Shown: positions 1 to 64,000 of the stretch, in pieces
Layout: the number at the start of each line of letters is the position of its first letter
Numbering within the stretch: the stretch's first letter is position 1
Assembly (NCBI GenBank): GCA_030435675.1
Contig: CM059624.1
Location: forward strand, 14,780,769-14,844,768
Length of the DNA stretch: 64,000 bases
DNA from: Steinernema hermaphroditum
Taxonomy: Eukaryota > Nematoda > Chromadorea > Rhabditida > Steinernematidae
Direction: 5' to 3'
Made by a program: the position numbers and the translations under genes
The notes under the pieces: generated by a model
What the model saw: only the letters and a program-made list of their open reading frames with translations
What the model was told of the DNA's origin: nothing
Database searches by the model: none

Positions 1-877
1 CGTACTGCTTCTCTCGTTGCTCCAATTTAAAGAACGGACGAATGGCCTGAAAATGAGATTTTTAATTTGGAAAACACGCCGGAAACCAACCCCCTCAGCA
101 GATGCAGTATAAACACGATCCAGAAACGGTGATTCAGCAGAGCCTTGATCGTTGTGTTTCGCTTCAGCCATTGATGTTAAAATGCCTCTTGGGACTTCTT
201 CGATCGGAATGTCGAGATCCGGAGTCTTCTCTTCCTCGGGATAGACCACTTTCGTCCCGCCGGTGGTGCAGAATTCGGCGGTAACGTTGCCGAGCCTGAT
301 GTAGAGAATGAGATCGTTCGGGAACTGTGAGATGATCTCATCCTTCGAGAATTCCATTAACTCGATGACCTGAAACAGGGAGAATTACTCAAACAACTCC
401 GGCCCGATAAAAGATGAAAAAAGCCATGAAAACTAATCCTAAAAAGATCCCAAATTCGTCATTTGCCTTTCGTGAAACCAAAGCAGCAATATTCCGTTGT
501 TTACAACACAACGACATTTATTGGGTGCTGCTCGCAGAAGGACTATTACGTAGAAACTGCCGATTTCAAGCAGAAGAACCAGAAGAGCCCTAAATCACTC
601 ACCTTCTCCAACACGGGATCACACTGACCGCCGACGTTTGCGATGAAGACGTGTTCTCCAACGCCGCGAAGTCGGATCAGCAGCTGGTTGCCGAGAATTT
701 CGGCAAATTCAAGAACTCGACTGAAATTACTCAATTAAAGATGTCGCCATCGCTGAACATGAACTTACGTTCGGGGAATTCGACCGTAGAGGTAGGAAGC
801 GAGATAGCGAACGGTCGCTTCGAATTCGACAGTGAGGAACTTCTGATCTTGCATGCCGAAGTTCGAAATTGGACGAC
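1..877 (-). CDS. unrecognised gene, partial, runs off the left edge
   Basis: Four minus-strand exons splice in frame: 769-877, 603-720, 91-369 and 1-46 (open to the edge). Donors GTAAGT and GTGAGT are strong; the third (GTTGGT, leaving a 44-base intron) is weak. All acceptors are TTTTAG or TTTCAG. The deduced segment of about 180 residues is soluble, with a hydrophobic-patterned stretch (VLEFAEILGNQLLIRLRG) followed by an acidic, proline-rich part (YPEEEKTPDLDIPIEEVP). I do not recognise the family; a faint likeness to the core of RAD9-type clamp subunits is too weak to use. Upstream exons were not found above 877, so the start is missing here. Confidence 0.5.
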
Positions 878-1514
878 CTAAAACATATAAATGGAAGTAG
901 GTCAAAAATACATCAAAGTCACGCAAAAAAAGAACAACCGAACGAACGACGATATGCAGCAACTTGCGGGTAATCTTCGTAGACAATAGACAGACAAAAG
1001 GAGACCCAGACAGAGACACAGAGTTGACTTCGATGACGGTTCCCCTGACAAAACACTTATAACATACTGTAGTGTTTTGTGACAGTCTCGTTTTTTCGGC
1101 GTGGTTAACCACCTTCAAAGATTTACAGAAATCATATCCATCTCCTTATCACAGAGAGAAGCGACGTTTGAACCCTAATTTCATACAAGTAATATTTAGC
1201 AACCTCAGCGTCCCTTTCGAGAGCATCCGTTTTTTAAACGCACTGCCCCTTTCGTCGCCACCGAATTGGAACCCATTGTGTCATTTGTGGTGAGTCGTCG
1301 ACAAGTGCAATTCTGCGCGTTCGACTAATATGGGAACGCATACAATAGCTGGCGGTGTTCAAGGTCACGCTGGCGGTTTTTGATGACTTGCCAACATAAT
1401 CACTCATCTCGGTGGACTTTGTTAGCTTATGATTATGGTCTTTAGTGGTTATGGTTATATACAACTCGGGAAATGATTCTAATGACCACCATTCCGCATT
1501 ACAGTCTTCTACCG
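878..1514. other. no supported gene
   Basis: The stretch lies upstream of the left-edge gene. Short open frames on both strands show no recognisable motif, and I found no matching exon with plausible splice sites. It probably holds the upstream introns or promoter of the left gene. Confidence 0.4.
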
Positions 1515-2180
1515 CTTTATGGCCATTGTTGGCTTTTTGGCCAGTCAGCTATTGGGCTGGAACATTGAAAACCTTTTTGATGAACCGCATGAAATGAGCT
1601 TTTTAGACGTCAAGTACGATCGAATCGAGTCCATTAACTTTGGCAAAGACGACTGCAGATTGGTTGTAATTGGGAATGCCTGCCATCCACGCAAACTGTG
1701 CGACATCATCGTTGATGGACTAAAAGAATGCGGTGGCCTGTCGGATATCTGGACCGACAACTGTGGAGAAAAGTGCCACGAGTTCATAAGACGCCAGATC
1801 GAATTCAGCATTTTCATACAATTCAATTCATCAACTCAGCAATTCATTCACAAAAAACTGCTTTTAACGGAAAACATTCCATGTCCAGAAGACTTCGATG
1901 ACAAGTCTTTGTGAAATCGCCAAAATTTATGAAGAGAATCCAACTTGAGCTTGGATTTCGACACGGTGGCTTGTGTGTTCGATCGCTTCTTCAACGGAGA
2001 ACTGACCGATTTTGAGCTTAGAGGACGTCCCTCATTTCCCATGGATGATCTGGGATCTCTTTACCCATAATTCGCGGTGGTTCCTGACAACGAATCAACT
2101 GCGGTTTGGGAGCTACCTCAGACAATGAATAAGTTAAAGGTCATGTTTTATGATCGTTGGCTAAAATGGACGTAACGGTA
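1515..2180 (+). pseudogene. F-box-like family relic (copy A)
   Basis: The part resembling the family starts near residue 90 of an intact copy (VKYDRIESI). It continues through KLCDIIVDGLKECGGLSDI and CHEFIRRQIEF, then loses its frame in an AT-rich insertion around 1805-1900. The family C-terminus reappears around 1945-2150 (ACVFDRFFNGELTDF, then a TAA where the other copies read on). The N-terminal F-box-like part is missing and the family promoter is absent. Frame breaks and in-frame stops make it a pseudogene. Confidence 0.75.
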
Positions 2181-2942
2181 TCTGCCGATTTGCCATAATT
2201 AACTAAAGTATTCGTTTATTTTGTAAAAATGACATAAAAATAAAAGCAAATTTTACGAGAAGCTGTATTGACATGCACCTCGGACGTCTGATCATGTCCG
2301 TAGGCAGCGAGAATTGTAACAAGTGTTCCAATCCAATGCACAATGTTGGAAGTCAAAAAGGGTTGTGGCTACCGTTTGATAAATTGACATTTCGATATTT
2401 TGCCACTTATTCACTTACCCAGTATCCAAAGTGACATTCTACCCGGAAAACAACCAAAGTCTTTGAAGAAGCCGCCCACCTCATCCTAACCACCTACTAA
2501 TCCGATAAACAGCCCACCGTAGCCACGGAAATCCAATCCACAAACACCATTCACCACCCGTGAAGGGCATTCTATTTGTTTTCTGTTGCGTTAATATATC
2601 AAACGCGCGCTGTTTTCCATTTTTCACAACGCGCCCAACAGCAGCACTACATAAAGATAATTTGAACATAAATTCTCATCCGTGTGGCCGCCGTGTCATT
2701 TCTCAATTTCAACCCATTTGTCTTGGAATCGCGGCGGCCGTTCGAGTAATTGCTTATGCGCCGCGCGGCGCGCTACGGTGGGCGACGGCCTGTGACGATA
2801 TGAACTTTTTTCGACTCCACGGGGAGCTATGGTAACTCGGGAGGCGAAGCGCCGCCCCCTCCCCCCTCAAGCCGTTCGCAAAGTGCACCGCGCCTGTGCA
2901 CTCATTTCCAAGTTCCCGGCCTGCGGCTAGCCGCCTTCAGCG
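2181..2942. other. intergenic, GC-rich toward the DM gene
   Basis: No gene is supported. The last 250 bases become GC-rich with GCGGC and CGCGC runs and probably hold the promoter or 5' leader of the DM-domain gene. A CTTCAG lies two bases before that gene's ATG. Confidence 0.4.
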
Positions 2943-5305
2943 ATGCCCAAGGAACAGTACATGTGCCAGCTGTGCGCCAATCACGGCATCTACAACCAAC
3001 CGAAGAAGGGCCACAAGCAGAAGTGTCCCCATAGGAGTTGCCCGTAAGTGCCGCGCCTTTATTATTCTCGCTGCCTTTGTTCTCGTTTGACGCTCGTTAA
3101 ATAGGGTAGGCCTCGTTAAGTTGATTGCATTGGCTCTGCAATAGGGGGTTAATAGAATTAGCCCTCCTTTATCATCGCTTTTTAGATGTAATCTTTGCGC
3201 TCTGAACACGAAAAGACGCGCGCTTGATCAGATCGAGCGCCAGTTGAGAAATGCGAATCAGATCAGCGAGAAGCCGACGAAGATTGTTGTGGAGGATCCG
3301 TTGCCAGGTAGTCGAGATGGCGATGAAGGTGGCTTAGACTACGTTCTTTAGTTAGTGATACGATAAATACGAAAAGAGTGTCCAGATCTCCATCCCCCGT
3401 TACTGCCATGAAACTCGCCGCCACCTGTCTTCCACCAATCGTCAAACCGCCGAGGACTATGTATGGTATTTTATGGGGAGAGACACTAATCTAAAAGTGG
3501 GTTTTTAACCTTGAAACCTGAAACTTGGCACCTCGGTTTTGGTTCGCCGGCTAACGTAATGATAAGAAAATCTGACGCTAGGTCAAATCCTTGGTTGTCA
3601 TAACTTGGTTGGCAAACTTTCATAGAACCCAATATTTCGATGTGTCTTAAGGCTGGCCATCTGGCCAACAAAGCAGTCGTTCATAAAAACGCTAGGCCCT
3701 CAGTTAAATATTCTAAGGTGTTATACGAAAGCTAAATGAAAAACACAGAATGTTTATGAGGCTTACATGGGCATATTCGCAGTTTCAAAATGGCTCAAAA
3801 TTGTCTCTCTTGGTTCAAATGTGCGTTAACAACTGATAATCGAAGCAGCCAGAATCATATCAGGGCATTGTGGACATGGTTGTGATTCGGTCATGTCCGA
3901 TCTTGACGAATTAGAATATCGATTGTTAAGCGTGATTTCTGTTCAACAGTTAGAAAGAGGGTAATGTATTGAAATGATACAGGCCATAGTAGGTCATAAC
4001 ATTAAAATGACCTGGATAAGGTAAGTAAGATTTTGTGCCAATAGGCATTAGCTTCTTTCTAACCTTGGCACAGAAATCACTCATAACAACAGGCCAAAAG
4101 TAAATTAAAAAGTTGTTTTTTGTCCACTAGAGTGAAGGTTTTTTTGTGGATAGAACTGACACTCAATTCAGACTCGACTCACTAGTCGATTTCAAAACCT
4201 CTGGTTCGCTGGTAAAAGCTAACCACGAATCTTAAATACAAAGTAGAGCATTGTTAGTGAACACCTATGGACACTCCTCAAATATTCATTACTCATTCGC
4301 ATGCCCGAAAATCGCGCACATCCTCGATAAATGTCATTAAAATCTTCTACAAGCCTTTACGTAGCACTCGTACCTCACAAAAGAAGGTAAAACAAGACGT
4401 CAATTTGTTTCCGACACCTTCCGATAAACCCGCCACCCGACCTGTTCCTCTTCCAGCAACTGCCAGTGTGAACTTTGAACTCAGTTGCATCGAATTTGTT
4501 GCTCCATTCTGTGCATCATTCAGCACACATACTCGATAAACACAAACGAATTGTGTTTCTTTATGATGAAACATCTGAGGAGGATGAATGGAAATAGACA
4601 TCCGTGTTTTGGTTTTCCCTCATTAGCGATTCTTTCGGTCCACATCGACATTTTGCCAAAGAAGAGAGTCAGAGATCCCGCTCAAAAAGAGGCCAAGAAG
4701 TGAGCGAAAACTTCGATCGAATTGGCTTCATATGATCATATGATCGAGCCTTGCTGTCTGGATGTAGTGCTTAGTGCTACGTCTAGCTGTGTCGTTTAAC
4801 CATAGTCCTCAGGACATGAGTATTTTGGAATGTTGTTTAAATTGCAGAAATCATCAACTTGATCAGAATTCTGTAAAGCCCTCAACAAGTCATTGTAAGT
4901 CCTCCAGGTGTCCTATATAAGCTTCTTGTATGAAAGGCCAAAAATCGGTTACAGGGATACATTGCGCATCCGTTTTAAAGCTCTCTGAACTCTCAGAGCC
5001 CTTAACCCAGGCAGCATGCAGAAGTTGAATCTGGGTCGCTTCCGCTATAAGGTACCCCTGATCCACTAGCCTTCACCTGTACCTCGGCCTTGACCTAAAC
5101 TCTCACTTTCAGCTTCTCGGCCAACTCGCCGATGCCCATCTACTGCGTCACCCTGCCAGCCACGATCTCAAAGAAAGCGCTCAAACGAAGCGTGAAGCGC
5201 ATCGAAGAGCAAACGAAGAAGGCGCGTCTCCTCGAAGAGTCGGAAGCGGGCCGCACGCGACCCTCCATATTCCACTCGGCCGAAGAGTTAGCCCGTTCGG
5301 GATAA
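2943..5305 (+). CDS. DM-domain (DMRT-type) transcription factor
   Basis: Four exons, 2943-3043, 3186-3307, 4627-4699 and 5113-5305, join in frame to give 162 residues ending in TAA. Residues 8-38 carry the complete DM zinc-binding set: C8, C11, H14, H24, C28, C33, C35, C38. A basic recognition helix (LNTKRRALDQIERQLR) follows, encoded across intron 1. DM proteins bind DNA in the minor groove and direct sexual differentiation and male neuron fate in nematodes. The rest is a short basic tail (KKALKRSVKRIEEQTKKARL). There is one DM domain and no DMA domain; the length resembles short nematode DM proteins such as MAB-23, but I cannot assign orthology. Intron 2 is 1.3 kb. CTTCAG two bases before the ATG suggests a trans-splice acceptor. 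Confidence 0.85.
3308..4626 (+). other. long intron 2 of the DM gene
   Basis: This 1.3 kb interval separates the DM-domain exon from the tail exons. It is AT-rich, and I saw no nested gene. Long early introns in developmental genes often carry regulatory elements, which is inference here. Confidence 0.5.
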
Positions 5306-7398
5306 GTGTCTTGGCCGCTTCATGATGATGACGATGTAAAATAGATCTTCATAAAAATCATCAAAAACGCGTCCGTTTTACGACGTGTCGGCTGTCACGC
5401 GCTCACAGAGGAATGATTTTATGAGAAGGGGGCCTCAAAATTTTATGACCTCTGCCACCAAAATTTGGCATGTTATGTTGGCGCATAAATCAACGCGCAC
5501 AGATTGCGTGATGATTGGCAGACGCCGCGGCGCCACCTGCACCCAGGCGCGTCATGGGAACGCTCCCTAAGCTGGGGGGGGCGATACAATAGGCGATGAC
5601 TGTTTTATCACCCCTCAGGTTTTAGAGGTTTTTAATGAGTTTTTGACGTCGCGGAATGCGCGTTTTTTTTTCCGGCCGGACCATCGCAACCACCGCAGCG
5701 CCATCATCGCCTCTGATTTATACGCTTTCACTTGTCCTTCTCCGTGGAGGCACACACACACACATACACTGCGGGTTCGCTCAATTGCCCTCCGATCGCC
5801 GTGGGGGTGAGCCGAGGGCGATCGGCGACATGGCGAACAATGGGGCCTACCACGCCGGCAGCGAACAGCGGACGGCAGCGCTGCCGGGCGGCAATTGAGA
5901 AGTCGAATCATCGCAGGCAATAAAATTGTTAAATATATGATACTTTGATGAGTGACAAATTGGAGCTGGAGTTGGCGAGTCGCAAAAAACGTTCCGCTGA
6001 TCGATTGCTTTTTCTCGCCTTCGTCAGTTGGAGATGCCCTCTCGTGTTGTGGCGGCCTCTCTGTGAGGCTCGGCGCGATGCCTGGGGGCACAACATCGAG
6101 GGAATGAGTGATTGAGTGAGCGGAAGGAAGTGATTTCAACATTGAAATTCGGAAACCACAAAGGGGAGTCGGATTAAGGATTCAAAAGCAGTGTGGTTTA
6201 CAGGTTTACAATAAATTTTGCCTGAAGACACCCAATCGCTGAGCTTGAATCCGCACAAAACCTAAGCTATATATCGGGATGGGAGGTGTTACATCAATGC
6301 AAGGCCGTATGTTTCCAGGTTCATCCCTACAACAGAACATTTTAAGCCAGGACGCTCTTCTTCGCTGGACATGTTGGCCTTTCTTTGATCTTTCTGATCC
6401 GTACTTGTCCCGTTCCACTCAAAACGATATCAGTGGAAAGCGTTTAAAATAAGATTGGTCGAAAATTTGACCGAAGCTGACTCTGAACCTTCCATAATTC
6501 GAGGATGGAGCTGACGCCCTGAAAGCACAGTAGCCCTGGACTAGCTATTTGAAAGGTGTAAACCGTGAGTGAGATCTGAAGGAGAAGCTCAAGGACAAGA
6601 CCAAATAGATCAACGAGAAATACTGCTCAAAAAAGGGTCATTTCCGTGAGTACCGATCGGTTTCTTTCACTTTTCGCTTTACCTCTCGTGGGTCTCGCCA
6701 CGATGGGCTTGCCGCGCCAACTGCAGATACAGTAACGGAGGAATTCGTGAAATTTCCATGGACCATGGCTTTTGACCGGTGAACGTACTGTACATACCTT
6801 TGCGAAGAGGCGTGGAAATCAAAGTTACAGAAAAGAAAGTACATGGTACCTGTAGAAGAAGAAAATGCACTTGCCTTTTTTGCTATTTATCTAGCACTCT
6901 CTTAGCTCTATCTAACCTTCACCTGTGTTCATCCGTAAGTGACTGCAACAGAGGAAATCACTCAGAAATAGGTAAAGAGGTCGAATATTGGACCAAAACA
7001 TTTTTCGATCCCAAACCTAGCATTTTTTGTAAGCACGGCTTCTGGCTCCTGTCCGTGAAATGGGCTGAAGCTAATGGTGATTATATTGAGTAAAATATTT
7101 GTCTTTATAGGGATAAAAGTTGCATTTTTAAAATGGGACATCTTCAACTTTCCAACCCAATAGAATGTAAGAACAGAATTGTTGACTTCTGCCGCGATCG
7201 CCCTGGCGCGCCAGCAAGACACGAAAGTGCTCCCTTTTCTTTCTTGTATTGCGCGGTATTTATATGCCTGTTGATTTTATGCGTAGGCTCCAGGTTCGAG
7301 CCGGATCCTAAGCCTAGCCTGGGTTTAGGACGTGTATTTCGCGCAATTGTCGTCGCGCAAATATTTTTCGCTCCAGTGTAGTGTAACCCTTTCTTGTT
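5306..7398. other. intergenic with a CA microsatellite; no supported gene
   Basis: A GC-rich island (about 5650-5900) contains a short CA tract at about 5750-5768. Long minus-strand open frames there (5615-6142) are arginine- and cysteine-biased without a domain, as expected from GC-rich non-coding sequence. Around 7285-7330 there is a piece of the dispersed 'cctaagccaagcctgg' repeat also seen at 34.9, 38.98, 40.3 and 49.6 kb. Confidence 0.4.
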
Positions 7399-7894
7399 TC
7401 AGTCGCGTGGCTCCGGACCCAGCGGGTGATGGAGAACAAGCCGCAACAGCAGCATCAAAAGCAGGGTCGGCTCGAGTCACAAGAATGGTACATGGGAATG
7501 CTAACGCGCTATGACGTGGTGATGACCGTACCTGAAGAAGGAAGGAGACTTCGTGGTGCGCGCGAGTGAAAACAACGGACCGCTGGAGCTGGTGCTGTCC
7601 GTGTGGAACGCTTTCCGCGTCTGCCACTTTACGCTGCGCTGGAACACCGAGCGGAAGCAGTGGTGATGATGTGATCGGAACCTGTGATCGTATGGTGCGT
7701 TCGCTTCGTTGCTTTCCTTGCTTTATTTGTTTGTCTTCTTTAGAAACTGTTCGATTCGGTGCCTGATCTGGTGGAAAATTATCATCACCACAGCATTCCG
7801 AATGGAGATGTCCGGCTGCGTGATCCGGTTAAGCGCCCACGCTGGTTCTTGAAGCACGAGCATCTGTCTTCAAGGGGAAGCTTCACAAGCGGCG
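7399..7894 (+). pseudogene. broken partial copy of the SH2-kinase gene
   Basis: The sequence is nearly identical to the 5' part of the minus-strand SH2-kinase at about 30820-31350, including the intron between the first two coding exons, so it arose by DNA duplication and not by retrotransposition. It is broken three times relative to the parent: a six-base piece replaces two bases near 7519 (frameshift), a net gain of about ten bases near 7667 introduces a TGA, and about 50 bases covering the glycine-rich loop are missing near 7864. Homology stops at 7894, before the VAIK lysine. Low divergence outside the indels suggests a recent event. Confidence 0.9.
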
Positions 7895-7950
7895 TTGGAG
7901 GAATAGAGGACAAGATGGGTAATTGAGGTCTGTGAATTTTTTTATCGTCA

Positions 7951-8598
7951 TTATAAATACTTTTTCTGTCGTGTACAGTGTCTTTGCCGCATTCGGCCAA
8001 TTATAGTTCTTCGAATCACAAACTTTTCGGAATCGTCCTCTTCATCGTCGCTTGTTAGTATTTCAGGACTTAACTCTCGTGTGCGCCTGGTTGCATCAGT
8101 GCTGCCTTTTTCAGGAATGAGCTCTTCAAAGTCGTCCTCATCATCGTCGCTGGTTAGTATTTCGGGGCTTAGCGCCCGAATGCGCTGGTTATTTTGGTGA
8201 CTCAACTTTCCGAGGTCGTTCTGATGCTGGTTTCCATCATCGCCGCCTCTCTGAAGTAGAACTTCCACAAAGTCCTCCTCTTCATCGTCGAGTGTTATTA
8301 TTTCAGGACTTGACTCTCGGGATCGTCCGTGATCCCCACAATCCCCTTCTGGCAATGACTTCGAATCGTTTCCATTTGAGGGCTCTTCCACGCGTCGTGA
8401 ACACACCGCAACTTCTCTTGGTTTAGCGGAGCTCGTACGCATGCGGCAGTGATACTCCATCATGGCTTGACGGAGCTCCATCTGCGAGTGGCGCAGCTTG
8501 AAGATGTCGGCGTTGAGGTTCCGTTGGTATTTCACATGTTCAGGAAAGTATTCATCGTCGAACCGAACACGCTTTTGAAAAGAAAGGGTGGATGACAT
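7951..8598 (-). CDS. acidic protein with three SUMO-interaction-like repeats
   Basis: Single-exon ORF of 215 residues. I do not recognise a named family. Residues 94-110, 141-157 and 174-190 repeat one unit: an S-P-E-I followed by a short aliphatic stretch and an acidic run (SPEIITLDDEEED, SPEILTSDDDEDD, SPEILTSDDEEDD). A hydrophobic core next to acidic residues is the layout of SUMO-interaction motifs, and the SP sites could be phosphorylated; SUMO binding is inference. The N-terminal 50 residues are charged and probably helical, and the C-terminus is basic (RMRQRHCTRQKKY). A TATATAA box lies about 45 bases upstream of the ATG on the minus strand (near 8643-8650). It is convergent with the kinase pseudogene. 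Confidence 0.65.
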   Translation of the reverse strand: MSSTLSFQKRVRFDDEYFPEHVKYQRNLNADIFKLRHSQMELRQAMMEYHCRMRTSSAKPREVAVCSRRVEEPSNGNDSKSLPEGDCGDHGRSRESSPEIITLDDEEEDFVEVLLQRGGDDGNQHQNDLGKLSHQNNQRIRALSPEILTSDDDEDDFEELIPEKGSTDATRRTRELSPEILTSDDEEDDSEKFVIRRTIIGRMRQRHCTRQKKYL

Positions 8599-8642
8599 GT
8601 TGATTGTTATTGTTGTAAGGACTAACGAAATTCCTCTAGTTC

Positions 8643-8651
8643 TTATATACC
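8643..8651 (-). promoter_or_regulatory. TATA box of the acidic-repeat gene
   Basis: On the minus strand the sequence reads GGTATATAAGAAC about 45 bases upstream of the ATG at 8598, the right distance for a TATA box with a short leader. Confidence 0.5.
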
Positions 8652-8916
8652 AGAAGAAGTGATGCTGGTTTCAGCATGGCTTCTGGCTAACCCTGTTTTT
8701 CATTCGAATCCACTCCACCCTGAGAACCAAAGCAGCATTCTGTAAAATCAATTCGAACTTTAGTTGAGCACCAGGGCACGATTTCGGTGATTCATCCTAT
8801 CTCCATATCCCGACCTCGGCGATGGTGTGACTGCGCTGATGACTAATCAACTCAGTCGAAGGCCGCCAGCCATCAGATCGCTCTCATTGTATTTTCATCG
8901 ACAGTCTATCATCAAA

Positions 8917-10670
8917 ATGAATGGCAAGAAGCAGATTCCGGTGCTGACGCCTTCCAACTGCGCAGAAGTGCTGCAGATGCTATATGAGAAGAAGATCGCG
9001 CCGATGGAACGCCACCACCTATTCGACCAGTTCGTGTCGCCGGTACTAACGAAGGCCGACTTCACGGCCAAGCCGATGGTGATGTTGTTGGGCCAGGTTC
9101 GTTAGCGTGGCCACAGAAACGGAGCATTCTTTTTGCAGCATTCGTCTGGCAAGACGTCCATGGTCAAGCACCTTGTCGGCGACGAGTATCCCGGGTCCTT
9201 CATCGGCTCTGGACCTACAACAGACTGCTTCGTCGCCATCCAGTACGGCGATGTGCGGCGCGAAACGATGGGCGCCGCGCTGGTGATGGACGGCTCAATG
9301 CCGTTCGACAGGCTGCATTCGGCTGGAGCGACCTTCCTGTCGAAGCTGAGGGGAGCGACGCTGCCGTCGCCACTCCTAAAGCACGTCACGTTGCTGGACA
9401 CGCCTGGTGTTCTGGCCGAGCAGAATCGCGGTTATGATTTCCATTCCGCCGTCCATTTCTTCGCCTCGAAGGTCGACATGATCGTGGTGATGTTTGACAC
9501 GTCCAATTTGGATATCAACGATGAGTATAAGAAGGTGCTGCAGAATTTGAAAGAAAGTGAGGATAAGGTGAGTGAGAATGAACTTTTTTGCTTTAAGCCA
9601 TGGAAACCAAGGTTGAAAAGTGCTAGAGCTTGGGAAAGTACGATTGTGTGCTTGTACCCTGCTGCTTACAAAGTAGGCAGAAAATCACTCAAAAACTCAA
9701 AGTCTAGAATCGCCAGTGACATAGTGGTAGTGGAGCGCTACTGAATGGACTATCTGTGTGGCTCATTGCGAACGTGCTCTGTTTGTAAGCGGGCGGTGTC
9801 GGGTTCGATTCCCCCACCGTTCTTGTTTTGATTGGACGTTTTCTCCGTGCGCACAGAAAAACACACAGAGATTCGAGCCAATCCAATTCGGGCCCACAAA
9901 AAGTTCGGCACACAGTGGAACATAACCATCCTAATTGTATCCTTCTTTCAGATCAGAATTCTTCTCAACAAAGCCGACAGCGTCAGCCCATCGGACCTGC
10001 TTCGCAGTCGAGGCGCTCTGATGTGGAACTTAAGTAAAATACTCAGTTCCGTTGAAGTTCCACGTGTGTTTATTGGTGCGTTTGGACGCGAAAACAACGG
10101 AGGAAATCAGCACATGATCGATCTCTTCGCAGCCGATTATGAAGAACTGATCGGGGAGATTCAACAACTTGCAGTTTCGGCGTCCATTAGTCGAATAGAT
10201 CACCTCATCAAACGAGTGAAGTCACTCAAGGTCCATGCCCTTTTTATGGACGCGATCATTCAGCGGGTATGAAAAAATATGACAGCGCAAGGAAATATCG
10301 CTTTTAGGGCACATTCGGATCGACAAGGGACGTCCAGAAGAAGAAGGCGTTGCCGAGACTGACCGAGATTCTCGAGGAAGTAGGGAAGAAGCATGAGCTG
10401 GTTGACCTCCCAAATCCGTGCGTCTTCCAGCGGAGAGCAGGCAAGTCGTCCTTGGACCAATGGCGCAAGATTGAACCCAAGATGATGGCCCACCTCGAGA
10501 GTTTTCTCAATGACGATATTGGGAAGATTCTGGCGCAACTGCCGACGAAGAAGAGCATCCCTGGAGACCTTAAGGAATGGTTCAACAGCTTAATGGCCAA
10601 GCAAGGCGCCAAAGTCACTTCAACTACGAATCAGGAACCGACTGGTGCTTCTTTAACGCTGGCTGACTAG
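8917..10670 (+). CDS. EHD/RME-1-type dynamin-like ATPase lacking the EH domain
   Basis: Exons 8917-9096, 9139-9567, 9952-10266 and 10308-10670 join in frame to 428 residues. EHD proteins are membrane-remodelling ATPases of endocytic recycling. Visible landmarks: P-loop GQHSSGKTS (59-67), the EHD-type GPTTD (85-89), DTPG (147-150), FDTSNLDINDEYKKVL, and NKAD (209-212). The helical region follows (LRSRGALMWNLSKIL, then VKSLKVHALFMDAI). Usual EHDs are about 530 residues and end in a calcium-binding EH domain; here the frame stops after the helical part and a short polar tail, with no EH domain. The start at 8917 has a good context (tcaaaATG) and matches the family's usual N-terminal distance; an in-frame ATG at 8827 is possible. 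Intron 3 carries a tRNA-like element. Confidence 0.9.
9755..9830 (+). repeat. tRNA-like element (SINE-like) in an EHD intron
   Basis: A box-A-like TGGCTCATTGCG and a box-B-like GGGTTCGATTCC lie 40 bases apart, with a TGT-centred loop between them. The acceptor stem does not pair and the D arm is poor, so this is not a working tRNA. It looks like a tRNA-derived SINE piece or a tRNA pseudogene. It lies in the 384-base intron 3 of the EHD gene. Confidence 0.4.
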
Positions 10671-12070
10671 GTGTCTGTTTTCCCTCGTGTTTTATCAATA
10701 CTCGTGACTAGTGATAAGATAAATGCGAATATAGTGGAATGAAGAAGACTGCTCTCATCAGGAGAATTCTTGTACCATTTGGATGAGTAGATATGAGCTG
10801 CATAAGTTTACACAGCTGTCGTTGAGGGCAACGGAGAACAGTGGTCCTCTGGTCCCGCCACGATATGACGAAATGAGCTGTGGCACCTTAGGGCAGTTCT
10901 GTAAGTACTGGTGATTTTGAAAATTGAAAATAGGTACCGTTTCTTATGCGCGATCGCAAAAGGCGTCTAGAACGGCACCAGATCGATCTACAGTGATAGG
11001 AAAGCCATCCGAATACCCCTCTGGCCACCGCCGAACGTGGCTGTCCCAGCGGCGCAGAAAAAAATGCTCACGCATGCGGAGGGTTCCCGCAATCTCTAAA
11101 ATTTTGCGAGTTGTACTAGAAGTTTTTTACGATTTCATCTTCTCGTATCGAAGGCTTACACCTTGCGAGACGTCATATATGCACAAAAAGGCACTAATCA
11201 CACCGTAGTCGCTGATTTTCCTCTGGCATCGGCTGGAGATGACATCCGAGAAGAACGATCAGTGGTCCCATTAGTATGCGCGGGCGTTGAAGTGGCGAAG
11301 AGCTTGAATCAAGTCGCAGTGGACGGAGCGGGATCCCATCTTCAGCTGGCAGCGCAGATGTCGGAGTTGCAACGCTTCTTCGGCTTCTCTGGCGGCGCGG
11401 GTGGAGTCGGGCGGTTGTGACGGTCTTCTTGGCAAGACGGTGGAACTACGGCTTCCTGGTGTTCCAGGCCTTCTGGGAGCCGGGGCGATCATTGCGTCCG
11501 TAATGACAATCGAGAACGACCTCTCACTCAACTCATTCGGCTCAGACAGCCTCAGAGAGAGAGAGCGAGTGGACGACCCGACCGATCACTGGGGACACAA
11601 ATGAAAGACCCTGTACTAGAAGGTAAACGTGAAACGTTGGTGTTTGGAAGAGTGTATTAAAACCCCAAAATTTCACCTGATCACACTGTCATAGTGAATT
11701 TTTGTTCTCTAAATGACCTGTTTACCCATTTTTCTCGGTCGGGGGGGGGGGGGGAGGGTCACAATACATTGCGAATTCAGGGCTTTCGTTGCGGCCCACA
11801 GTCGACCCATCCCCTTGCCCACCTCTGGACAGAGAGTGAATGACCCGACCGATCGCTGGGAACACAAATATGTATTATTTAATGTTCATAAGGCATTTTC
11901 GATTTTTTGACATTTCGACGTTCTGATACAAGTATGTGAAATAACCATCACGCACTTTATTCCATTGTTATTCAAGATATGTTTCGTATTTCACCATCAT
12001 CTCCCATATCCTGAAATAGTTTTCCATGATGGAATGGCGCTTATCGAACAAGGAAATGAAAGCAGATGAA
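10671..12070. repeat. repeat-rich spacer (GVPGLLGAG repeat, poly-G run)
   Basis: Positions 11190-11620 hold the longest copy of a dispersed repeat. Its plus-strand reading contains GVPGLLGAG and ends in ERVDDPTDHWGHK before a stop. The ERVDDPTD part recurs at 11815-11875 and 13055-13160, and GVPGLLGAG recurs at 47640-47930 on the other strand. An uninterrupted run of about 15 G lies near 11742. No host gene is supported. Confidence 0.55.
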
Positions 12071-12931
12071 TCAACGGCAGTATATCTCTATTTCTTCTAC
12101 AGTGTCCGAAATAGTGATCGCTAACATCTTTTCTCTTAGAGGTTCCTGCCAAACGACGGTTGTCCATGGAGTGGGCCAGTCGTCCGGAATGACCGCAAAT
12201 TGCGGGTAGAGATATCTGAATCTGTTCAAAGGAAATGGGGGACTTCCTCTAAGATAGAAATTAGTCAGTTCTCCATTGAAGAAGCGGTCGAACACACAAG
12301 TAACCATGTTGAGGTCGAGTCTCAGATTGGAATGTTCTATGGAAAGGATTCTAAACTTTGGCGATTTAACGAAGACTTTGATCAAGTCTTGGAAGTCCGC
12401 GGGCCAGGTAGTGTTCTCCGATAAATCCAGTGTTTTCAAATTACCTAATTCGATCTGACGTCTTATGAACTCGTGGCTCTTTTCTCCATAGTCGTCAATT
12501 GCGATGTCCGACAAGCCCTTTAGTCCATCAAAAATGATGTCGCATAGTTTGTTTGAGTGGGAGGTATTTAAAAATACATCCAGTGTGCAGTTACTAGCAC
12601 TTGATCGAATTGTTGGCAATGTTTCCGTCCGGAACTGTTCTCGAGTCACTTCCTCTGTTTCCTCGGGCGTGAACAAAACGTCAATGGACTCGACTCGGTC
12701 GTACTTGAAGTCTATCTCGAAAGGAACTGGTCTCGATTCAGAGAAAACCTTGAAACCGACTTTATTGTCTTCACTGTTCGATTTCAAGAAGAGCGTAAGT
12801 TGGCGACGCTTGTCTAAATTAGTTTCGGCTGTAGATGACCAGTATCCTAAGATGAGCTTAAGATGTACGATGTCATATTTGTCGAGTCGATGGATGACTT
12901 CATCGTAAAAGTTCAAAGGTAGATAGTTCAT
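12071..12931 (-). CDS. F-box-like family protein (copy B), intact
   Basis: Single-exon 286-residue ORF. The first 35 residues (LPLNFYDEVIHRL, then LILGYWSS) have the F-box pattern: a leading LP, hydrophobic helix spacing and a late tryptophan. F-box proteins couple substrates to SCF ubiquitin ligases; that role is inferred. The remainder carries the family signature blocks IDFKYDRVESI, LCDIIFDGLK, HEFIRRQIELGNLKTLDL, WPADFQDLIKVFVKS and CVFDRFFNGEL, with leucine-rich-like spacing. The family promoter lies upstream at about 12961-13003 and the family 3' tail follows the stop. The copy is convergent with the spacer repeats and divergent from copy C. Confidence 0.8.
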   Translation of the reverse strand: MNYLPLNFYDEVIHRLDKYDIVHLKLILGYWSSTAETNLDKRRQLTLFLKSNSEDNKVGFKVFSESRPVPFEIDFKYDRVESIDVLFTPEETEEVTREQFRTETLPTIRSSASNCTLDVFLNTSHSNKLCDIIFDGLKGLSDIAIDDYGEKSHEFIRRQIELGNLKTLDLSENTTWPADFQDLIKVFVKSPKFRILSIEHSNLRLDLNMVTCVFDRFFNGELTNFYLRGSPPFPLNRFRYLYPQFAVIPDDWPTPWTTVVWQEPLREKMLAITISDTVEEIEIYCR

Positions 12932-12960
12932 AGTCCAACAGCTGTGCTAATAAGTGAGGT

Positions 12961-13003
12961 TCCATTATATGTTGGATTTGTCATGCATCAATGCATCGCA
13001 AAA
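12961..13003 (-). promoter_or_regulatory. family promoter of copy B (ATGCA inverted repeat plus TATA)
   Basis: The minus strand reads GCGATGCATTGATGCAT followed, 11-12 bases later, by ACATATAATGG. The same arrangement occurs before copies F, G, H, I and J. The start codon lies about 35-40 bases beyond the TATA. Confidence 0.65.
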
Positions 13004-13489
13004 TTTACGTCATCACAGGGCGGGAAAACAGCGCCGAGAACGAGCGCTCACTCAACTCATCGGAATGAACGATAGAGCGAGTGGACGACCCGAACGATCG
13101 CTGGAGACTCTTGTCTAAAAGAAGTTCCTTTCAAGATACACTTGGGGCACAAATGAAAGAACTCCGCAATATGTTCACTTGATTCTGACACTTCGATGTC
13201 TCAGTTGCGAATGACATAAAACATAAAAGACCACTGATGCTTGTTCGAATCGGAACGGCATCGGAACAAGTTCTTAGAGGAATAATCTGACAAGGGAATC
13301 TTCTGAAGTGTACGCTTGATCGAGCTGAAAAGTTGCGTGCAGATAATAGACCTTCATTAATGAACGTTTCTTAGAGGTGTAAAACTTCGCACATGTAAAC
13401 AGTGTGCTACCCCACACGTCGATGACCAACTTACCATTTCGATCTCCTTTCGCTCTAACGTTCCATCACTAACCACGTGCCTTCTTCAG
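13004..13489. repeat. spacer with a repeat fragment
   Basis: Positions 13055-13160 carry the ERVDDPTD-type repeat. The rest, up to the start of copy C, shows no gene. The last bases (gccttcttcag) directly precede the ATG of copy C and form a good splice acceptor. Confidence 0.45.
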
Positions 13490-14482
13490 ATGGAGTACGT
13501 GTCGTTTTGGTTCTACGATCAGCTAAGCGATATCCTGAGCTTTGACGATCTGAGGACTTTGGAGAATAATTTTAATTATCCATGTTACTGGCCGAATCTT
13601 CTAGAGAATCAAGGGAAGAAGCGGAGACAGCTGAAGCTGCAGATACACCCGGATGCTGAGAATGTGAATCTCGTCGTCCAATACGGACTCACTTGGATGA
13701 ATGGACGTGGGAAGCTCTCACTTCAGGACATGGACGACAAGTATGAGAAGAGGTACACTCACATAAGAAGCATCGTGGTCGACGGCTCAGATCACTTTCG
13801 AAACACGCAGTGGGAGAGTTCTGGCAAGTTAGTCGATTTTCTGACGGCCACTGCTCCGAAAACCGACTCAAGCTGCCACTTCGAGTTCATCAAAACCAGT
13901 GCATGTTTCTCTCGCGCGCAGGGTGATCCGAAGATTCCCATGAAAGACTTGAAGGATATTCTCTTCAAGGTCACTCTTGTGAGCGTTAGGTTCTCCTCGA
14001 TTTCCCTCGACTTTACGGGGATCGACTGCCTCGAGTTCTTCCAGAGACAGGTCGCCCATCAAAGGCTGAAAGCAATCGACTTAAGGCGAACTTGGCCCGA
14101 GGACACGAACGGTGTCCTTTGGAGCGCTCTTCGGAGCGGTAGAATCAGGATTCTAAAAGTAGAGAAGCTGGATGTTGTTGAGATACAGCTAGTTGAAGAG
14201 TGCCTCGAATACTGGAGGAATTGCAGCGATCCTGTAGCTGTCACCATCAAGCGAGACTGGAATGCGACGAGAGAACAGATTGCTAGAGTTCTCGGGACGG
14301 ATAGGATCGTCCGTCACCCGCAAGTTGGGAGAAGAACCATGAAGATCGAAGTGAGGCTCAAAGTAGGTGATGGCATCTTGTCTAATATGTTGGCCAGATT
14401 CTTGGACTACTGGCAAATCGCTGATCAGGCCACCTCTGTTTCACTTCACTCTTCTGGCTCTAAAACTTTTAAACTGCGTTAA
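13490..14482 (+). CDS. divergent F-box-like family member (copy C)
   Basis: Single-exon ORF of 330 residues. The start (MEYVSFWFYDQLSDILSFDD) matches the F-box-like head of the family, and ECFQ/EFIRRQ-like FFQRQVAHQRLKAIDL with a following WPED align to the family's EFIRRQIxxxNLKTLDL and WPADF blocks. Overall identity is low, so this is an older paralogue. It lacks the inverted-ATGCA promoter; instead CTTCTTCAG sits immediately before the ATG, as at a trans-splice acceptor. An AATAAA at about 14502 lies 20 bases after the stop. A role as a substrate adaptor is inferred only from the family. Confidence 0.75.
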   Translation: MEYVSFWFYDQLSDILSFDDLRTLENNFNYPCYWPNLLENQGKKRRQLKLQIHPDAENVNLVVQYGLTWMNGRGKLSLQDMDDKYEKRYTHIRSIVVDGSDHFRNTQWESSGKLVDFLTATAPKTDSSCHFEFIKTSACFSRAQGDPKIPMKDLKDILFKVTLVSVRFSSISLDFTGIDCLEFFQRQVAHQRLKAIDLRRTWPEDTNGVLWSALRSGRIRILKVEKLDVVEIQLVEECLEYWRNCSDPVAVTIKRDWNATREQIARVLGTDRIVRHPQVGRRTMKIEVRLKVGDGILSNMLARFLDYWQIADQATSVSLHSSGSKTFKLR

Positions 14483-14599
14483 GCTCGTTACCGTGATGAT
14501 AAATAAACGATGAGTGTGACGTTTACAAGTTCTCTTGCAAACGCTTTGCGCCTAAATGGCTGTTCGATTGTGCGATTCACGTGTAAAGTTGTGAGACCG

Positions 14600-14837
14600 T
14601 TGGCCTCTAAGCCGGCTTATGTTTTGTATCGGTGGCGATCGGTCGGATAGTGCGCCTGTTCTCTCTGAGGTTCATTCCGATGAGTTGAGTGAGCGGCCGT
14701 TCTTGGCTTTTCGTGTTGCCCGCAATGATCGCCCAGTTCCAATCCGTCGTGGCTGGCGTGGATCGTAAGCTCGTGAACCCCACCTCGCCGACCACACCCT
14801 CCACTCAAGCTCAAGATCCGCGTCGACTACGATTCTC
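14600..14837 (-). repeat. dispersed repeat fragment beside copy D
   Basis: The piece 'ttccgatgagttgagtgagcggccgttcttgg' is the reverse complement of sequence near 11500-11540 and 13040-13070 and resembles 60500-60530. It is joined directly to the F-box relic that follows. No gene is supported. Confidence 0.45.
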
Positions 14838-15180
14838 GATACTCCATTGCATTCTTTTAGTCCATCAAAGATGATGTCGCATAATTTGTGTGAGTGGGAT
14901 ATTTCCAACTGTAATCAATCTGCAGTCACTAGCAATTGATCGAATCATTGGCAGCGTTTTCATTCGGAACTGATCCAATGTTTCGTTTATTGTTTCGACG
15001 GGCCATTGCTGGCGAAGCTCAATGGACTCTACTCGGTCGTACTTGAAGTCTATCTCGAAAAGAGATTCTTTTAGCATATCGTAAAGCTTGACGCCTACTT
15101 TATTGCCTGTTTGAATAAGTTTCGGCTATAGACGACCAGTATCCTGAGGTGAGTTTAAGACGTCTGATGTCAAATTTGAC
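14838..15180 (-). pseudogene. F-box-like family relic (copy D)
   Basis: Minus-strand matches run from the family block LTSGYWSSIAET through IDFKYDRVESI and ASDCRL to a decayed DIIFDGLKECN. The segment normally holding HFxKRRELTVxLKSN is deleted and the frame is lost. The entire C-terminal half is missing, replaced by repeat sequence. Confidence 0.75.
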
Positions 15181-16252
15181 TGTACCACTAGTAAAGATCA
15201 TTCTCGTTTGTGCCCTTTTGGCAAAGTTCTTTTGAATGACTTTTGATGAATCGCTTATCCTTCTGATGCAACGCCCAGCTAAGAGGCATACTTAAACATA
15301 ACTGGTATACCCCCTCTTAAAGACCTCAGCACTTTGTTGACGGGTTTCAGCAGTAGCTCGAACGGTCTTCTAAACAAAAAACCGGAAGACAGTTCCAATA
15401 TGCAATGTACCTGAATATGGATAACATGGGTCTTTTCTTCCAATACAAGATCAGACTTTGACAGCATCAGCAGAAGCGATAAATCTGTTAAGGCTACCCC
15501 AAAAAGCTGACTCCGAATGCCATTTCCTTTTCATTAACACACAAAAAGCATCAATCCGCACTTATATCATACATAAAGGCGTGACGTCACCCTCCATGAT
15601 ATTCTCTGAGTCATAAAATAAGAGGTTTGTTCACCATGTAATCCCTTCTCATATCACGTTTCCGTCTTATTTATGTGTGTACAGTTGCAGCTTTCTAAGC
15701 TGCAACGGATAAGCGCCCCCACCCGCGCACGTTCCATCTTTGTTTGCCGAGTGTTTCAGCTCCCACTTTGCAGAGTAAGTGCATCCCTCTCCATTTGCCC
15801 CCTTTACCACTGCTGCCCGCTTCCACTGTCCCATCTGATTACACCTTCACAACGGCCCAAAAAAAGTGAATCGGTCGCTAGTTCCTGCATCCAATTCGCC
15901 TGTTGCCAACCGAGATAAACGACAGCCTGCTGGCCGAACAGTCGGCGGCCCGAGGGCGTTCTGTGACTTTACAACGCGCGCCACCGCCGCGTCCAGTTCC
16001 AACTCCTTCGCATCGGCCGATCTTTCCGATCGATCGATCCAGTCGGCCCCTGGGAATATCCGCTAGCTGCTCGTCCGTCGCCCCTCCTGAACTCGTTCAT
16101 TTGCCAACTTTTGACTCAAAAATCGTCGCGTTTTTGCCACCCCCGCCTGGCGGTCGACAGCTGTCGTCGCCGGGGGTAAACATGTTGTCGCCTCGCGCCC
16201 CTTGGCCTCTTCGCCACTTCTTCGCGTTTCAGAACGGTCGACTGGAAGCAGG
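15181..16252. other. intergenic and coronin upstream region
   Basis: No gene is supported. From about 15650 the sequence becomes CT-rich and then GC-rich (CGATCGATCGATC near 16030), consistent with the promoter and leader of coronin. A TTTCAG ends 22 bases before the coronin ATG. Confidence 0.45.
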
Positions 16253-19200
16253 ATGAATATCGTTCGACAGAGCAAGTTTCGGCACGTGTTCTGCAAGCCG
16301 GTGAAGCACGAGCAATGTATGTCCGACATCAAGGTCACCGAAATCACGTGGGACTCGCTGTTCTGCGATGTGAATCCGAAGTTCATCGCGCTTATCAATA
16401 GGGGTTCCGGAGGACCTTTTCTGGTCATTCCTGTCAACAAGGTATGTGTTTGGGGAAGGGAGTGATTCTTAGAGGGAATCGAACATAGCTTATAATTCCT
16501 TATCGTTCATTGGGTTTTTCGTAGAAAACAAGGTCGCATTGCCTCAATCAGTGATTAATTGAACGAAACTCTTATCAGTGTTGTCGGTTCAATAAACAAA
16601 ACAACTGATGTGGAAGAGATACGAGAGAAGCAGTGATCCAGATAAAGGCCAAAAATGGATGACCGCTGCTTAAAACTTTGCTCACATACAATATGACCGG
16701 AAACCCCTCTATGAATAGTATCTCATAAGCTCACAAAAAGACTTAATTCTCAAGCTTTTCAAAAAAAAAAACAAGCTGCTCAACCCTTGCTGATCCATGC
16801 CTTATCTCTTTCCCAATCTATGCTCAGTTCTTTCCCTATCCATCCGCCATCCTATGCGCTGTCCATGGTTCAATCCACCCACGAAAAGCGTCAGTGTCCA
16901 AAAGGATTTGAAAGTTCTGATGCCAAATACAGTTGACCATACGGTGGCGATCAGTCTTGTCGTCCGCTCAATCAGTCGAAACTAAGTTTGTCATTTTTGG
17001 CCGACGTTCTTAGCTCAATGAGAGAAGCAGTGACGCGCAAGCGCAAGGCAGGTTCGGACCGGTTTCTTCTAAATGCTTCGATTCGACTCAGTATACAAAA
17101 ATGACTAAATGCAAGACTTGAGAACTCATATGGAGATCCAGATGCAAGCCAAAAAATCAATAATCATTGCTCAAGGCCTCACTTTTTTTTTAATTTACAA
17201 CCAGATGACCGAGCCCGAAATCCAATCAACTGCGAGGCTCGAGTTCGGACTCATTTTCAGACTTCTCAGCATATCGCTTCACAGCTTTCCCATCCAACAC
17301 GAGCACCCATAAAAACCCCTTAAAGTGACCAGGTCATGCAGTGAAAACGTTTTTTAGTTCTGAAATAGTTCTTAACCCTTATTATCTGGATCGCTAAACA
17401 CAATGGTAAAATCTCTCGAAACCTAGTAGTGCTAACTGGTAAGGCTCGCTTTTTGCAGGTCGGTCGCATCGACAAGGACTACCCTTTCGTCGACGCCCAC
17501 AAGGCTCCATGTCTTGAAGTCGCCTGGAGTCCCTTCAACGACAACGTAATCGCTTCGTGCTCCGAAGACACGACGACAAAAGTGTGGCTCATCCCCGACA
17601 GGGGACTAACGCGCACCCTCTCCGAGCCGGCCGTCGAACTCTGCGGCCATCAGAAGCGAGTGAACACTCTCGCCTGGCATCCGACGGCTAACAATATTCT
17701 GTTGACGGCTGGTGGGTGATCGTCTAAGTAGGGATCTAAGTGATGCTTGCAGGTGGTGAGAATACACTGTTGATGTGGAATGTTGGCACTGGCGAGGCAC
17801 TTCTTGAAATCGGTGGACATCCTGACCAGGTAGGGATCAGAAAAAGGTGAAAGGAAAGGTCAAAAATGTCATTTGCAACTCCTTCTTTCCTTCACTGCAG
17901 GGTGCCATAGCTAGAAGTCTTCAAGAAAATCAGTGAGCCGGCTCGGATTGTGAAATACTGAGCCGAGCCGGGTGGAATGTACTCTCGCACTATTCACTAA
18001 AGTGTAGCCGATTAATGACCCTATCTGTGTACAGAAATTCGAGATGAAAAGCAAACTGAAAACCAAAATCCAACAGCCAGCCAAGAATGGTCTAACATCT
18101 CTCTCTATGGGACATCCCGTGAAAAACAGTCCATAAAACACTTCCAGATCTGGTCGATCGCCTTCAACTACGACGGCAGTCGCTTCGTCACTACATGCAA
18201 GGACAGAAAGATCCGCGTTTTGGACTCGCACTCCGGCGATGTTCTGCACGAAGGTGTGGGCCACGAGGGCGTCAAGCCGCAGCGCGCCATCTTCACCAGA
18301 GACGGTCGTGTCGTGACCACCGGATTCACCAAGCGATCCGAACGACTCTACGCCCTTCGAGATCAGTCGAACCTCTCGCAGCCGATCGTACAGGAAGAGC
18401 TGGACACCAGCAACGGCGTTCTGTTCCCGTTCTATGACGAGGACACGGGACTCCTCTATCTCATTGGCAAGGGTGACTGCGCCATTCGCTACTACGAAGT
18501 GAACAACGAGGCTCCTTTCGTGCACTACATCAATACCTATACGACTTCGGAGCCGCAACGAGCCTGTGGCTTCATGGGAAAGCGCGGTATCAACTCTAAC
18601 GAGAATGAAATCAACAGGTACTGTTGGTATGTGGAACTAAATATGATGTTCTTTTTCGCTTTAGAATCTACAAGCTGACGACTAAGGGAGTCGTGGACAT
18701 CCTTCAATTCTTTGTGCCCCGAAAGTCGGACCTCTGGCAGGTAAACGCATTCATCATATCCATTAAAATGACTTGAAAAGAAACTTGAAAAAATGGCGAT
18801 ATGTACAGAGCCATGAAAAGCCGATTCAGATTCTATGAGGGGGTTCTTGATGGGCGATCATTTTCCCTTCCAGTTTCGCTCTGAGACACGGTCCTTCCAG
18901 TCCTTAGAGCGGTCCTTAAACAATGTATTTAGAAGGCAGCGGAACGAGTGTCGGGACCGTATTTTCAAGGGGGGGAATGCCTTAGTACCGATCTACTAAC
19001 TAGGATGATTTCCAAATTTCAAAAACCGCTATGCTTACCACCGTTTTCAGGCCGACCTTTACCCTGACACTCGCAGCATGGTCCCGGCACTCTCTGCCGA
19101 GCAGTTCGTCGAGGGTGTCAACGCCCCTCCCAATTTGATGCCTGTGAATCCAGCGGCTGCTGAAGCGAAACCCAAGATCCAAGTCGCCAAGAAGGCCAAC

Positions 19201-19864
19201 ATCCTCGCCTCCTTGCAACCGCAGGCGTACGTATCAAACGAAGCTGTAGATCCAATGCAGATTCTTGCAGGCAGGAAAGCCCCATCTCGTCGGGACGTCC
19301 ATCCCCTCAACCGCCCGCTTCTCCACGCTACGAGGAACCACCAGCGCCGGCTCCTCAACGCTCTCCTCGTCGTCCCGTCGTCGACGACGACATGGGAATC
19401 GTTCGTGTGGAGAGACAGCCTCAGCCTCAGCCGTCCTATCACCGCGAGCCGTCGCCACCTCAACCCGAACGCCCGAATCCGATGATCCCGAAGAAGCAGG
19501 TGGCTCTTCGATCGCGTGAGCGTGATGGAAACATGACGGAGGGCCAGAGAAGGGCCGCCGCCGAACTGGAACGCATCAAGCGGGATCAGGCTAGAACTGC
19601 TGACGAACCCCAGTTGATGCCGCCTACAGCTAGGCCTGCTAGCCACTCACCCAGGCACAGCATTTCGTCTACGGTTGGCGGAGAGGTCAGCCCTTCACTT
19701 TAAGAGAATGATCAAGGATCAGTCAATTTCAGCCTATGTCAATGGACGAGCTGATCGCGGACATCCAGAAGATGAAAGCCGTCCTTCGACAGCACGAAAG
19801 ACGAATCCGTCTCCTCGAAGACCAGCTCGCCGACCAGAATATGTCCAACGCCTGGGATTTGTAA
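16253..19864 (+). CDS. cor-1: coronin, actin-binding WD-repeat protein
   Basis: Eight exons: 16253-16441, 17459-17711, 17753-17829, 18148-18617, 18665-18740, 19051-19226, 19271-19685 and 19733-19864. They join in frame to 595 residues, near the length of other nematode coronins. Coronins bind F-actin and regulate Arp2/3-driven turnover. The N-terminus [10 protein letters not shown] is the family hallmark. WD repeats follow ([53 protein letters not shown]), then [11 protein letters not shown] and the C-terminal extension [16 protein letters not shown] proline-, arginine- and serine-rich linker leads to a short coiled coil ([19 protein letters not shown]). The 19686 donor (GTCAGC) is weak but gives the frame. 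TTTCAG 22 bases before the ATG suggests a trans-splice site or leader intron. Confidence 0.95.
17930..17985 (+). repeat. GAGCCGGCTCGG repeat piece in a coronin intron
   Basis: The text 'gagccggctcggattgtgaaatactgagccgagccgggtgg' inside the 17830-18147 intron matches pieces near 38460-38510 and 38700-38780. It is a short dispersed repeat. Confidence 0.55.
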
Positions 19865-20288
19865 TCGCATTTGAGATATTTTTGTTTGTTTTTTTTTCGT
19901 TCGTAGATTGGTCGGAAAGTATCTATCTTGAAGCAAAATATAAAAGATGACGAAGGTGACCTGAAGCGTAAAAAATGTTATTCACTGAAACTTCACAAAG
20001 ATTTGCTGCGCTTCTGTAGCTACCATGAGGTATCATCTGAATACGGTGTGGAGAGGCTAAGTGGATTACATATTTTAGCTTGACTTAACGTACTATATGA
20101 ACGGTACAATAGAAACACTTCATCGGATGTGTGTCGATTCTTATTTGGATTGGTGACATTTTTTAAGTATCTTTATCAATGGTGCCACTAAGCTATCGCC
20201 AACCAGCACACACTGTTTGTTTTGTGACACTCATTTCCGTTTATGTCCTCCTCTTATCAATTTATCAGCCCACCCAGTAGCAGTGGGT

Positions 20289-20298
20289 TACATAAAAG
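20289..20298 (+). promoter_or_regulatory. TATA-like box of the saposin-like gene
   Basis: CATAAAAG lies about 45 bases upstream of the ATG at 20339, with a short CT-rich leader between them. Confidence 0.4.
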
Positions 20299-20338
20299 CA
20301 TCAATCTTCCGCTCGATACCAGTTTCGTCTCCCCAACC

Positions 20339-20727
20339 ATGAAGGCCCAGCTTGCATTGATCTGTCTCCTCGTCGTGGCTGTGTCTTCTCAGGTAATTTC
20401 GTCCTATGATCATCGCCCAAGGCAGACGTTCAGACCTCTCATCCAAATGGCTACCTCAAGACCATCGAATGCCACATTTGCTACGATATAGTGAACGACA
20501 CGGAGCAGTGGATTGAGAAGAACTTGAGCAAACAGAAGGAGAAGATCATTTCCAGGTGCGAATGGTTCTTCCACTTGTTCCACGCCGCCGACATGTCCAA
20601 GCGGTTCTGCGACCAATTGCTGGATCACGGGTTCGACGACATTCTCAAGAGATTGTCCGATCCGGAGCAGGCTAAGAAGGACGCCGCTGCTGTTTGTGGC
20701 GACCTTCATGCTTGTCCTCGACAGTGA
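20339..20727 (+). CDS. secreted saposin-B-type protein
   Basis: Two exons, 20339-20392 and 20434-20727 (41-base intron), give 115 residues. The first exon encodes a signal peptide (MKAQLALICLLVVAVSSQ). The mature part is one saposin-B fold with the six expected cysteines in order: ECHIC, then SRC and RFC, then VCGDLHAC. Saposin-like proteins bind or disrupt lipid membranes; nematode members (SPP/caenopore family) act in the gut against bacteria, though the exact function of this one is inference. One N-glycosylation site (NDT) sits after the second cysteine. It is transcribed toward the RING-like gene. Confidence 0.85.
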
Positions 20728-20964
20728 GCTTCAGGCCAATAATCTTTCGTAAAATGACTGTCCTTTCGTACCATTAAAGATATGTGCTTCAGCTAGTCCA
20801 TCTCGAAGTTCAGGCTCATAATGGAAACAAACACTATTTCCGCAAAATTCAGAGATCACTAGAAAATTATTAAGTTAGGCCCTTCAGCTTAGAGCAAGAA
20901 AGTATAATATTGCACCAGCAAATCACCACATCATCAATTACAAGCCCAAGCATTCCAAACTTAT

Positions 20965-22348
20965 CTACTTCTTGGACTTCTTCGTACAATCAAAGATGAT
21001 GTTCACGGTCTCCTGCGAAATGCAGAATTTGTCGATCGGCCGATCCCAGTAGCTCTTCTCCACCTTGAACCACTCGGTCGACGAGCACGCTCCGCTCTTG
21101 GCGATGTAGCTGCGCTTCTTCATCGATCGACTGAAGTATGACTATTAGACAGTATCTCGACAACACGTCACCTACATAGAGCCGTCAACTTCCTCTCCGT
21201 CCAAAACGTAGTCGCACGCCTTCTCCAGGCTCACGTAAGAGGGTACCTCCACCGAGCCCAAGTGGCGCAACTTCTTTTTCGATCCTTCGTAGATGAACGC
21301 CTTGACGAGCAGAAGGCGGGTGATGCCGGCCTTATCGCTTGGGGAACGCTTAGACATCGTGGAGGAAGTGCAGCTACGCGAAGTGATCAGAGAGGTCGAG
21401 TGCGGCTCACTTTCGCTTTCAGGCTTCCTGTAGGAGACGGGCAGTCCAAGAAGGCGCTGGAATTTGCGATGGCGACGTTCCGGATCAGGGCAGATAGCGG
21501 CTACATCGGTCAAATAGCACTTCTGGTTGGGGCAGCCGGTGCCTCCAACTATAACAAAGAGAGGTCATCAATATGCATTCCAATGTAGCGCACCATTAGT
21601 ATCGATGTATGGAGCCTTGTCCATGCACCCATTGCAGATAGCGTGCTCACAACGTCCGATAAGATGAAGCTCCTCGATGGGCCGTGTCTGCTTGCACGGT
21701 CCATCACATTTGCGGCTGTCGACAACGCCGTTCGGAGCAGAGCGGGCCTTCTTTTTAAGGTTATCCGGGTGCGACGCGTTACGGCAGGGACTCTTCGCGG
21801 AGCACACCTTAGTGCAGTCTTTGAAAGCGTTCTCTAAAATATTTGCAAATTCAACCTCCTTCTTGAAGTGCCAAAACTATTTACCATAGTCAAATCCAGT
21901 TCCATAAAGCTCGGAAGTGTGTTTTTTCTCTTTCTTCGCTCTTTGCTCACTTGCCAGCGTGGAGTGATTACTATTGGACAGCTCGCACTCCGAAGCGGTC
22001 GACTTCCTCGTGTACGTTGCGCTGCATTCGGAAGCGGTCGATTTCGTCTGTGGCATTTCCACCTGCTTCCTGCTGCTCGTTGAGGTATCCTCAGGTTTCT
22101 GCACATTGCAGTCTTCTTCCCATTTCACTTTGTACGTGTAGAACACTCTGCAAACAAAGATTTACTATTTACCGCGAACAGCAGACTTACTTATCGCCTT
22201 CGATGCGGTAATTCAGCTTCGCTTCCAGAACTTTCTCGACGCGGTTAACCAGCGACTCAGGGAGGTACTCGCTTACATTGGCGCCCAAAGAAAGAACGCT
22301 GCTGGTTACCGAAGCGGCCTTGGAAGAGTCTTCAACTGTTGAAGACAT
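20965..22348 (-). CDS. RING-like zinc-finger protein, five exons
   Basis: Exons 22191-22348, 21885-22147, 21594-21833, 21176-21548 and 20965-21130 join in frame to 399 residues. Residues 183-231 form a C3HC4-like finger: C183, C187, C202, H204, C207, C210, C226, C231 (GRCEHAICNGCM, then TGCPNQKC). RING fingers usually recruit E2 enzymes, so a ubiquitin-ligase role is likely but unproven. A second cysteine group precedes it (CTKVCSAKSPC). The N-terminal half has a serine-rich linker with KSTASEC twice. The region after the finger has KAFIYEGSKKKLRHLGSVEVP and a cysteine-containing tail. TTTCAG lies 11 bases before the ATG, as in trans-spliced genes. It is convergent with the saposin-like gene. 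Confidence 0.75.
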
Positions 22349-22890
22349 TTCGCTGCCACTGAAATGAAAAGAATGTAGAAAATGACGCGAAACTACGATG
22401 AACGGACATTTCCTCAACGCTGATTCTATTGGCCGGAGTCCAATTCGTCGACGAGAGCGCGCTACAAGCTGCCTGGCCTGAAATGCGGAGAGTTACATAG
22501 AAACCCGACCACGAACTCACTCGCTGGCTCTAACGTTAGATCGACCGCTCGCTGGAGTTAGCAATCGACCGACTGGCACCGGCTGGCCGCTCTGCAAGCC
22601 CACTGTCGCATCTTTGACAAGCTGTCTGAAAAAGGTTGTCTACATAGGAATTTGCATGTCTCAATGGGGAAAATCGCATAGGCACAAAACACGAAGACAT
22701 CGCAGAGAACACCGCAAAGAAATCAGATATTCAAAAAATCGCAATGGCAAGGCAAGGACTTCTAGCATGTATAAACAGTGATGTGACGGACAACCTGCAA
22801 GGGAAATGGAATGCACACAAGCCGAATTGCATTAAACAATAACTATTTACAACTCACTTTATAAATACAAATACATTATTACAGATAAAT
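22349..22890. other. intergenic between RING-like gene and cysteine-rich gene 1
   Basis: No gene is supported. 'gaccgctcgctggagttagc' and nearby text is low-complexity. It holds the RING-gene promoter on one side and the 3' end of cysteine-rich gene 1 on the other. Confidence 0.4.
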
Positions 22891-25742
22891 CTAGGTTTTC
22901 ATGAAATCATTCAAATCCAATAGCGTGATGTGCAGCTTCTCGTTGAATTCCTGACTTTTACAATCGAGCCGCCCGTTGCAGCAACATAAGATGTGCAGTT
23001 CCTTTTCGGTCTCTTCGGTAGGGACTATGATCTTGCAGTCATTTTGCATTCCCGTCGTCAAGCATAACCGTCTCTCGTAGCGATCTACAATTACTTCTTT
23101 CAACTTTGGTTCAACAGTCTTCTTCCGTACCTAGAACTTCCAAATGCGCTTCCAAACTGGCACTGCGGTGAATGCATCCCGTCCTCGTTTCGTTTCGCTC
23201 GATCGTTAAGAAACATCCTGGTTGGCGGCAAACTTCACGCTTCTCATCAAGTTGACATTCGAGTGTTTCCTAAGCGATACTTTTGATGGACAATGTAGAC
23301 AGATAAACAAACATACATCGTCTGAAGAGATTTCTATCCTTGAGCGTCCGTAGTACAAATTAACGGCTTTGTTCAGGAGAGTTACGTCATTGCAAGGCTT
23401 GTGTTCCCTTGATTGGCAGATGCAGTCGACCGTGTGTGCGCCACCGGATGGCTTCACAGAGCAACCCGGAACCAGATCTTCCTTGTCGTATTCATTTGTG
23501 ATAATTTCCGTCTGTGGGATGTTGCAAAGCATTTTCTTTACCAGTTTCCCCGAGATTCCCGCATGGACAGCGCAGTACGACGGCTCGGAGTTTTCTAGGA
23601 GCTTGATGTTCATCATGTGAGATTCTTCGCTTGAGCCCACATTACATGGTGTTCGGGTCTAAAAAGGTAATCTATTAGGACATGTAGTTTCTTATCACTA
23701 TTTACGTCTATCGCCCTCACTTCTGGAGAATTATCGTTTAAATTGCAAATTTCTCCTCCGCTGCAATTACATCGAAGAACGAACAGCGGATTGTTGAGCA
23801 TGCTGACAATTTTTTTCTTCCCTGAAATATCGACTTGACAAAACTGCCGCAAAGCTCAACGAGTACCAGCCAAATCCGCGCACTCTTCTCCATTACTCGT
23901 CTTGCCAGTAAAAGCGTTCTTGGTCAGCTCGATTTCAAGTAGAGAACACTTGCTGAACTTCCCATATGCAACGTAATCTTTAACATGAAAGTTGTGGTCT
24001 GAAACACTTCCGTGAACCGATAAAATATCAAGGGTCAACTGACTTTCAAGCAAACTAAGCCGTTCATAGTTCGGTAGATGGTACTGAACACAACGTTTTT
24101 CAGTGTACAGATATTCGTTCGGGTTAGCCGGGCATTCCATCACAGCGATGTCCAGCTTTTCGAATCCCATCTTGGAACTGTCAGACCATACAGTTTTATT
24201 CATTCCAACCACTATTTCTCTCTGAAAACACGGGATAGTAAAGCTCGGAAACAAAGATAACTATTTTCCGTGTAGGCCAAATTGCATAGATCTGTTCCGC
24301 GACAACAACAGGAGCGCCTCAACTTCAGGCTCATCGTCGGCTGCATATCAAACGGACACTGAGTGTTATCAAGATCGCCTTCACAGTAAACAGATACGTT
24401 GCGCTCATGCAACATCCGCAAACATTGTTGGTTCCTCTTATGTGTGGCAGCTCCACTTTCAAATTTCACTTCCTTCCCTCCCATTCCAAAGCGAAGAGTC
24501 ATGAAGCATGCATCAGCAGATGCAGAGCTGTAAGCTTCGTCCCTGTCATAAATTTTCCGTAGTAAAGTGTCGAACTGTCCATTGTTCATTAGTATATAGC
24601 CATCGAATTGGAAACAGCGCGTATACTGACGACGATTGCTAAGCTTGTACGTGCATCCCTCAAGATCGTTTCGACAGCAACATTTCAGTTCGACCGGGTC
24701 ATGTAAGCCTTTGTAGTTCCAAATGCATGTGTTCTCTGTTGATTTGCTGTCCTAAAAGAGGGGTTAAATGATTAAGGGCGTTCCATGTGACTTACGAATA
24801 AACAAGTTTTCCACATCTCATTCAAAGCGGAGCGTTTCCGACTCATCATATGATTGAACTCGTAGCTGGGTGATTTCGCATCGTAAAAAGCGTATACTGG
24901 GCAAGCGGGAGTGTCGTAGTGCGGCGTAGCGAATTCATAACGTTCTCCATAAATGTCAAAGCACGGGGAGATAGACCGCTTCTTTAGGCGTGCGCCAGCA
25001 GCGTAGTTACCATAAAAGTTCGACTTCTTCGGTTGGTAGTTGACCGGCAACAGCATTGTCAGCATTCGCGTTTCAATTTCGTCGATCGTTTTACCACAGT
25101 GGGCAGGTTGACAGCAGTACCACTTGACTTTAACCCATTTTGGTAGACGTAGACTTGTATTTGCCGTCTAAACAATTTGTGTGCATTAATTCAACGAGAT
25201 AGACGTACAATCAACCGCTTCACATGACCAATTCCGGCTTCTTCCGCTCCTGGCTTGCTGCACACCTCGGCTACGGACTTGTGAAAGGACAAAATATCGT
25301 ACATGGTTGTTTGAAGAAGAATAGCGTGATGGATGTCATTGCTGTACATAACGTCCGTCAGTGCCTCATCCACAGGCTTGAAGTAGAGGCAATACGGCTT
25401 TGTTGACTTATAATAAGTAAATTTTTCACTTTCAGTAATATATCCAAGAGTATCGGTAGACCACTAAAGAAAGATAACGTACAACGAACAGAAGTGGAAT
25501 ACAAACCCTTTCTGCAACTTCAGCGTAAATCACATGTTGCCAAAGTTCGGGAATGAACGTCGTTTGATTCTTAGGACTTCCACCTTCTGGTTGCTTTTTA
25601 ACCCATGAGTGGATGCACAGATCTACAATGTGTACATAGATGAAATTAATAGATGAGGAGACTCACCGTCATCGTTAGAGGCGACCGAAAGGAAGAGAAC
25701 GCATAGCAGCAAACCCGAGAGGAGTACAGGTTTTGTAGCCAT
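22891..25742 (-). CDS. large secreted cysteine-rich protein (tandem copy 1), possibly broken
   Basis: Ten exons parallel those of copy 2: 25667-25742, 25507-25622, 25209-25463, 24796-25167, 24269-24751, 23867-24221, 23706-23821, 23317-23658, 23131-23269 and 22891-23084, giving 815 codons plus stop counted together (816). A signal peptide (MATKPVLLSGLLLCVLFLSV) is followed by repeated cysteine modules ending in patterns such as CCCRGTDLCN, CNCSGGEICN, CICQSREHKPCND and CCCNGRLDC. This resembles the nematode ET module or Ly6-like three-finger folds; the function is unknown. No membrane anchor is visible. The donor after exon 5 reads GGAAAATAG where copy 2 has GGTAAAATAG, so the GT is gone. Retaining the intron gives a stop, so the gene may be a recent pseudogene or use another site. 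Confidence 0.7.
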
Positions 25743-26180
25743 GTGAGCGCTCCCGACCAATACAAAAGTAAAAACAAGAGTGACTGGAAGCCTTGAAAAT
25801 GGTCATCTGCAAAAGATCTGTCTAGACACTTTGGATTTGCAGGCGAAAAAGGGGGCGTTTGTCACGTCTCTGACTATACACACACGTAAAATATCGTACA
25901 TGGTTGTTTGAAGAAGAATGGCGTGATGGATGTCGTTACGTCACGTCTCTGACTATACACGCACGTATAGTCAGAGACGCGACAAACTGTATCGCATTGC
26001 TGATCACGTTAATCGCCTCGAAATCCATGTGCTCATTGTGCGCTCATGGCGTGGAGAAAGAACTGAAGACTAAAGAAAGGTGGAAACGAAAGCAGCTTTC
26101 ATTGGTTACCGAAGGTTATGATGTGACAGACGAGCAAAATAACTCCTTCCCCCATAACAACTCCTTTCCCCTCTCATCAC
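25743..26180. other. spacer with re-inserted exon fragment and a palindrome
   Basis: Positions 25888-25940 copy part of exon 3 of cysteine-rich gene 1 (original near 25287-25340) with a few changes. It is flanked by a direct repeat 'gtcacgtctctgactatacac' at 25861 and 25950. The second repeat is followed by its inverse, forming a hairpin with 14-base arms (cgtctctgactata / tatagtcagagacg) at about 25952-25987. Confidence 0.75.
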
Positions 26181-29031
26181 TTAAAGCAATTTCCAATCCT
26201 TCATCAGATCGTTCAGATTCGACAGTTCGAGGCGCAGCTTCTCATTGAATTCCTCACTTTTACAATTGAGTCGTCCGTTGCAGCAGCATAAGATGTGAAC
26301 TTCTTTCTGCGTTCCCTTCGTAGGCACTATGATCTTGCAGTCGTTTTGCATTCCTGTAGTCAAGCATAGACGCCTCTCGTAGCGATCTGTAAAAAAATTC
26401 TCTTAGCTCTGGTTCAACAGTCTTCTGCACCTTGCGTTTCCAAATTCGCACTGCGATGAATGCATCCCGACTTCGTTCTATTCCGCTCCATCGTTAAGAA
26501 ACATCCTGGTCTGTAGCAAACTTCACGGTTATCATCAAATTGACATTCGAGTGCTTCCTAAGCGACACTTATGATGGGAAATGTAGAAAGATATGCAAAC
26601 ATACATCGTCTGACGAAACTTCCGTTCTCGATCGCCCATGGTACATGGAAGAGACCTTGTTCAGGAAAGTTACATCATTGCAAGGCTTGTGTTCCCTTGA
26701 CTCGCAGATGCACATGACTACGAGTCCGGTGGCAGAGGGCTCCATATAGCAGCCTGCATCGATGCCTCTCGTGACGTACGCACTACTGCTATTGATAAGC
26801 TGGGATTGGGAGATACCCGTAAGCACTCTCATCGTCATTCCAGATTGTGTACCCATGAAAGCAGCGCAGTAGGACGGCTCGGAGTCTTCGTGGAGCTTGA
26901 TGTTCACCAGGTCAGATTCTACGCTTCTGCCCTCATTACACTGTGATCGGGTCTAGAAAGGTGATCTATTAGGATCATGATAGTTTCTTATCACTACTTA
27001 CGTCTATCGCTCTCACTTCTGGAGAGTTAACATTGAAATTGCAAATTTTTCCTCCGCTGCATTTACATCGAAGAACAAATAACGTATTGTTGAGCATGCC
27101 GACAATTTTTCTCTCCCCTGAATATCGATTTGACAAAACTATCGGAACGCTCAACGAGTACCAGCCAAATCCGCGCATTTTTCTCCACCACTTGTCTTGC
27201 CAGTAAAAGCGTTCTTGGTCAGCTCGATTTCAAGTAGGGTACACTTGCTGAACTTCCCATATTCAACGTAATCTTTAACATGGAAGTTGTGGTCTGAAAC
27301 ACTTCCGTAAACCGACAAAGTCTCAAGGGTTAACTGACTTTCAATCAAATTAAGTCGCTCGTAGTTCGGCAGATGGTACTGAACACAACCCTTTTCAGTG
27401 TACAGATATTCGTTCGGGTTAGCCGGGCATTTCTTCAGAGCGATGTTCTGGCTTTCGAACTGATTACTCGTACTCATCTCTTTCCACACAGTTTTATTCA
27501 TTCCTATCACTATTTCTCTCTGAAAACACGGGACATTAAAGCTCGGAAACAAAGATAACTATTTTACCGCGTAGGCCAAATTGCATAGATCTGTTCCGCG
27601 ACAACAACAGTAGCGCGTGAACTTCGTGCTTAACTTCGACTGCATATCAAATGGACACTGAATGTCATCAAGTTCGACTTCACAATAAATGGATACGTTC
27701 CGCTCATGCAACATCCGCAAACATCGCTGGTCCCGCTCACGTGTGGCAGCTCCACTTTGAAATTCCATTTGGTTACCCACTAGTCCAAAAAAACGAAGAG
27801 TCATGAAACACGCATCAGCTGATGCTGCGCTGTATGGTTCGCCCCTATCATAAGTTTGTTTGAACTGTCCATTGGAATGTATATAGCCTTCGAACTGGAA
27901 ACAGCGCGTGTACTGACGACGATTGCTAAGCTTGTACGTGCATCCCTCAAGATCGTTTCGACAACAACATTTCAGCTCGACCGGGTCATGTAAGCCTTTG
28001 TAGTCCCAAAAGCATATGTTATTTGTCGATTTGCTGTCCTAAAAGGGCCGTTAAATGATTAAAGGCGTTCCATGTGACTTACCAATAAACAAGTTTTCCA
28101 CATCTCATTCAAAGCGGAGCGTTTCCGACTCATCCCATGATTGAACTCGTAGCTAGGTGATTTCGCATCGTAAAAAGCGTATACTGGGCAAACGGGAGTG
28201 TCGTAGTGCGGCGTAGCGAATTCATAACGTTCTCCATAAATGTCAAAGCACGGGGAGATAGACCGCTTCTTCAGGTGTGCGCCAGCAGTGTAGTTACCAT
28301 AAAAGTTCGACTTCTTCGGTTGGTAGTTGACCGGCAACAGCATTGTCAGCATTCGCGTTTCAATTTCGTCGATCGTTTTACCACAGTGGGCAGGTCGACA
28401 GCAGTACCACTTGACTTTAACCCATTTTGCTCGGCGGATACCTTCACCTACCTTCTAAACAATTTATGTGCATTGATTCAACGAAACAGACGTACACTCA
28501 ATAGCTTCACATGACCAATTCCGGCTTCTTCCGCTCCCGGCTTGCTGCACACCTCGACTACGGACTTGTGAAAAGATAGAGTATCGAAGATAGTCTTATT
28601 AAGAAGAACGGAATGAAGGAGGTCGTTGCTGTACATAACGTCTTTTAACATTTCGTCGATAGATTTGAAATAGAGGCAGTACGGCTTCGATGAAGTGTAG
28701 TGAGTCAATACTTTCAATTCGTCGTCACCACTGAACATATCGGTGCTACTCCACTAAAGGAAGAGTAGTCTAAACAGCAAAAACTGAAGATAACTCACAT
28801 TTTGTGAATCAGTACTATAAAACATCTTTAGAAAATCTTCCGGAAAAAAAGTCGATCGCATCTTATTCTCCGAGTGCTTCTTAACCCATGAGTGGATACA
28901 CAGATCTGAAACTTGCCCGTAGATGAAATTAAAATACGAGGAGACTCACCGTCATCGTTAGAGCCGAAGGCGACCGAAAGGAAGAGAACGCATAGAAGCA
29001 AACCCGAGAGGAGCACAGATTTCGTAGCCAT
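26181..29031 (-). CDS. large secreted cysteine-rich protein (tandem copy 2), intact
   Basis: Exons 28950-29031, 28799-28905, 28496-28753, 28083-28454, 27568-28038, 27162-27519, 27002-27117, 26605-26952, 26431-26557 and 26181-26386 join in frame to 814 residues. A signal peptide (MATKSVLLSGLLLCVLFLSV) leads into cysteine-rich modules: KWYCC...HC near residue 165, CCCRNDLEGC near 292, CCCRGTDLCN closing exon 5, CKCSGGKICN near 570, CICESREHKPCND near 680 and CCCNGRLNC near 785. The recurring CCC/C-x-C...C-N ending resembles the nematode ET module and Ly6-type folds; no function is known to me. There is no transmembrane segment or anchor signal. Exons 4-7 are far closer to copy 1 than exons 2, 8 and 9. 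Confidence 0.8.
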
Positions 29032-29331
29032 GTGAGCGCTCGATACCAATACCGACCGATACGAAAGTGAAACAAAGGGCGACTAGAAGCTGTTTCGTAG
29101 ATATCCATCTTAAAGCGATCTGTCTATGCGACGCAGAAGGTCAATTGCACTTTAGGCCCTCTGTAGACAACTGTGGAAAGAAAAGATGCGGAGTGGGATG
29201 GTCATGTGGCGTAGTGCAGTATACTGCATATTATTCACCTTGAATGTAAATGTGATCCATAAAGAAAAAACGCCTGTTCATGGCAGTATGCCTGCTATTA
29301 TAAGCAGTTACAGATTGATAACACCTAACTA
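29032..29331. other. spacer between cysteine-rich gene 2 and the SH2-kinase
   Basis: About 300 bases without a gene. It holds the upstream region of cysteine-rich gene 2; no TATA box is evident. An AATGTA/AATAAA-like AT tract near 29240-29300 lies downstream of the kinase stop. Confidence 0.4.
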
Positions 29332-31320
29332 TCAATGATCAGTGCTGGTACCCTTCTTTTTTTGTCCAGGATGCACTTTCCTGCTATCCTTTCCATTCTT
29401 CTTTGGCTTCTTGTCCTTTTTGTTATCCAGAGTGCTCAGTTTTACACCTTTTGCAGCACCGCCGCTTTCCTGCAGCTCGATGGACACGTCGTCTTCGGCG
29501 GATGTCCTGGTCTCCACCGTCCTCGCGACCTTCTGCTTCTTTCGATTGGTCCCAGTCGTCTTTGCTTTCGGCTTTTCTTCAAGTTTCTTCGCTGCTGCCG
29601 CGTTGTTCGTTACGATTTCCTAAAACTGTCTCAATGTCTCTAGCGTACGCAGTCACAAACGGTACCTCTATTGTTGGGTCTCGATCGGGTTTTACCGTTT
29701 GAAGCATAGAACACTGAACAATTTGCTCGTTGCTCATGAACTGCATCGTTGACTTGACTACTTCCAACGCGATATCTTCCTCGGTTTCCTGGAGTACCTG
29801 AACTTCATCCATTGACAGTGGAGTGACATTAGGGATCGAGGCGATTGTAGAGTCTGAAGGACGTGGCGCTGGATGATTGCCCTGGATTTCAGCTAGCTTC
29901 TTCGAGATGTACTTAAAGTCACACCGCTTGACCGGGTCCAATGTCCAGCATTCCTTCGCAACGACTTTGAAGTCAGCAGGAGTTCGTTCTGAAAGAGTGC
30001 GTTCACGTCTTTCAGAAGCATTTCTAACGGCGCATACCAGGGAAGTCAGGCATCTGTCCGCGACGGATATGCGTCGCCACTCGCTTGTTCTCCCAGCCAT
30101 CCCATGGCTTCTTGCCGTTCGAAAAGACTTCCCACGCCAACACGCCGAACGCCCAAACGTCGCTTTTCACTGAGAAATCCGGTGTCACCACCAGCGTTTC
30201 CGGAGCCATCCAACGCAACGGGATCTGGAGGCTATGACCCTGTACGTTTCCCTTTATTGCTGATGAGATCTTGCTGAGGCCGAAATCGGCGATCTTGATA
30301 ATTCCGTACTTGCTGATGAGACAGTTCCGTGCCGCCAAGTCCCGATGAATGTATCCTCTGAAATTACATTTGCGATGTTGCGTCCTTGATGATGTAGTGT
30401 GTACTTGTCCTGCAAATAACTCATTCCTTCCGAGGTCTCAAGGCAGTAACGAATGCGCTCCCCAGCCGAGATCTGATCTTTCATCTGTAGCAGATGTTCG
30501 AGAAGCGAACCACCTGGACAGAGCTCCATCACAACCATCACAGGAGGACGATCAGCGCAAATCCCAAAGAACTGAAAAGAAGATGTGCAAATAGTAATAC
30601 TAACAACACTATCTTCAGCTACCTTGATGATGTTGATATGCTGAATCTCAGCCATGATGTTCCCTTCTTGAATGAGCGCATCTCTCGCCTTCTTGTGCTG
30701 CTGCAGCGTCTTCTCCTTGTCGCCGTCAAGGTTTTCACCTGAATCACCCCGAATGGAATACACAGAGACAATGAAAACACTTCATACTGGCTGGATGACA
30801 AAGCTTGATGGCGACGATTCGCCGCTTGTGGAGCTTCCCCTTGAAGACATCACAAAAATTGCCGGATCCGAGCTTGTCCGAAACGGGGTCGTAGTGGAGA
30901 TGCTCGTGCTTCAAGAACCAGCGTGGGCGCTTAACCGGATCACGCAGCCGGACATCTCCATTCGGAATGCTGTGGTGATGATAATTTTCCACCAGATCAG
31001 GCACCGAATCGAACAGTTTCTGAAGAAGACAAACAAATAAAGCAAGGAAAGCAACGAAGCGAACGCACCATACGATCACAGGCAAGGCACCACTGCTTCC
31101 GCTCGGTGTTCCAGCGCAGCGTAAAGTGGCAGACGCGGAAAGCGTTCCGCACGGACAGCACCAGCTCCAGCGGTCCGTTGTTTTCACTCGCGCGCACCAC
31201 GAAGTCTCCTTCCTTCTTCAGGTACGGCTCCACGTCATAGCGCGTCAGCATTCCCATGTACCATTCTTGCGACTCGAGCCGACCCTGCTTCTGATGCTGC
31301 TGTTGCGGCTTGTTCTCCAT
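29332..31320 (-). CDS. SH2-domain tyrosine kinase, nematode Fer-like type
   Basis: Exons 31069-31320, 30788-31019, 30623-30738, 30405-30571, 30038-30357, 29666-29988 and 29332-29619 join in frame to 565 residues. SH2 domain: about 19-110 (WYMGML; GDFVVRAS with the phosphotyrosine-binding arginine). Kinase domain: about 125-400, with loop LGSGNF (134-139), VAIK lysine 156, HRDLAARN (260-267), DFG (280-282) and RWMAPE (304-309). SH2 plus kinase without an F-BAR is the layout of the expanded nematode Fer-like group, some acting in sperm. The tail is acidic and then very lysine-rich (KKDKKPKKNGKDSRK). No tyrosine lies between DFG and APE, so the usual activation-loop site is missing. An in-frame upstream ATG at 31386 is possible, but homology to the pseudogene begins just before 31320. 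Confidence 0.9.
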
Positions 31321-32213
31321 CACCCGCTGAGTCCGAAGCCACGCGACTGATCGCACCGACGACGCTCGTTTCAAATGAGAAATCACCCTCCCGCACGGAC
31401 ATTGGCTCTTCTTTTAAGCACTTACGGAGTCTGGAAAGGATGTCTGAAGTCTGGATCTGCAGCCGTTTCTACAGAAGTCTGCATCTTGCTGTAGCGATGT
31501 CTAGACAAGAACTTGCAGTCAATAAATGACTGTAGACGCTATTGCTCATTCGGGTCCTTCCGTGCGGGACCAAGGTATTCGTCTCACCATAATCCCCCGT
31601 AGCGCCTTTAGCTGCTACAAATCGGACGGAAGGACTGAGCGCCGCCGTACACACCTCTCTTTTACTTCAAAATTTGCGTAGTTGATGCATTAATTGTTGT
31701 ATAATGTTAGGCAGGCATTATGTAAGAACATTCTCCTATATCCTCTCCGACGAGGGACACATTGCCTGCATCATGTCACGTTCCTATCCTGTTTGCAATT
31801 ACGGTAGCATGCATATTGCAAAATGCAGTGTAAAAGCTTCACACATTTATTGTATGGAGGTATAAATAGATGGAGATTCATTCGATGATAACAGGCTGCT
31901 ATCCATTGTGTCCGCCGTTGCGCATGCACCAGCCTAGTACCTTTGCGGAGTCGATGCCTAATTGAGACGATGGTGTCGAGTGATGGAGAAGTGGAGGATG
32001 GAGATTCGCGTCGAATCGTGGTGGAACTCGTGTTGTGGAAAGTGAGCTGCGCGCATTTATACAGGTGCGCGTTAGACTACTCCAGCTCCACCGCTCTGAA
32101 CGGAAGTCGCCTCGAGATTGATGTTGTTCCAGGCTGCTTGGAACCGTCGCGTCTCTAATTCGATTTCGTAACAAATTACGCGACTTTCACCTTTATGAAA
32201 TTTCAGATCGTCC
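31321..32213. other. spacer with a small inverted repeat
   Basis: A perfect ten-base inverted repeat (gtccttccgt / acggaaggac) spans about 31554-31638 and may mark a small foldback. The remaining sequence has short open frames on both strands (for example 31943-32158) without a recognisable motif. TTTCAG ends seven bases before the ATG of the next gene. Confidence 0.4.
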
Positions 32214-33164
32214 ATGGAAACTCTCTGTTACGACTTCTGCGATCGCGTTATAAGCTCGATTCAATTCGCGAACAGGGAAAATTCATCCAATTATCGCTAC
32301 GTCAACCAAAATGCAGACAATCTGCGTTACGCCTTCAGGAAGACCATCGCGCGCACGTGGTATGCCTGCGCAAAGCGTCATTTTGAAAATCGCAAAGTCG
32401 TGTCGCTCGCTATAATTTGTTGGAACCCTAGAACTCCCGGTGAAGACATCGAGTACGTCTTCATCGTCCACGATATGGAAGACTGCGACTACGACACCGA
32501 GATAACATACGAGGAATTTATGGAGTTGGATCCGAGATTCATCGAGTGCCGTATCATCGACTTCAGCTCGGATTTCGACGATGACCGGCGCAGCTACTCC
32601 CGTTCGATACATAATGCCGACGATTTGAAAGAAATCTTCAATCCGACACTTCTTGAGCGTCTGGGAAACTTCGGGTTGAACGTGCGCATTCGGGGGTCAG
32701 CTGTCCCCGAATGGGCTCGAAATTTGATCATTGACACTCCACTTGTTAGTCTCAATATATATGACTTCACGAACGAGGAGGCCGATAAGATCCAATTTGT
32801 GAGCAGTATCCTGAAATCTTCGAAATCTGCTTCATTGCAACGACTTCAGTTGGAAGGACGTCACTGGTGGAGGAATCCGAAGGAATACTCTGAAGAACTT
32901 TCTGACGAAGACTCAGAAGACTTTTCTGAAGAAGAATCCGACGAAGATCCAGACTATGAAGTTATAAGTGACAAAAGAACATGGGGCAAACGACGTCCAT
33001 CTGAACTTTGTCTTCTTCTCGCCGAGCAAGCACGCAATAGGCCCTATTTTCAGCTGGTCCTGGATGAGAATTCCAGCGAAGATATGCTACTTGACAAGAG
33101 GGTGTTTGTGAAGGGCGTAAATTGTTTTATTGTCGATGATCGGCACTTTGGCTTCAGTTTTTGA
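32214..33164 (+). CDS. divergent F-box-like family member (copy E) with acidic insert
   Basis: Single-exon 316-residue ORF. The head METLCYDFCDRVISSIQ has the family's F-box-like spacing and the body has leucine-rich-like strands (LVSLNIYDF, LQRLQLEGRHWW). Signature blocks of the close copies are not conserved, so membership is by layout only. Residues near 226-246 form an acidic stretch (EELSDEDSEDFSEEESDEDP). The codon mix and the uninterrupted frame support a real gene. TTTCAG lies seven bases before the ATG, and AATAAA occurs about 45 bases after the stop (33207). No inverted-ATGCA promoter is present. Confidence 0.7.
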   Translation: METLCYDFCDRVISSIQFANRENSSNYRYVNQNADNLRYAFRKTIARTWYACAKRHFENRKVVSLAIICWNPRTPGEDIEYVFIVHDMEDCDYDTEITYEEFMELDPRFIECRIIDFSSDFDDDRRSYSRSIHNADDLKEIFNPTLLERLGNFGLNVRIRGSAVPEWARNLIIDTPLVSLNIYDFTNEEADKIQFVSSILKSSKSASLQRLQLEGRHWWRNPKEYSEELSDEDSEDFSEEESDEDPDYEVISDKRTWGKRRPSELCLLLAEQARNRPYFQLVLDENSSEDMLLDKRVFVKGVNCFIVDDRHFGFSF

Positions 33165-34232
33165 ATTGCTGCTTCTTCTTATATTTAGTTGCTCCTTTAA
33201 GATGTTAATAAATGTCTTCACGTTAAATGTGCGCTTTTCGTGTCCACCCATTACATGCAATCTCTTTACTTTGGCGGCGACGATCTCCTTCGTCGTCGGC
33301 GCTGTGGCCCTTCTCCTTGATGATCTGTTCCCGCTGCTTGACGTCCTTCTTGTGCGGCTCGATGGCTGGCCTGGAGTCCTTCGTGGGTGGTCCAACAGCC
33401 AACCCTTCTTCACTTTTGTCGCGGGGAAGAATGGCTGCGGCTGCCTGCGCTCTTCCCTTTTACAGGGGCGATCACGTCATCTTCCTCCGAGTGATCTCGC
33501 CCTTTCTTCGTACTTCTGTTTCTGCCTCCTTCTCGGAGACGACATGATCAAGGTTCAGCTTTTCGGGTTGCGTGTCCCAAAGATCTTACGGGTCTTTTGC
33601 ATCGCGTTTCAACCTTTTAGCCTCAAGATTCAGGTTCGGATCCCTCTGTTTCGTTTCGTCAATTTCCATTGATTTACGCCGAAAACGAGCACAGTTTCGG
33701 TACCCAAAAATGAAGGTTGAGTTTTAGCTCTTCTAACCCACAGTATGGCAAGATGGAAAGCTCATATAGCGAGTAAAAATATGGCTGAAACGAAGCATAC
33801 GTGTGACCGAGATCACTCCTTGGATCATGTTTTCCCTGATTCAGCCCAGCCGACCCTCCTTAGCAACAATTGATCCATGAAGATAGTCGTAAAGTGCACT
33901 TGCACTTGTCTTGAAACGATGAGCTATCCCTAAATACCGCTCATTCCATGGTCATTATGCGAATAACGTACGCTTCTTTAGGAGCTTCATACGGATTTAC
34001 AAGGCCATTTTTGGCATTATCGTGGCTACTTTGGCTCGTTAGAATAGCCAACCCGAGAAATTTCGCAGCAATCATTTCTAGAAATCCTGTTTTCCAGCTT
34101 CGAGGTAGAGGCGTCCATACCCACGAGACCAATTAACATCTGTTGGGTAATGTCAACGGAGCTATAATGGATCGATGACGACAATAAACGACATCTTCAT
34201 CGTTTCATTTTGTCGTAAAGCCGTCTTCTGAC
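33165..34232. other. spacer; possible degenerate minus-strand gene at 33230-33669
   Basis: On the minus strand an ATG at 33669 begins a charged reading (MEIDETKQRDPNLNLEAKRL) that meets a TAA at codon 28, then continues in the same frame for about 40 codons. After further frame changes a lysine/arginine/glutamate-rich reading (KKDVKQREQIIKEKGH) reaches a stop near 33230. GTAAGATC follows the first 26 codons and could be a donor, but I found no good acceptor. It is either a spliced gene I could not resolve or a relic. Nothing is supported from 33670 to 34232. Confidence 0.3.
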
Positions 34233-34580
34233 ATGCGGCTCCAAGTTGCTCTTCTGATTGTCCTTTATCTTTCAATGTCCGCCCAAGGCTTGCCTACCAC
34301 TTCGCTTATATACGGCATCTCCCCCATAAGAAAGATCATGGTGAGAAGATCTCGATTATCGATACATCACTTCTTAGATTCCCCTTCCTTTACGCACCGA
34401 GCCATCGAGAAGCCGTATCCAGTGTCTTATCCTGAAAAGCACGCCGATCACACTTATCAGCAAACTGGACTTCTGGGCGACGCGAAGATTGACGTCACTA
34501 TTAGATGTTTGCTGAGGGAGACGACAATGGTGAATGAGAAAATGAAAGCTTTATGGTCTAATGCTTTGGGCAATAAATAA
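34233..34580 (+). CDS. small secreted protein, unrecognised
   Basis: Single-exon 115-residue ORF with a clear signal peptide (MRLQVALLIVLYLSMSAQG). The mature part is basic, with one cysteine and a dibasic RRSR site, but lacks the glycine-amide repeats of typical neuropeptide precursors. The stop overlaps AATAAATAAA, a plausible polyadenylation signal placed unusually tight to the coding end. It lies alone between F-box-like copies. Function unknown; a hormone-like or effector role is only a guess from its size and secretion signal. Confidence 0.55.
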   Translation: MRLQVALLIVLYLSMSAQGLPTTSLIYGISPIRKIMVRRSRLSIHHFLDSPSFTHRAIEKPYPVSYPEKHADHTYQQTGLLGDAKIDVTIRCLLRETTMVNEKMKALWSNALGNK

Positions 34581-35049
34581 ATTCAGTGAAGTGTATTCGA
34601 TGAGTACTGATAGGGTTGTACTGAAGGTCCTTTGCTTGTGTCAGTGATGATCGCTCGTCCATCTCAGAAATCACATCCGATCGTCCATGCGATGATCAAT
34701 TCGGCTGCCAGAAGGCCTGGAACTTTGATACATGATTTAATACGAAAAAATTTTGAACAGGTATCTTTCACTTCAGCGCCCAGAAGGTATGTCAGGGAAC
34801 CGTAGTTCAAACGTCTAGTTATTTCATAAAAATATAAAAAAAATTTATAAAACGTTATTCAGAACAACGTCTTTTGCTTAACCAGTTGTTTAGTTGGTGC
34901 GTTGACCTACGTGTGAGCCTAGCCGGAGCCTAAGCCAAGCCTGGATGTTAGGTAATGCACAAACAACGTTGATAAACGCGAATAAGCGATAAACAAGAAC
35001 ATTCACTCTGTATGCGATGCTATTGTTTTGTTTTATCTTTTGTTACTTT
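34581..35049. repeat. spacer built of dispersed repeat pieces
   Basis: Positions 34663-34810 hold the 'cagaaggcctggaac' repeat (reverse orientation relative to 11450), and 34915-34960 holds the 'cctagccggagcctaagccaagcc' repeat also found inside the 40.1 kb foldback. No gene is supported. Confidence 0.5.
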
Positions 35050-35086
35050 GCGATGTGTTTCTGCATACAAAATTCGTCATATAACA
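35050..35086 (+). promoter_or_regulatory. family promoter of copy F
   Basis: GCGATGTGTTTCTGCAT is followed by TTCGTCATATAAC, with the ATG 38 bases after the TATA. Spacing and sequence match copies B, G, H, I and J. Confidence 0.7.
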
Positions 35087-35123
35087 CAGAAATCCCACGT
35101 TAGTTTTCACGCAATCGAACGCT

Positions 35124-36023
35124 ATGAACTCATTACCTTTGAAGTTTTATGATGAAGTCATCCGTCGCCTCTCCAACTCTGACATCGAAGGTCTTAGGCT
35201 CACCTCAGGATACTGGTCATTTGCAGCCGACACTCATTTCACCAGGCGTCGGGAACTCACGGCCACGTTAATATCGAATGAGGAAGGCAGTAAAGTCGGC
35301 GTCAGGCTTTACTGTCAGCCGAGAGAAGTACCTTTCGAGATAGACTTCAGGTATGATCGAATCGAGTACATGTACTTTAGTTTTCAATCAATCGACGAAA
35401 CAGCGAAAGAGACGCTGGAGCAGTTCCGAACGAAAACATTGCCAATGATTGCATCAATTGCTAGCGACTGTAGATTGAATCTAAGTGGGAGTACCCCACT
35501 CCCACACAAAGTATGCGACATCTTCTTTGATGGACTAAAGGAATGCAGTGGCTTTTCGGAAATCTGGGCCAACAACTGCTTATATGCAGAAAGCTGTCAT
35601 GAGTTCATCAGACGCCAGATCGGACTCGGTAATTTGAAAACGCTGATTTTATCGCATAACATTTTGTGGCCAGCGGACTTTCAAGACCTGATGAAAGTCT
35701 TCGTGAAATCAATCAATTTTAGGTGCCTTCATATAAAAGATACCAATCTGAGATTGGACTTCGACATGGTTGCTTATGTGTTCGATCGCTTTTTCAATGG
35801 AGAGCTGAGTGATTACTATCTTATAGGAAGTCCCTCATTTTCTTTGGATGATTTGAGATCTCTCTATCCACAATTCGCGGCGAAAACAAACATCGATCGA
35901 TTTCATGGGAAAACTATCATCGGAATTTGCAAGGTACCCCAGACAAATAAGGAGTTAGAGGTCACTGTTTCTAGTGGCGGACAGATAGAGGTACTTGGTC
36001 AGTCTGTATCTGACTCAATCTGA
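35124..36023 (+). CDS. F-box-like family protein (copy F), intact
   Basis: Single-exon 299-residue ORF. The F-box-like head is LPLKFYDEVIRRLSNSDIEG followed by GYWSF. The full set of family blocks follows: IDFRYDRIEYM, KVCDIFFDGLKECSGF, CHEFIRRQIGLGNLKTLIL, WPADFQDLMKVFVKS and YVFDRFFNGEL. It forms a direct tandem pair with copy G about 600 bases downstream. The two are the closest pair in the window, including the KVCDI variant and the motif NNCLYAESCHEF/DKCLYAESCHEF. Promoter and 3' tail are shared too. A role as an SCF substrate adaptor is inferred from the F-box-like head only. Confidence 0.85.
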   Translation: MNSLPLKFYDEVIRRLSNSDIEGLRLTSGYWSFAADTHFTRRRELTATLISNEEGSKVGVRLYCQPREVPFEIDFRYDRIEYMYFSFQSIDETAKETLEQFRTKTLPMIASIASDCRLNLSGSTPLPHKVCDIFFDGLKECSGFSEIWANNCLYAESCHEFIRRQIGLGNLKTLILSHNILWPADFQDLMKVFVKSINFRCLHIKDTNLRLDFDMVAYVFDRFFNGELSDYYLIGSPSFSLDDLRSLYPQFAAKTNIDRFHGKTIIGICKVPQTNKELEVTVSSGGQIEVLGQSVSDSI

Positions 36024-36187
36024 TTCATCTCCTTCCATAAGCTTTGCCTTCATTTGATAAATATGTTGTATGTTGTACATTGAATAGATTGGTGCCCCGA
36101 CAGAATCGCCATTAAAATGGCCAATGAGAGAATTGGATTGGAATCCTCACGCTCTATTTGCGTATATTTGCCTACATTATGGGATCA

Positions 36188-36440
36188 AGCGGATCCCAGA
36201 ATGTCCAACCATTGGTGCATCGCTGTTCTTCTCGCTCGGTTCTGCCACGCTTGACTTCTCAGCGTTTTCTTGAGTTCGTCTCGCCACCTTGTTTTGGGTC
36301 GTGCGAGTTGTCTCAAAACGATTGAGCTTTTTTCCGCCGACCATTCGCCGCCCCATCTTCCGCTCATCTTCCGATGAACAACGACAACGAATATCGCTTT
36401 ATGAAGGCCAGGTTCGGCACTGGACCAAATCCTGTTCACC
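36188..36440 (-). mobile_element. tail of a LINE-type reverse transcriptase ORF
   Basis: The minus-strand reading contains RPKTRWRDELKKTLRSQAW followed by spaced A..R residues and a stop. This is the usual C-terminal end of RTE/CR1-like LINE polyproteins (GRPxxRWxDDL...W...A.DR). Only about 80 residues remain; the catalytic domains are absent. It sits between the tandem F-box-like copies F and G, ending before the promoter of G. Confidence 0.6.
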
Positions 36441-36536
36441 GGTCAAAAGAGATTCACCATGTGTTCGCCTAACGGTAAACAAGAATCCTCACTCTTTATG
36501 CGGTGCTAACGATAACTGTTTTGCTTTGATACTTTG

Positions 36537-36572
36537 CGATGCGTTTTTGCATCCAAAATTCGTCATATAACA
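36537..36572 (+). promoter_or_regulatory. family promoter of copy G
   Basis: GCGATGCGTTTTTGCATC followed by TTCGTCATATAAC. This copy shows the inverted element most clearly (GATGC / GCATC arms). The ATG lies 38 bases after the TATA. Confidence 0.7.
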
Positions 36573-36607
36573 GAGAAATCCGACGTTGATTTTCACACCG
36601 AAACGCT

Positions 36608-37486
36608 ATGAATGCCATACCTTTGAAGTTTTGCGAAGAAGTCATTCATCGACTCTCCATATCTGACATCGAGAATCTTAAGCTCACCTCAGGATACTGG
36701 TCATCTACAGCCGGTACTCATTTCAACAAGCGTCGCGAACTACGAGTTTCTTTGAAGTCGAACAAGAAAGGCACTAAAGTCGGCGTCGAACTTCGCAATT
36801 GGCACAACGAAGAGGTGGACTTCAAGTACGATCGAATCGAGTCCCTTCATTTCAGTTTGGTACCGCCCGAAAACACCGAGAAAGTGACGCTGGAACACTT
36901 GCGAACGAAAACGCTGCCAATGATTCGATCAATTGCTAGTGGCTGTAGACTGGATCTAAGTGGGAGTATCCCCCTCCCACGCAAAGTATGCGACATCATC
37001 TTTGATGGCCTAAAAGAATGCAGTGGCATTTCGGAGATCTGGGCCGACAAATGCTTGTATGCGGAAAGCTGTCATGAGTTCATAAGACGCCAGATCGGAC
37101 TCGGTAATTTGAAAACGCTGATTTTATCGCATAACACTTCGTGGCCAGCGGACTTCCAAGATTTGATGAAAGTCTTCGTAAAATCAACAAATTTTAGGTT
37201 CCTTAATATGAAAGATTCCAATGTGAAATTGGGCTTCGACATGATTACTTGTGTGTTCGATCGCTTCTTCAACGGAGAAGTGACTTATTTCGGTCTTACA
37301 GGAAGCCCCTCATTTCCATTGGATGATTTGGGATCTCTATACCCACACTGTATGGTGGAAACGCCCTTTCAGTCGGACTCTACTATTGGAATTTGGAAGG
37401 AACCCCAGACAAATAAAAAGATAGCGGTCTACTATGTTTCTGGTGGCGAAGAAATAGAGCTCGTTGGGCAGTCTGTATCTGACTGA
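36608..37486 (+). CDS. F-box-like family protein (copy G), intact
   Basis: Single-exon 292-residue ORF, sister of copy F. F-box-like head IPLKFCEEVIHRLSISDIEN then GYWSS, followed by DFKYDRIESLHF, KVCDIIFDGLKECSGI, CHEFIRRQIGLGNLKTLIL, WPADFQDLMKVFVKS and CVFDRFFNGEV. It differs from F by small in-frame indels and many substitutions, yet keeps an open frame, which suggests selection or very recent birth. The promoter upstream and the 3' tail (attcatttccgtccat, then ttgataaatatg) match those of F. Confidence 0.85.
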   Translation: MNAIPLKFCEEVIHRLSISDIENLKLTSGYWSSTAGTHFNKRRELRVSLKSNKKGTKVGVELRNWHNEEVDFKYDRIESLHFSLVPPENTEKVTLEHLRTKTLPMIRSIASGCRLDLSGSIPLPRKVCDIIFDGLKECSGISEIWADKCLYAESCHEFIRRQIGLGNLKTLILSHNTSWPADFQDLMKVFVKSTNFRFLNMKDSNVKLGFDMITCVFDRFFNGEVTYFGLTGSPSFPLDDLGSLYPHCMVETPFQSDSTIGIWKEPQTNKKIAVYYVSGGEEIELVGQSVSD

Positions 37487-37608
37487 ATCTGATTCATTTC
37501 CGTCCATAAGTGTTGCCTTCATTTGATAAATATGTTGTATGTTGTACATTGTATAGGTTGGTGCCCCGCGCCGAAGCCAGTTCTGAATATGGTTTGATAT
37601 TGTGCTAA

Positions 37609-38128
37609 CAAGGGAACATCCCCAAGTGCCCGACGAGTTAGGAGCTGAGATGTGGCGCGGCTTGTAGGCGGTCTTCTAACTAAGAAAACGCACATAGTCT
37701 CACCGGCCATAAATCAGTCGGGCTACCATAAAGATGGTCATGAAGTTGCAAAAAATTGTAAGGTCTCCTGGTGCGATGTCCCTGACTAGTCAGAATATAC
37801 GGTATTTTTGTCCGATTTTGGACGGGGTTTTTAAGGATTTCGGCATTTAGAGCCAAAATTAACATTACCAGTTAACAACCATGTTCTTTTAGCAAGAAAA
37901 GGGGTCAAAAAATGACAAAAAACTGACATGAAAACCGTATATTCTGACTAGTCAGGGACATCGCACCAGGAGACCTTACAATTTTTTGCAACTTCATGAC
38001 CATCTTTATGGTAGCCCGACTGATTTATGGCCGGTGAGACTATGTGCGTTTTCTTAGTTAGAAGACCGTCTACAAGCCGCGCCACATCTCAGCTCCTAAC
38101 TCGTCGGACACTTGGGGATGTTCCCTTG
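37609..38128. mobile_element. 520-base foldback MITE with TAA target duplication
   Basis: Arms of about 200 bases (37609-37805 and 37932-38128) are near-perfect inverted repeats separated by about 125 bases. The ends read CAAGGGAACATCCCC and its complement. The element is flanked on both sides by TAA, a three-base target duplication as made by PIF/Harbinger-type transposases. No coding capacity is present, so it would be non-autonomous. It begins about 120 bases after copy G. Confidence 0.85.
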
Positions 38129-38525
38129 TAAGATTTTACTTCGTTTGTGTTGCGCCATGTGGCCAGTTGTTATTGCCAGTTTTCAACATCGCGATGTCCC
38201 CTAATTATGCAATTTTATGTGTAGTTGTTCGGTTTGCTCCCACCACTAGCACATCTGTTTGTCGCTGTTGACGTGTGTTGCTCAGAACACATTGAAGCTG
38301 GTGTGTGATCAGTCAAAACGACTTTCCGTTATGCAAAACGGCCATGTGCAATTCCAAGGTAGATCTGTTCATTTTTTGCTTTGACTCATGTTTGACCCAT
38401 TTTCTCTTATTGTAGCCTTTGCTTTTGCTCATATAATATGGTAAACCAGAAATGCCTAATGAGCTGGAGCCGGCTCTGACCACCCGACTCGGCTCGGTGT
38501 TTCGCACCGATCTGGGCCCCTCATA
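38129..38525. other. spacer; GAGCCGGCTCGG-type repeat at its end
   Basis: No gene is supported. Positions 38460-38510 carry the gagccggctc/gactcggctcgg repeat also seen in the coronin intron and at 38700-38780. Confidence 0.45.
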
Positions 38526-38671
38526 CTAGGGAAAATTCCGACCGTTCGCGCGGAACGGTAGCAGACGACGAGAGAAAATCGGATTCCCGTTGCCCGCCGT
38601 TGTATGCCAATTGTCTCTCGTCGTCTGAGCCCATATTACCGATCCCCGTGAACGGTCGGAATTTTCCCTAG
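38526..38671. mobile_element. 146-base foldback MITE flanked by TA
   Basis: Termini CTAGGGAAAATTCCGACC and its inverse complement are flanked by TA on each side, as for Tc1/mariner-type insertions. An inner inverted repeat (agacgacgagaga / tctctcgtcgtct) makes nearly the whole element foldable. The insertion interrupts the GAGCCGGCTCGG repeat region. Confidence 0.75.
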
Positions 38672-38861
38672 TATATATTGACCGACAGAGGCAGCTCTGG
38701 TTCGAGTCGTAGCCGACCGAGCCAGGCCCGGCTCGGGTTGCGAAATCCCAAGCCGGCTCGGACCACCCGGCTTGGCGACAAGGGCGAAGTCGGGCGGTGC
38801 TTTTAGACAAGATCGTGTCATGGAAAGTGGACAGGAGAATATTAATCGTTTTTCCTGGACA

Positions 38862-38898
38862 GAGTTGTCGTGTTCAGGTACACGGACAACTCTGTTTA
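38862..38898. repeat. hairpin (acagagttgtc arms)
   Basis: The 11-base arms acagagttgtc and gacaactctgt are perfect inverted repeats around a 15-base loop. No adjacent gene explains it as a terminator. Confidence 0.5.
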
Positions 38899-38982
38899 TG
38901 CATTTTCTTACTTGGCGCCGGTGGTTGAGCCGAAGTGGCTGAATGCAGGCAAGGACCAGGCCCGGAGACCTATGTTTCCCAT

Positions 38983-39140
38983 AGGCCTGAGCCTAACCTA
39001 AGACTGGATGTTGGACGCCTCCATTTGGACTCTTGGCAGTGCGGCTTACAGAAGGCCTGCAACACCGGGGAGCCGTAGTTTCAACGTCTTGCGAAGAAGA
39101 CCGTCACTGCCCAGCCGAAGATTCCCTCGAACACCAGCGC
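38983..39140 (-). repeat. dispersed 'cagaaggcctg' repeat copy
   Basis: It matches, in reverse orientation, the 11410-11470 part of the long repeat (gacggtcttcttggcaagacg and the following bases). A 'cctaacctaagactggatgttgg' piece precedes it, the same join seen elsewhere in the window. Confidence 0.55.
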
Positions 39141-39777
39141 CACCAGTCCAACCAGTGATGGAATCTCTTCATTTGATTCTGGAATCTCCAACAGATTTAA
39201 CTTCAAAAAGGGCAATTTTTTGCAAAGTACAAGTTGAGGCCTCAATGCCGCTTTTGCAGACTTCTCGGTGGGGCCTTTCTCACGATGTTCCACATCGGTC
39301 CGTGCAAAAATGAAAGCCAAACTGAATGGTACGTGCTAGCTTTCTTGTCAAGAACTTTTTTCTCACGTCCAGACTCACAATTACGCAAGTAAACTGTCTT
39401 TTTCTCACACTACTGCGATGGACACAAACGAGATTTGTGTTCTCAGGTGTATACACACTTCCTCAGGATTCGGTGTACTGGCTCCTTCCGGCATTGACGA
39501 ATCTCTTCTGATGCGCACTTTCTAGCTTCTGTCAATTTCCATATTGCTGTCCATCTATCAAATGTCACATTTCCTCATATGCATTGGAAATGTTGCATTC
39601 TGAGTATCCTTCCTGTTTTGTTATTATCCCCTGACTGACTCGGCCAAAGACTATTCACCAATTGAGAGGCGAAGCGTGAATTCTATATTATATGGCGAGG
39701 GTTTAGGTATTAGTCACCCTCATCTCCGAAATGTCACCCACGGTCGATTAGAGAGAGGTGCCCATTAGAATAGTGCG

Positions 39778-40104
39778 CGAATTGGCTTTCGGATCGTTTA
39801 GCGGGCGTTGAGCCGCATTCGATAAACAATGAATGGCGCAATGAATTGAGAAAAGCAATTTAGGAGGTCCGATGGATAGGGGCGCGCAGAGGGAATGCTT
39901 TGCTTACGAAGAGGCCTATTTTGGAGGGAGACGTGGTCGGTGGTCTTTTTTGCTTTTGTTTCACTTCCATCTTGTGGCGATTATGTGGCGTCAGAGGAAA
40001 GGCGAAAGATGTTTTCGTCGGCGTGGCTATAAGGATAGAGGGGTGCTGAGCGACTGACTTCTGGACTGTGGTTGATTCTCATAGAAAGGTGAGTTTTTGA
40101 TAAG
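39778..40104 (+). repeat. dispersed repeat shared with 51.2 and 51.6 kb
   Basis: 'cgataaacaatgaatggc', 'gtggcgattatgtggcg', 'aaagatgttttcgtcgg' and 'gagcgactgacttctgga' all recur, in the same orientation, at 51229-51335 and 51606-51752. The present copy is the most complete. No coding capacity is recognised. Confidence 0.6.
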
Positions 40105-40127
40105 AGGTTTTTTTTTGGGCTCTTTCC

Positions 40128-40538
40128 CAGAATTGTGCACATTATGAATTTCGTGTGCATATAATTTCAAACGTGTGCATCTAATTAATTTCGTAGGAAG
40201 GTAAAGTTAGGATTTAGGCTGCGGCCGGACCGCAGACGAGCTCTGTATTCATTTTTTTTGGAACAGGCTAACATCCAGGCTTCGCTTAGGCTCTAGCTGA
40301 GGACTATGCCTATGGATTTATCAAGACTACAGGGCTCGCTCTTCGGGCTCGCTTAAAATTCATAGGGATAGTCCTAAGCCGGAGCCTAAGCCAAGCCAGG
40401 GTTTGCTTAAGCCAAGCCGGGGTTTGCCTAAGCGAAGCGTAGAAGCAAGAAAATCCTAACCTTACCTTCTTACGCAATTCATTATGTGCACACGTTTGAA
40501 ATTATGTGCACACGAAATTCATAATGCGCACAATTCTG
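40128..40538. mobile_element. 411-base foldback element with 85-base inverted ends
   Basis: The ends (cagaattgtgcacattatg... and its inverse) pair over about 85 bases. The interior is again an inverted arrangement of 'cttaggctc' and 'cctaagccggagcctaagccaagcc' blocks. Those interior blocks occur singly at 7.3, 34.9, 38.98 and 49.6 kb. I see no clear target duplication. No coding capacity. Confidence 0.75.
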
Positions 40539-40989
40539 TTTATGTTTAATCAAGGGGTGCTGTTTTAATTAACCTTTTATCTTCAATAGCACCATTCAGT
40601 ACCCTTACTTCCTGCTTCTCAGCAACAAAGACATAAATTTCAATCAACGACCTTCTCCGCCCATTAATGAGCTGGCTAATTATCAAACTTTATCGCTGGT
40701 CGTTCAATGTTTTTTGCTATCATTCGTCGCACATCTGTTATGATCTATGCCGTTTCTGCAGGCTACGCTTCATGCAACGGTGCTATGAACTTTTATGACC
40801 CCCACTTGCAAAGCCTCTGATGCGTATGTCACTCGCTTTATGGCCCGTCGTTGTGATACATGACCATATGTTCCCTAACGTTTTTTGTACTTGAACATCA
40901 GCTTTTTAGTTGAAGGTGATGAACGAATGTTGGGGAAATGTTTTTGTGAAATGTTGACTTTTATCACTCGTCACATACGTCACATTATC

Positions 40990-41283
40990 ATGGACATCTC
41001 GACCGGCGAAGACAGAACTTTCGAACTAGGGATCCGTGATTCCGATGCAGATACTGCTCCGAAGCCGCCCCTGTGCCCCAAACGCCCCGAGAAGAAGAAA
41101 TTCCGCTTCCGTTTTTGGAGGTTCAACGATGCCCAGGTGCTCCGTAAAGCGCGCCGCCACTGAGAATCTCTAGATGATCTCGAAACGGTGCATGAACTGC
41201 GTCGCGGCGGCAGTTATTCGTTGATGCAGGAGTTCCGTTATTTGCTGGCATGCATGGTCGAAGCGATTCACAAAATAAACTAA
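40990..41283 (+). pseudogene. 98-codon ORF interrupted by one in-frame TGA
   Basis: From the ATG at 40990 the reading MDISTGEDRTFELGIRDSDA is coding-like, with a basic stretch (KKKFRFRFWRF). It meets TGA at 41161-41163, then continues in the same frame for 39 codons (LETVHELRRGGSYSLMQEF) to TAA. Base composition is higher in GC than the surroundings. The family is unrecognised. A single CGA-to-TGA change would explain the break; it could also be one exon of a gene whose other exons I cannot see. Confidence 0.45.
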
Positions 41284-44200
41284 GAAAAAGATGACCTGAG
41301 CCGCAATCGCCTTCTTGGACTGGTCTTGTCATCTGGTCCGGGGTCGTTCTGTTCTCTACTCGGCAAATACAAAAACGCAGACTAGCCGTATAACCGAGAA
41401 TTGTATCTGCTCCTTCGTGGAAGGCGTCTATTTTGTTAATAACAGGGCTGTATTGACACCGGATGATTGTGGCAACACTGGTTGTGAAATGTGTTATTGT
41501 CGGTCCTTTTGTTACAGAGTGTATACATGTTCCTCTTGGTTGATTAAATTGTGTGTTTTTTTGGTTGGTTTTCACCGAAACAGTTCGAATCGCCCTCTGT
41601 TTGGAACCACTTGTGCATGCCTTCGTCTTTTGTTTTTTCACAGAAGGCTAATTTAAAAGAATAATTTAAGCTTCAATGGAGTTCATTTGGCCTTTGAGTC
41701 TTGTTGTGTTATTATTTCAGCGTCATGACGACAAAAGAGCTACGTCATAGGAAAAACGAATATTGACGTCCATTATTTATCATGGGAAACATCGGATTCC
41801 CAAGCATTGTTTGCTGACTTTTTCTAAGGTAATCTGTTCAGCATTTACTCCAATCACCACAGTTTGTGATGAACAGAAGAGATGAGTTTTTGGTTAGTCC
41901 AGAGATGCCAATTGAGTCAACCGAGATTTCACGGAGTCGGCACCGCTGGGCTAAATCCATCTAAAAATCTACTTCCCTATTTTATATGTTTGAAATTGTT
42001 TTTTTTTGTCCGCTTGGGGTCTCAGGGAGAAAAAGGCCATCTTCGTTTTGAGACCGGATCTCGTGGACGGTGCTCTTTGAAAATGGAAATGTTGCCCAGG
42101 TGTTACAGGTGGGTCTATTTGGACCATTGATAAGAAATTTGTCTTTTTTGCAGTTCTGGCTAGATATTGCCAAAGCTGTTTGTACCCTTGCTTAACTAAC
42201 AGTTAACTAATAACAATGCTATGATCAGGTATTCACGAATAATTTATGTAATTTATACTCTGTTGGTTTACTTGAAGTAAATTAATAATTAGGAATATTT
42301 AATATCGAATTATATTAGTAATATTGTGAGCCTAAGTAATGAAACAACAACAGGTGTAATAACAGATTTTAATAGTTTATTTTGTTGAATTTTGATCGCA
42401 GAATGTTGACGTGGTTTACGCTTTACACATACACGTTTACGTGATGTTTCACCGATCCACTCGATTAATGTTATTAAAATTTATTAAAACTGATGATTTT
42501 TGAGCGTCGCTCTTTACCGAATACTTTAATAGATATTAATAGATATATTTATTTATATATGCCGTTTGGCCTTTTAGAAACTGCCTTCTTTTCGGTGATA
42601 ATCAGCTGTGTAAGGAACGCTATGCGTCGAAAAAAATAAGCGATCTTTCGTCTTTCTCGGAAATGGACGCCGCGAAGGGAGCGCTCGGAACTTCGGGTGC
42701 GATTACATATGACGGTTGGTTATTTGAGACGTTCGTTTCGGCGCTGTTTTTGAGTTTTTGCGATGCGTGTTTTTCGGCTTATGCATGTGTTAACTACCCA
42801 CATATTTTCCATTTCTTCTCAAGCTTTAGGGAAATGATACACTATTTGCAGTGCCTTCCAAAAAAGGTCTTTGTTTTGAAGAGTTTTTTTAATTGCTTTT
42901 CATTTTTGCAGTTTTTCTAAAGTAATTATTTTCCAATTAGATACTTCTCCGAAGCCCTCTTTATTTCGTCTCTCCTGAAAGCGATCGCCAGACGGACAAA
43001 TAACGTAATTCAGTAATTCAAGCGATCCGTGCTGAGCATAGCCAGAAAACAAACACTCCCCCTCTCGGATCCTTTTCCACAAATTCGATGTCGATAGGCG
43101 TTTTCCACTTCCGGATTGTCTGCTCTTCATTGCCAAGAAATTGAGTGTTTTCTGATTATTTCATTTAGTATAATGTTTTAAAAGTTGCCCTGAAACACTA
43201 CTTAAATACACTTAAATAGCCTTCCCATTAAGCTAATTCGGCGCACAAGACAGCTGTACACAATAAGTACAAAATTATCTAGAGATGAAGCGCACTACCA
43301 TCGGATTTTGGTGTACTTATCCTGAGGGCGACGCTCATCCTCGTTTTATGTTGTTTGCGAGAGGACATTTGAGTAAGCTTTGCATCCTCGAAAAACAGAT
43401 ATCCTGTACTTTGTGCAAATACAATGTTTGCTCAGAAGATCAGTGCTCGTCGACGGCAACGTGGAAGATATTTTCACCCCTATTCTGCAACAGCTATAAA
43501 AACGAATGCAGGATAATTAGTGATTTTTGTATGTGTCATGCCCGGAGATGTTCAGTTACAGCTTAACCAAAATGTCGGCTTGCTCTTTAGCTGATTTATG
43601 TTGCGATGAAGAAGTGAGCGTTTTCGTGGCGGGACACAGTCTGCCTGAACCTCCCAACTTCCCAATTCTGAAATTCAAACAATTGTTGTCGGAACCCGGA
43701 CTCAGTTTGGGCCTGTATATCCACGCGATTGCTATGACTGATCTGGGTTACGGTTAATGCCATTGTTTAGATCTAGAGGGACGATCAGACGAAATGCGAC
43801 CTTTCATAACTTTGATGAGTTGCTTAGGGCCCTTTGTTTTTTTATTTGCAGTTGTAGTGCATTGTATTGACCAGCCGAAATGAAGCAAGTGGGCTATTGA
43901 CCGTATTCTACAGTCACCACAATTCCGAAATTTGGGTTATGGGAGATCAGTTACCGGTTCGGTTTGGGCTACTGATTAACCAGCCACCTCTAGTCGAAAT
44001 GACACATAAATCGGCCAACACAAACCATGTATTGCAAGTGTTTTTATCTTGAACAGGGAACTGGAGTATTAGCGAAAGAGGCCCATAATTGGATGCGCAT
44101 TACAGATAATTCGTCTTGGGAAATGACCCGGACATTCTGTGTTTTGTTTTGTTAGTCTAGGTCGGAACCGACTATGGCAATCCTACAATGTCTGAGACGA

Positions 44201-46584
44201 ATGAGAGCCCCCCCCCCATTTCCAACGAGATCCGAACAGATCGTAGTATCCGCGCCCCCAGCGGAATCCAGCACTTGGCCGTTTCGGCTCTGTCTTCTGC
44301 TTGGACTTGATCCGTGTCGAAGAAACAAGAATGTTTCGATTTCAAGAGTGTTTCTATCAAAAGAGGAACTGTCTAGTAATTTGTTAGGAAACGCGACCCT
44401 CTTCGTGTATTAATTGTGCAAAAGATTAGGACTTAGAATGCGCAGGAATGAAAAAACCAGTTGAAAACGGGTTTTTCTGTGAGGCTGACACACGCACGTA
44501 GGAGTGTTCTTTAGTAGGGGACTCATGGAGGTCGTGGGGTGTCACATATTCGATGCTATATATTTGCAGTTCTCCGGTTCTGGGTGATCTGCTGATCTTT
44601 CATTGGTTAGTAGGTTAAAAAATAAAAAAATAAGTAAATAATTGTTTTTAGTACTTAGGTTGCCCACCCATTGTGAATTGTTTCATTTTTCATTCATTTC
44701 CTGTTTTCGTCGATTGATAAACGCGGCTGCGCGCTATTTCGCGCCTTTCTTTTGGGCTACGGGTCAAGTAGTTCTACCCGCTGGCAAGACACAGAAAGAT
44801 GAAGATAGACAGATGAAGGCGCACATAGAATCGTTTTCATTCCAGTCTTATCCGATGGACAATTGGTGGACTATCGGTTTCGGTCTCGGTCTCGAATGCA
44901 TAGCGCCATTGAACCGGTCTACTGGAAGTGTCTGTGCATTTTAAGCGGATGTTTCTCATTTCACAAGCATTACTTATTGTCTGTCTGTTTGCTTCCGCAA
45001 TCTGTTTTGTCACGTGGGAATCTGCGTACACATCAATTAACTCTGTCGTGTTTTTCAGCTCTACCCGTAGAAGACGGTGTTCCCCAAACATATGCAGACT
45101 TTTTTTAATAGTTACCTTCCTTACTCGCACAAGGAACTTAGCAATTATGCAGCGATCTGTTGTCGTTGGCTTTTTGGCTATTTTCTTTTTGGCTTATTGT
45201 TTCCGCCACGCGGCGATTATCAAACTACGTCACCGGAACAATGAGAGATGTTTTTGTCGTTTAGACATGGGGAAGTCAAACGGGAACAGCCGACGTTATG
45301 AGATGTCCGTTTATTTTATCCCCTCCCCTCCCCATAAAGAATTAAAAATTCGATGTATTACTCTAACAGCTGTTGATAAATGAACAAAATTCAAGATTTG
45401 GTCAATTTGTTTATATCAGTGATAGAAATCGCGCCGGGAACCCGAGGTGGAAAACCGATTTCGAACCGAGTCCATGTCCCAATACGAAAAGTCCGTGTCC
45501 TGCCACGGTTGTTTGCATTGCTGATATTTACCTTAGTAGTGAAGTTCGTAGGTTCGACCAACCTCTCTACCTACGGCAATGTTGGGTCCTGCCACGAACA
45601 CCCTTAATTCCTATAATTCTTTATTCTACCCATCCGGATCCGGGGTTTTTTGGGATTCGAGTCTGTTGGGAGCTCCGACTCGGCATCCATTTCTTGCACC
45701 GTATAATTTAAGCTACAATGGCTCAAAAAGTCATCACAAAAAGGTATTTTGTTCGGCCCACTCAAATCTAATGGTAGGTATAGCGTTCCTGTGAATGCAA
45801 TAATTAGTGCTTAGTCTTTTTTTGTGCTGGCTTTGTGTAACCACAGTGTTTACGCAAGACAAACAGAAACACAATCACCCTGTTGTTTAAGTATGCACGC
45901 ACTTGTTTTGATGTCCAACACATGTTTGTATGTGTGAAGATAGCTCTGATTGTTCCTGAACAACACTAGCCTATGTACTCAATGCTCTTGTTATTTTTGG
46001 GAATATTTTTTGGGGTTCGGATTAGAGAAAAACGGTTAATTGCGCTTGATGTTGGCAAAAATATCCTGAAAACAGTGAGCTGCTGAAGAAGAGCGTTCGT
46101 TTCTTTCGGCCTTTTGAAAACAATGCGTAATGTTTATGCCACGAAACCGGGCTGTAGGATTTCGAGAATTGCGTCGTGGATAAGTCAGCTTTTGAAGCCA
46201 TAATTTAGTTTCCTTTAGTTTTCCTATCCGTTGCTGGCGCTTGCAACCGCGTCACGTGGCGAATCGCCAGAGCGGTGACCAGTGCTTATCGTTAGGCTGT
46301 TGTCTCCGAGACTCAGCTGTCAGTTCAATGTTTTGCGAGGTCTTTTTTGAGAGTTCGAACTTTTGAGTGTCCAGCTTTTTTTATTTCTCTTCAATCAACA
46401 GGGAAATAACGGTTGAGTAATGAGCACGAATATTCAGAAACCTTCCGAATTGCCCGCCTTTGACAGGACTGAAACTTGGTTGATAGGTAGTCTTCTAGGC
46501 TTTTTCCTGTTTTTTTTTTGAACAGACCCGATGAGATATGAAACAGACTGCGATGCTATATGATAACTCGCCTGTTTTTTTTCT
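41284..46584. other. gene-poor AT-rich stretch
   Basis: I could not support a gene. Positions 42935-43140 carry a repeat ('ccagacggacaaataacgtaattcagtaatt') that recurs at 56540-56700 and 63215-63300. The short frames at 43285-43566 (cysteine-rich) and 43572-43757 start in good contexts but have no partner exons. A C run lies near 44210. 42200-42560 is very AT-rich. Confidence 0.4.
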
Positions 46585-46586
46585 TT

Positions 46587-46622
46587 GCAATGCATTTTTG
46601 CATTAGAGGTTCGTTATATAAT
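46587..46622 (+). promoter_or_regulatory. family promoter of copy H
   Basis: GCAATGCATTTTTGCAT, a perfect ATGCA/TGCAT inverted pair, is followed at the family spacing by TTCGTTATATAATG. Confidence 0.7.
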
Positions 46623-46656
46623 GACGAAATCCGACGTCGTTTTCACATTATTGACA

Positions 46657-47538
46657 ATGGATGCCCTACCTCTGGACTTCTACGACGAAGTCATCCATCG
46701 ACTCTCCAAATATGACATTGAACCTCTCATGCTCTGCTCCTCGGGATACTGGTCATCTACAGCCGAAACTCACTACAAAAGGCGTCGCGAACTGATGGCT
46801 GGTGTGTCATTGTCATCTAATTCCGAGGGCCCTACGATCGGCGTCAAGCTTTGCCATTTGATAACAAAAGTTCCTTTCGATACAGACTTCAAGTACGACC
46901 GAATCAAGTCCATAGCCTTTATTCATCAGTGGAGCAACGAAACAGAGGAAGCGACACTGGAACAGTTCCAAAAGAAAGCTCTACCAATCATTCGGTCAAT
47001 TGCTAGTGACTGCACGCTGCGCATTACATTTGGAAATACCCTCCACTCACATAATCTGTGCGACATTATCTTTGATGGACTAAAGGATTGCAGTGGCCTG
47101 TCGGACATCAAAGTCGGCAACTATGGAGGAAAGTGCCACCAGTTCATAAGACGTCAGATCGAATTCGGTAATTTGAGAAAACTGGATTTAGCGCAGAACA
47201 CAGCATGGCCAGCGGACTTCCAAGACTTGATGAAAGTGTTCGTGAAATCATCAAAATTTGAGAGCCTTTCTATAACAAATTCCAATTTGGAGTTGGACTT
47301 CGACATGGTGACTTGTGTGTTCGATCGCTTCTTCAGTGGAGACCTGACCGGTTTCTATCTTGATGGAAGTCCCTCATTTCCCTTAGATAATTTAAGAACT
47401 CTCTACCCACAATTTGCGATGATTCCTGTGAGCTGGCCCTCTCAATGGTCAACTGCTCTTTGGAACATTCCCCTGAAATACAGGTCGTTGGAGGTCACTA
47501 TTTGTGGCAATGCAGAAATAACGGTACGACGCTGTTAA
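46657..47538 (+). CDS. F-box-like family protein (copy H), intact
   Basis: Single-exon ORF of 293 residues from the ATG at 46657. An earlier in-frame ATG at 46585 falls inside the promoter element, so the later start is chosen. F-box-like head LPLDFYDEVIHRLSKYDIEP then GYWSS. Family blocks follow: TDFKYDRIKSIAF, LCDIIFDGLKDCSGL, CHQFIRRQIEFGNLRKLDL, WPADFQDLMKVFVKS and CVFDRFFSGDL. The C-terminus (VSWPSQWSTALWNIP) aligns with B (DDWPTPWTTVVWQEP) and J. The family 3' tail (gattcatctccttcca) follows. It is an isolated intact gene in the repeat-rich half. Confidence 0.85.
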   Translation: MDALPLDFYDEVIHRLSKYDIEPLMLCSSGYWSSTAETHYKRRRELMAGVSLSSNSEGPTIGVKLCHLITKVPFDTDFKYDRIKSIAFIHQWSNETEEATLEQFQKKALPIIRSIASDCTLRITFGNTLHSHNLCDIIFDGLKDCSGLSDIKVGNYGGKCHQFIRRQIEFGNLRKLDLAQNTAWPADFQDLMKVFVKSSKFESLSITNSNLELDFDMVTCVFDRFFSGDLTGFYLDGSPSFPLDNLRTLYPQFAMIPVSWPSQWSTALWNIPLKYRSLEVTICGNAEITVRRC

Positions 47539-47639
47539 TTCCACAAAACAACCGCAGTTGATTCATCTCCTTCCAATATTTTCCCTTTATTTGATAAAAA
47601 TATGAGTCATTTTTTCAATGATTTTTGCGAATTCCACTA

Positions 47640-47945
47640 CGTAGCGGGGGATCTTTCATTTGTGCCCCCAGTGATCGGCCGGGTTGTCCACTCGTTCTCT
47701 CGTTCATTCTGATGGGATGAGATCGTTCTTGGCCGTCGTTCTTGGCACAATGATCACTCCGGCTCCTAGAAGGCCTGGAACACCAGGGTAGTGCAGCATA
47801 GTGGCGAACACAAATAAACTTTTTCTCACACCAAAGTGAGTAGACACCAATTTGTTGTACTTCTGCAGACAGTTGTTTAACGGAGACTGCATAATTTCAT
47901 TGATCTTACAGAACCCCACATAAGTTTCCATTAATGAAGTCGTCT
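47640..47945 (-). repeat. dispersed repeat with a 75-codon open frame
   Basis: The minus strand contains GVPGLLGAG followed by a charged stretch and a stop, then ERVDNPADHWGHK, in the same order as at 11450-11610. The upstream part (cacaccaaagtgagtagacac...) is repeated at 48490-48635. It is probably part of an uncharacterised transposable element. Confidence 0.55.
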
Positions 47946-48055
47946 TTTAGTCCGCACTTTTCACCATGACATGCTTGTCACGTTTTGTGTTCACATGATA
48001 AGTCTTTTTCTAAAAAAAAATCGCAACTGCGATGCTAATGATAATTTCTCGCTTA

Positions 48056-48092
48056 GCGATGCATTGTTGCGTTTCGCACTCATCATATAAAG
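48056..48092 (+). promoter_or_regulatory. family promoter of truncated copy I
   Basis: GCGATGCATTGTTGCGT followed by CTCATCATATAAAGG. The inverted arm has one change compared with copy H. Confidence 0.55.
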
Positions 48093-48143
48093 GACGTTGA
48101 TCTGAGCTAAGCTTTCTCGTTCTTTTCGCACAACCGATAAGCT

Positions 48144-48356
48144 ATGAATGCCCTACGTCTGAACTTCTACGCTGAAGTCTTCCAACGACTCTCCGACATA
48201 GCACCTCTTATATTCTGTTCAGGACGCTGGTTATCTGCAGCGGCAACTCATTTCATAAGGCGTCGCGAATTCAGAGTTTTGTTGAAATCGAACAGCGAAG
48301 GTACTAAAGTCGGCGTGACACTTCGCTCTTTTCAAGGAGAAGTTAAGTACAAGTAG
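48144..48356 (+). pseudogene. truncated F-box-like copy (copy I)
   Basis: The open frame keeps the promoter, the start and the F-box-like head (LRLNFYAEVFQRLSDI then RRREFRVLLKSNSEGTKVGV) but is cut after 70 codons (VKYK, stop). The following sequence is unrelated repeat. The missing part is the whole signature-block region. A copy of the 47.8 kb repeat ('caccaaagtgag...') follows at 48490. Confidence 0.75.
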
Positions 48357-49130
48357 AAAAACCATAATCAAAACCAGCACACTTCGCATTTATATTCAAA
48401 TACTATGGGGTCAAACTTTTAAAGTTCGAGGCGACACAGTTGATTCTTGCAAAACGATGTTCTCACACAGTGACCGGTTTCCACACACAAATAGACTCTT
48501 TCCCACACCAAAGTGAGCAGACACAAATTTGTTGTACTTCTGCAAACAGTTGTCTGACGAAGTGTTTGTTTATGATTTCATTCCACTTACAGAACTGTAC
48601 CAGAGTTTTCTATTAATCAAGTCTTTTAGCTATGGTTGATCGTTCCCCATCATGAAAAAGCAAATGATTGTATGTATGAGACATGATACATTGACTGTTG
48701 ACTGATTCAAACCATAATTTAATGTTTTTGGTTTGTGCTGACTGATTGAGATGTTCATATATTCCTTCCTCATCAATCTTCTTTTCATTATTTACCATCT
48801 GTTATGACCCGCTCACACGATATGTCTCAAGTACCTCTGCTGCATATGCTCATTATTTATAACACGCACCGCTGCGGACTCCTAAGAAGAGTAGTTATGC
48901 AATTTTATGGGTGGTCGTTTCGATCGGACAGCCACGTAGTAACATATGTTCTGATCGGAAGTGTGGCGCTTCCTGTTAACATATTTTCCATCACATCATA
49001 TCTTATATCTCGATTTTCACATTTGTCTATTTGTCACCTATGAATAAGTTTTGGCCTATCAATTATCAATCATTTTTGGGGATATAATAAGTTTCTTCCT
49101 CAGATGATTACTCGACTTCTTGCAAGACTC
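48357..49130. repeat. spacer with the 'caccaaagtgag' repeat
   Basis: Positions 48490-48635 repeat 47818-47945 in the same orientation at roughly 80 percent by eye. The remainder, to 49130, shows no gene. Confidence 0.45.
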
Positions 49131-49560
49131 CCATTCGGACACTAATTTGTGCTCTATATTACTTCAAGTTGGGCTCGGAGCAGCACGCGGCTATGGTAAA
49201 AAGGTCATCTTTTGTGTCATTGCCCTCCGGGGAATTCCCGGCAAGGGTCCTTTATCTCTGCGCCCTTCTAAAGATCGCTTTCTGCTTTAGTGAAATCTAA
49301 AATTGGGATAGATTCCACAGAATCTTCTTGACTTCTGATATCACATCGGTAATTTGTTTGTTTTTCCTCAAAATGACATTTACTCATCGCAATTTCTTCT
49401 ATTTTTCCACGATATTTATCTGCTCGGCGACCAAGAAAAGGACAACTTCGGATGAGACGTTTCACCAAACTCTCAATTGGTCGCATCTTTGTTTGAACGT
49501 CCTGTCTGCGATTCCCTTGACACGACATAAGCACGCTAGTGACAGTATGGATTACATGAC
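49085..49560 (-). repeat. about 420-base dispersed repeat, copy 1
   Basis: This segment recurs at 60660-61080 (almost identical throughout) and, cut short, at 55365-55625. Its minus strand holds an 88-codon frame (MRPIESLVKRLIRSCPFLGR...) that is conserved in part in the third copy. I do not recognise the protein. It is probably a transposable element or a dispersed exon. Confidence 0.6.
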
Positions 49561-49599
49561 AACAGCGCGAAGGTGAATACGGGGCTCGCTTCTCTTGTC

Positions 49600-49760
49600 C
49601 GCCACCTTAAGCATATAGGCGTAGTTCTAAGCCGGAGCCTAACCAAGCCGGGGGTTGCCGAAGCCATCGCGACTCGCGATTCGCGACTAAGCCAGATCCT
49701 AGGTCCCGTATTCATTTTTTCTCCCTTCGCGTTCTTCGCTTCGCGCTCTTGTCGGCAAAC
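49600..49760. repeat. 'ctaagccggagcctaaccaagcc' dispersed repeat
   Basis: Same block as inside the 40.1 kb foldback and at 34.9 kb, here joined to a 'cgcgactcgcgattcgcgac' stretch. No gene. Confidence 0.5.
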
Positions 49761-49797
49761 CGCAGTATGACAAATGCGGATGTCAAATAATAATTAT

Positions 49798-49866
49798 TTG
49801 GCACGACTGGGACTGAACCCTCGACCCCCAGCATGGCAGGCAACCACACTGCCAATCAGCCACGCA
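49798..49866 (-). repeat. tRNA-like SINE piece
   Basis: On the minus strand TGGCTGATTGGCAG (box-A-like) and GAGGGTTCAGTCCC (box-B-like) occur about 40 bases apart. A near-identical copy lies at 56235-56302 in the same orientation. The arms do not fold into a proper tRNA. Confidence 0.5.
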
Positions 49867-49927
49867 TATGCCTATAACGCTGCATTACTAGCTGCTGGTA
49901 TTGTCATAGCATTGAATCGGTGACATA

Positions 49928-50156
49928 TAGTCTATTTTTTTCCGAACTCCACATAAGCGATCAATCACCGCGCGGTGGGACCCAGAACTTGAAAGAAAAC
50001 TTGAAAGAAACTTGAAAGAAAAAAAAAACCCAAGCGCATTGAAAGCAGCGAACGAACGCACGAAATATTTGCCTTTCTTCAATGTGCTGGAGCGAATTCT
50101 CGGTCTCGCCGCGCGGTGATTGATCGCTTTTGTGGAGTTCGAAGAAAAATAGACTA
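49928..50156. mobile_element. 229-base MITE with TA flanks
   Basis: Inverted ends of about 65 bases (tagtctatttttttccgaac... and inverse) are flanked by TA on both sides. The interior holds three tandem 'aacttgaaagaa' units. It has the form of a Tc1/mariner-type non-autonomous element. Confidence 0.75.
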
Positions 50157-50158
50157 TA

Positions 50159-51999
50159 GCTTTTTTGCCTGACCCACTCTCACTCGTTTTTAGATTTTTG
50201 AGTATTTACATATTCGACAGCCCTATTGACAATACTCTTCTTATTTTTTTTCAATCCACAACCAATTTTCTAATTACACAAAAGCACGCGCCTCTGGTTG
50301 CCCTTTCCCCCGACCCACTGGCTTTGTTTTTGTTATCTCACCACGGTCAGTTTCACCAATTTACCCGAAAGAGTGCATAGATCTTCTTTCTAGGAGTACA
50401 TTCGCCATCTTTCGGAGCACCCTCATCTACCCGCCATTTAGAACTAATCTTAGTTCAAACTCTATTTTGTTCCTGTTGCACTCATCTTGTTGTTTTCACT
50501 ATCTAAGCGTTCCACTAATTTATTTATGAAAGTGCATTGCCCTCTCTTCTTCAATCGTGTTTCATCTAAGAGCACGCCGACAAGGGTAAAAGGAACTAGT
50601 TGGCCGAGCGGGTCACAACAGTTGACTTGGTATTAGTGAGCTCATGGTAATTTTTCAACATTCTCGTGGTGGGACCAAGGCGATTCTCGCCCTTTTGTCG
50701 ATAGTCGAGATTGTACCGTAACTGGGATCACTAGTTACCAGTTTAACCCTTCGAAATTGTCGGTGGAACTGTCGAAGTGTGCTCGGGGGTCAAAGTGTGT
50801 TCTGAGCATGAACCCGTAACACGTTTCTCACACTTCGAACAACTCGTCGAGCACTTATTGCCGAACAATCACTCCATTTCAAGGTCCCGTTTTAGGTGAA
50901 TAGTCAGCTTTATATTACATAGTACCCCAGTCCAACCTTTATTCACGTCATTGAATCAAATTATCAACTTGCTTCTCAAAAATCGGGAGACTTTTTGTCG
51001 GACCAGAATGCATAACCACTATCAAACAAGTGAGGTTGCGTGATAACAAAGCATCAGGCATCTAGATTTGCTGCTTTGTCCACCACAGGGGTGGTCTATG
51101 TGCCGTTGAACGATTTCGAACTCTTTTTTGGACTCTTTTTGAACTCCATTTCATGTTATATGTGTCAAATGGAGCGGGGTAGTTGAAAATTGGTCAAATT
51201 CCATTCTGAACTTATTAGCTGTCCATGTATTTGTACCGATTCGATAAACAATGAATGGCTCAATGACAATGACTGAGCGACTGACTTCTGGAGTGTAGCT
51301 GATTCTCACAGAGAGGTGAGCCTGTGATAACGGTTTATTGGGAAACTTTTGTTTTACCTTGCCAAATTTAAAAGTACGTAATATTAAGTAGATACTTTAT
51401 TCGCTTTTCTACGAATGAGCCTTGGATCGGCGGATACGCACCGGGGCAGAGATGAGGCACAGATCGGGCAAGTGATGCGCTTGGACCGGCGATGGGATAT
51501 GGCATGCACTGGGACAGAGATGTTTCCTGTTTCATAACCTTTTTTTGCCAATTTCATGTGTTAACGCCTTTGATACGAGAAGGTAAACCAACTACAACCG
51601 TTTTACATTTTTAGTTTTTGTTTCACTTATATCCTGTGGCGATTATGTGGCGGTACAGGATAGGCAAAAGATGTTTTCGTCGGTGTGGCCATTGGGGTAA
51701 ATGTGTGCTGAGTGACTGGACTGTGGTCGATTCTATGGAAAGGCTTCTTATGTTTTGCTCGATCGGAACTTGTTGTTAGGTGAACAATTTAGAACAATTT
51801 GTATTGACGCCGCAGTAACAGAAAGTAGTTGCTTCTGAACCATTTGAGACGATCGCAAAGATTGATGCTCATAAAATGCTTAACCTTAACCCAGAAAACA
51901 TGTGAAACGCAAGCAGGATTCGTCGAAATGATCGACATGAAATGTCACATATTTATTATTTTTATCAAACAAGAGGAAAACGTTATGGAAGGAGATGAA
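50159..51999. repeat. gene-free stretch with dispersed repeats
   Basis: Positions 50250-50400 resemble 63640-63760 ('gtttttgttatct...accac'). 51229-51335 and 51606-51752 match 39778-40104. The AT-rich 50900-51200 holds nothing recognisable. No gene is supported. Confidence 0.45.
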
Positions 52000-52866
52000 T
52001 CAGTAACAATATAACGTTATCTGTCTGCCTCGAACAGTGACCTTTAACTTCCTATCTGTCTCGGGTAGCTCCCAAATGGCACTTGACCATCCAGAGTTCC
52101 AGTCCCAAGGATTCACCGCAAATTCTTCGTAGTCATATCTCAATTCATCCACGGGAAAAGTGGGACTTCCTTCAAGACCGAAAGCAGTCAGTTCCCCTCT
52201 GAAGAATCGATCGAACACACAAGAGACGGTGTCGAAATCCAAAAACACATTGGAATATGCTGTATAAAGGCTCATAGAATTAGGCGATTTCACGAAGACT
52301 TTGATCAAGTCTTGGAAGTCGGCTGGCCATTCAGTACTTCTCATTAAATGAAGTGCTTTCAAATTACCGAATTCGACCTGACGTCTTATGAACTCGTGGC
52401 ACTTTTCTCCGTAGTTGTCGACTTCGATGCTCGACAGGCCACGGCATTCTTTTAGTCCATCAAAGAGAGCGTCGTACGCTTTGTATGGGTGGGGCGTCTT
52501 CCTAGTTGCATACAATGTGCAATGACTAGCAACTGACCGAATCGTTGGTAGTATTTTCGTCCGGAAGTGTTCCTGTGTCTCTTCCGCTGTTTCGCTGTCT
52601 GATAGCTCACTAAAGTAAATACACTTGATACGGTCGTACTTGAAGTCTATGTCGAAAGGAACTTCAATTGGCCAAGAGTAAAGCTTGACGCCGACTTTAC
52701 TGCCTTCCTTGTTCGATGTCAACCGAACAGTTAGTTCGCGACGCATGTTAAAATGAGTTTCGGCTATAGATGACCAGTATCCTGAGGAGAGCTTCAGCTT
52801 TTTGATGTCAGATTTGGAGAGTCGATTGATGACTTCATCGTAAAACTCTAAAGGTATGGTATTCAT
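52000..52866 (-). CDS. F-box-like family protein (copy J), intact
   Basis: Single-exon 288-residue ORF on the minus strand. F-box-like head IPLEFYDEVINRLSKSDIKK then GYWSS. Family blocks: IDFKYDRIKCIYF, DALFDGLKECRGL, CHEFIRRQVEFGNLKALHL, WPADFQDLIKVFVKS and CVFDRFFRGEL. The C-terminus WDWNSGWSSAIWELP aligns with copies B and H. The upstream promoter is at about 52903-52935 and the family 3' tail follows the stop. It lies alone in repeat-rich sequence. Confidence 0.85.
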   Translation of the reverse strand: MNTIPLEFYDEVINRLSKSDIKKLKLSSGYWSSIAETHFNMRRELTVRLTSNKEGSKVGVKLYSWPIEVPFDIDFKYDRIKCIYFSELSDSETAEETQEHFRTKILPTIRSVASHCTLYATRKTPHPYKAYDALFDGLKECRGLSSIEVDNYGEKCHEFIRRQVEFGNLKALHLMRSTEWPADFQDLIKVFVKSPNSMSLYTAYSNVFLDFDTVSCVFDRFFRGELTAFGLEGSPTFPVDELRYDYEEFAVNPWDWNSGWSSAIWELPETDRKLKVTVRGRQITLYCY

Positions 52867-52902
52867 TGTTATTTGTGCAGAAACAACATCGGATTCGACC
52901 CT

Positions 52903-52937
52903 TACATGACAAATTTTAATGCAAAAATGCAGCGCAA
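52903..52937 (-). promoter_or_regulatory. family promoter of copy J
   Basis: The minus strand reads GCGCTGCATTTTTGCAT followed by TTTGTCATGTAAGGG. The inverted element is intact, but the TATA has changed from CATATAA to CATGTAA. Confidence 0.6.
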
Positions 52938-53237
52938 GGAAAGAAAACAGAAAAGCATCGCAGTCGTTTTGTATATAAATGTCCTGTGTGACATTGAGAA
53001 CCGACGAGTCCTCTATTGGCCTTCCGTCACGTTTTTACTTCTCTAACCAGTTAGATTTCGGATTAATGGTCCGAGTAAGACACGGGTTTTGTCAGCGGAC
53101 TCGTTCCGATCACTGGTTCTGCCCCATCATGTCCTCGAAATTTCATGTTGATTCCAACTTCATCCCATTGCAGCTGACACTTTCCGTTGTTCCTCCATAG
53201 TGTTCGGTCCTGACACGACCGTCTAGCCTTAACTGTT

Positions 53238-53797
53238 TAAACTTGGGTTGTTGAACAGTGGGAGGAGTCTCAGGTTCAGTGTGGTGAGGGTCGTTTCAAG
53301 GAGTGGTTTAAATGAAGTTATTGTTTTATTCGGTATCCCCGTGTTTCATACGATCCGTTGCGCATATCCTGTATCGAGCGCGAAACTACACATACGCAAC
53401 ATTTCCACTCCGCTTAACATAAGAAGGAACTCTTGTCGCGTCACAGAGACGTGTCCTTTCCACTTGTCAAAACATTGACTCACCGAAAGCCCTAGTTGTC
53501 GTCGATGATTCCACAGTAAATACGCGTCTTTTTAATAACAACTTCTGTTCTCATTAACCACATATGGTCACACTTTTGAAGTTTCATAATTTGTAGCACA
53601 GCGAAACATTCACCGGTTGTCTTTGACGTGTATGTTATTCGGTGTCTATCGACGACATTCGCCTTGATGGCTCTCGCCGCGATTACTTGATCCGCCGTAC
53701 AAATGGCGCGTTTCCCCTTTGTCTGACTCTTCCTTTTTCTCAATTCACTTCTGTTTTCGGTTCTGTGTTTCATTCCGTTCCCGTGATTTATACCCAA
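53238..53797 (-). pseudogene. decayed ORF, possibly retroelement envelope-like (copy 1)
   Basis: A 101-codon minus-strand frame ends at 53492; after a one-base shift a coherent reading continues toward 53340. The lysine-rich start, spaced cysteines and a short YCG motif before the break loosely recall envelope glycoproteins carried by some invertebrate LTR elements, but this is weak. A second, more decayed relative lies at about 58050-58600 on the same strand. It is non-functional as it stands. Confidence 0.35.
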
Positions 53798-53837
53798 AAC
53801 CTCAAAATTATGTTGTAGACTGTCTCTGAGAGACCGT

Positions 53838-55364
53838 TTGAACCATTACCATGCACCGGAGATAGCATTAACACGGAAGTTATGCCTTTTTTATCACCTC
53901 CACATGTGTTTTCCTATACTTCTCGCGGCCCCCGCCTATGCTCAAGTCCCGCTTGGTCGTTTGGTATTCGAAGAACCAAACGTGGTGAGCACTTTTGTAC
54001 CAAACGCGATACAGAAAGATTTGAACAGGCGCTTTGTCGCTTTCGGATTCTCCCCGATGTTCAAGACCACATGGAACATTTACTATTCGGAAAACTCGCC
54101 GCTGAATATACCGCTAGACGGGCGAAATTTCACAGTTGACAGACCACCTAGAAGTTATGCCTAGTGGAACACTTAACATGTGAGTGCTCCATCTCACCAG
54201 GGGGGAAATGAGATTTCCGCTTCTACATGGGTTCGGATTTTCAAGATTTTCGCGTCGGGTTTACGGTTCGGATACGCGTACAAAATCAGGGAAACCCAAA
54301 CTCAAAATTTCACGAGTGTATTTTATGGATCAGAGGCACTCCGCCTTGCATGACACCAAACAATGGAAAACAGATTATTGGTCCAGAAGTTGTGACTTCG
54401 ACGGTGTTGGTGTCCTCAGCGCATCGACGACCTTCAATGATGGGACTATGGCATCCAGATGTGGAAGCCGGAACAGTCACAACAGTCATCAGGCCAACAT
54501 GGCGCTCAGAAAGAGACTGGGGACCGACCACCCGTAACCGCGACACGAATGGCTGCTCCATCTCACCAAAGGGAGAGGGGATTTCCGTTCCCGTAAAGCT
54601 GGTCCCTCATGCCCACCCAAAAAGCTGATTTCGCTTTTGACGTTTCGAATTTTCACGAATGTTCCGCGGCTGCCAGGCAACTGAAGCGTTTCTCTTTTTC
54701 AACTTTTGAATAACAAATTGAATTTAGTTTTCGACGCCGCCGATCAGAGCTGAAACAACTATCGAAATCCTATTCTACCCCCTCCCTCCTCCACCATCTT
54801 GAGTCCTGTCTTGAGCTCTAAATGTTGATGAGACATTTTGGAATTCTTCGAACATTGACATGCACTAGTACTACCATCTTTCTTGTTATGCTCTTCTCAA
54901 CGCACTATTTTGGGTAAGTCTCTGAACGGGGACGAGAAATATAAATTATACATGAACTCGCTCTTATTTTTGCTCTTTTTTCATTGAGATCTGCATTCTT
55001 AGAAGACAACTCGAAATTTATTCATTTGGGTCGTTTATCGTAAGACGCTGTGCTATAATTAGTAACATTTTGTCATGCAGGTCGTTGTTATCCAATATGG
55101 TCCATACAGGGTGGTCCAAGCGAAATGGCACTTAGACAGAAGTCTAGAAAGCCATTCAGAAATGTTCAAAAATTCAGATCGGTCGCGCTTTGTCGTTTTT
55201 CCGTTCTGTTTTTCATTTTCACCTTGGATTGTCTTAAAAATGCCACTCTAGACTTTGTCAAAGTCTAGTGAGCCGATCCATAATCGGCAATCCGAGCTAT
55301 GGGTCTCAATTCGCTTCACTGGCTATGGTTGATGCTTGTTTTTGATAACCCGGCGATGAGCAAG
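53838..55364. other. unassigned stretch
   Basis: An open frame at 53838-54164 has a hydrophobic start (MCFPILLAAPAYA at about 53904) that could be a signal peptide, but no partner or motif supports it. 'gctccatctcaccaggggg' at about 54188 recurs diverged at 54552. A half-element reading TACAGGGTGGTCC near 55105 resembles a mariner inverted end with no partner. A perfect palindrome (ctagactttg t caaagtctag) lies at about 55249-55269. Confidence 0.35.
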
Positions 55365-55625
55365 CTTCAAGTTGGGCTAGGAGCAACGCGCGGCTATGGT
55401 AAAAAGGTCATCTTTTGTGTCATTGCCCTCCCGGGAATTCCCAATGCATAAGGGTCCTCTATCTCTGCGTCCTTCTGAAGATCGCTTTCTGCTTAAGTCA
55501 GTTCTAAAATTGGAATAGATTCCATAGAATCTTCTTGACTTCTGATATCACATCGGTAATTTGTTTGTTTTTCCTCGAGATGACATTTACTCATCGCAAT
55601 TTATTTTATTGTTCCATGACACTCA
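55365..55625. repeat. 420-base dispersed repeat, copy 2 (truncated)
   Basis: Matches 49160-49420 and 60730-60990 closely, then diverges after about 55620 where the other two continue. Confidence 0.6.
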
Positions 55626-57337
55626 TACACGTGTGGATCAGAAAAAGGCCAACTTTTTGCTTTATCTTTAGTATAATGAACTTACATATGTGTTTTTATT
55701 TAAAACTTATATTCCGTGTCCTTGCGACTACCTTCAAGAAAATGTACATAAATGGCTTCCTAAATTTCGCCTGTTTCAACTGTTGAAAATAGAAAATTTG
55801 ACGCAAGGCTTCGTTTTGTGAGCATCCATTTGAAACTCCCTCGAAATTCGCGGTTCTTCTTGTCCTCACTTCTCGGCATGTTGTTGTGCCGAGCTTTGCC
55901 ATAAACTCATCACACCCTATAATCAGCCGGTCTTCCATGTCGTCTAGACAATAAAGGGCTACATATCAGGGCTATATACAATCTCGACTCTCGAGTGGTT
56001 TTTGGCCTCTCGACTATCGACTATCAACAAATGGGCGAGAATGACGAGACACTAGTAGCCTTGGTCCCAACACGAAAGCGCGGGAAATTTTCGCACCATA
56101 ACACTGTTTGGATGGTCTCCCTAGTTGAGACCGTTTACTTGCGCAGCCCCGCTACACTTCAGTGCACCAGTGAGTGAGTGTTTCCGTAAGACTAAGCTTT
56201 AAAACGTATCACGCAATTAATTTAATAGTAAGACACCACGGGGGACTGAACCACTGACCCCCAGCATGGCAGGTAAACGCACTGCCAATCAGCCAACCAG
56301 TGGCAGTTTTCTCTTGCCTCGCGGCTAGTATTATTTAACTTGTTCGGAGATATCCGTGCAGAATGACCTGAAGAAGAAATAAACACTAGAACCGTGGGTT
56401 TCATTTTCGCATGGACCGATAATCTTACGCCGAGCAGAGAAACTAAAATAAATAGAAAAAAAACACTCAGTACCTTTGTCCTCATGAAACTTTTCTCATT
56501 TCAGTTTGTTTTCCAAATGTTTCCGATGCGTCTACTCTTCAATTTCCGCCGTCTGAAATCGATCTGGCCAGACGACTAAATAGCGTAATTGAGTAATTTA
56601 AGCGATCTCCGCTAAGGGCATCTCGAAAACAAACACTCGCCGCTCTCGTCCTCGTTCCGCGAACTCATCGGTGTAGTCTCTTGTGCTTTGTTTGAAGATT
56701 ATTTTGTGTAGGTTACGCACTTTTGTTCTTCTGCGCTGACTTCATGATCGACCAAGTTTCGAAGCCGTTCATCAGAACGTTTCTGGAGGTCAGTTTTGTC
56801 TTAGTTAAGGAACTGAACTTATAGCCTGAACTGTAAACGTTTGACGTTCCCTTAGGGCCTTCCAATAAGTTTGATTTTTGTATGCCATCCTTACATACAT
56901 CAGTGCGTTTTCTGAAAAAAGTCGTGCTCTACTGTTCTATAACAATGCAAAGCAAATGCCCACAGCTGAATGTAATCTGTTTTGATAAGGACAAGGCGAT
57001 CTATGGAAAAAGCTGGTTACGATGGTTCAGACTGCTGGGTCTCGCCACGGGGTGATTGAAGACTTTCATATTGATCGACAATAAGAACGGATCATAGACC
57101 TGTATGGCTATGGCTGTTTGCGCAAGAGGGAGCGAACGATTTGACGCTTAAAAAGAAAAAAAAAACGTTAAAAGTGTGTGTTACAAAGGTTCAAGACCAA
57201 GGCTGTGCACAGTCTCGACTTTCGACTATTGACTTTTCTAGTTGCTAGTATCTAAATGCGGTGTTCTCGTCTCGACTCTCGACTCTCATATCGGGTAAGA
57301 AATTCCACCCGAGAGTCTCGCATCTCGACTCTCGCAC
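55626..57337. repeat. repeat-rich stretch
   Basis: Holds a tRNA-like SINE piece at 56235-56302 (minus), the 'ccagacg...aacgtaat' repeat at 56540-56700, and simple 'tcgactctcgactctc' tracts near 55980 and 57200-57330. No gene is supported. Confidence 0.45.
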
Positions 57338-57590
57338 ATCCCTGTTTGCATCTGGGTCGACAACTACGGAGAAAAGTGCCAGGAGTTCATAAGACGCCAG
57401 ATCGAATTCGGTAATTTGGAAGGCCCACATTCCCCACGTATCATTTAAGATCGTTTTACCCAAAATTCGCGGCCGTTCCTGCCAACTGGCCAGCACTAGG
57501 GTCAACTTCCGTTTGGAGGAAACCCCTGACAGAAAGTAAGTTAGAGATCACTATTCGTAAGAAAGGAGTAATAACGTTATTCTGTTGTTG
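57338..57590 (+). pseudogene. F-box-like family relic (copy K)
   Basis: Short matches to the family survive: CQEFIRRQIEFGNLE, then a deletion to the C-terminal block (FAAVPANWPAL, then SVWRKPLTESKLEITI). The core between is lost and the frame shifts. A diverged 3' tail (attcagctccttccat) follows. Confidence 0.65.
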
Positions 57591-58049
57591 ATTCGGGAGT
57601 ACCTGTACTGTGAAGTGTTGTTTGTTGTGTCATGTAGTTAATTCAGCTCCTTCCATGAAGCTACTTCATAAAAACTATTTCATATCCTTTGTGAAATTTT
57701 GAGCCGCTATCTATGCTCTTCTCGCAGACTACCGTTTACAGGCTGCACCTGAACATGTCTACATTCTGGATTCTGATGTTTGCGAGGGAGACACCTTCCC
57801 ATCAGCCAATGTTTTTGTATCTTATAACTCCGGTTTTGTATCCCTTTTCAATTATGCCTCAAGTCGCAGACGTTGTTTTTCTAGATTAATCGAAGAGTTC
57901 GAATCGCATAGAAGCTGTTATTGTTTAAATTATTCCTCCGAACAAATGACTCTCTGCCTATAGTTTATTTCTCGCGATTCGATACACGGAAATGTTTATT
58001 CCTTTAATGCATTGTTCGCTGAAACGGATCTTCAATGTTATGCTGTTTA

Positions 58050-58600
58050 CGGTATCAGAAACTTACCACTCCACTGCACAACTACAAAAGCCAGCGCAAG
58101 GCGCGTCACTGGCACTTGACCTTCTGGCATAACAATGTATTGAGTCACGGTAAGCCTTAGTTGTAGTCGCAGCAAATATAAGGTTTGTTAACAACATCTT
58201 GCCGCCGGCACGTTTGTCCATTGGTAATTCTCCTTCATTTTATGTGCACTAATGATATGAGGTGATGTCAAGTTTGTTGACGGTATCTTTTCGGATCCGC
58301 TGTTGTTGTGTCCTTCGATTGCAATGCTGCAATTGAAGTGCATTCAACCTCGATTCGCCTTGACAATAAAAGAGCTTGTAGAGCTGGTAACTTGTATTCC
58401 TCACTTTTTTGACGCTTCCGAAACTGGGTTTTTGTGTCTTTAGTATCTGCCGTTTGAAGGAACGTACTCGTTCCTCGGCCAAAGAAAAATCAACCTTTCT
58501 CTCTGGAGAAAGCCCTCTCAAATTTCTCGATGAGATCGCTGAACAGCCACTGGATACTGTAGTATTCTTCTGTGACGAGCGTCTTCGAACAATCAAGTTT
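58050..58600 (-). pseudogene. decayed ORF related to that at 53.3-53.8 kb (copy 2)
   Basis: The minus-strand reading keeps short blocks in the same order as the 53.5 kb relic, with stops between them. Both relics lie beyond an F-box-like member (J and K), which suggests a shared duplicated segment. Too decayed for family assignment. Confidence 0.3.
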
Positions 58601-60655
58601 ATGTGTCTTACTACTTGGCCTTACTTCCATGTTAATCTCTATATAATGAGGGACTGAACTGATGTCAAGAGTCCGCCTTCGATCGAGCTTTACGACAGTG
58701 AACGTTAACTCAAAAAATGCTTATGTATATACCTGACCATGCAAACACCCTTCGAAAGTTACGTTCTAACCCGTATGAGCAATATTGTGAAACGTGTCAC
58801 AAAACTTTTCTGACGGATATGGGCAGTCTTTGTTATGTTCCCAAGCTCATCTTCGCAGGACGCGAAATGGACAGAAGTAAAAGGGAATGTTTGGGAAGGG
58901 AGCCGAACGGCGGCTGGAAAAATGGCATACAAGACAATACCCAGTTCCCCTCCTTGGGAAGGTGCCTACATATACGTCATTTGAACCTGACTGCAGAAGG
59001 GGTGCTTACATGCTCAGCGTGCTCATGGGGCGGCCTTTTGCAGTTATCAGTCACTAATCTATGATTACCTCTGCCCCGATTTCCAGCTGGATCTGAGGCA
59101 AGAGAGACCAAGGCGGCAATAAAAGCTTATAAATCGGATTTTTCGGTCGTCGACCTTTGATGCAAACTTATCAGATTCGATTCATATAGTACCCATAGAA
59201 ATCATCCAGCACAAAGCTCTTTTGTAAGGCCGCCTATGCGGGTGGTCCTTTCCTAGTGGCTGTCCTTATAAAGACAGAATGTTTCTTTTTTTTGCCCATA
59301 AAACGTCTCTATGAAACAATGCCCCCATAAAAACATCATCATAGCATCGATTGAACTTGGGTCCCAATCCCCTCGTGTATAAAATGACCGCATCCTATAT
59401 ACGTCCTGCGCGTGCGTACGTCACTATTCTGCAAACCCGACGATTTCTATAATTATACGCACCTCGGGGAGCGCGCGATTCCCGGTTTGACCAACACTAC
59501 AATTTTTGTGACGCACGAGCTTGCGCGTGATAGTTTTGATTCTGGCAGTTAGGTCTTACATGTATATGACATCATGCAACTTATAGGTAGTACATATCTA
59601 CATATATTAGAAATGAATAACATCGAAAAGACCAAAAAGTTCCGGCCTCTGCCATAGCCGCACTGGAAGGTTCCCCCAATTCAACATTTCAAATTTTGTG
59701 ATTTCGTTGTTTAAATGTGGAGTTTTCAACAAAAAGCCGATGGTTGCTAAGTGACCATGAGCGTCTCCTTCTTTCAAACATTGAATGTTAAACTAGTCAC
59801 GGTGGAAAGTAGATGAACCATTTTTTCAGTTCGTTTCATTTGCACTTATGCTCTGATATTCGATTGCCGGTATATTTAGTGCGAACACTTAACTCTTCAT
59901 TTGGTGTTATGCTATATTGTGGCTATGGTCCAGATCGCAGGGGAAAGGCCGAAATCCCAGGCCATTCTTGAGGAGACGGTTGAAATCCCAAAGGAGGACG
60001 GTCGAGAGTGGCTGGGGGACGGTTGAAACGGCTTTATACCCATGCAAAAGCTCCTCTAGGATACTCTTAACATAAGTGGGGATACACAAACTGTGTGGCG
60101 AGATTGCCAAGTCGCTTAATGCAGCGGTTTTTGGGGTCCGGCCTCTGCAATCCTTCCTAGCTCATCGTCGAGGTACCGTTGTTAGAAAACGTAGTTTTGC
60201 CTCCTCTCACCAAGAATCAGCCAGCAATGCCTACACAGAAGTGTTTTCTTCACAAAGAGGTGAAAAAAAGATATTTTCCTAGCGGTCAACCTTCCGTTTC
60301 TTTCAAAATAGTGGTGCACTCTTCAGACAGTCTCGAAAATATCTTTTTTTTTGCACAGACAGTAGACGTTGAAGGGCAAGAAAGATATCTATTTGAGCGA
60401 TCGAAGATGATCGCCCCTGATCGTTCTAATCCGAAGATGAGATAAGGCTTTTTATTTATGTCGCTCGGTCGTCCAATCCCTCTGAAGTTCGATATGAATG
60501 AGTTGAGTGAAACGGTCGTTCTCGGCTCCCAGAAGGCCTGGAACCTTTGATACGAGACGATAAACTCCTAAGCACTCGAAGGTGAGACAATGAGGACTTC
60601 CTTAGTCCTCATCATTCAATTATGTGAGTTCTACATACGTCGATTCACTGCTCCT
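58601..60655. other. unassigned stretch with one two-copy repeat
   Basis: A 115-codon frame at 58717-59064 is cysteine-containing but has no recognisable motif or partner. Positions 59400-59590 match 62520-62690 ('actacaatttttgtgacgcacgag'). 60485-60560 holds the 'cagaaggcctggaac' repeat. Confidence 0.4.
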
Positions 60656-61080
60656 TCTTCAGACCATTACTCGACTTCTTGCAAGAGTCCCATCTGGACA
60701 CTAATTTGTGCTCTATATTACTTCAAGTTGGGCTCGGAGCAGAACGCGGCTATGGTAAAAAGGTCATCTTTTGTGTCATTGCCCTCCCGGGAATTCCCAA
60801 TGCATAAGGGTCCTCTATCTCTGCGCCCTTCTAAAGATCGCTTTCTGCTTTAGTGAAATCTAAAATTGGGATAGATTCCACAGAATCTTCTTGACTTCTG
60901 ATATCACATCGGTAATTTGTTTGTTTTTACTCGAGATGACATTTACTCATCGCAATTTCTTCCATTTTTCCATGATATTTATCCACTCGGCGACCAAGAA
61001 AAGGACAACTTCGGATGAGACGTTTCACCAAACTCTCAATTGGTCGCATCTTTGTTTGAACGTCCTGTCTGCAATTCATC
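60656..61080 (-). repeat. 420-base dispersed repeat, copy 3
   Basis: Closely matches 49125-49515 over its whole length; the small differences include loss of one stretch near the 'ggaattccc' block. Confidence 0.65.
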
Positions 61081-61574
61081 GCAGAAATTTTTTTCTAATC
61101 GGCTCATCACAGACATGGTAAATAGATAAATTATTGACGAGCAGGTTTAATGTTCAATAAACAGTAGGCTAGACAGATAAGTACATGACTCTTTCATCGC
61201 GTGTTATTGCAATACGCCCGTATACACATGCACTTCCTCATCAAGAAACCACACAAATGCGCGAAATGATTCCGTGTTTCGGTGACAGCAATGCGGGAAA
61301 CTCATAAGTTTTTGCCTTCCACAGGAAGGGTGCCTTTTGACCTCCTTTGTGGATCTGTGTACTAGTGCATTGTAATCGCTAAGAGAGAGTCTAACATAGT
61401 CGTGTGGTACTGGTCGCTGCCAGAAGTTCGTAGTGTCAAGTTCGAATCCTGGTGCATGGATTTTCTGAAGTGGTACATTCTCAGCGGCCAGGAACCGATG
61501 AAGTCCAAGATAAGTGAATATGTCGATGAAGTAAAGCGAAGTGGAAATGTGCATGTTTATGTTATAAACAGAAC

Positions 61575-61660
61575 GGTAAAGCCAACTCCTCCACTGGGAT
61601 TCGAACCTGACCCCTGAAACTGTTGATCAGGAGCACTACCCTTCTGCTATTGGCCCACCT
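61575..61660 (-). repeat. tRNA-like sequence with a good box B
   Basis: The minus strand has GGTTCGAATCCCAG (box B), TAGCAGAAGGGTAGTGC (box-A-like) and possible acceptor pairing GGCCAAT/GTTGGCT. The anticodon arm has a 9-base loop and extra bases follow the T arm, so it is probably a tRNA-derived SINE, not a tRNA gene. Confidence 0.4.
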
Positions 61661-64000
61661 CTAACCAAAATGGATTCAAAATAAGTGAGTGACTCCCTGG
61701 CTCACCCCCTGACCACTGCACCATATCTCGGCCCGATCGGCGTCAGGTAGAACGAACTTGCTAACTTGAACGCTAGAGCACTTTTTACTTATGAATCATT
61801 GAAAACTGACCCCCTTCGACCTTTCAGAATCCCCACTCTCCTGCTCATCTCGTCGCCATCGATTTTCCCATCATCATCTGCACTTAGAAATTCCTCGCTT
61901 TATTAAAAAATTATCGTGAGCGTTATTAATTTTCGTGTTTGCTTAAGCGTGCGCGGTCGCGAGCATTCCAAGTGCGTCGGCAACGATATTCGCTTCAGTA
62001 AGCGGAATGTGTTTGTTTTCAGATTCCACGACATCTTCAAAGAACAGAGAGACGGAAATACGACTGTCGTATGCATCTTTTCTATGTTTGTCATTTAAAT
62101 GCAATTATTTTGAATTTTGAATTGCTTTGATAACATTGGTAGGTCGACTGTACCGAGGCCTTATTCTTCATTTTTGTCCGGAAGCGGATATTTCGAAATC
62201 AGGAAGCACTGAAAACTCCCACATGTTGAATGAGAAAATCGGAATTGCAGATGGAAGTTTGTTTCTCATTTCCGATCTCCGATTCATTCTTGAGAATCTC
62301 CGCTCCTACTTTATCGTAAAACCCATAGAAGAACCTTTGTTTATGATATCGTTAGCAAATTTTAAGAACATGGATTAACCATATTCGAAGTTTACCAGTG
62401 GTACCCTTCTTTTTGAGATGGAGTCAAGGAGAGAACGATGAAGAAGAGTCAAAAGGGAGCGCTTTTTGCGTTTGATTTTTTTTGGATTGGTCCCCCCTTC
62501 GTTTCCAACAGGTGATCGTTCGACAAACGTCACCACTCTGCAAACTTGACGATTGCTATAATTATGCGTGCCAGCGCTAGCCCAACACTACAATTTTCTG
62601 TGACGCACGAGCTCGCGCGTGACAGTCGCTTAGGACATGTGTGTGGATGACCTTATGCAACAACTCACAGGTTGTACATGTCAATAACAGGAGTTTGTAG
62701 TAGTAAAGTAACATGCCGACCATAGGAAGTCATTTGTCCACAGGAAGTCCCTTTCGATTCTACTGTTTCAATGCACTTCGAAGTTGAACCAATGCGGTCG
62801 TGACAGTCTTCTTGGCAAGACGATGTATAATCTATCTAGTTAACTGATGAGGTCGTTTAAAAGCACATATCCAAGAAAGTGGGCATCTTCAGGCTAACTA
62901 TACATATGCCCCCAGATTTCGGTGTTCTTTGCTCTTAATGGGAAAACTCTCCCTTCCATGATCGAATTGCATATGCCCTGATGGAATTTCAGTGACGCGC
63001 GTCCCCATTCTTCCTTTTTAAGTGCATGGGAGTAGTAAGAGTGCAATTTTTTTGTAGAAAGGGCAGCATCTAGTTACACTACGGTAGTCGGTTTCCAATT
63101 TAACATAAAAAGCCGTTTTATAAGCGCTCCCTTTGACATATGGAGTCCACAGGTCTATACTAAGACAGCTTTACTACATTCTTCTTCCGTTACTTACTAT
63201 CATTTCGTCATGAATTCGGTCTCTCCAGACGTCCAAATAACGTAATTCAGTAATTGAAAGTGATCTATGCGACGTACAGCGGAAAAACAAACACTTTTCT
63301 CATTTTGCTTCTGTCCAAAATGGCCCCTCAGTTGTGGGATATACTTTCCCGAACCCTCGCTAGCCGGCATGTGATGGTGATGTCATCGTCTAACAGATCC
63401 TCCTTAAGTACGTGAGAAGGTCCCATGTAAAAACGTGTAACCTTGGGTTTTTCTATAATTGGACGGTGTCCATATCACGGGCATTCGATCTATGTGACTT
63501 TCAAATCAAAGATAATGCTCTTTGACGTCCCATGATACCCCTAAGAATATGTTCCGTTAGGTATAATAACTATAGACTTGAGCCTAAGACCCAATGGCTT
63601 CCCCCAGATCCATGTTCGATATCATTCCTTTAAAAGCTTCCGCCACACCCGCTCAACTGCCCTTTTTCATTTGGCCATCCCTTGTTTTTGTTATCTTACC
63701 ACCACGCTTCGTTAAACTAATTTACTCACAAAAGTGCGCGCTTCTTCACTCTTTCCGGTCGTCACGCGCCCTTTCTTTGCCTCCGGCTATGCAGCAGGCT
63801 AAATTTGTTGACCCCGACCGCTTCCGAAATGGATCCCTTTCTGCATATTGAGTCGTGACGCGAAAATAGGGTTTGCACGATCTGTTTATCTAGAATGTAA
63901 TGGAGTAATCGAATGGAGACACCAATAGCTCTGCGTGCGGCAAAGTTGGTCCTAACCGGACGAGCAAGGATGGGTAGTTCAAAAACCATATATCCTTAAG
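61661..64000. other. gene-free right end with repeats
   Basis: 62520-62690 is the second copy of the 59.4 kb repeat. 62800-62830 holds 'gtcttcttggcaagacg' of the 11.4 kb repeat, 63215-63300 the 'ccagacg...aacgtaat' repeat, and 63640-63760 a relative of 50250-50400. The open frames (for example 62127-62378) show no motif or splice partner. Confidence 0.4.

Follow-up and report, generated by a model that had tools for sequence, protein, structure and literature searches.

A constrained promoter element of a predicted F-box/LRR gene family in Steinernema hermaphroditum recurs upstream of other SCF ligase genes

Several members of a duplicated gene family in a short stretch of the genome of the insect-parasitic nematode Steinernema hermaphroditum are preceded by much the same short promoter sequence, which raises the question of whether this sequence is a constrained site, possibly that of one regulator, or a remnant of gene duplication. 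The window examined here, which is the whole 64,000-nucleotide stretch of contig C4 that was analysed, holds six such modules (B, F, G, H, I and J), all of which had been claimed in an earlier note on this DNA and all of which we could locate. On the forward strand, module F (35047..35084; core TTTGCGATGTGTTTCTGCAT; two mismatches to the composite motif defined below) lies upstream of gene F (35124..36023), which encodes a predicted F-box/LRR protein of 299 aa; module G (36533..36570; TTTGCGATGCGTTTTTGCAT; one mismatch) upstream of gene G (36608..37486; 292 aa); module H (46584..46621; TTTGCAATGCATTTTTGCAT; two mismatches) upstream of gene H (46657..47538), also a family member; and module I (48053..48090; TTAGCGATGCATTGTTGCGT; one mismatch) upstream of gene I (48144..48353), where the first 72 codons were matched and only a fragment of a family protein was recognised. 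On the reverse strand, module B (12965..13002; TTTGCGATGCATTGATGCAT; no mismatch) and module J (52902..52938; CTTGCGCTGCATTTTTGCAT) precede family genes B (12071..12931; 286 aa) and J (52000..52866; 288 aa) respectively. A spacer of 11 bp separates the 20-base core from a TATA-like box in F, G, H, I and B, and one of 10 bp does so in J, a module that the fixed-spacing genome scan missed. The box is CATATAA, as had been proposed, in F, G, B and I but TATATAA in H and CATGTAA in J, and the ATG follows it after 38–44 bp in five modules and after 58 bp in I, in agreement with the expected distance of about 40 bases, longer in I.

The inverted ATGCA-n4-TGCAT that had been put forward as the shared unit is only part of a motif that is itself real and under constraint: the repeat is perfect in B and H alone and has one mismatch in G, I and J, and module F was not recovered by a one-mismatch scan for it. 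Nor is the short repeat distinctive by itself, since its six matches in the window barely exceed chance (2.7 expected, with 3 of 100 shuffles reaching six) and one of them, at 26593, lies outside the F-box-like family. Likewise, a common upstream sequence for all six copies holds for F and G, which have TTCGTCATATAA, whereas H, J, I and B carry the variants TTCGTTATATAA, TTTGTCATGTAA, ACTCATCATATAA and AATCCAACATATAA respectively. A second GCGATGC occurs 5′ of modules F (35014..35020), H (46550..46556) and I (48029..48035) on the forward strand and of module J (52955..52961) on the reverse strand.

We read these genes as a lineage-specific expansion of predicted F-box/LRR receptors. The family gave 135 matches genome-wide, including fragments and distant relatives, most of them on C4 at 13.9–15.4 Mb, and its closer group (at least 45% identity) comprises 47 copies whose frames stay open from the ATG for 250 residues or more. 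Median dN/dS was 0.58 over 149 sampled pairs, which corresponds to mild purifying selection. Pfam assigned no family to F, G, B or J and gave H one match below cut-off; none of 39 members matched the Pfam F-box models, and just one matched the F-box-associated LRR model (E = 0.0099). An AlphaFold prediction for a family protein (mean pLDDT 87.4) has the F-box plus LRR-like fold, in which a repeat domain comes after three helices at the N terminus, and its ten PDB matches at E ≤ 0.001 were eight SKP2 complexes, one TIR1 and one chitinase, with low TM values (0.24–0.33) for the SKP2 entries. Among 5.8 billion proteins searched there were five relatives, all from S. hermaphroditum and none from outside it, one of which (55% identical to gene F) maps to C4 and three more to C1. 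With 135 genome matches and only five predicted proteins, a large part of the family may lack annotation or be annotated at other lengths.

Forty non-identical copies of the core yield the consensus TTTGCGATGCATTnTTGCATnAAAAATTCGTCATATAA. Among 59 aligned family promoters, the columns GCGATGCAT are 81–98% conserved and the TGCAT of the right arm 80–92%, and most columns further upstream fall below 0.3 bits except for a partly conserved GTGATG-like block. Pairwise identity over 44 genes (946 pairs) was 0.857 for 18 core positions, 0.699 for fourfold sites (about 70 per pair, in codons with identical first two bases) and 0.290 for the 30 bp upstream; the core exceeded the fourfold sites in 96% of the pairs. 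The claim that the rest of the upstream DNA has diverged is thus borne out for the 30 bp that precede the core, but downstream of it two promoter classes retain family resemblance as far as the ATG. The core–TATA spacer is less conserved than the core (identity 0.553), and conservation of the TATA box at the fixed offset was indistinguishable by bootstrap from that of fourfold sites. The distance from the core to this box is nearly fixed, as had been claimed: among 48 promoters with a good match to both core and TATA box, and with ties among TATA matches resolved toward 11, 40 have a gap of 11 bp and 5 one of 12 bp, whereas the distance from TATA box to ATG varies between 34 and 83 bp. Shuffles and a genome scan reject a chance origin of the composite. 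At least 14 of 18 core positions were matched in 53 of 62 family upstream regions compared to none of 3162 shuffled or reversed controls, and GCGATGCATTNNTGCAT-N11-CATATAA with up to three mismatches occurs 43 times in 90.6 Mb (the reversed pattern, not once), 41 of these within 260 bp upstream of family genes. Another match, at C4:13951015, lies ~500 bp upstream of a further family copy. The motif is therefore, as the earlier note had supposed, better conserved than its neighbours and far from randomly placed in the genome. We also observed that the composite match at C4:14869790 (L033), with two mismatches, is not followed by any family match over the next 0.5 kb.

A second GCGATGC upstream of the core was found in 12 of 53 promoters (0.12 expected), in 10 of the 12 at 14–34 bp further upstream. 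Two other words recur in the F-box cluster promoters: GTGATG or GATGNCATC, at 0–90 bp upstream of the core in 14 of 53 (1.1 expected), and TGATAA, often immediately ahead of the ATG and often as ACTGATAAGCT-ATG, in 28 of 62. The latter is similar to the nematode intestinal GATA site.

Noticed as the element of a single family, whose promoters it does mark, the core also marks SCF ubiquitin ligase genes that are not homologous to that family. Its left half, as the exact 12-mer TTTGCGATGCAT, has 56 matches in the genome. Of these, 28 stand no more than 260 bp upstream of one of the 174 F-box, SKP1-like and cullin starts entered, and the windows so defined amount to 0.025% of the stranded genome; 21 of the 28 belong to the F-box cluster, two to distant F-box relatives and five to SKP1-like genes. 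A Markov model expects 21–33 exact sites and 5–7 for the reversed pattern, so that this pattern is too lenient a control and the contrast of 56 with 2 matches is overstated; because composition by itself would already give that many exact sites, the count tells little and we relied on where the matches are. The other 28 exact sites have no entered SCF gene downstream. Reading the frames downstream of 32 other exact sites showed that one precedes an RBX1 gene (zf-rbx1, 2.4e-25; PDB RBX1 chains, 3.5e-62) and another a DCN1-like gene (Cullin_binding, 4.7e-10), with further sites before eIF5, BTB_2 and (below the Pfam cut-off) ELM2 type frames, or before nothing recognisable. Three frames look F-box-like by eye, and since profile comparison of two gave probabilities of 25% and 2%, they were left out of the counts. 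The sister word TTTGCGATGCAA has 40 sites, three of them at entered genes (two SKP1-like, one F-box) and 37 elsewhere.

SKP1-like genes were scored by match to at least 10 of the 12 positions in their upstream regions (~320 bp for all 61 genes, shorter for five): 30 of 61 reached this score on the sense strand, compared to 0.57 in simple shuffles, and 5 of 61 on the antisense strand. When four elongin-C-like genes, so labelled from a partial domain match, were removed and dinucleotide shuffles of both strands used, the figure was 30 of 57 against 2.2 expected. With the motif masked, the SKP1-like upstream regions fall into 26 unrelated groups, seven of which hold such a match. No core was found in the promoters of the two best-scoring SKP1 genes or of the four elongin-C-like genes. 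Two members of one SKP1 cluster (L141 and L144) have a perfect inverted pair, TTTGCGATGCA-n7-TGCATCGCAAA, a layout that the right arm of the F-box copies imitates. It is TTTGCGATGCA that makes up the essential unit, and the right arm is a degenerate, inverted copy of it. The constrained TATA distance belongs to the F-box family and is not general across SKP1-like promoters: measured from the core start, the first TATA-like word comes after 31–33 bp in the majority of F-box cluster promoters and after 27–30 bp in one of the SKP1-like clusters and in several of the distant F-box relatives, and 14 of the 30 core-bearing SKP1-like promoters have none within 75 bp of the core start, with 12 of the remainder at offset 29, mainly in one related cluster. 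Matches at the same threshold occur in 13 of 34 distant F-box relatives (1.43 expected) and in 3 of 7 cullins (0.40 expected), all three on the opposite strand and thin evidence in a set of seven starts.

SKP1-like and cullin genes are both numerous in this genome. The 61 Skp1_POZ matches, with clusters on C2, C3 and C4, amount to a large SKP1 expansion, and 39 Cullin matches on C1, C3 and C4 (e.g. C3:14.2–16.4 Mb), with several long uninterrupted frames clustered on C3, constitute a cullin expansion. C. elegans is given as having 21–23 skr genes (PMC4063957, PMC12919956).

A de novo count of 7-mers in 102 promoters (61 SKP1-like, 34 distant F-box and 7 cullin), with the F-box cluster excluded, led to the same word. 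These promoters form 55 groups without detectable similarity, none of which mixes gene classes, and GCGATGC was the top 7-mer, present on average in 26.3 of the 55 groups compared to 2.6 expected. Counting any member, it occurs in just 8 of the 24 unrelated SKP1 groups, many SKP1 copies being related to one another, in 16 of the 24 groups of distant F-box genes and in 4 of the 7 for cullins, and it is absent within 250 bp from 30 of 61 SKP1-like promoters and from 3 of 7 cullin groups. Genome-wide the word has 12,074 sites, or 0.033 per 250 bp; the core is thus common to non-homologous SCF promoters above the genome rate.

We consider it probable that the element is the binding site of one regulator common to SCF-ligase genes, acting as a proximal module beside the TATA box. 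The core TTTGCGATGCA, which has a weaker inverted TGCAT arm and precedes a TATA-like box by roughly one turn of the helix, would be bound by a sequence-specific factor, probably as a dimer or in pairs, that recruits or stabilises the TATA-bound initiation complex at a presumptive transcription start; the near-fixed phasing and the second GCGATGC of some promoters would fit a factor binding singly or in pairs. As the same site is present at F-box genes, many SKP1-like genes, some cullins, RBX1 and a DCN1-like gene, the output of these genes could be set together, and from the sequences we infer a single regulator. A wider reading, which we hold tentatively and which falls just short of probable, is that of an SCF regulon, in which a dedicated regulator reads GCGATGC beside TATA across the SCF classes (F-box receptor, SKP1-like adaptor, cullin, RBX1 and DCN1-like activator), possibly including the E2. 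If so, a portable promoter that each duplication copies along would keep a fast-evolving set of receptors wired to the core machinery.

Several alternatives bear on this. That GCGATGC belongs to a broad class of TATA promoters, as a general core-promoter or ubiquitin-system element of S. hermaphroditum, is unlikely, though the E2 genes and the sites away from SCF genes speak for it. None of six E2 promoters, a small negative control, has the 12-mer at 10 of 12 positions or better, yet two of the six have GCGATGC twice together with a TATA-like box, so this control is not clean. TTGCGATGC-N14-24-CATWTA occurs at 39 genome sites (four for the reversed pattern), 23 at entered genes and 16 without an entered SCF gene; these 16, like the E2 promoters, make a wider promoter role conceivable, as do the exact 12-mers before the eIF5, BTB_2 and ELM2 type frames. 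Against such generality, the 12-mer is no commoner outside SCF genes than composition predicts, GCGATGC occurs 12 times in the window where 8.5 would be expected, with family modules as most of the surplus, and the two best-scoring SKP1 genes and the elongin-C-like genes do without the word.

The two E2 genes concerned (L205 and L206, at C3:9.807 and 9.840 Mb) extend 11 and 16 codons beyond the profile positions, a surplus that an intron would explain too and that we take to be as expected of CDC34 or UBE2G types. CDC34 is the E2 that serves SCF, and judged from their surplus length these two genes may be of that type.

That the modules are inherited baggage, kept alike by recent tandem duplication and gene conversion and read by no shared regulator, is distinctly unlikely. 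The genes are indeed clustered on C4, and in two promoter classes the DNA from TATA box to ATG also retains family resemblance; however, in the same genes the core exceeds fourfold sites in conservation, and the DNA upstream by far more, it recurs at SKP1-like, cullin, RBX1 and DCN1-like promoters that are not homologous to F-box genes, and promoter groups with no detectable similarity, each confined to one gene class, have GCGATGC in common. On the first two of these grounds, common descent alone was largely rejected. Quite improbable as well is a bZIP factor of the C/EBP–ATF type, a class that serves stress responses, for which TTGCATCGCAA, on the opposite strand, would be a variant of TTGCATCA. 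The two share TTGCATC, but where the composite site core of this class, TGATGCAA, calls for T, almost every aligned copy has C (CGATGCA), and the site also takes in another TTGC arm. Least likely, and very improbable, is a POU-homeodomain dimer for which TATA spacing is secondary: ATGCAT-NN-[A/T]TGCAT resembles MORE-type sites, which are inverted ATGCAT half-sites, in its half-sites and, with two extra bases, its inverted layout, but the strongest columns include the conserved TTTGCG flank outside the palindrome, the left half is used alone elsewhere, and SKP1-like promoters have only TTTGCGATGCA in common, without the right half at F-box spacing, so that paired half-sites are not the conserved unit there. 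Judged by their consensus sequences, POU and C/EBP–ATF sites both fit poorly.

A regulator common to SCF-ligase genes, our preferred reading, can be compared with what is described for C. elegans. Two words from that species, ATCGATA and TCACACC, a short form of a T-box site, were rejected as being this element, since ATCGATA occurs in 2 of 102 and 0 of 62 S. hermaphroditum promoters and TCACACC in 3 of 102 and 2 of 62. Mutants of dnj-14 in C. elegans show co-regulation of F-box, skr and BTB genes, with ATCGATA reported as enriched, and there is a likeness in that a promoter word is enriched in F-box and BTB genes with skr genes in the same set, but the accessible portion of that paper describes no fixed spacing of ATCGATA to a TATA box (PMC4585785). 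T-box factors have been proposed as regulators of F-box and skr promoters (PMC6826161), a proposal that the rarity of TCACACC here does not match. The intracellular pathogen response involves CUL-6, SKR-3/4/5 and F-box and RING subunits: intracellular infection and proteasome block induce cul-6, skr-3/4/5 and F-box genes together, but not skr-1 (PMC4063957, PMC12919956); the word 'motif' is absent from the main text of the first (PMC4063957). At the level of sequence, S. hermaphroditum offers a likeness to this in that expanded SKP1-like genes carry the core and the two best-scoring SKP1 genes do not. By analogy, the element would answer a need similar to that for SCF co-regulation in C. elegans by different cis-acting means. 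Among the matches listed in a literature search for the core letters, no title or abstract opening concerned an F-box or SCF promoter, and a search whose scope left out most subscription papers and all preprints returned no paper on the element in Steinernema.

F-box genes expand rapidly in nematodes, and how new receptors are brought under one control with the adaptor, scaffold and RING proteins on which they depend is a question that an element common to non-homologous SCF genes makes directly testable. The element could also give access to the transcription factor involved and to the condition, be it development, stress or infection, that deploys the repertoire.

Two further features of the window were observed. 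A module-like stretch at 42757–42830, with TTTGCGATGCGTG followed by TTATGCATG and CATATTTT, stands without a family gene behind it. Directly downstream of gene G, at 37605–38132, lies a long inverted repeat with 215-nt arms that are 96% complementary and 98 nt apart, which looks like a foldback or terminal-inverted-repeat element.
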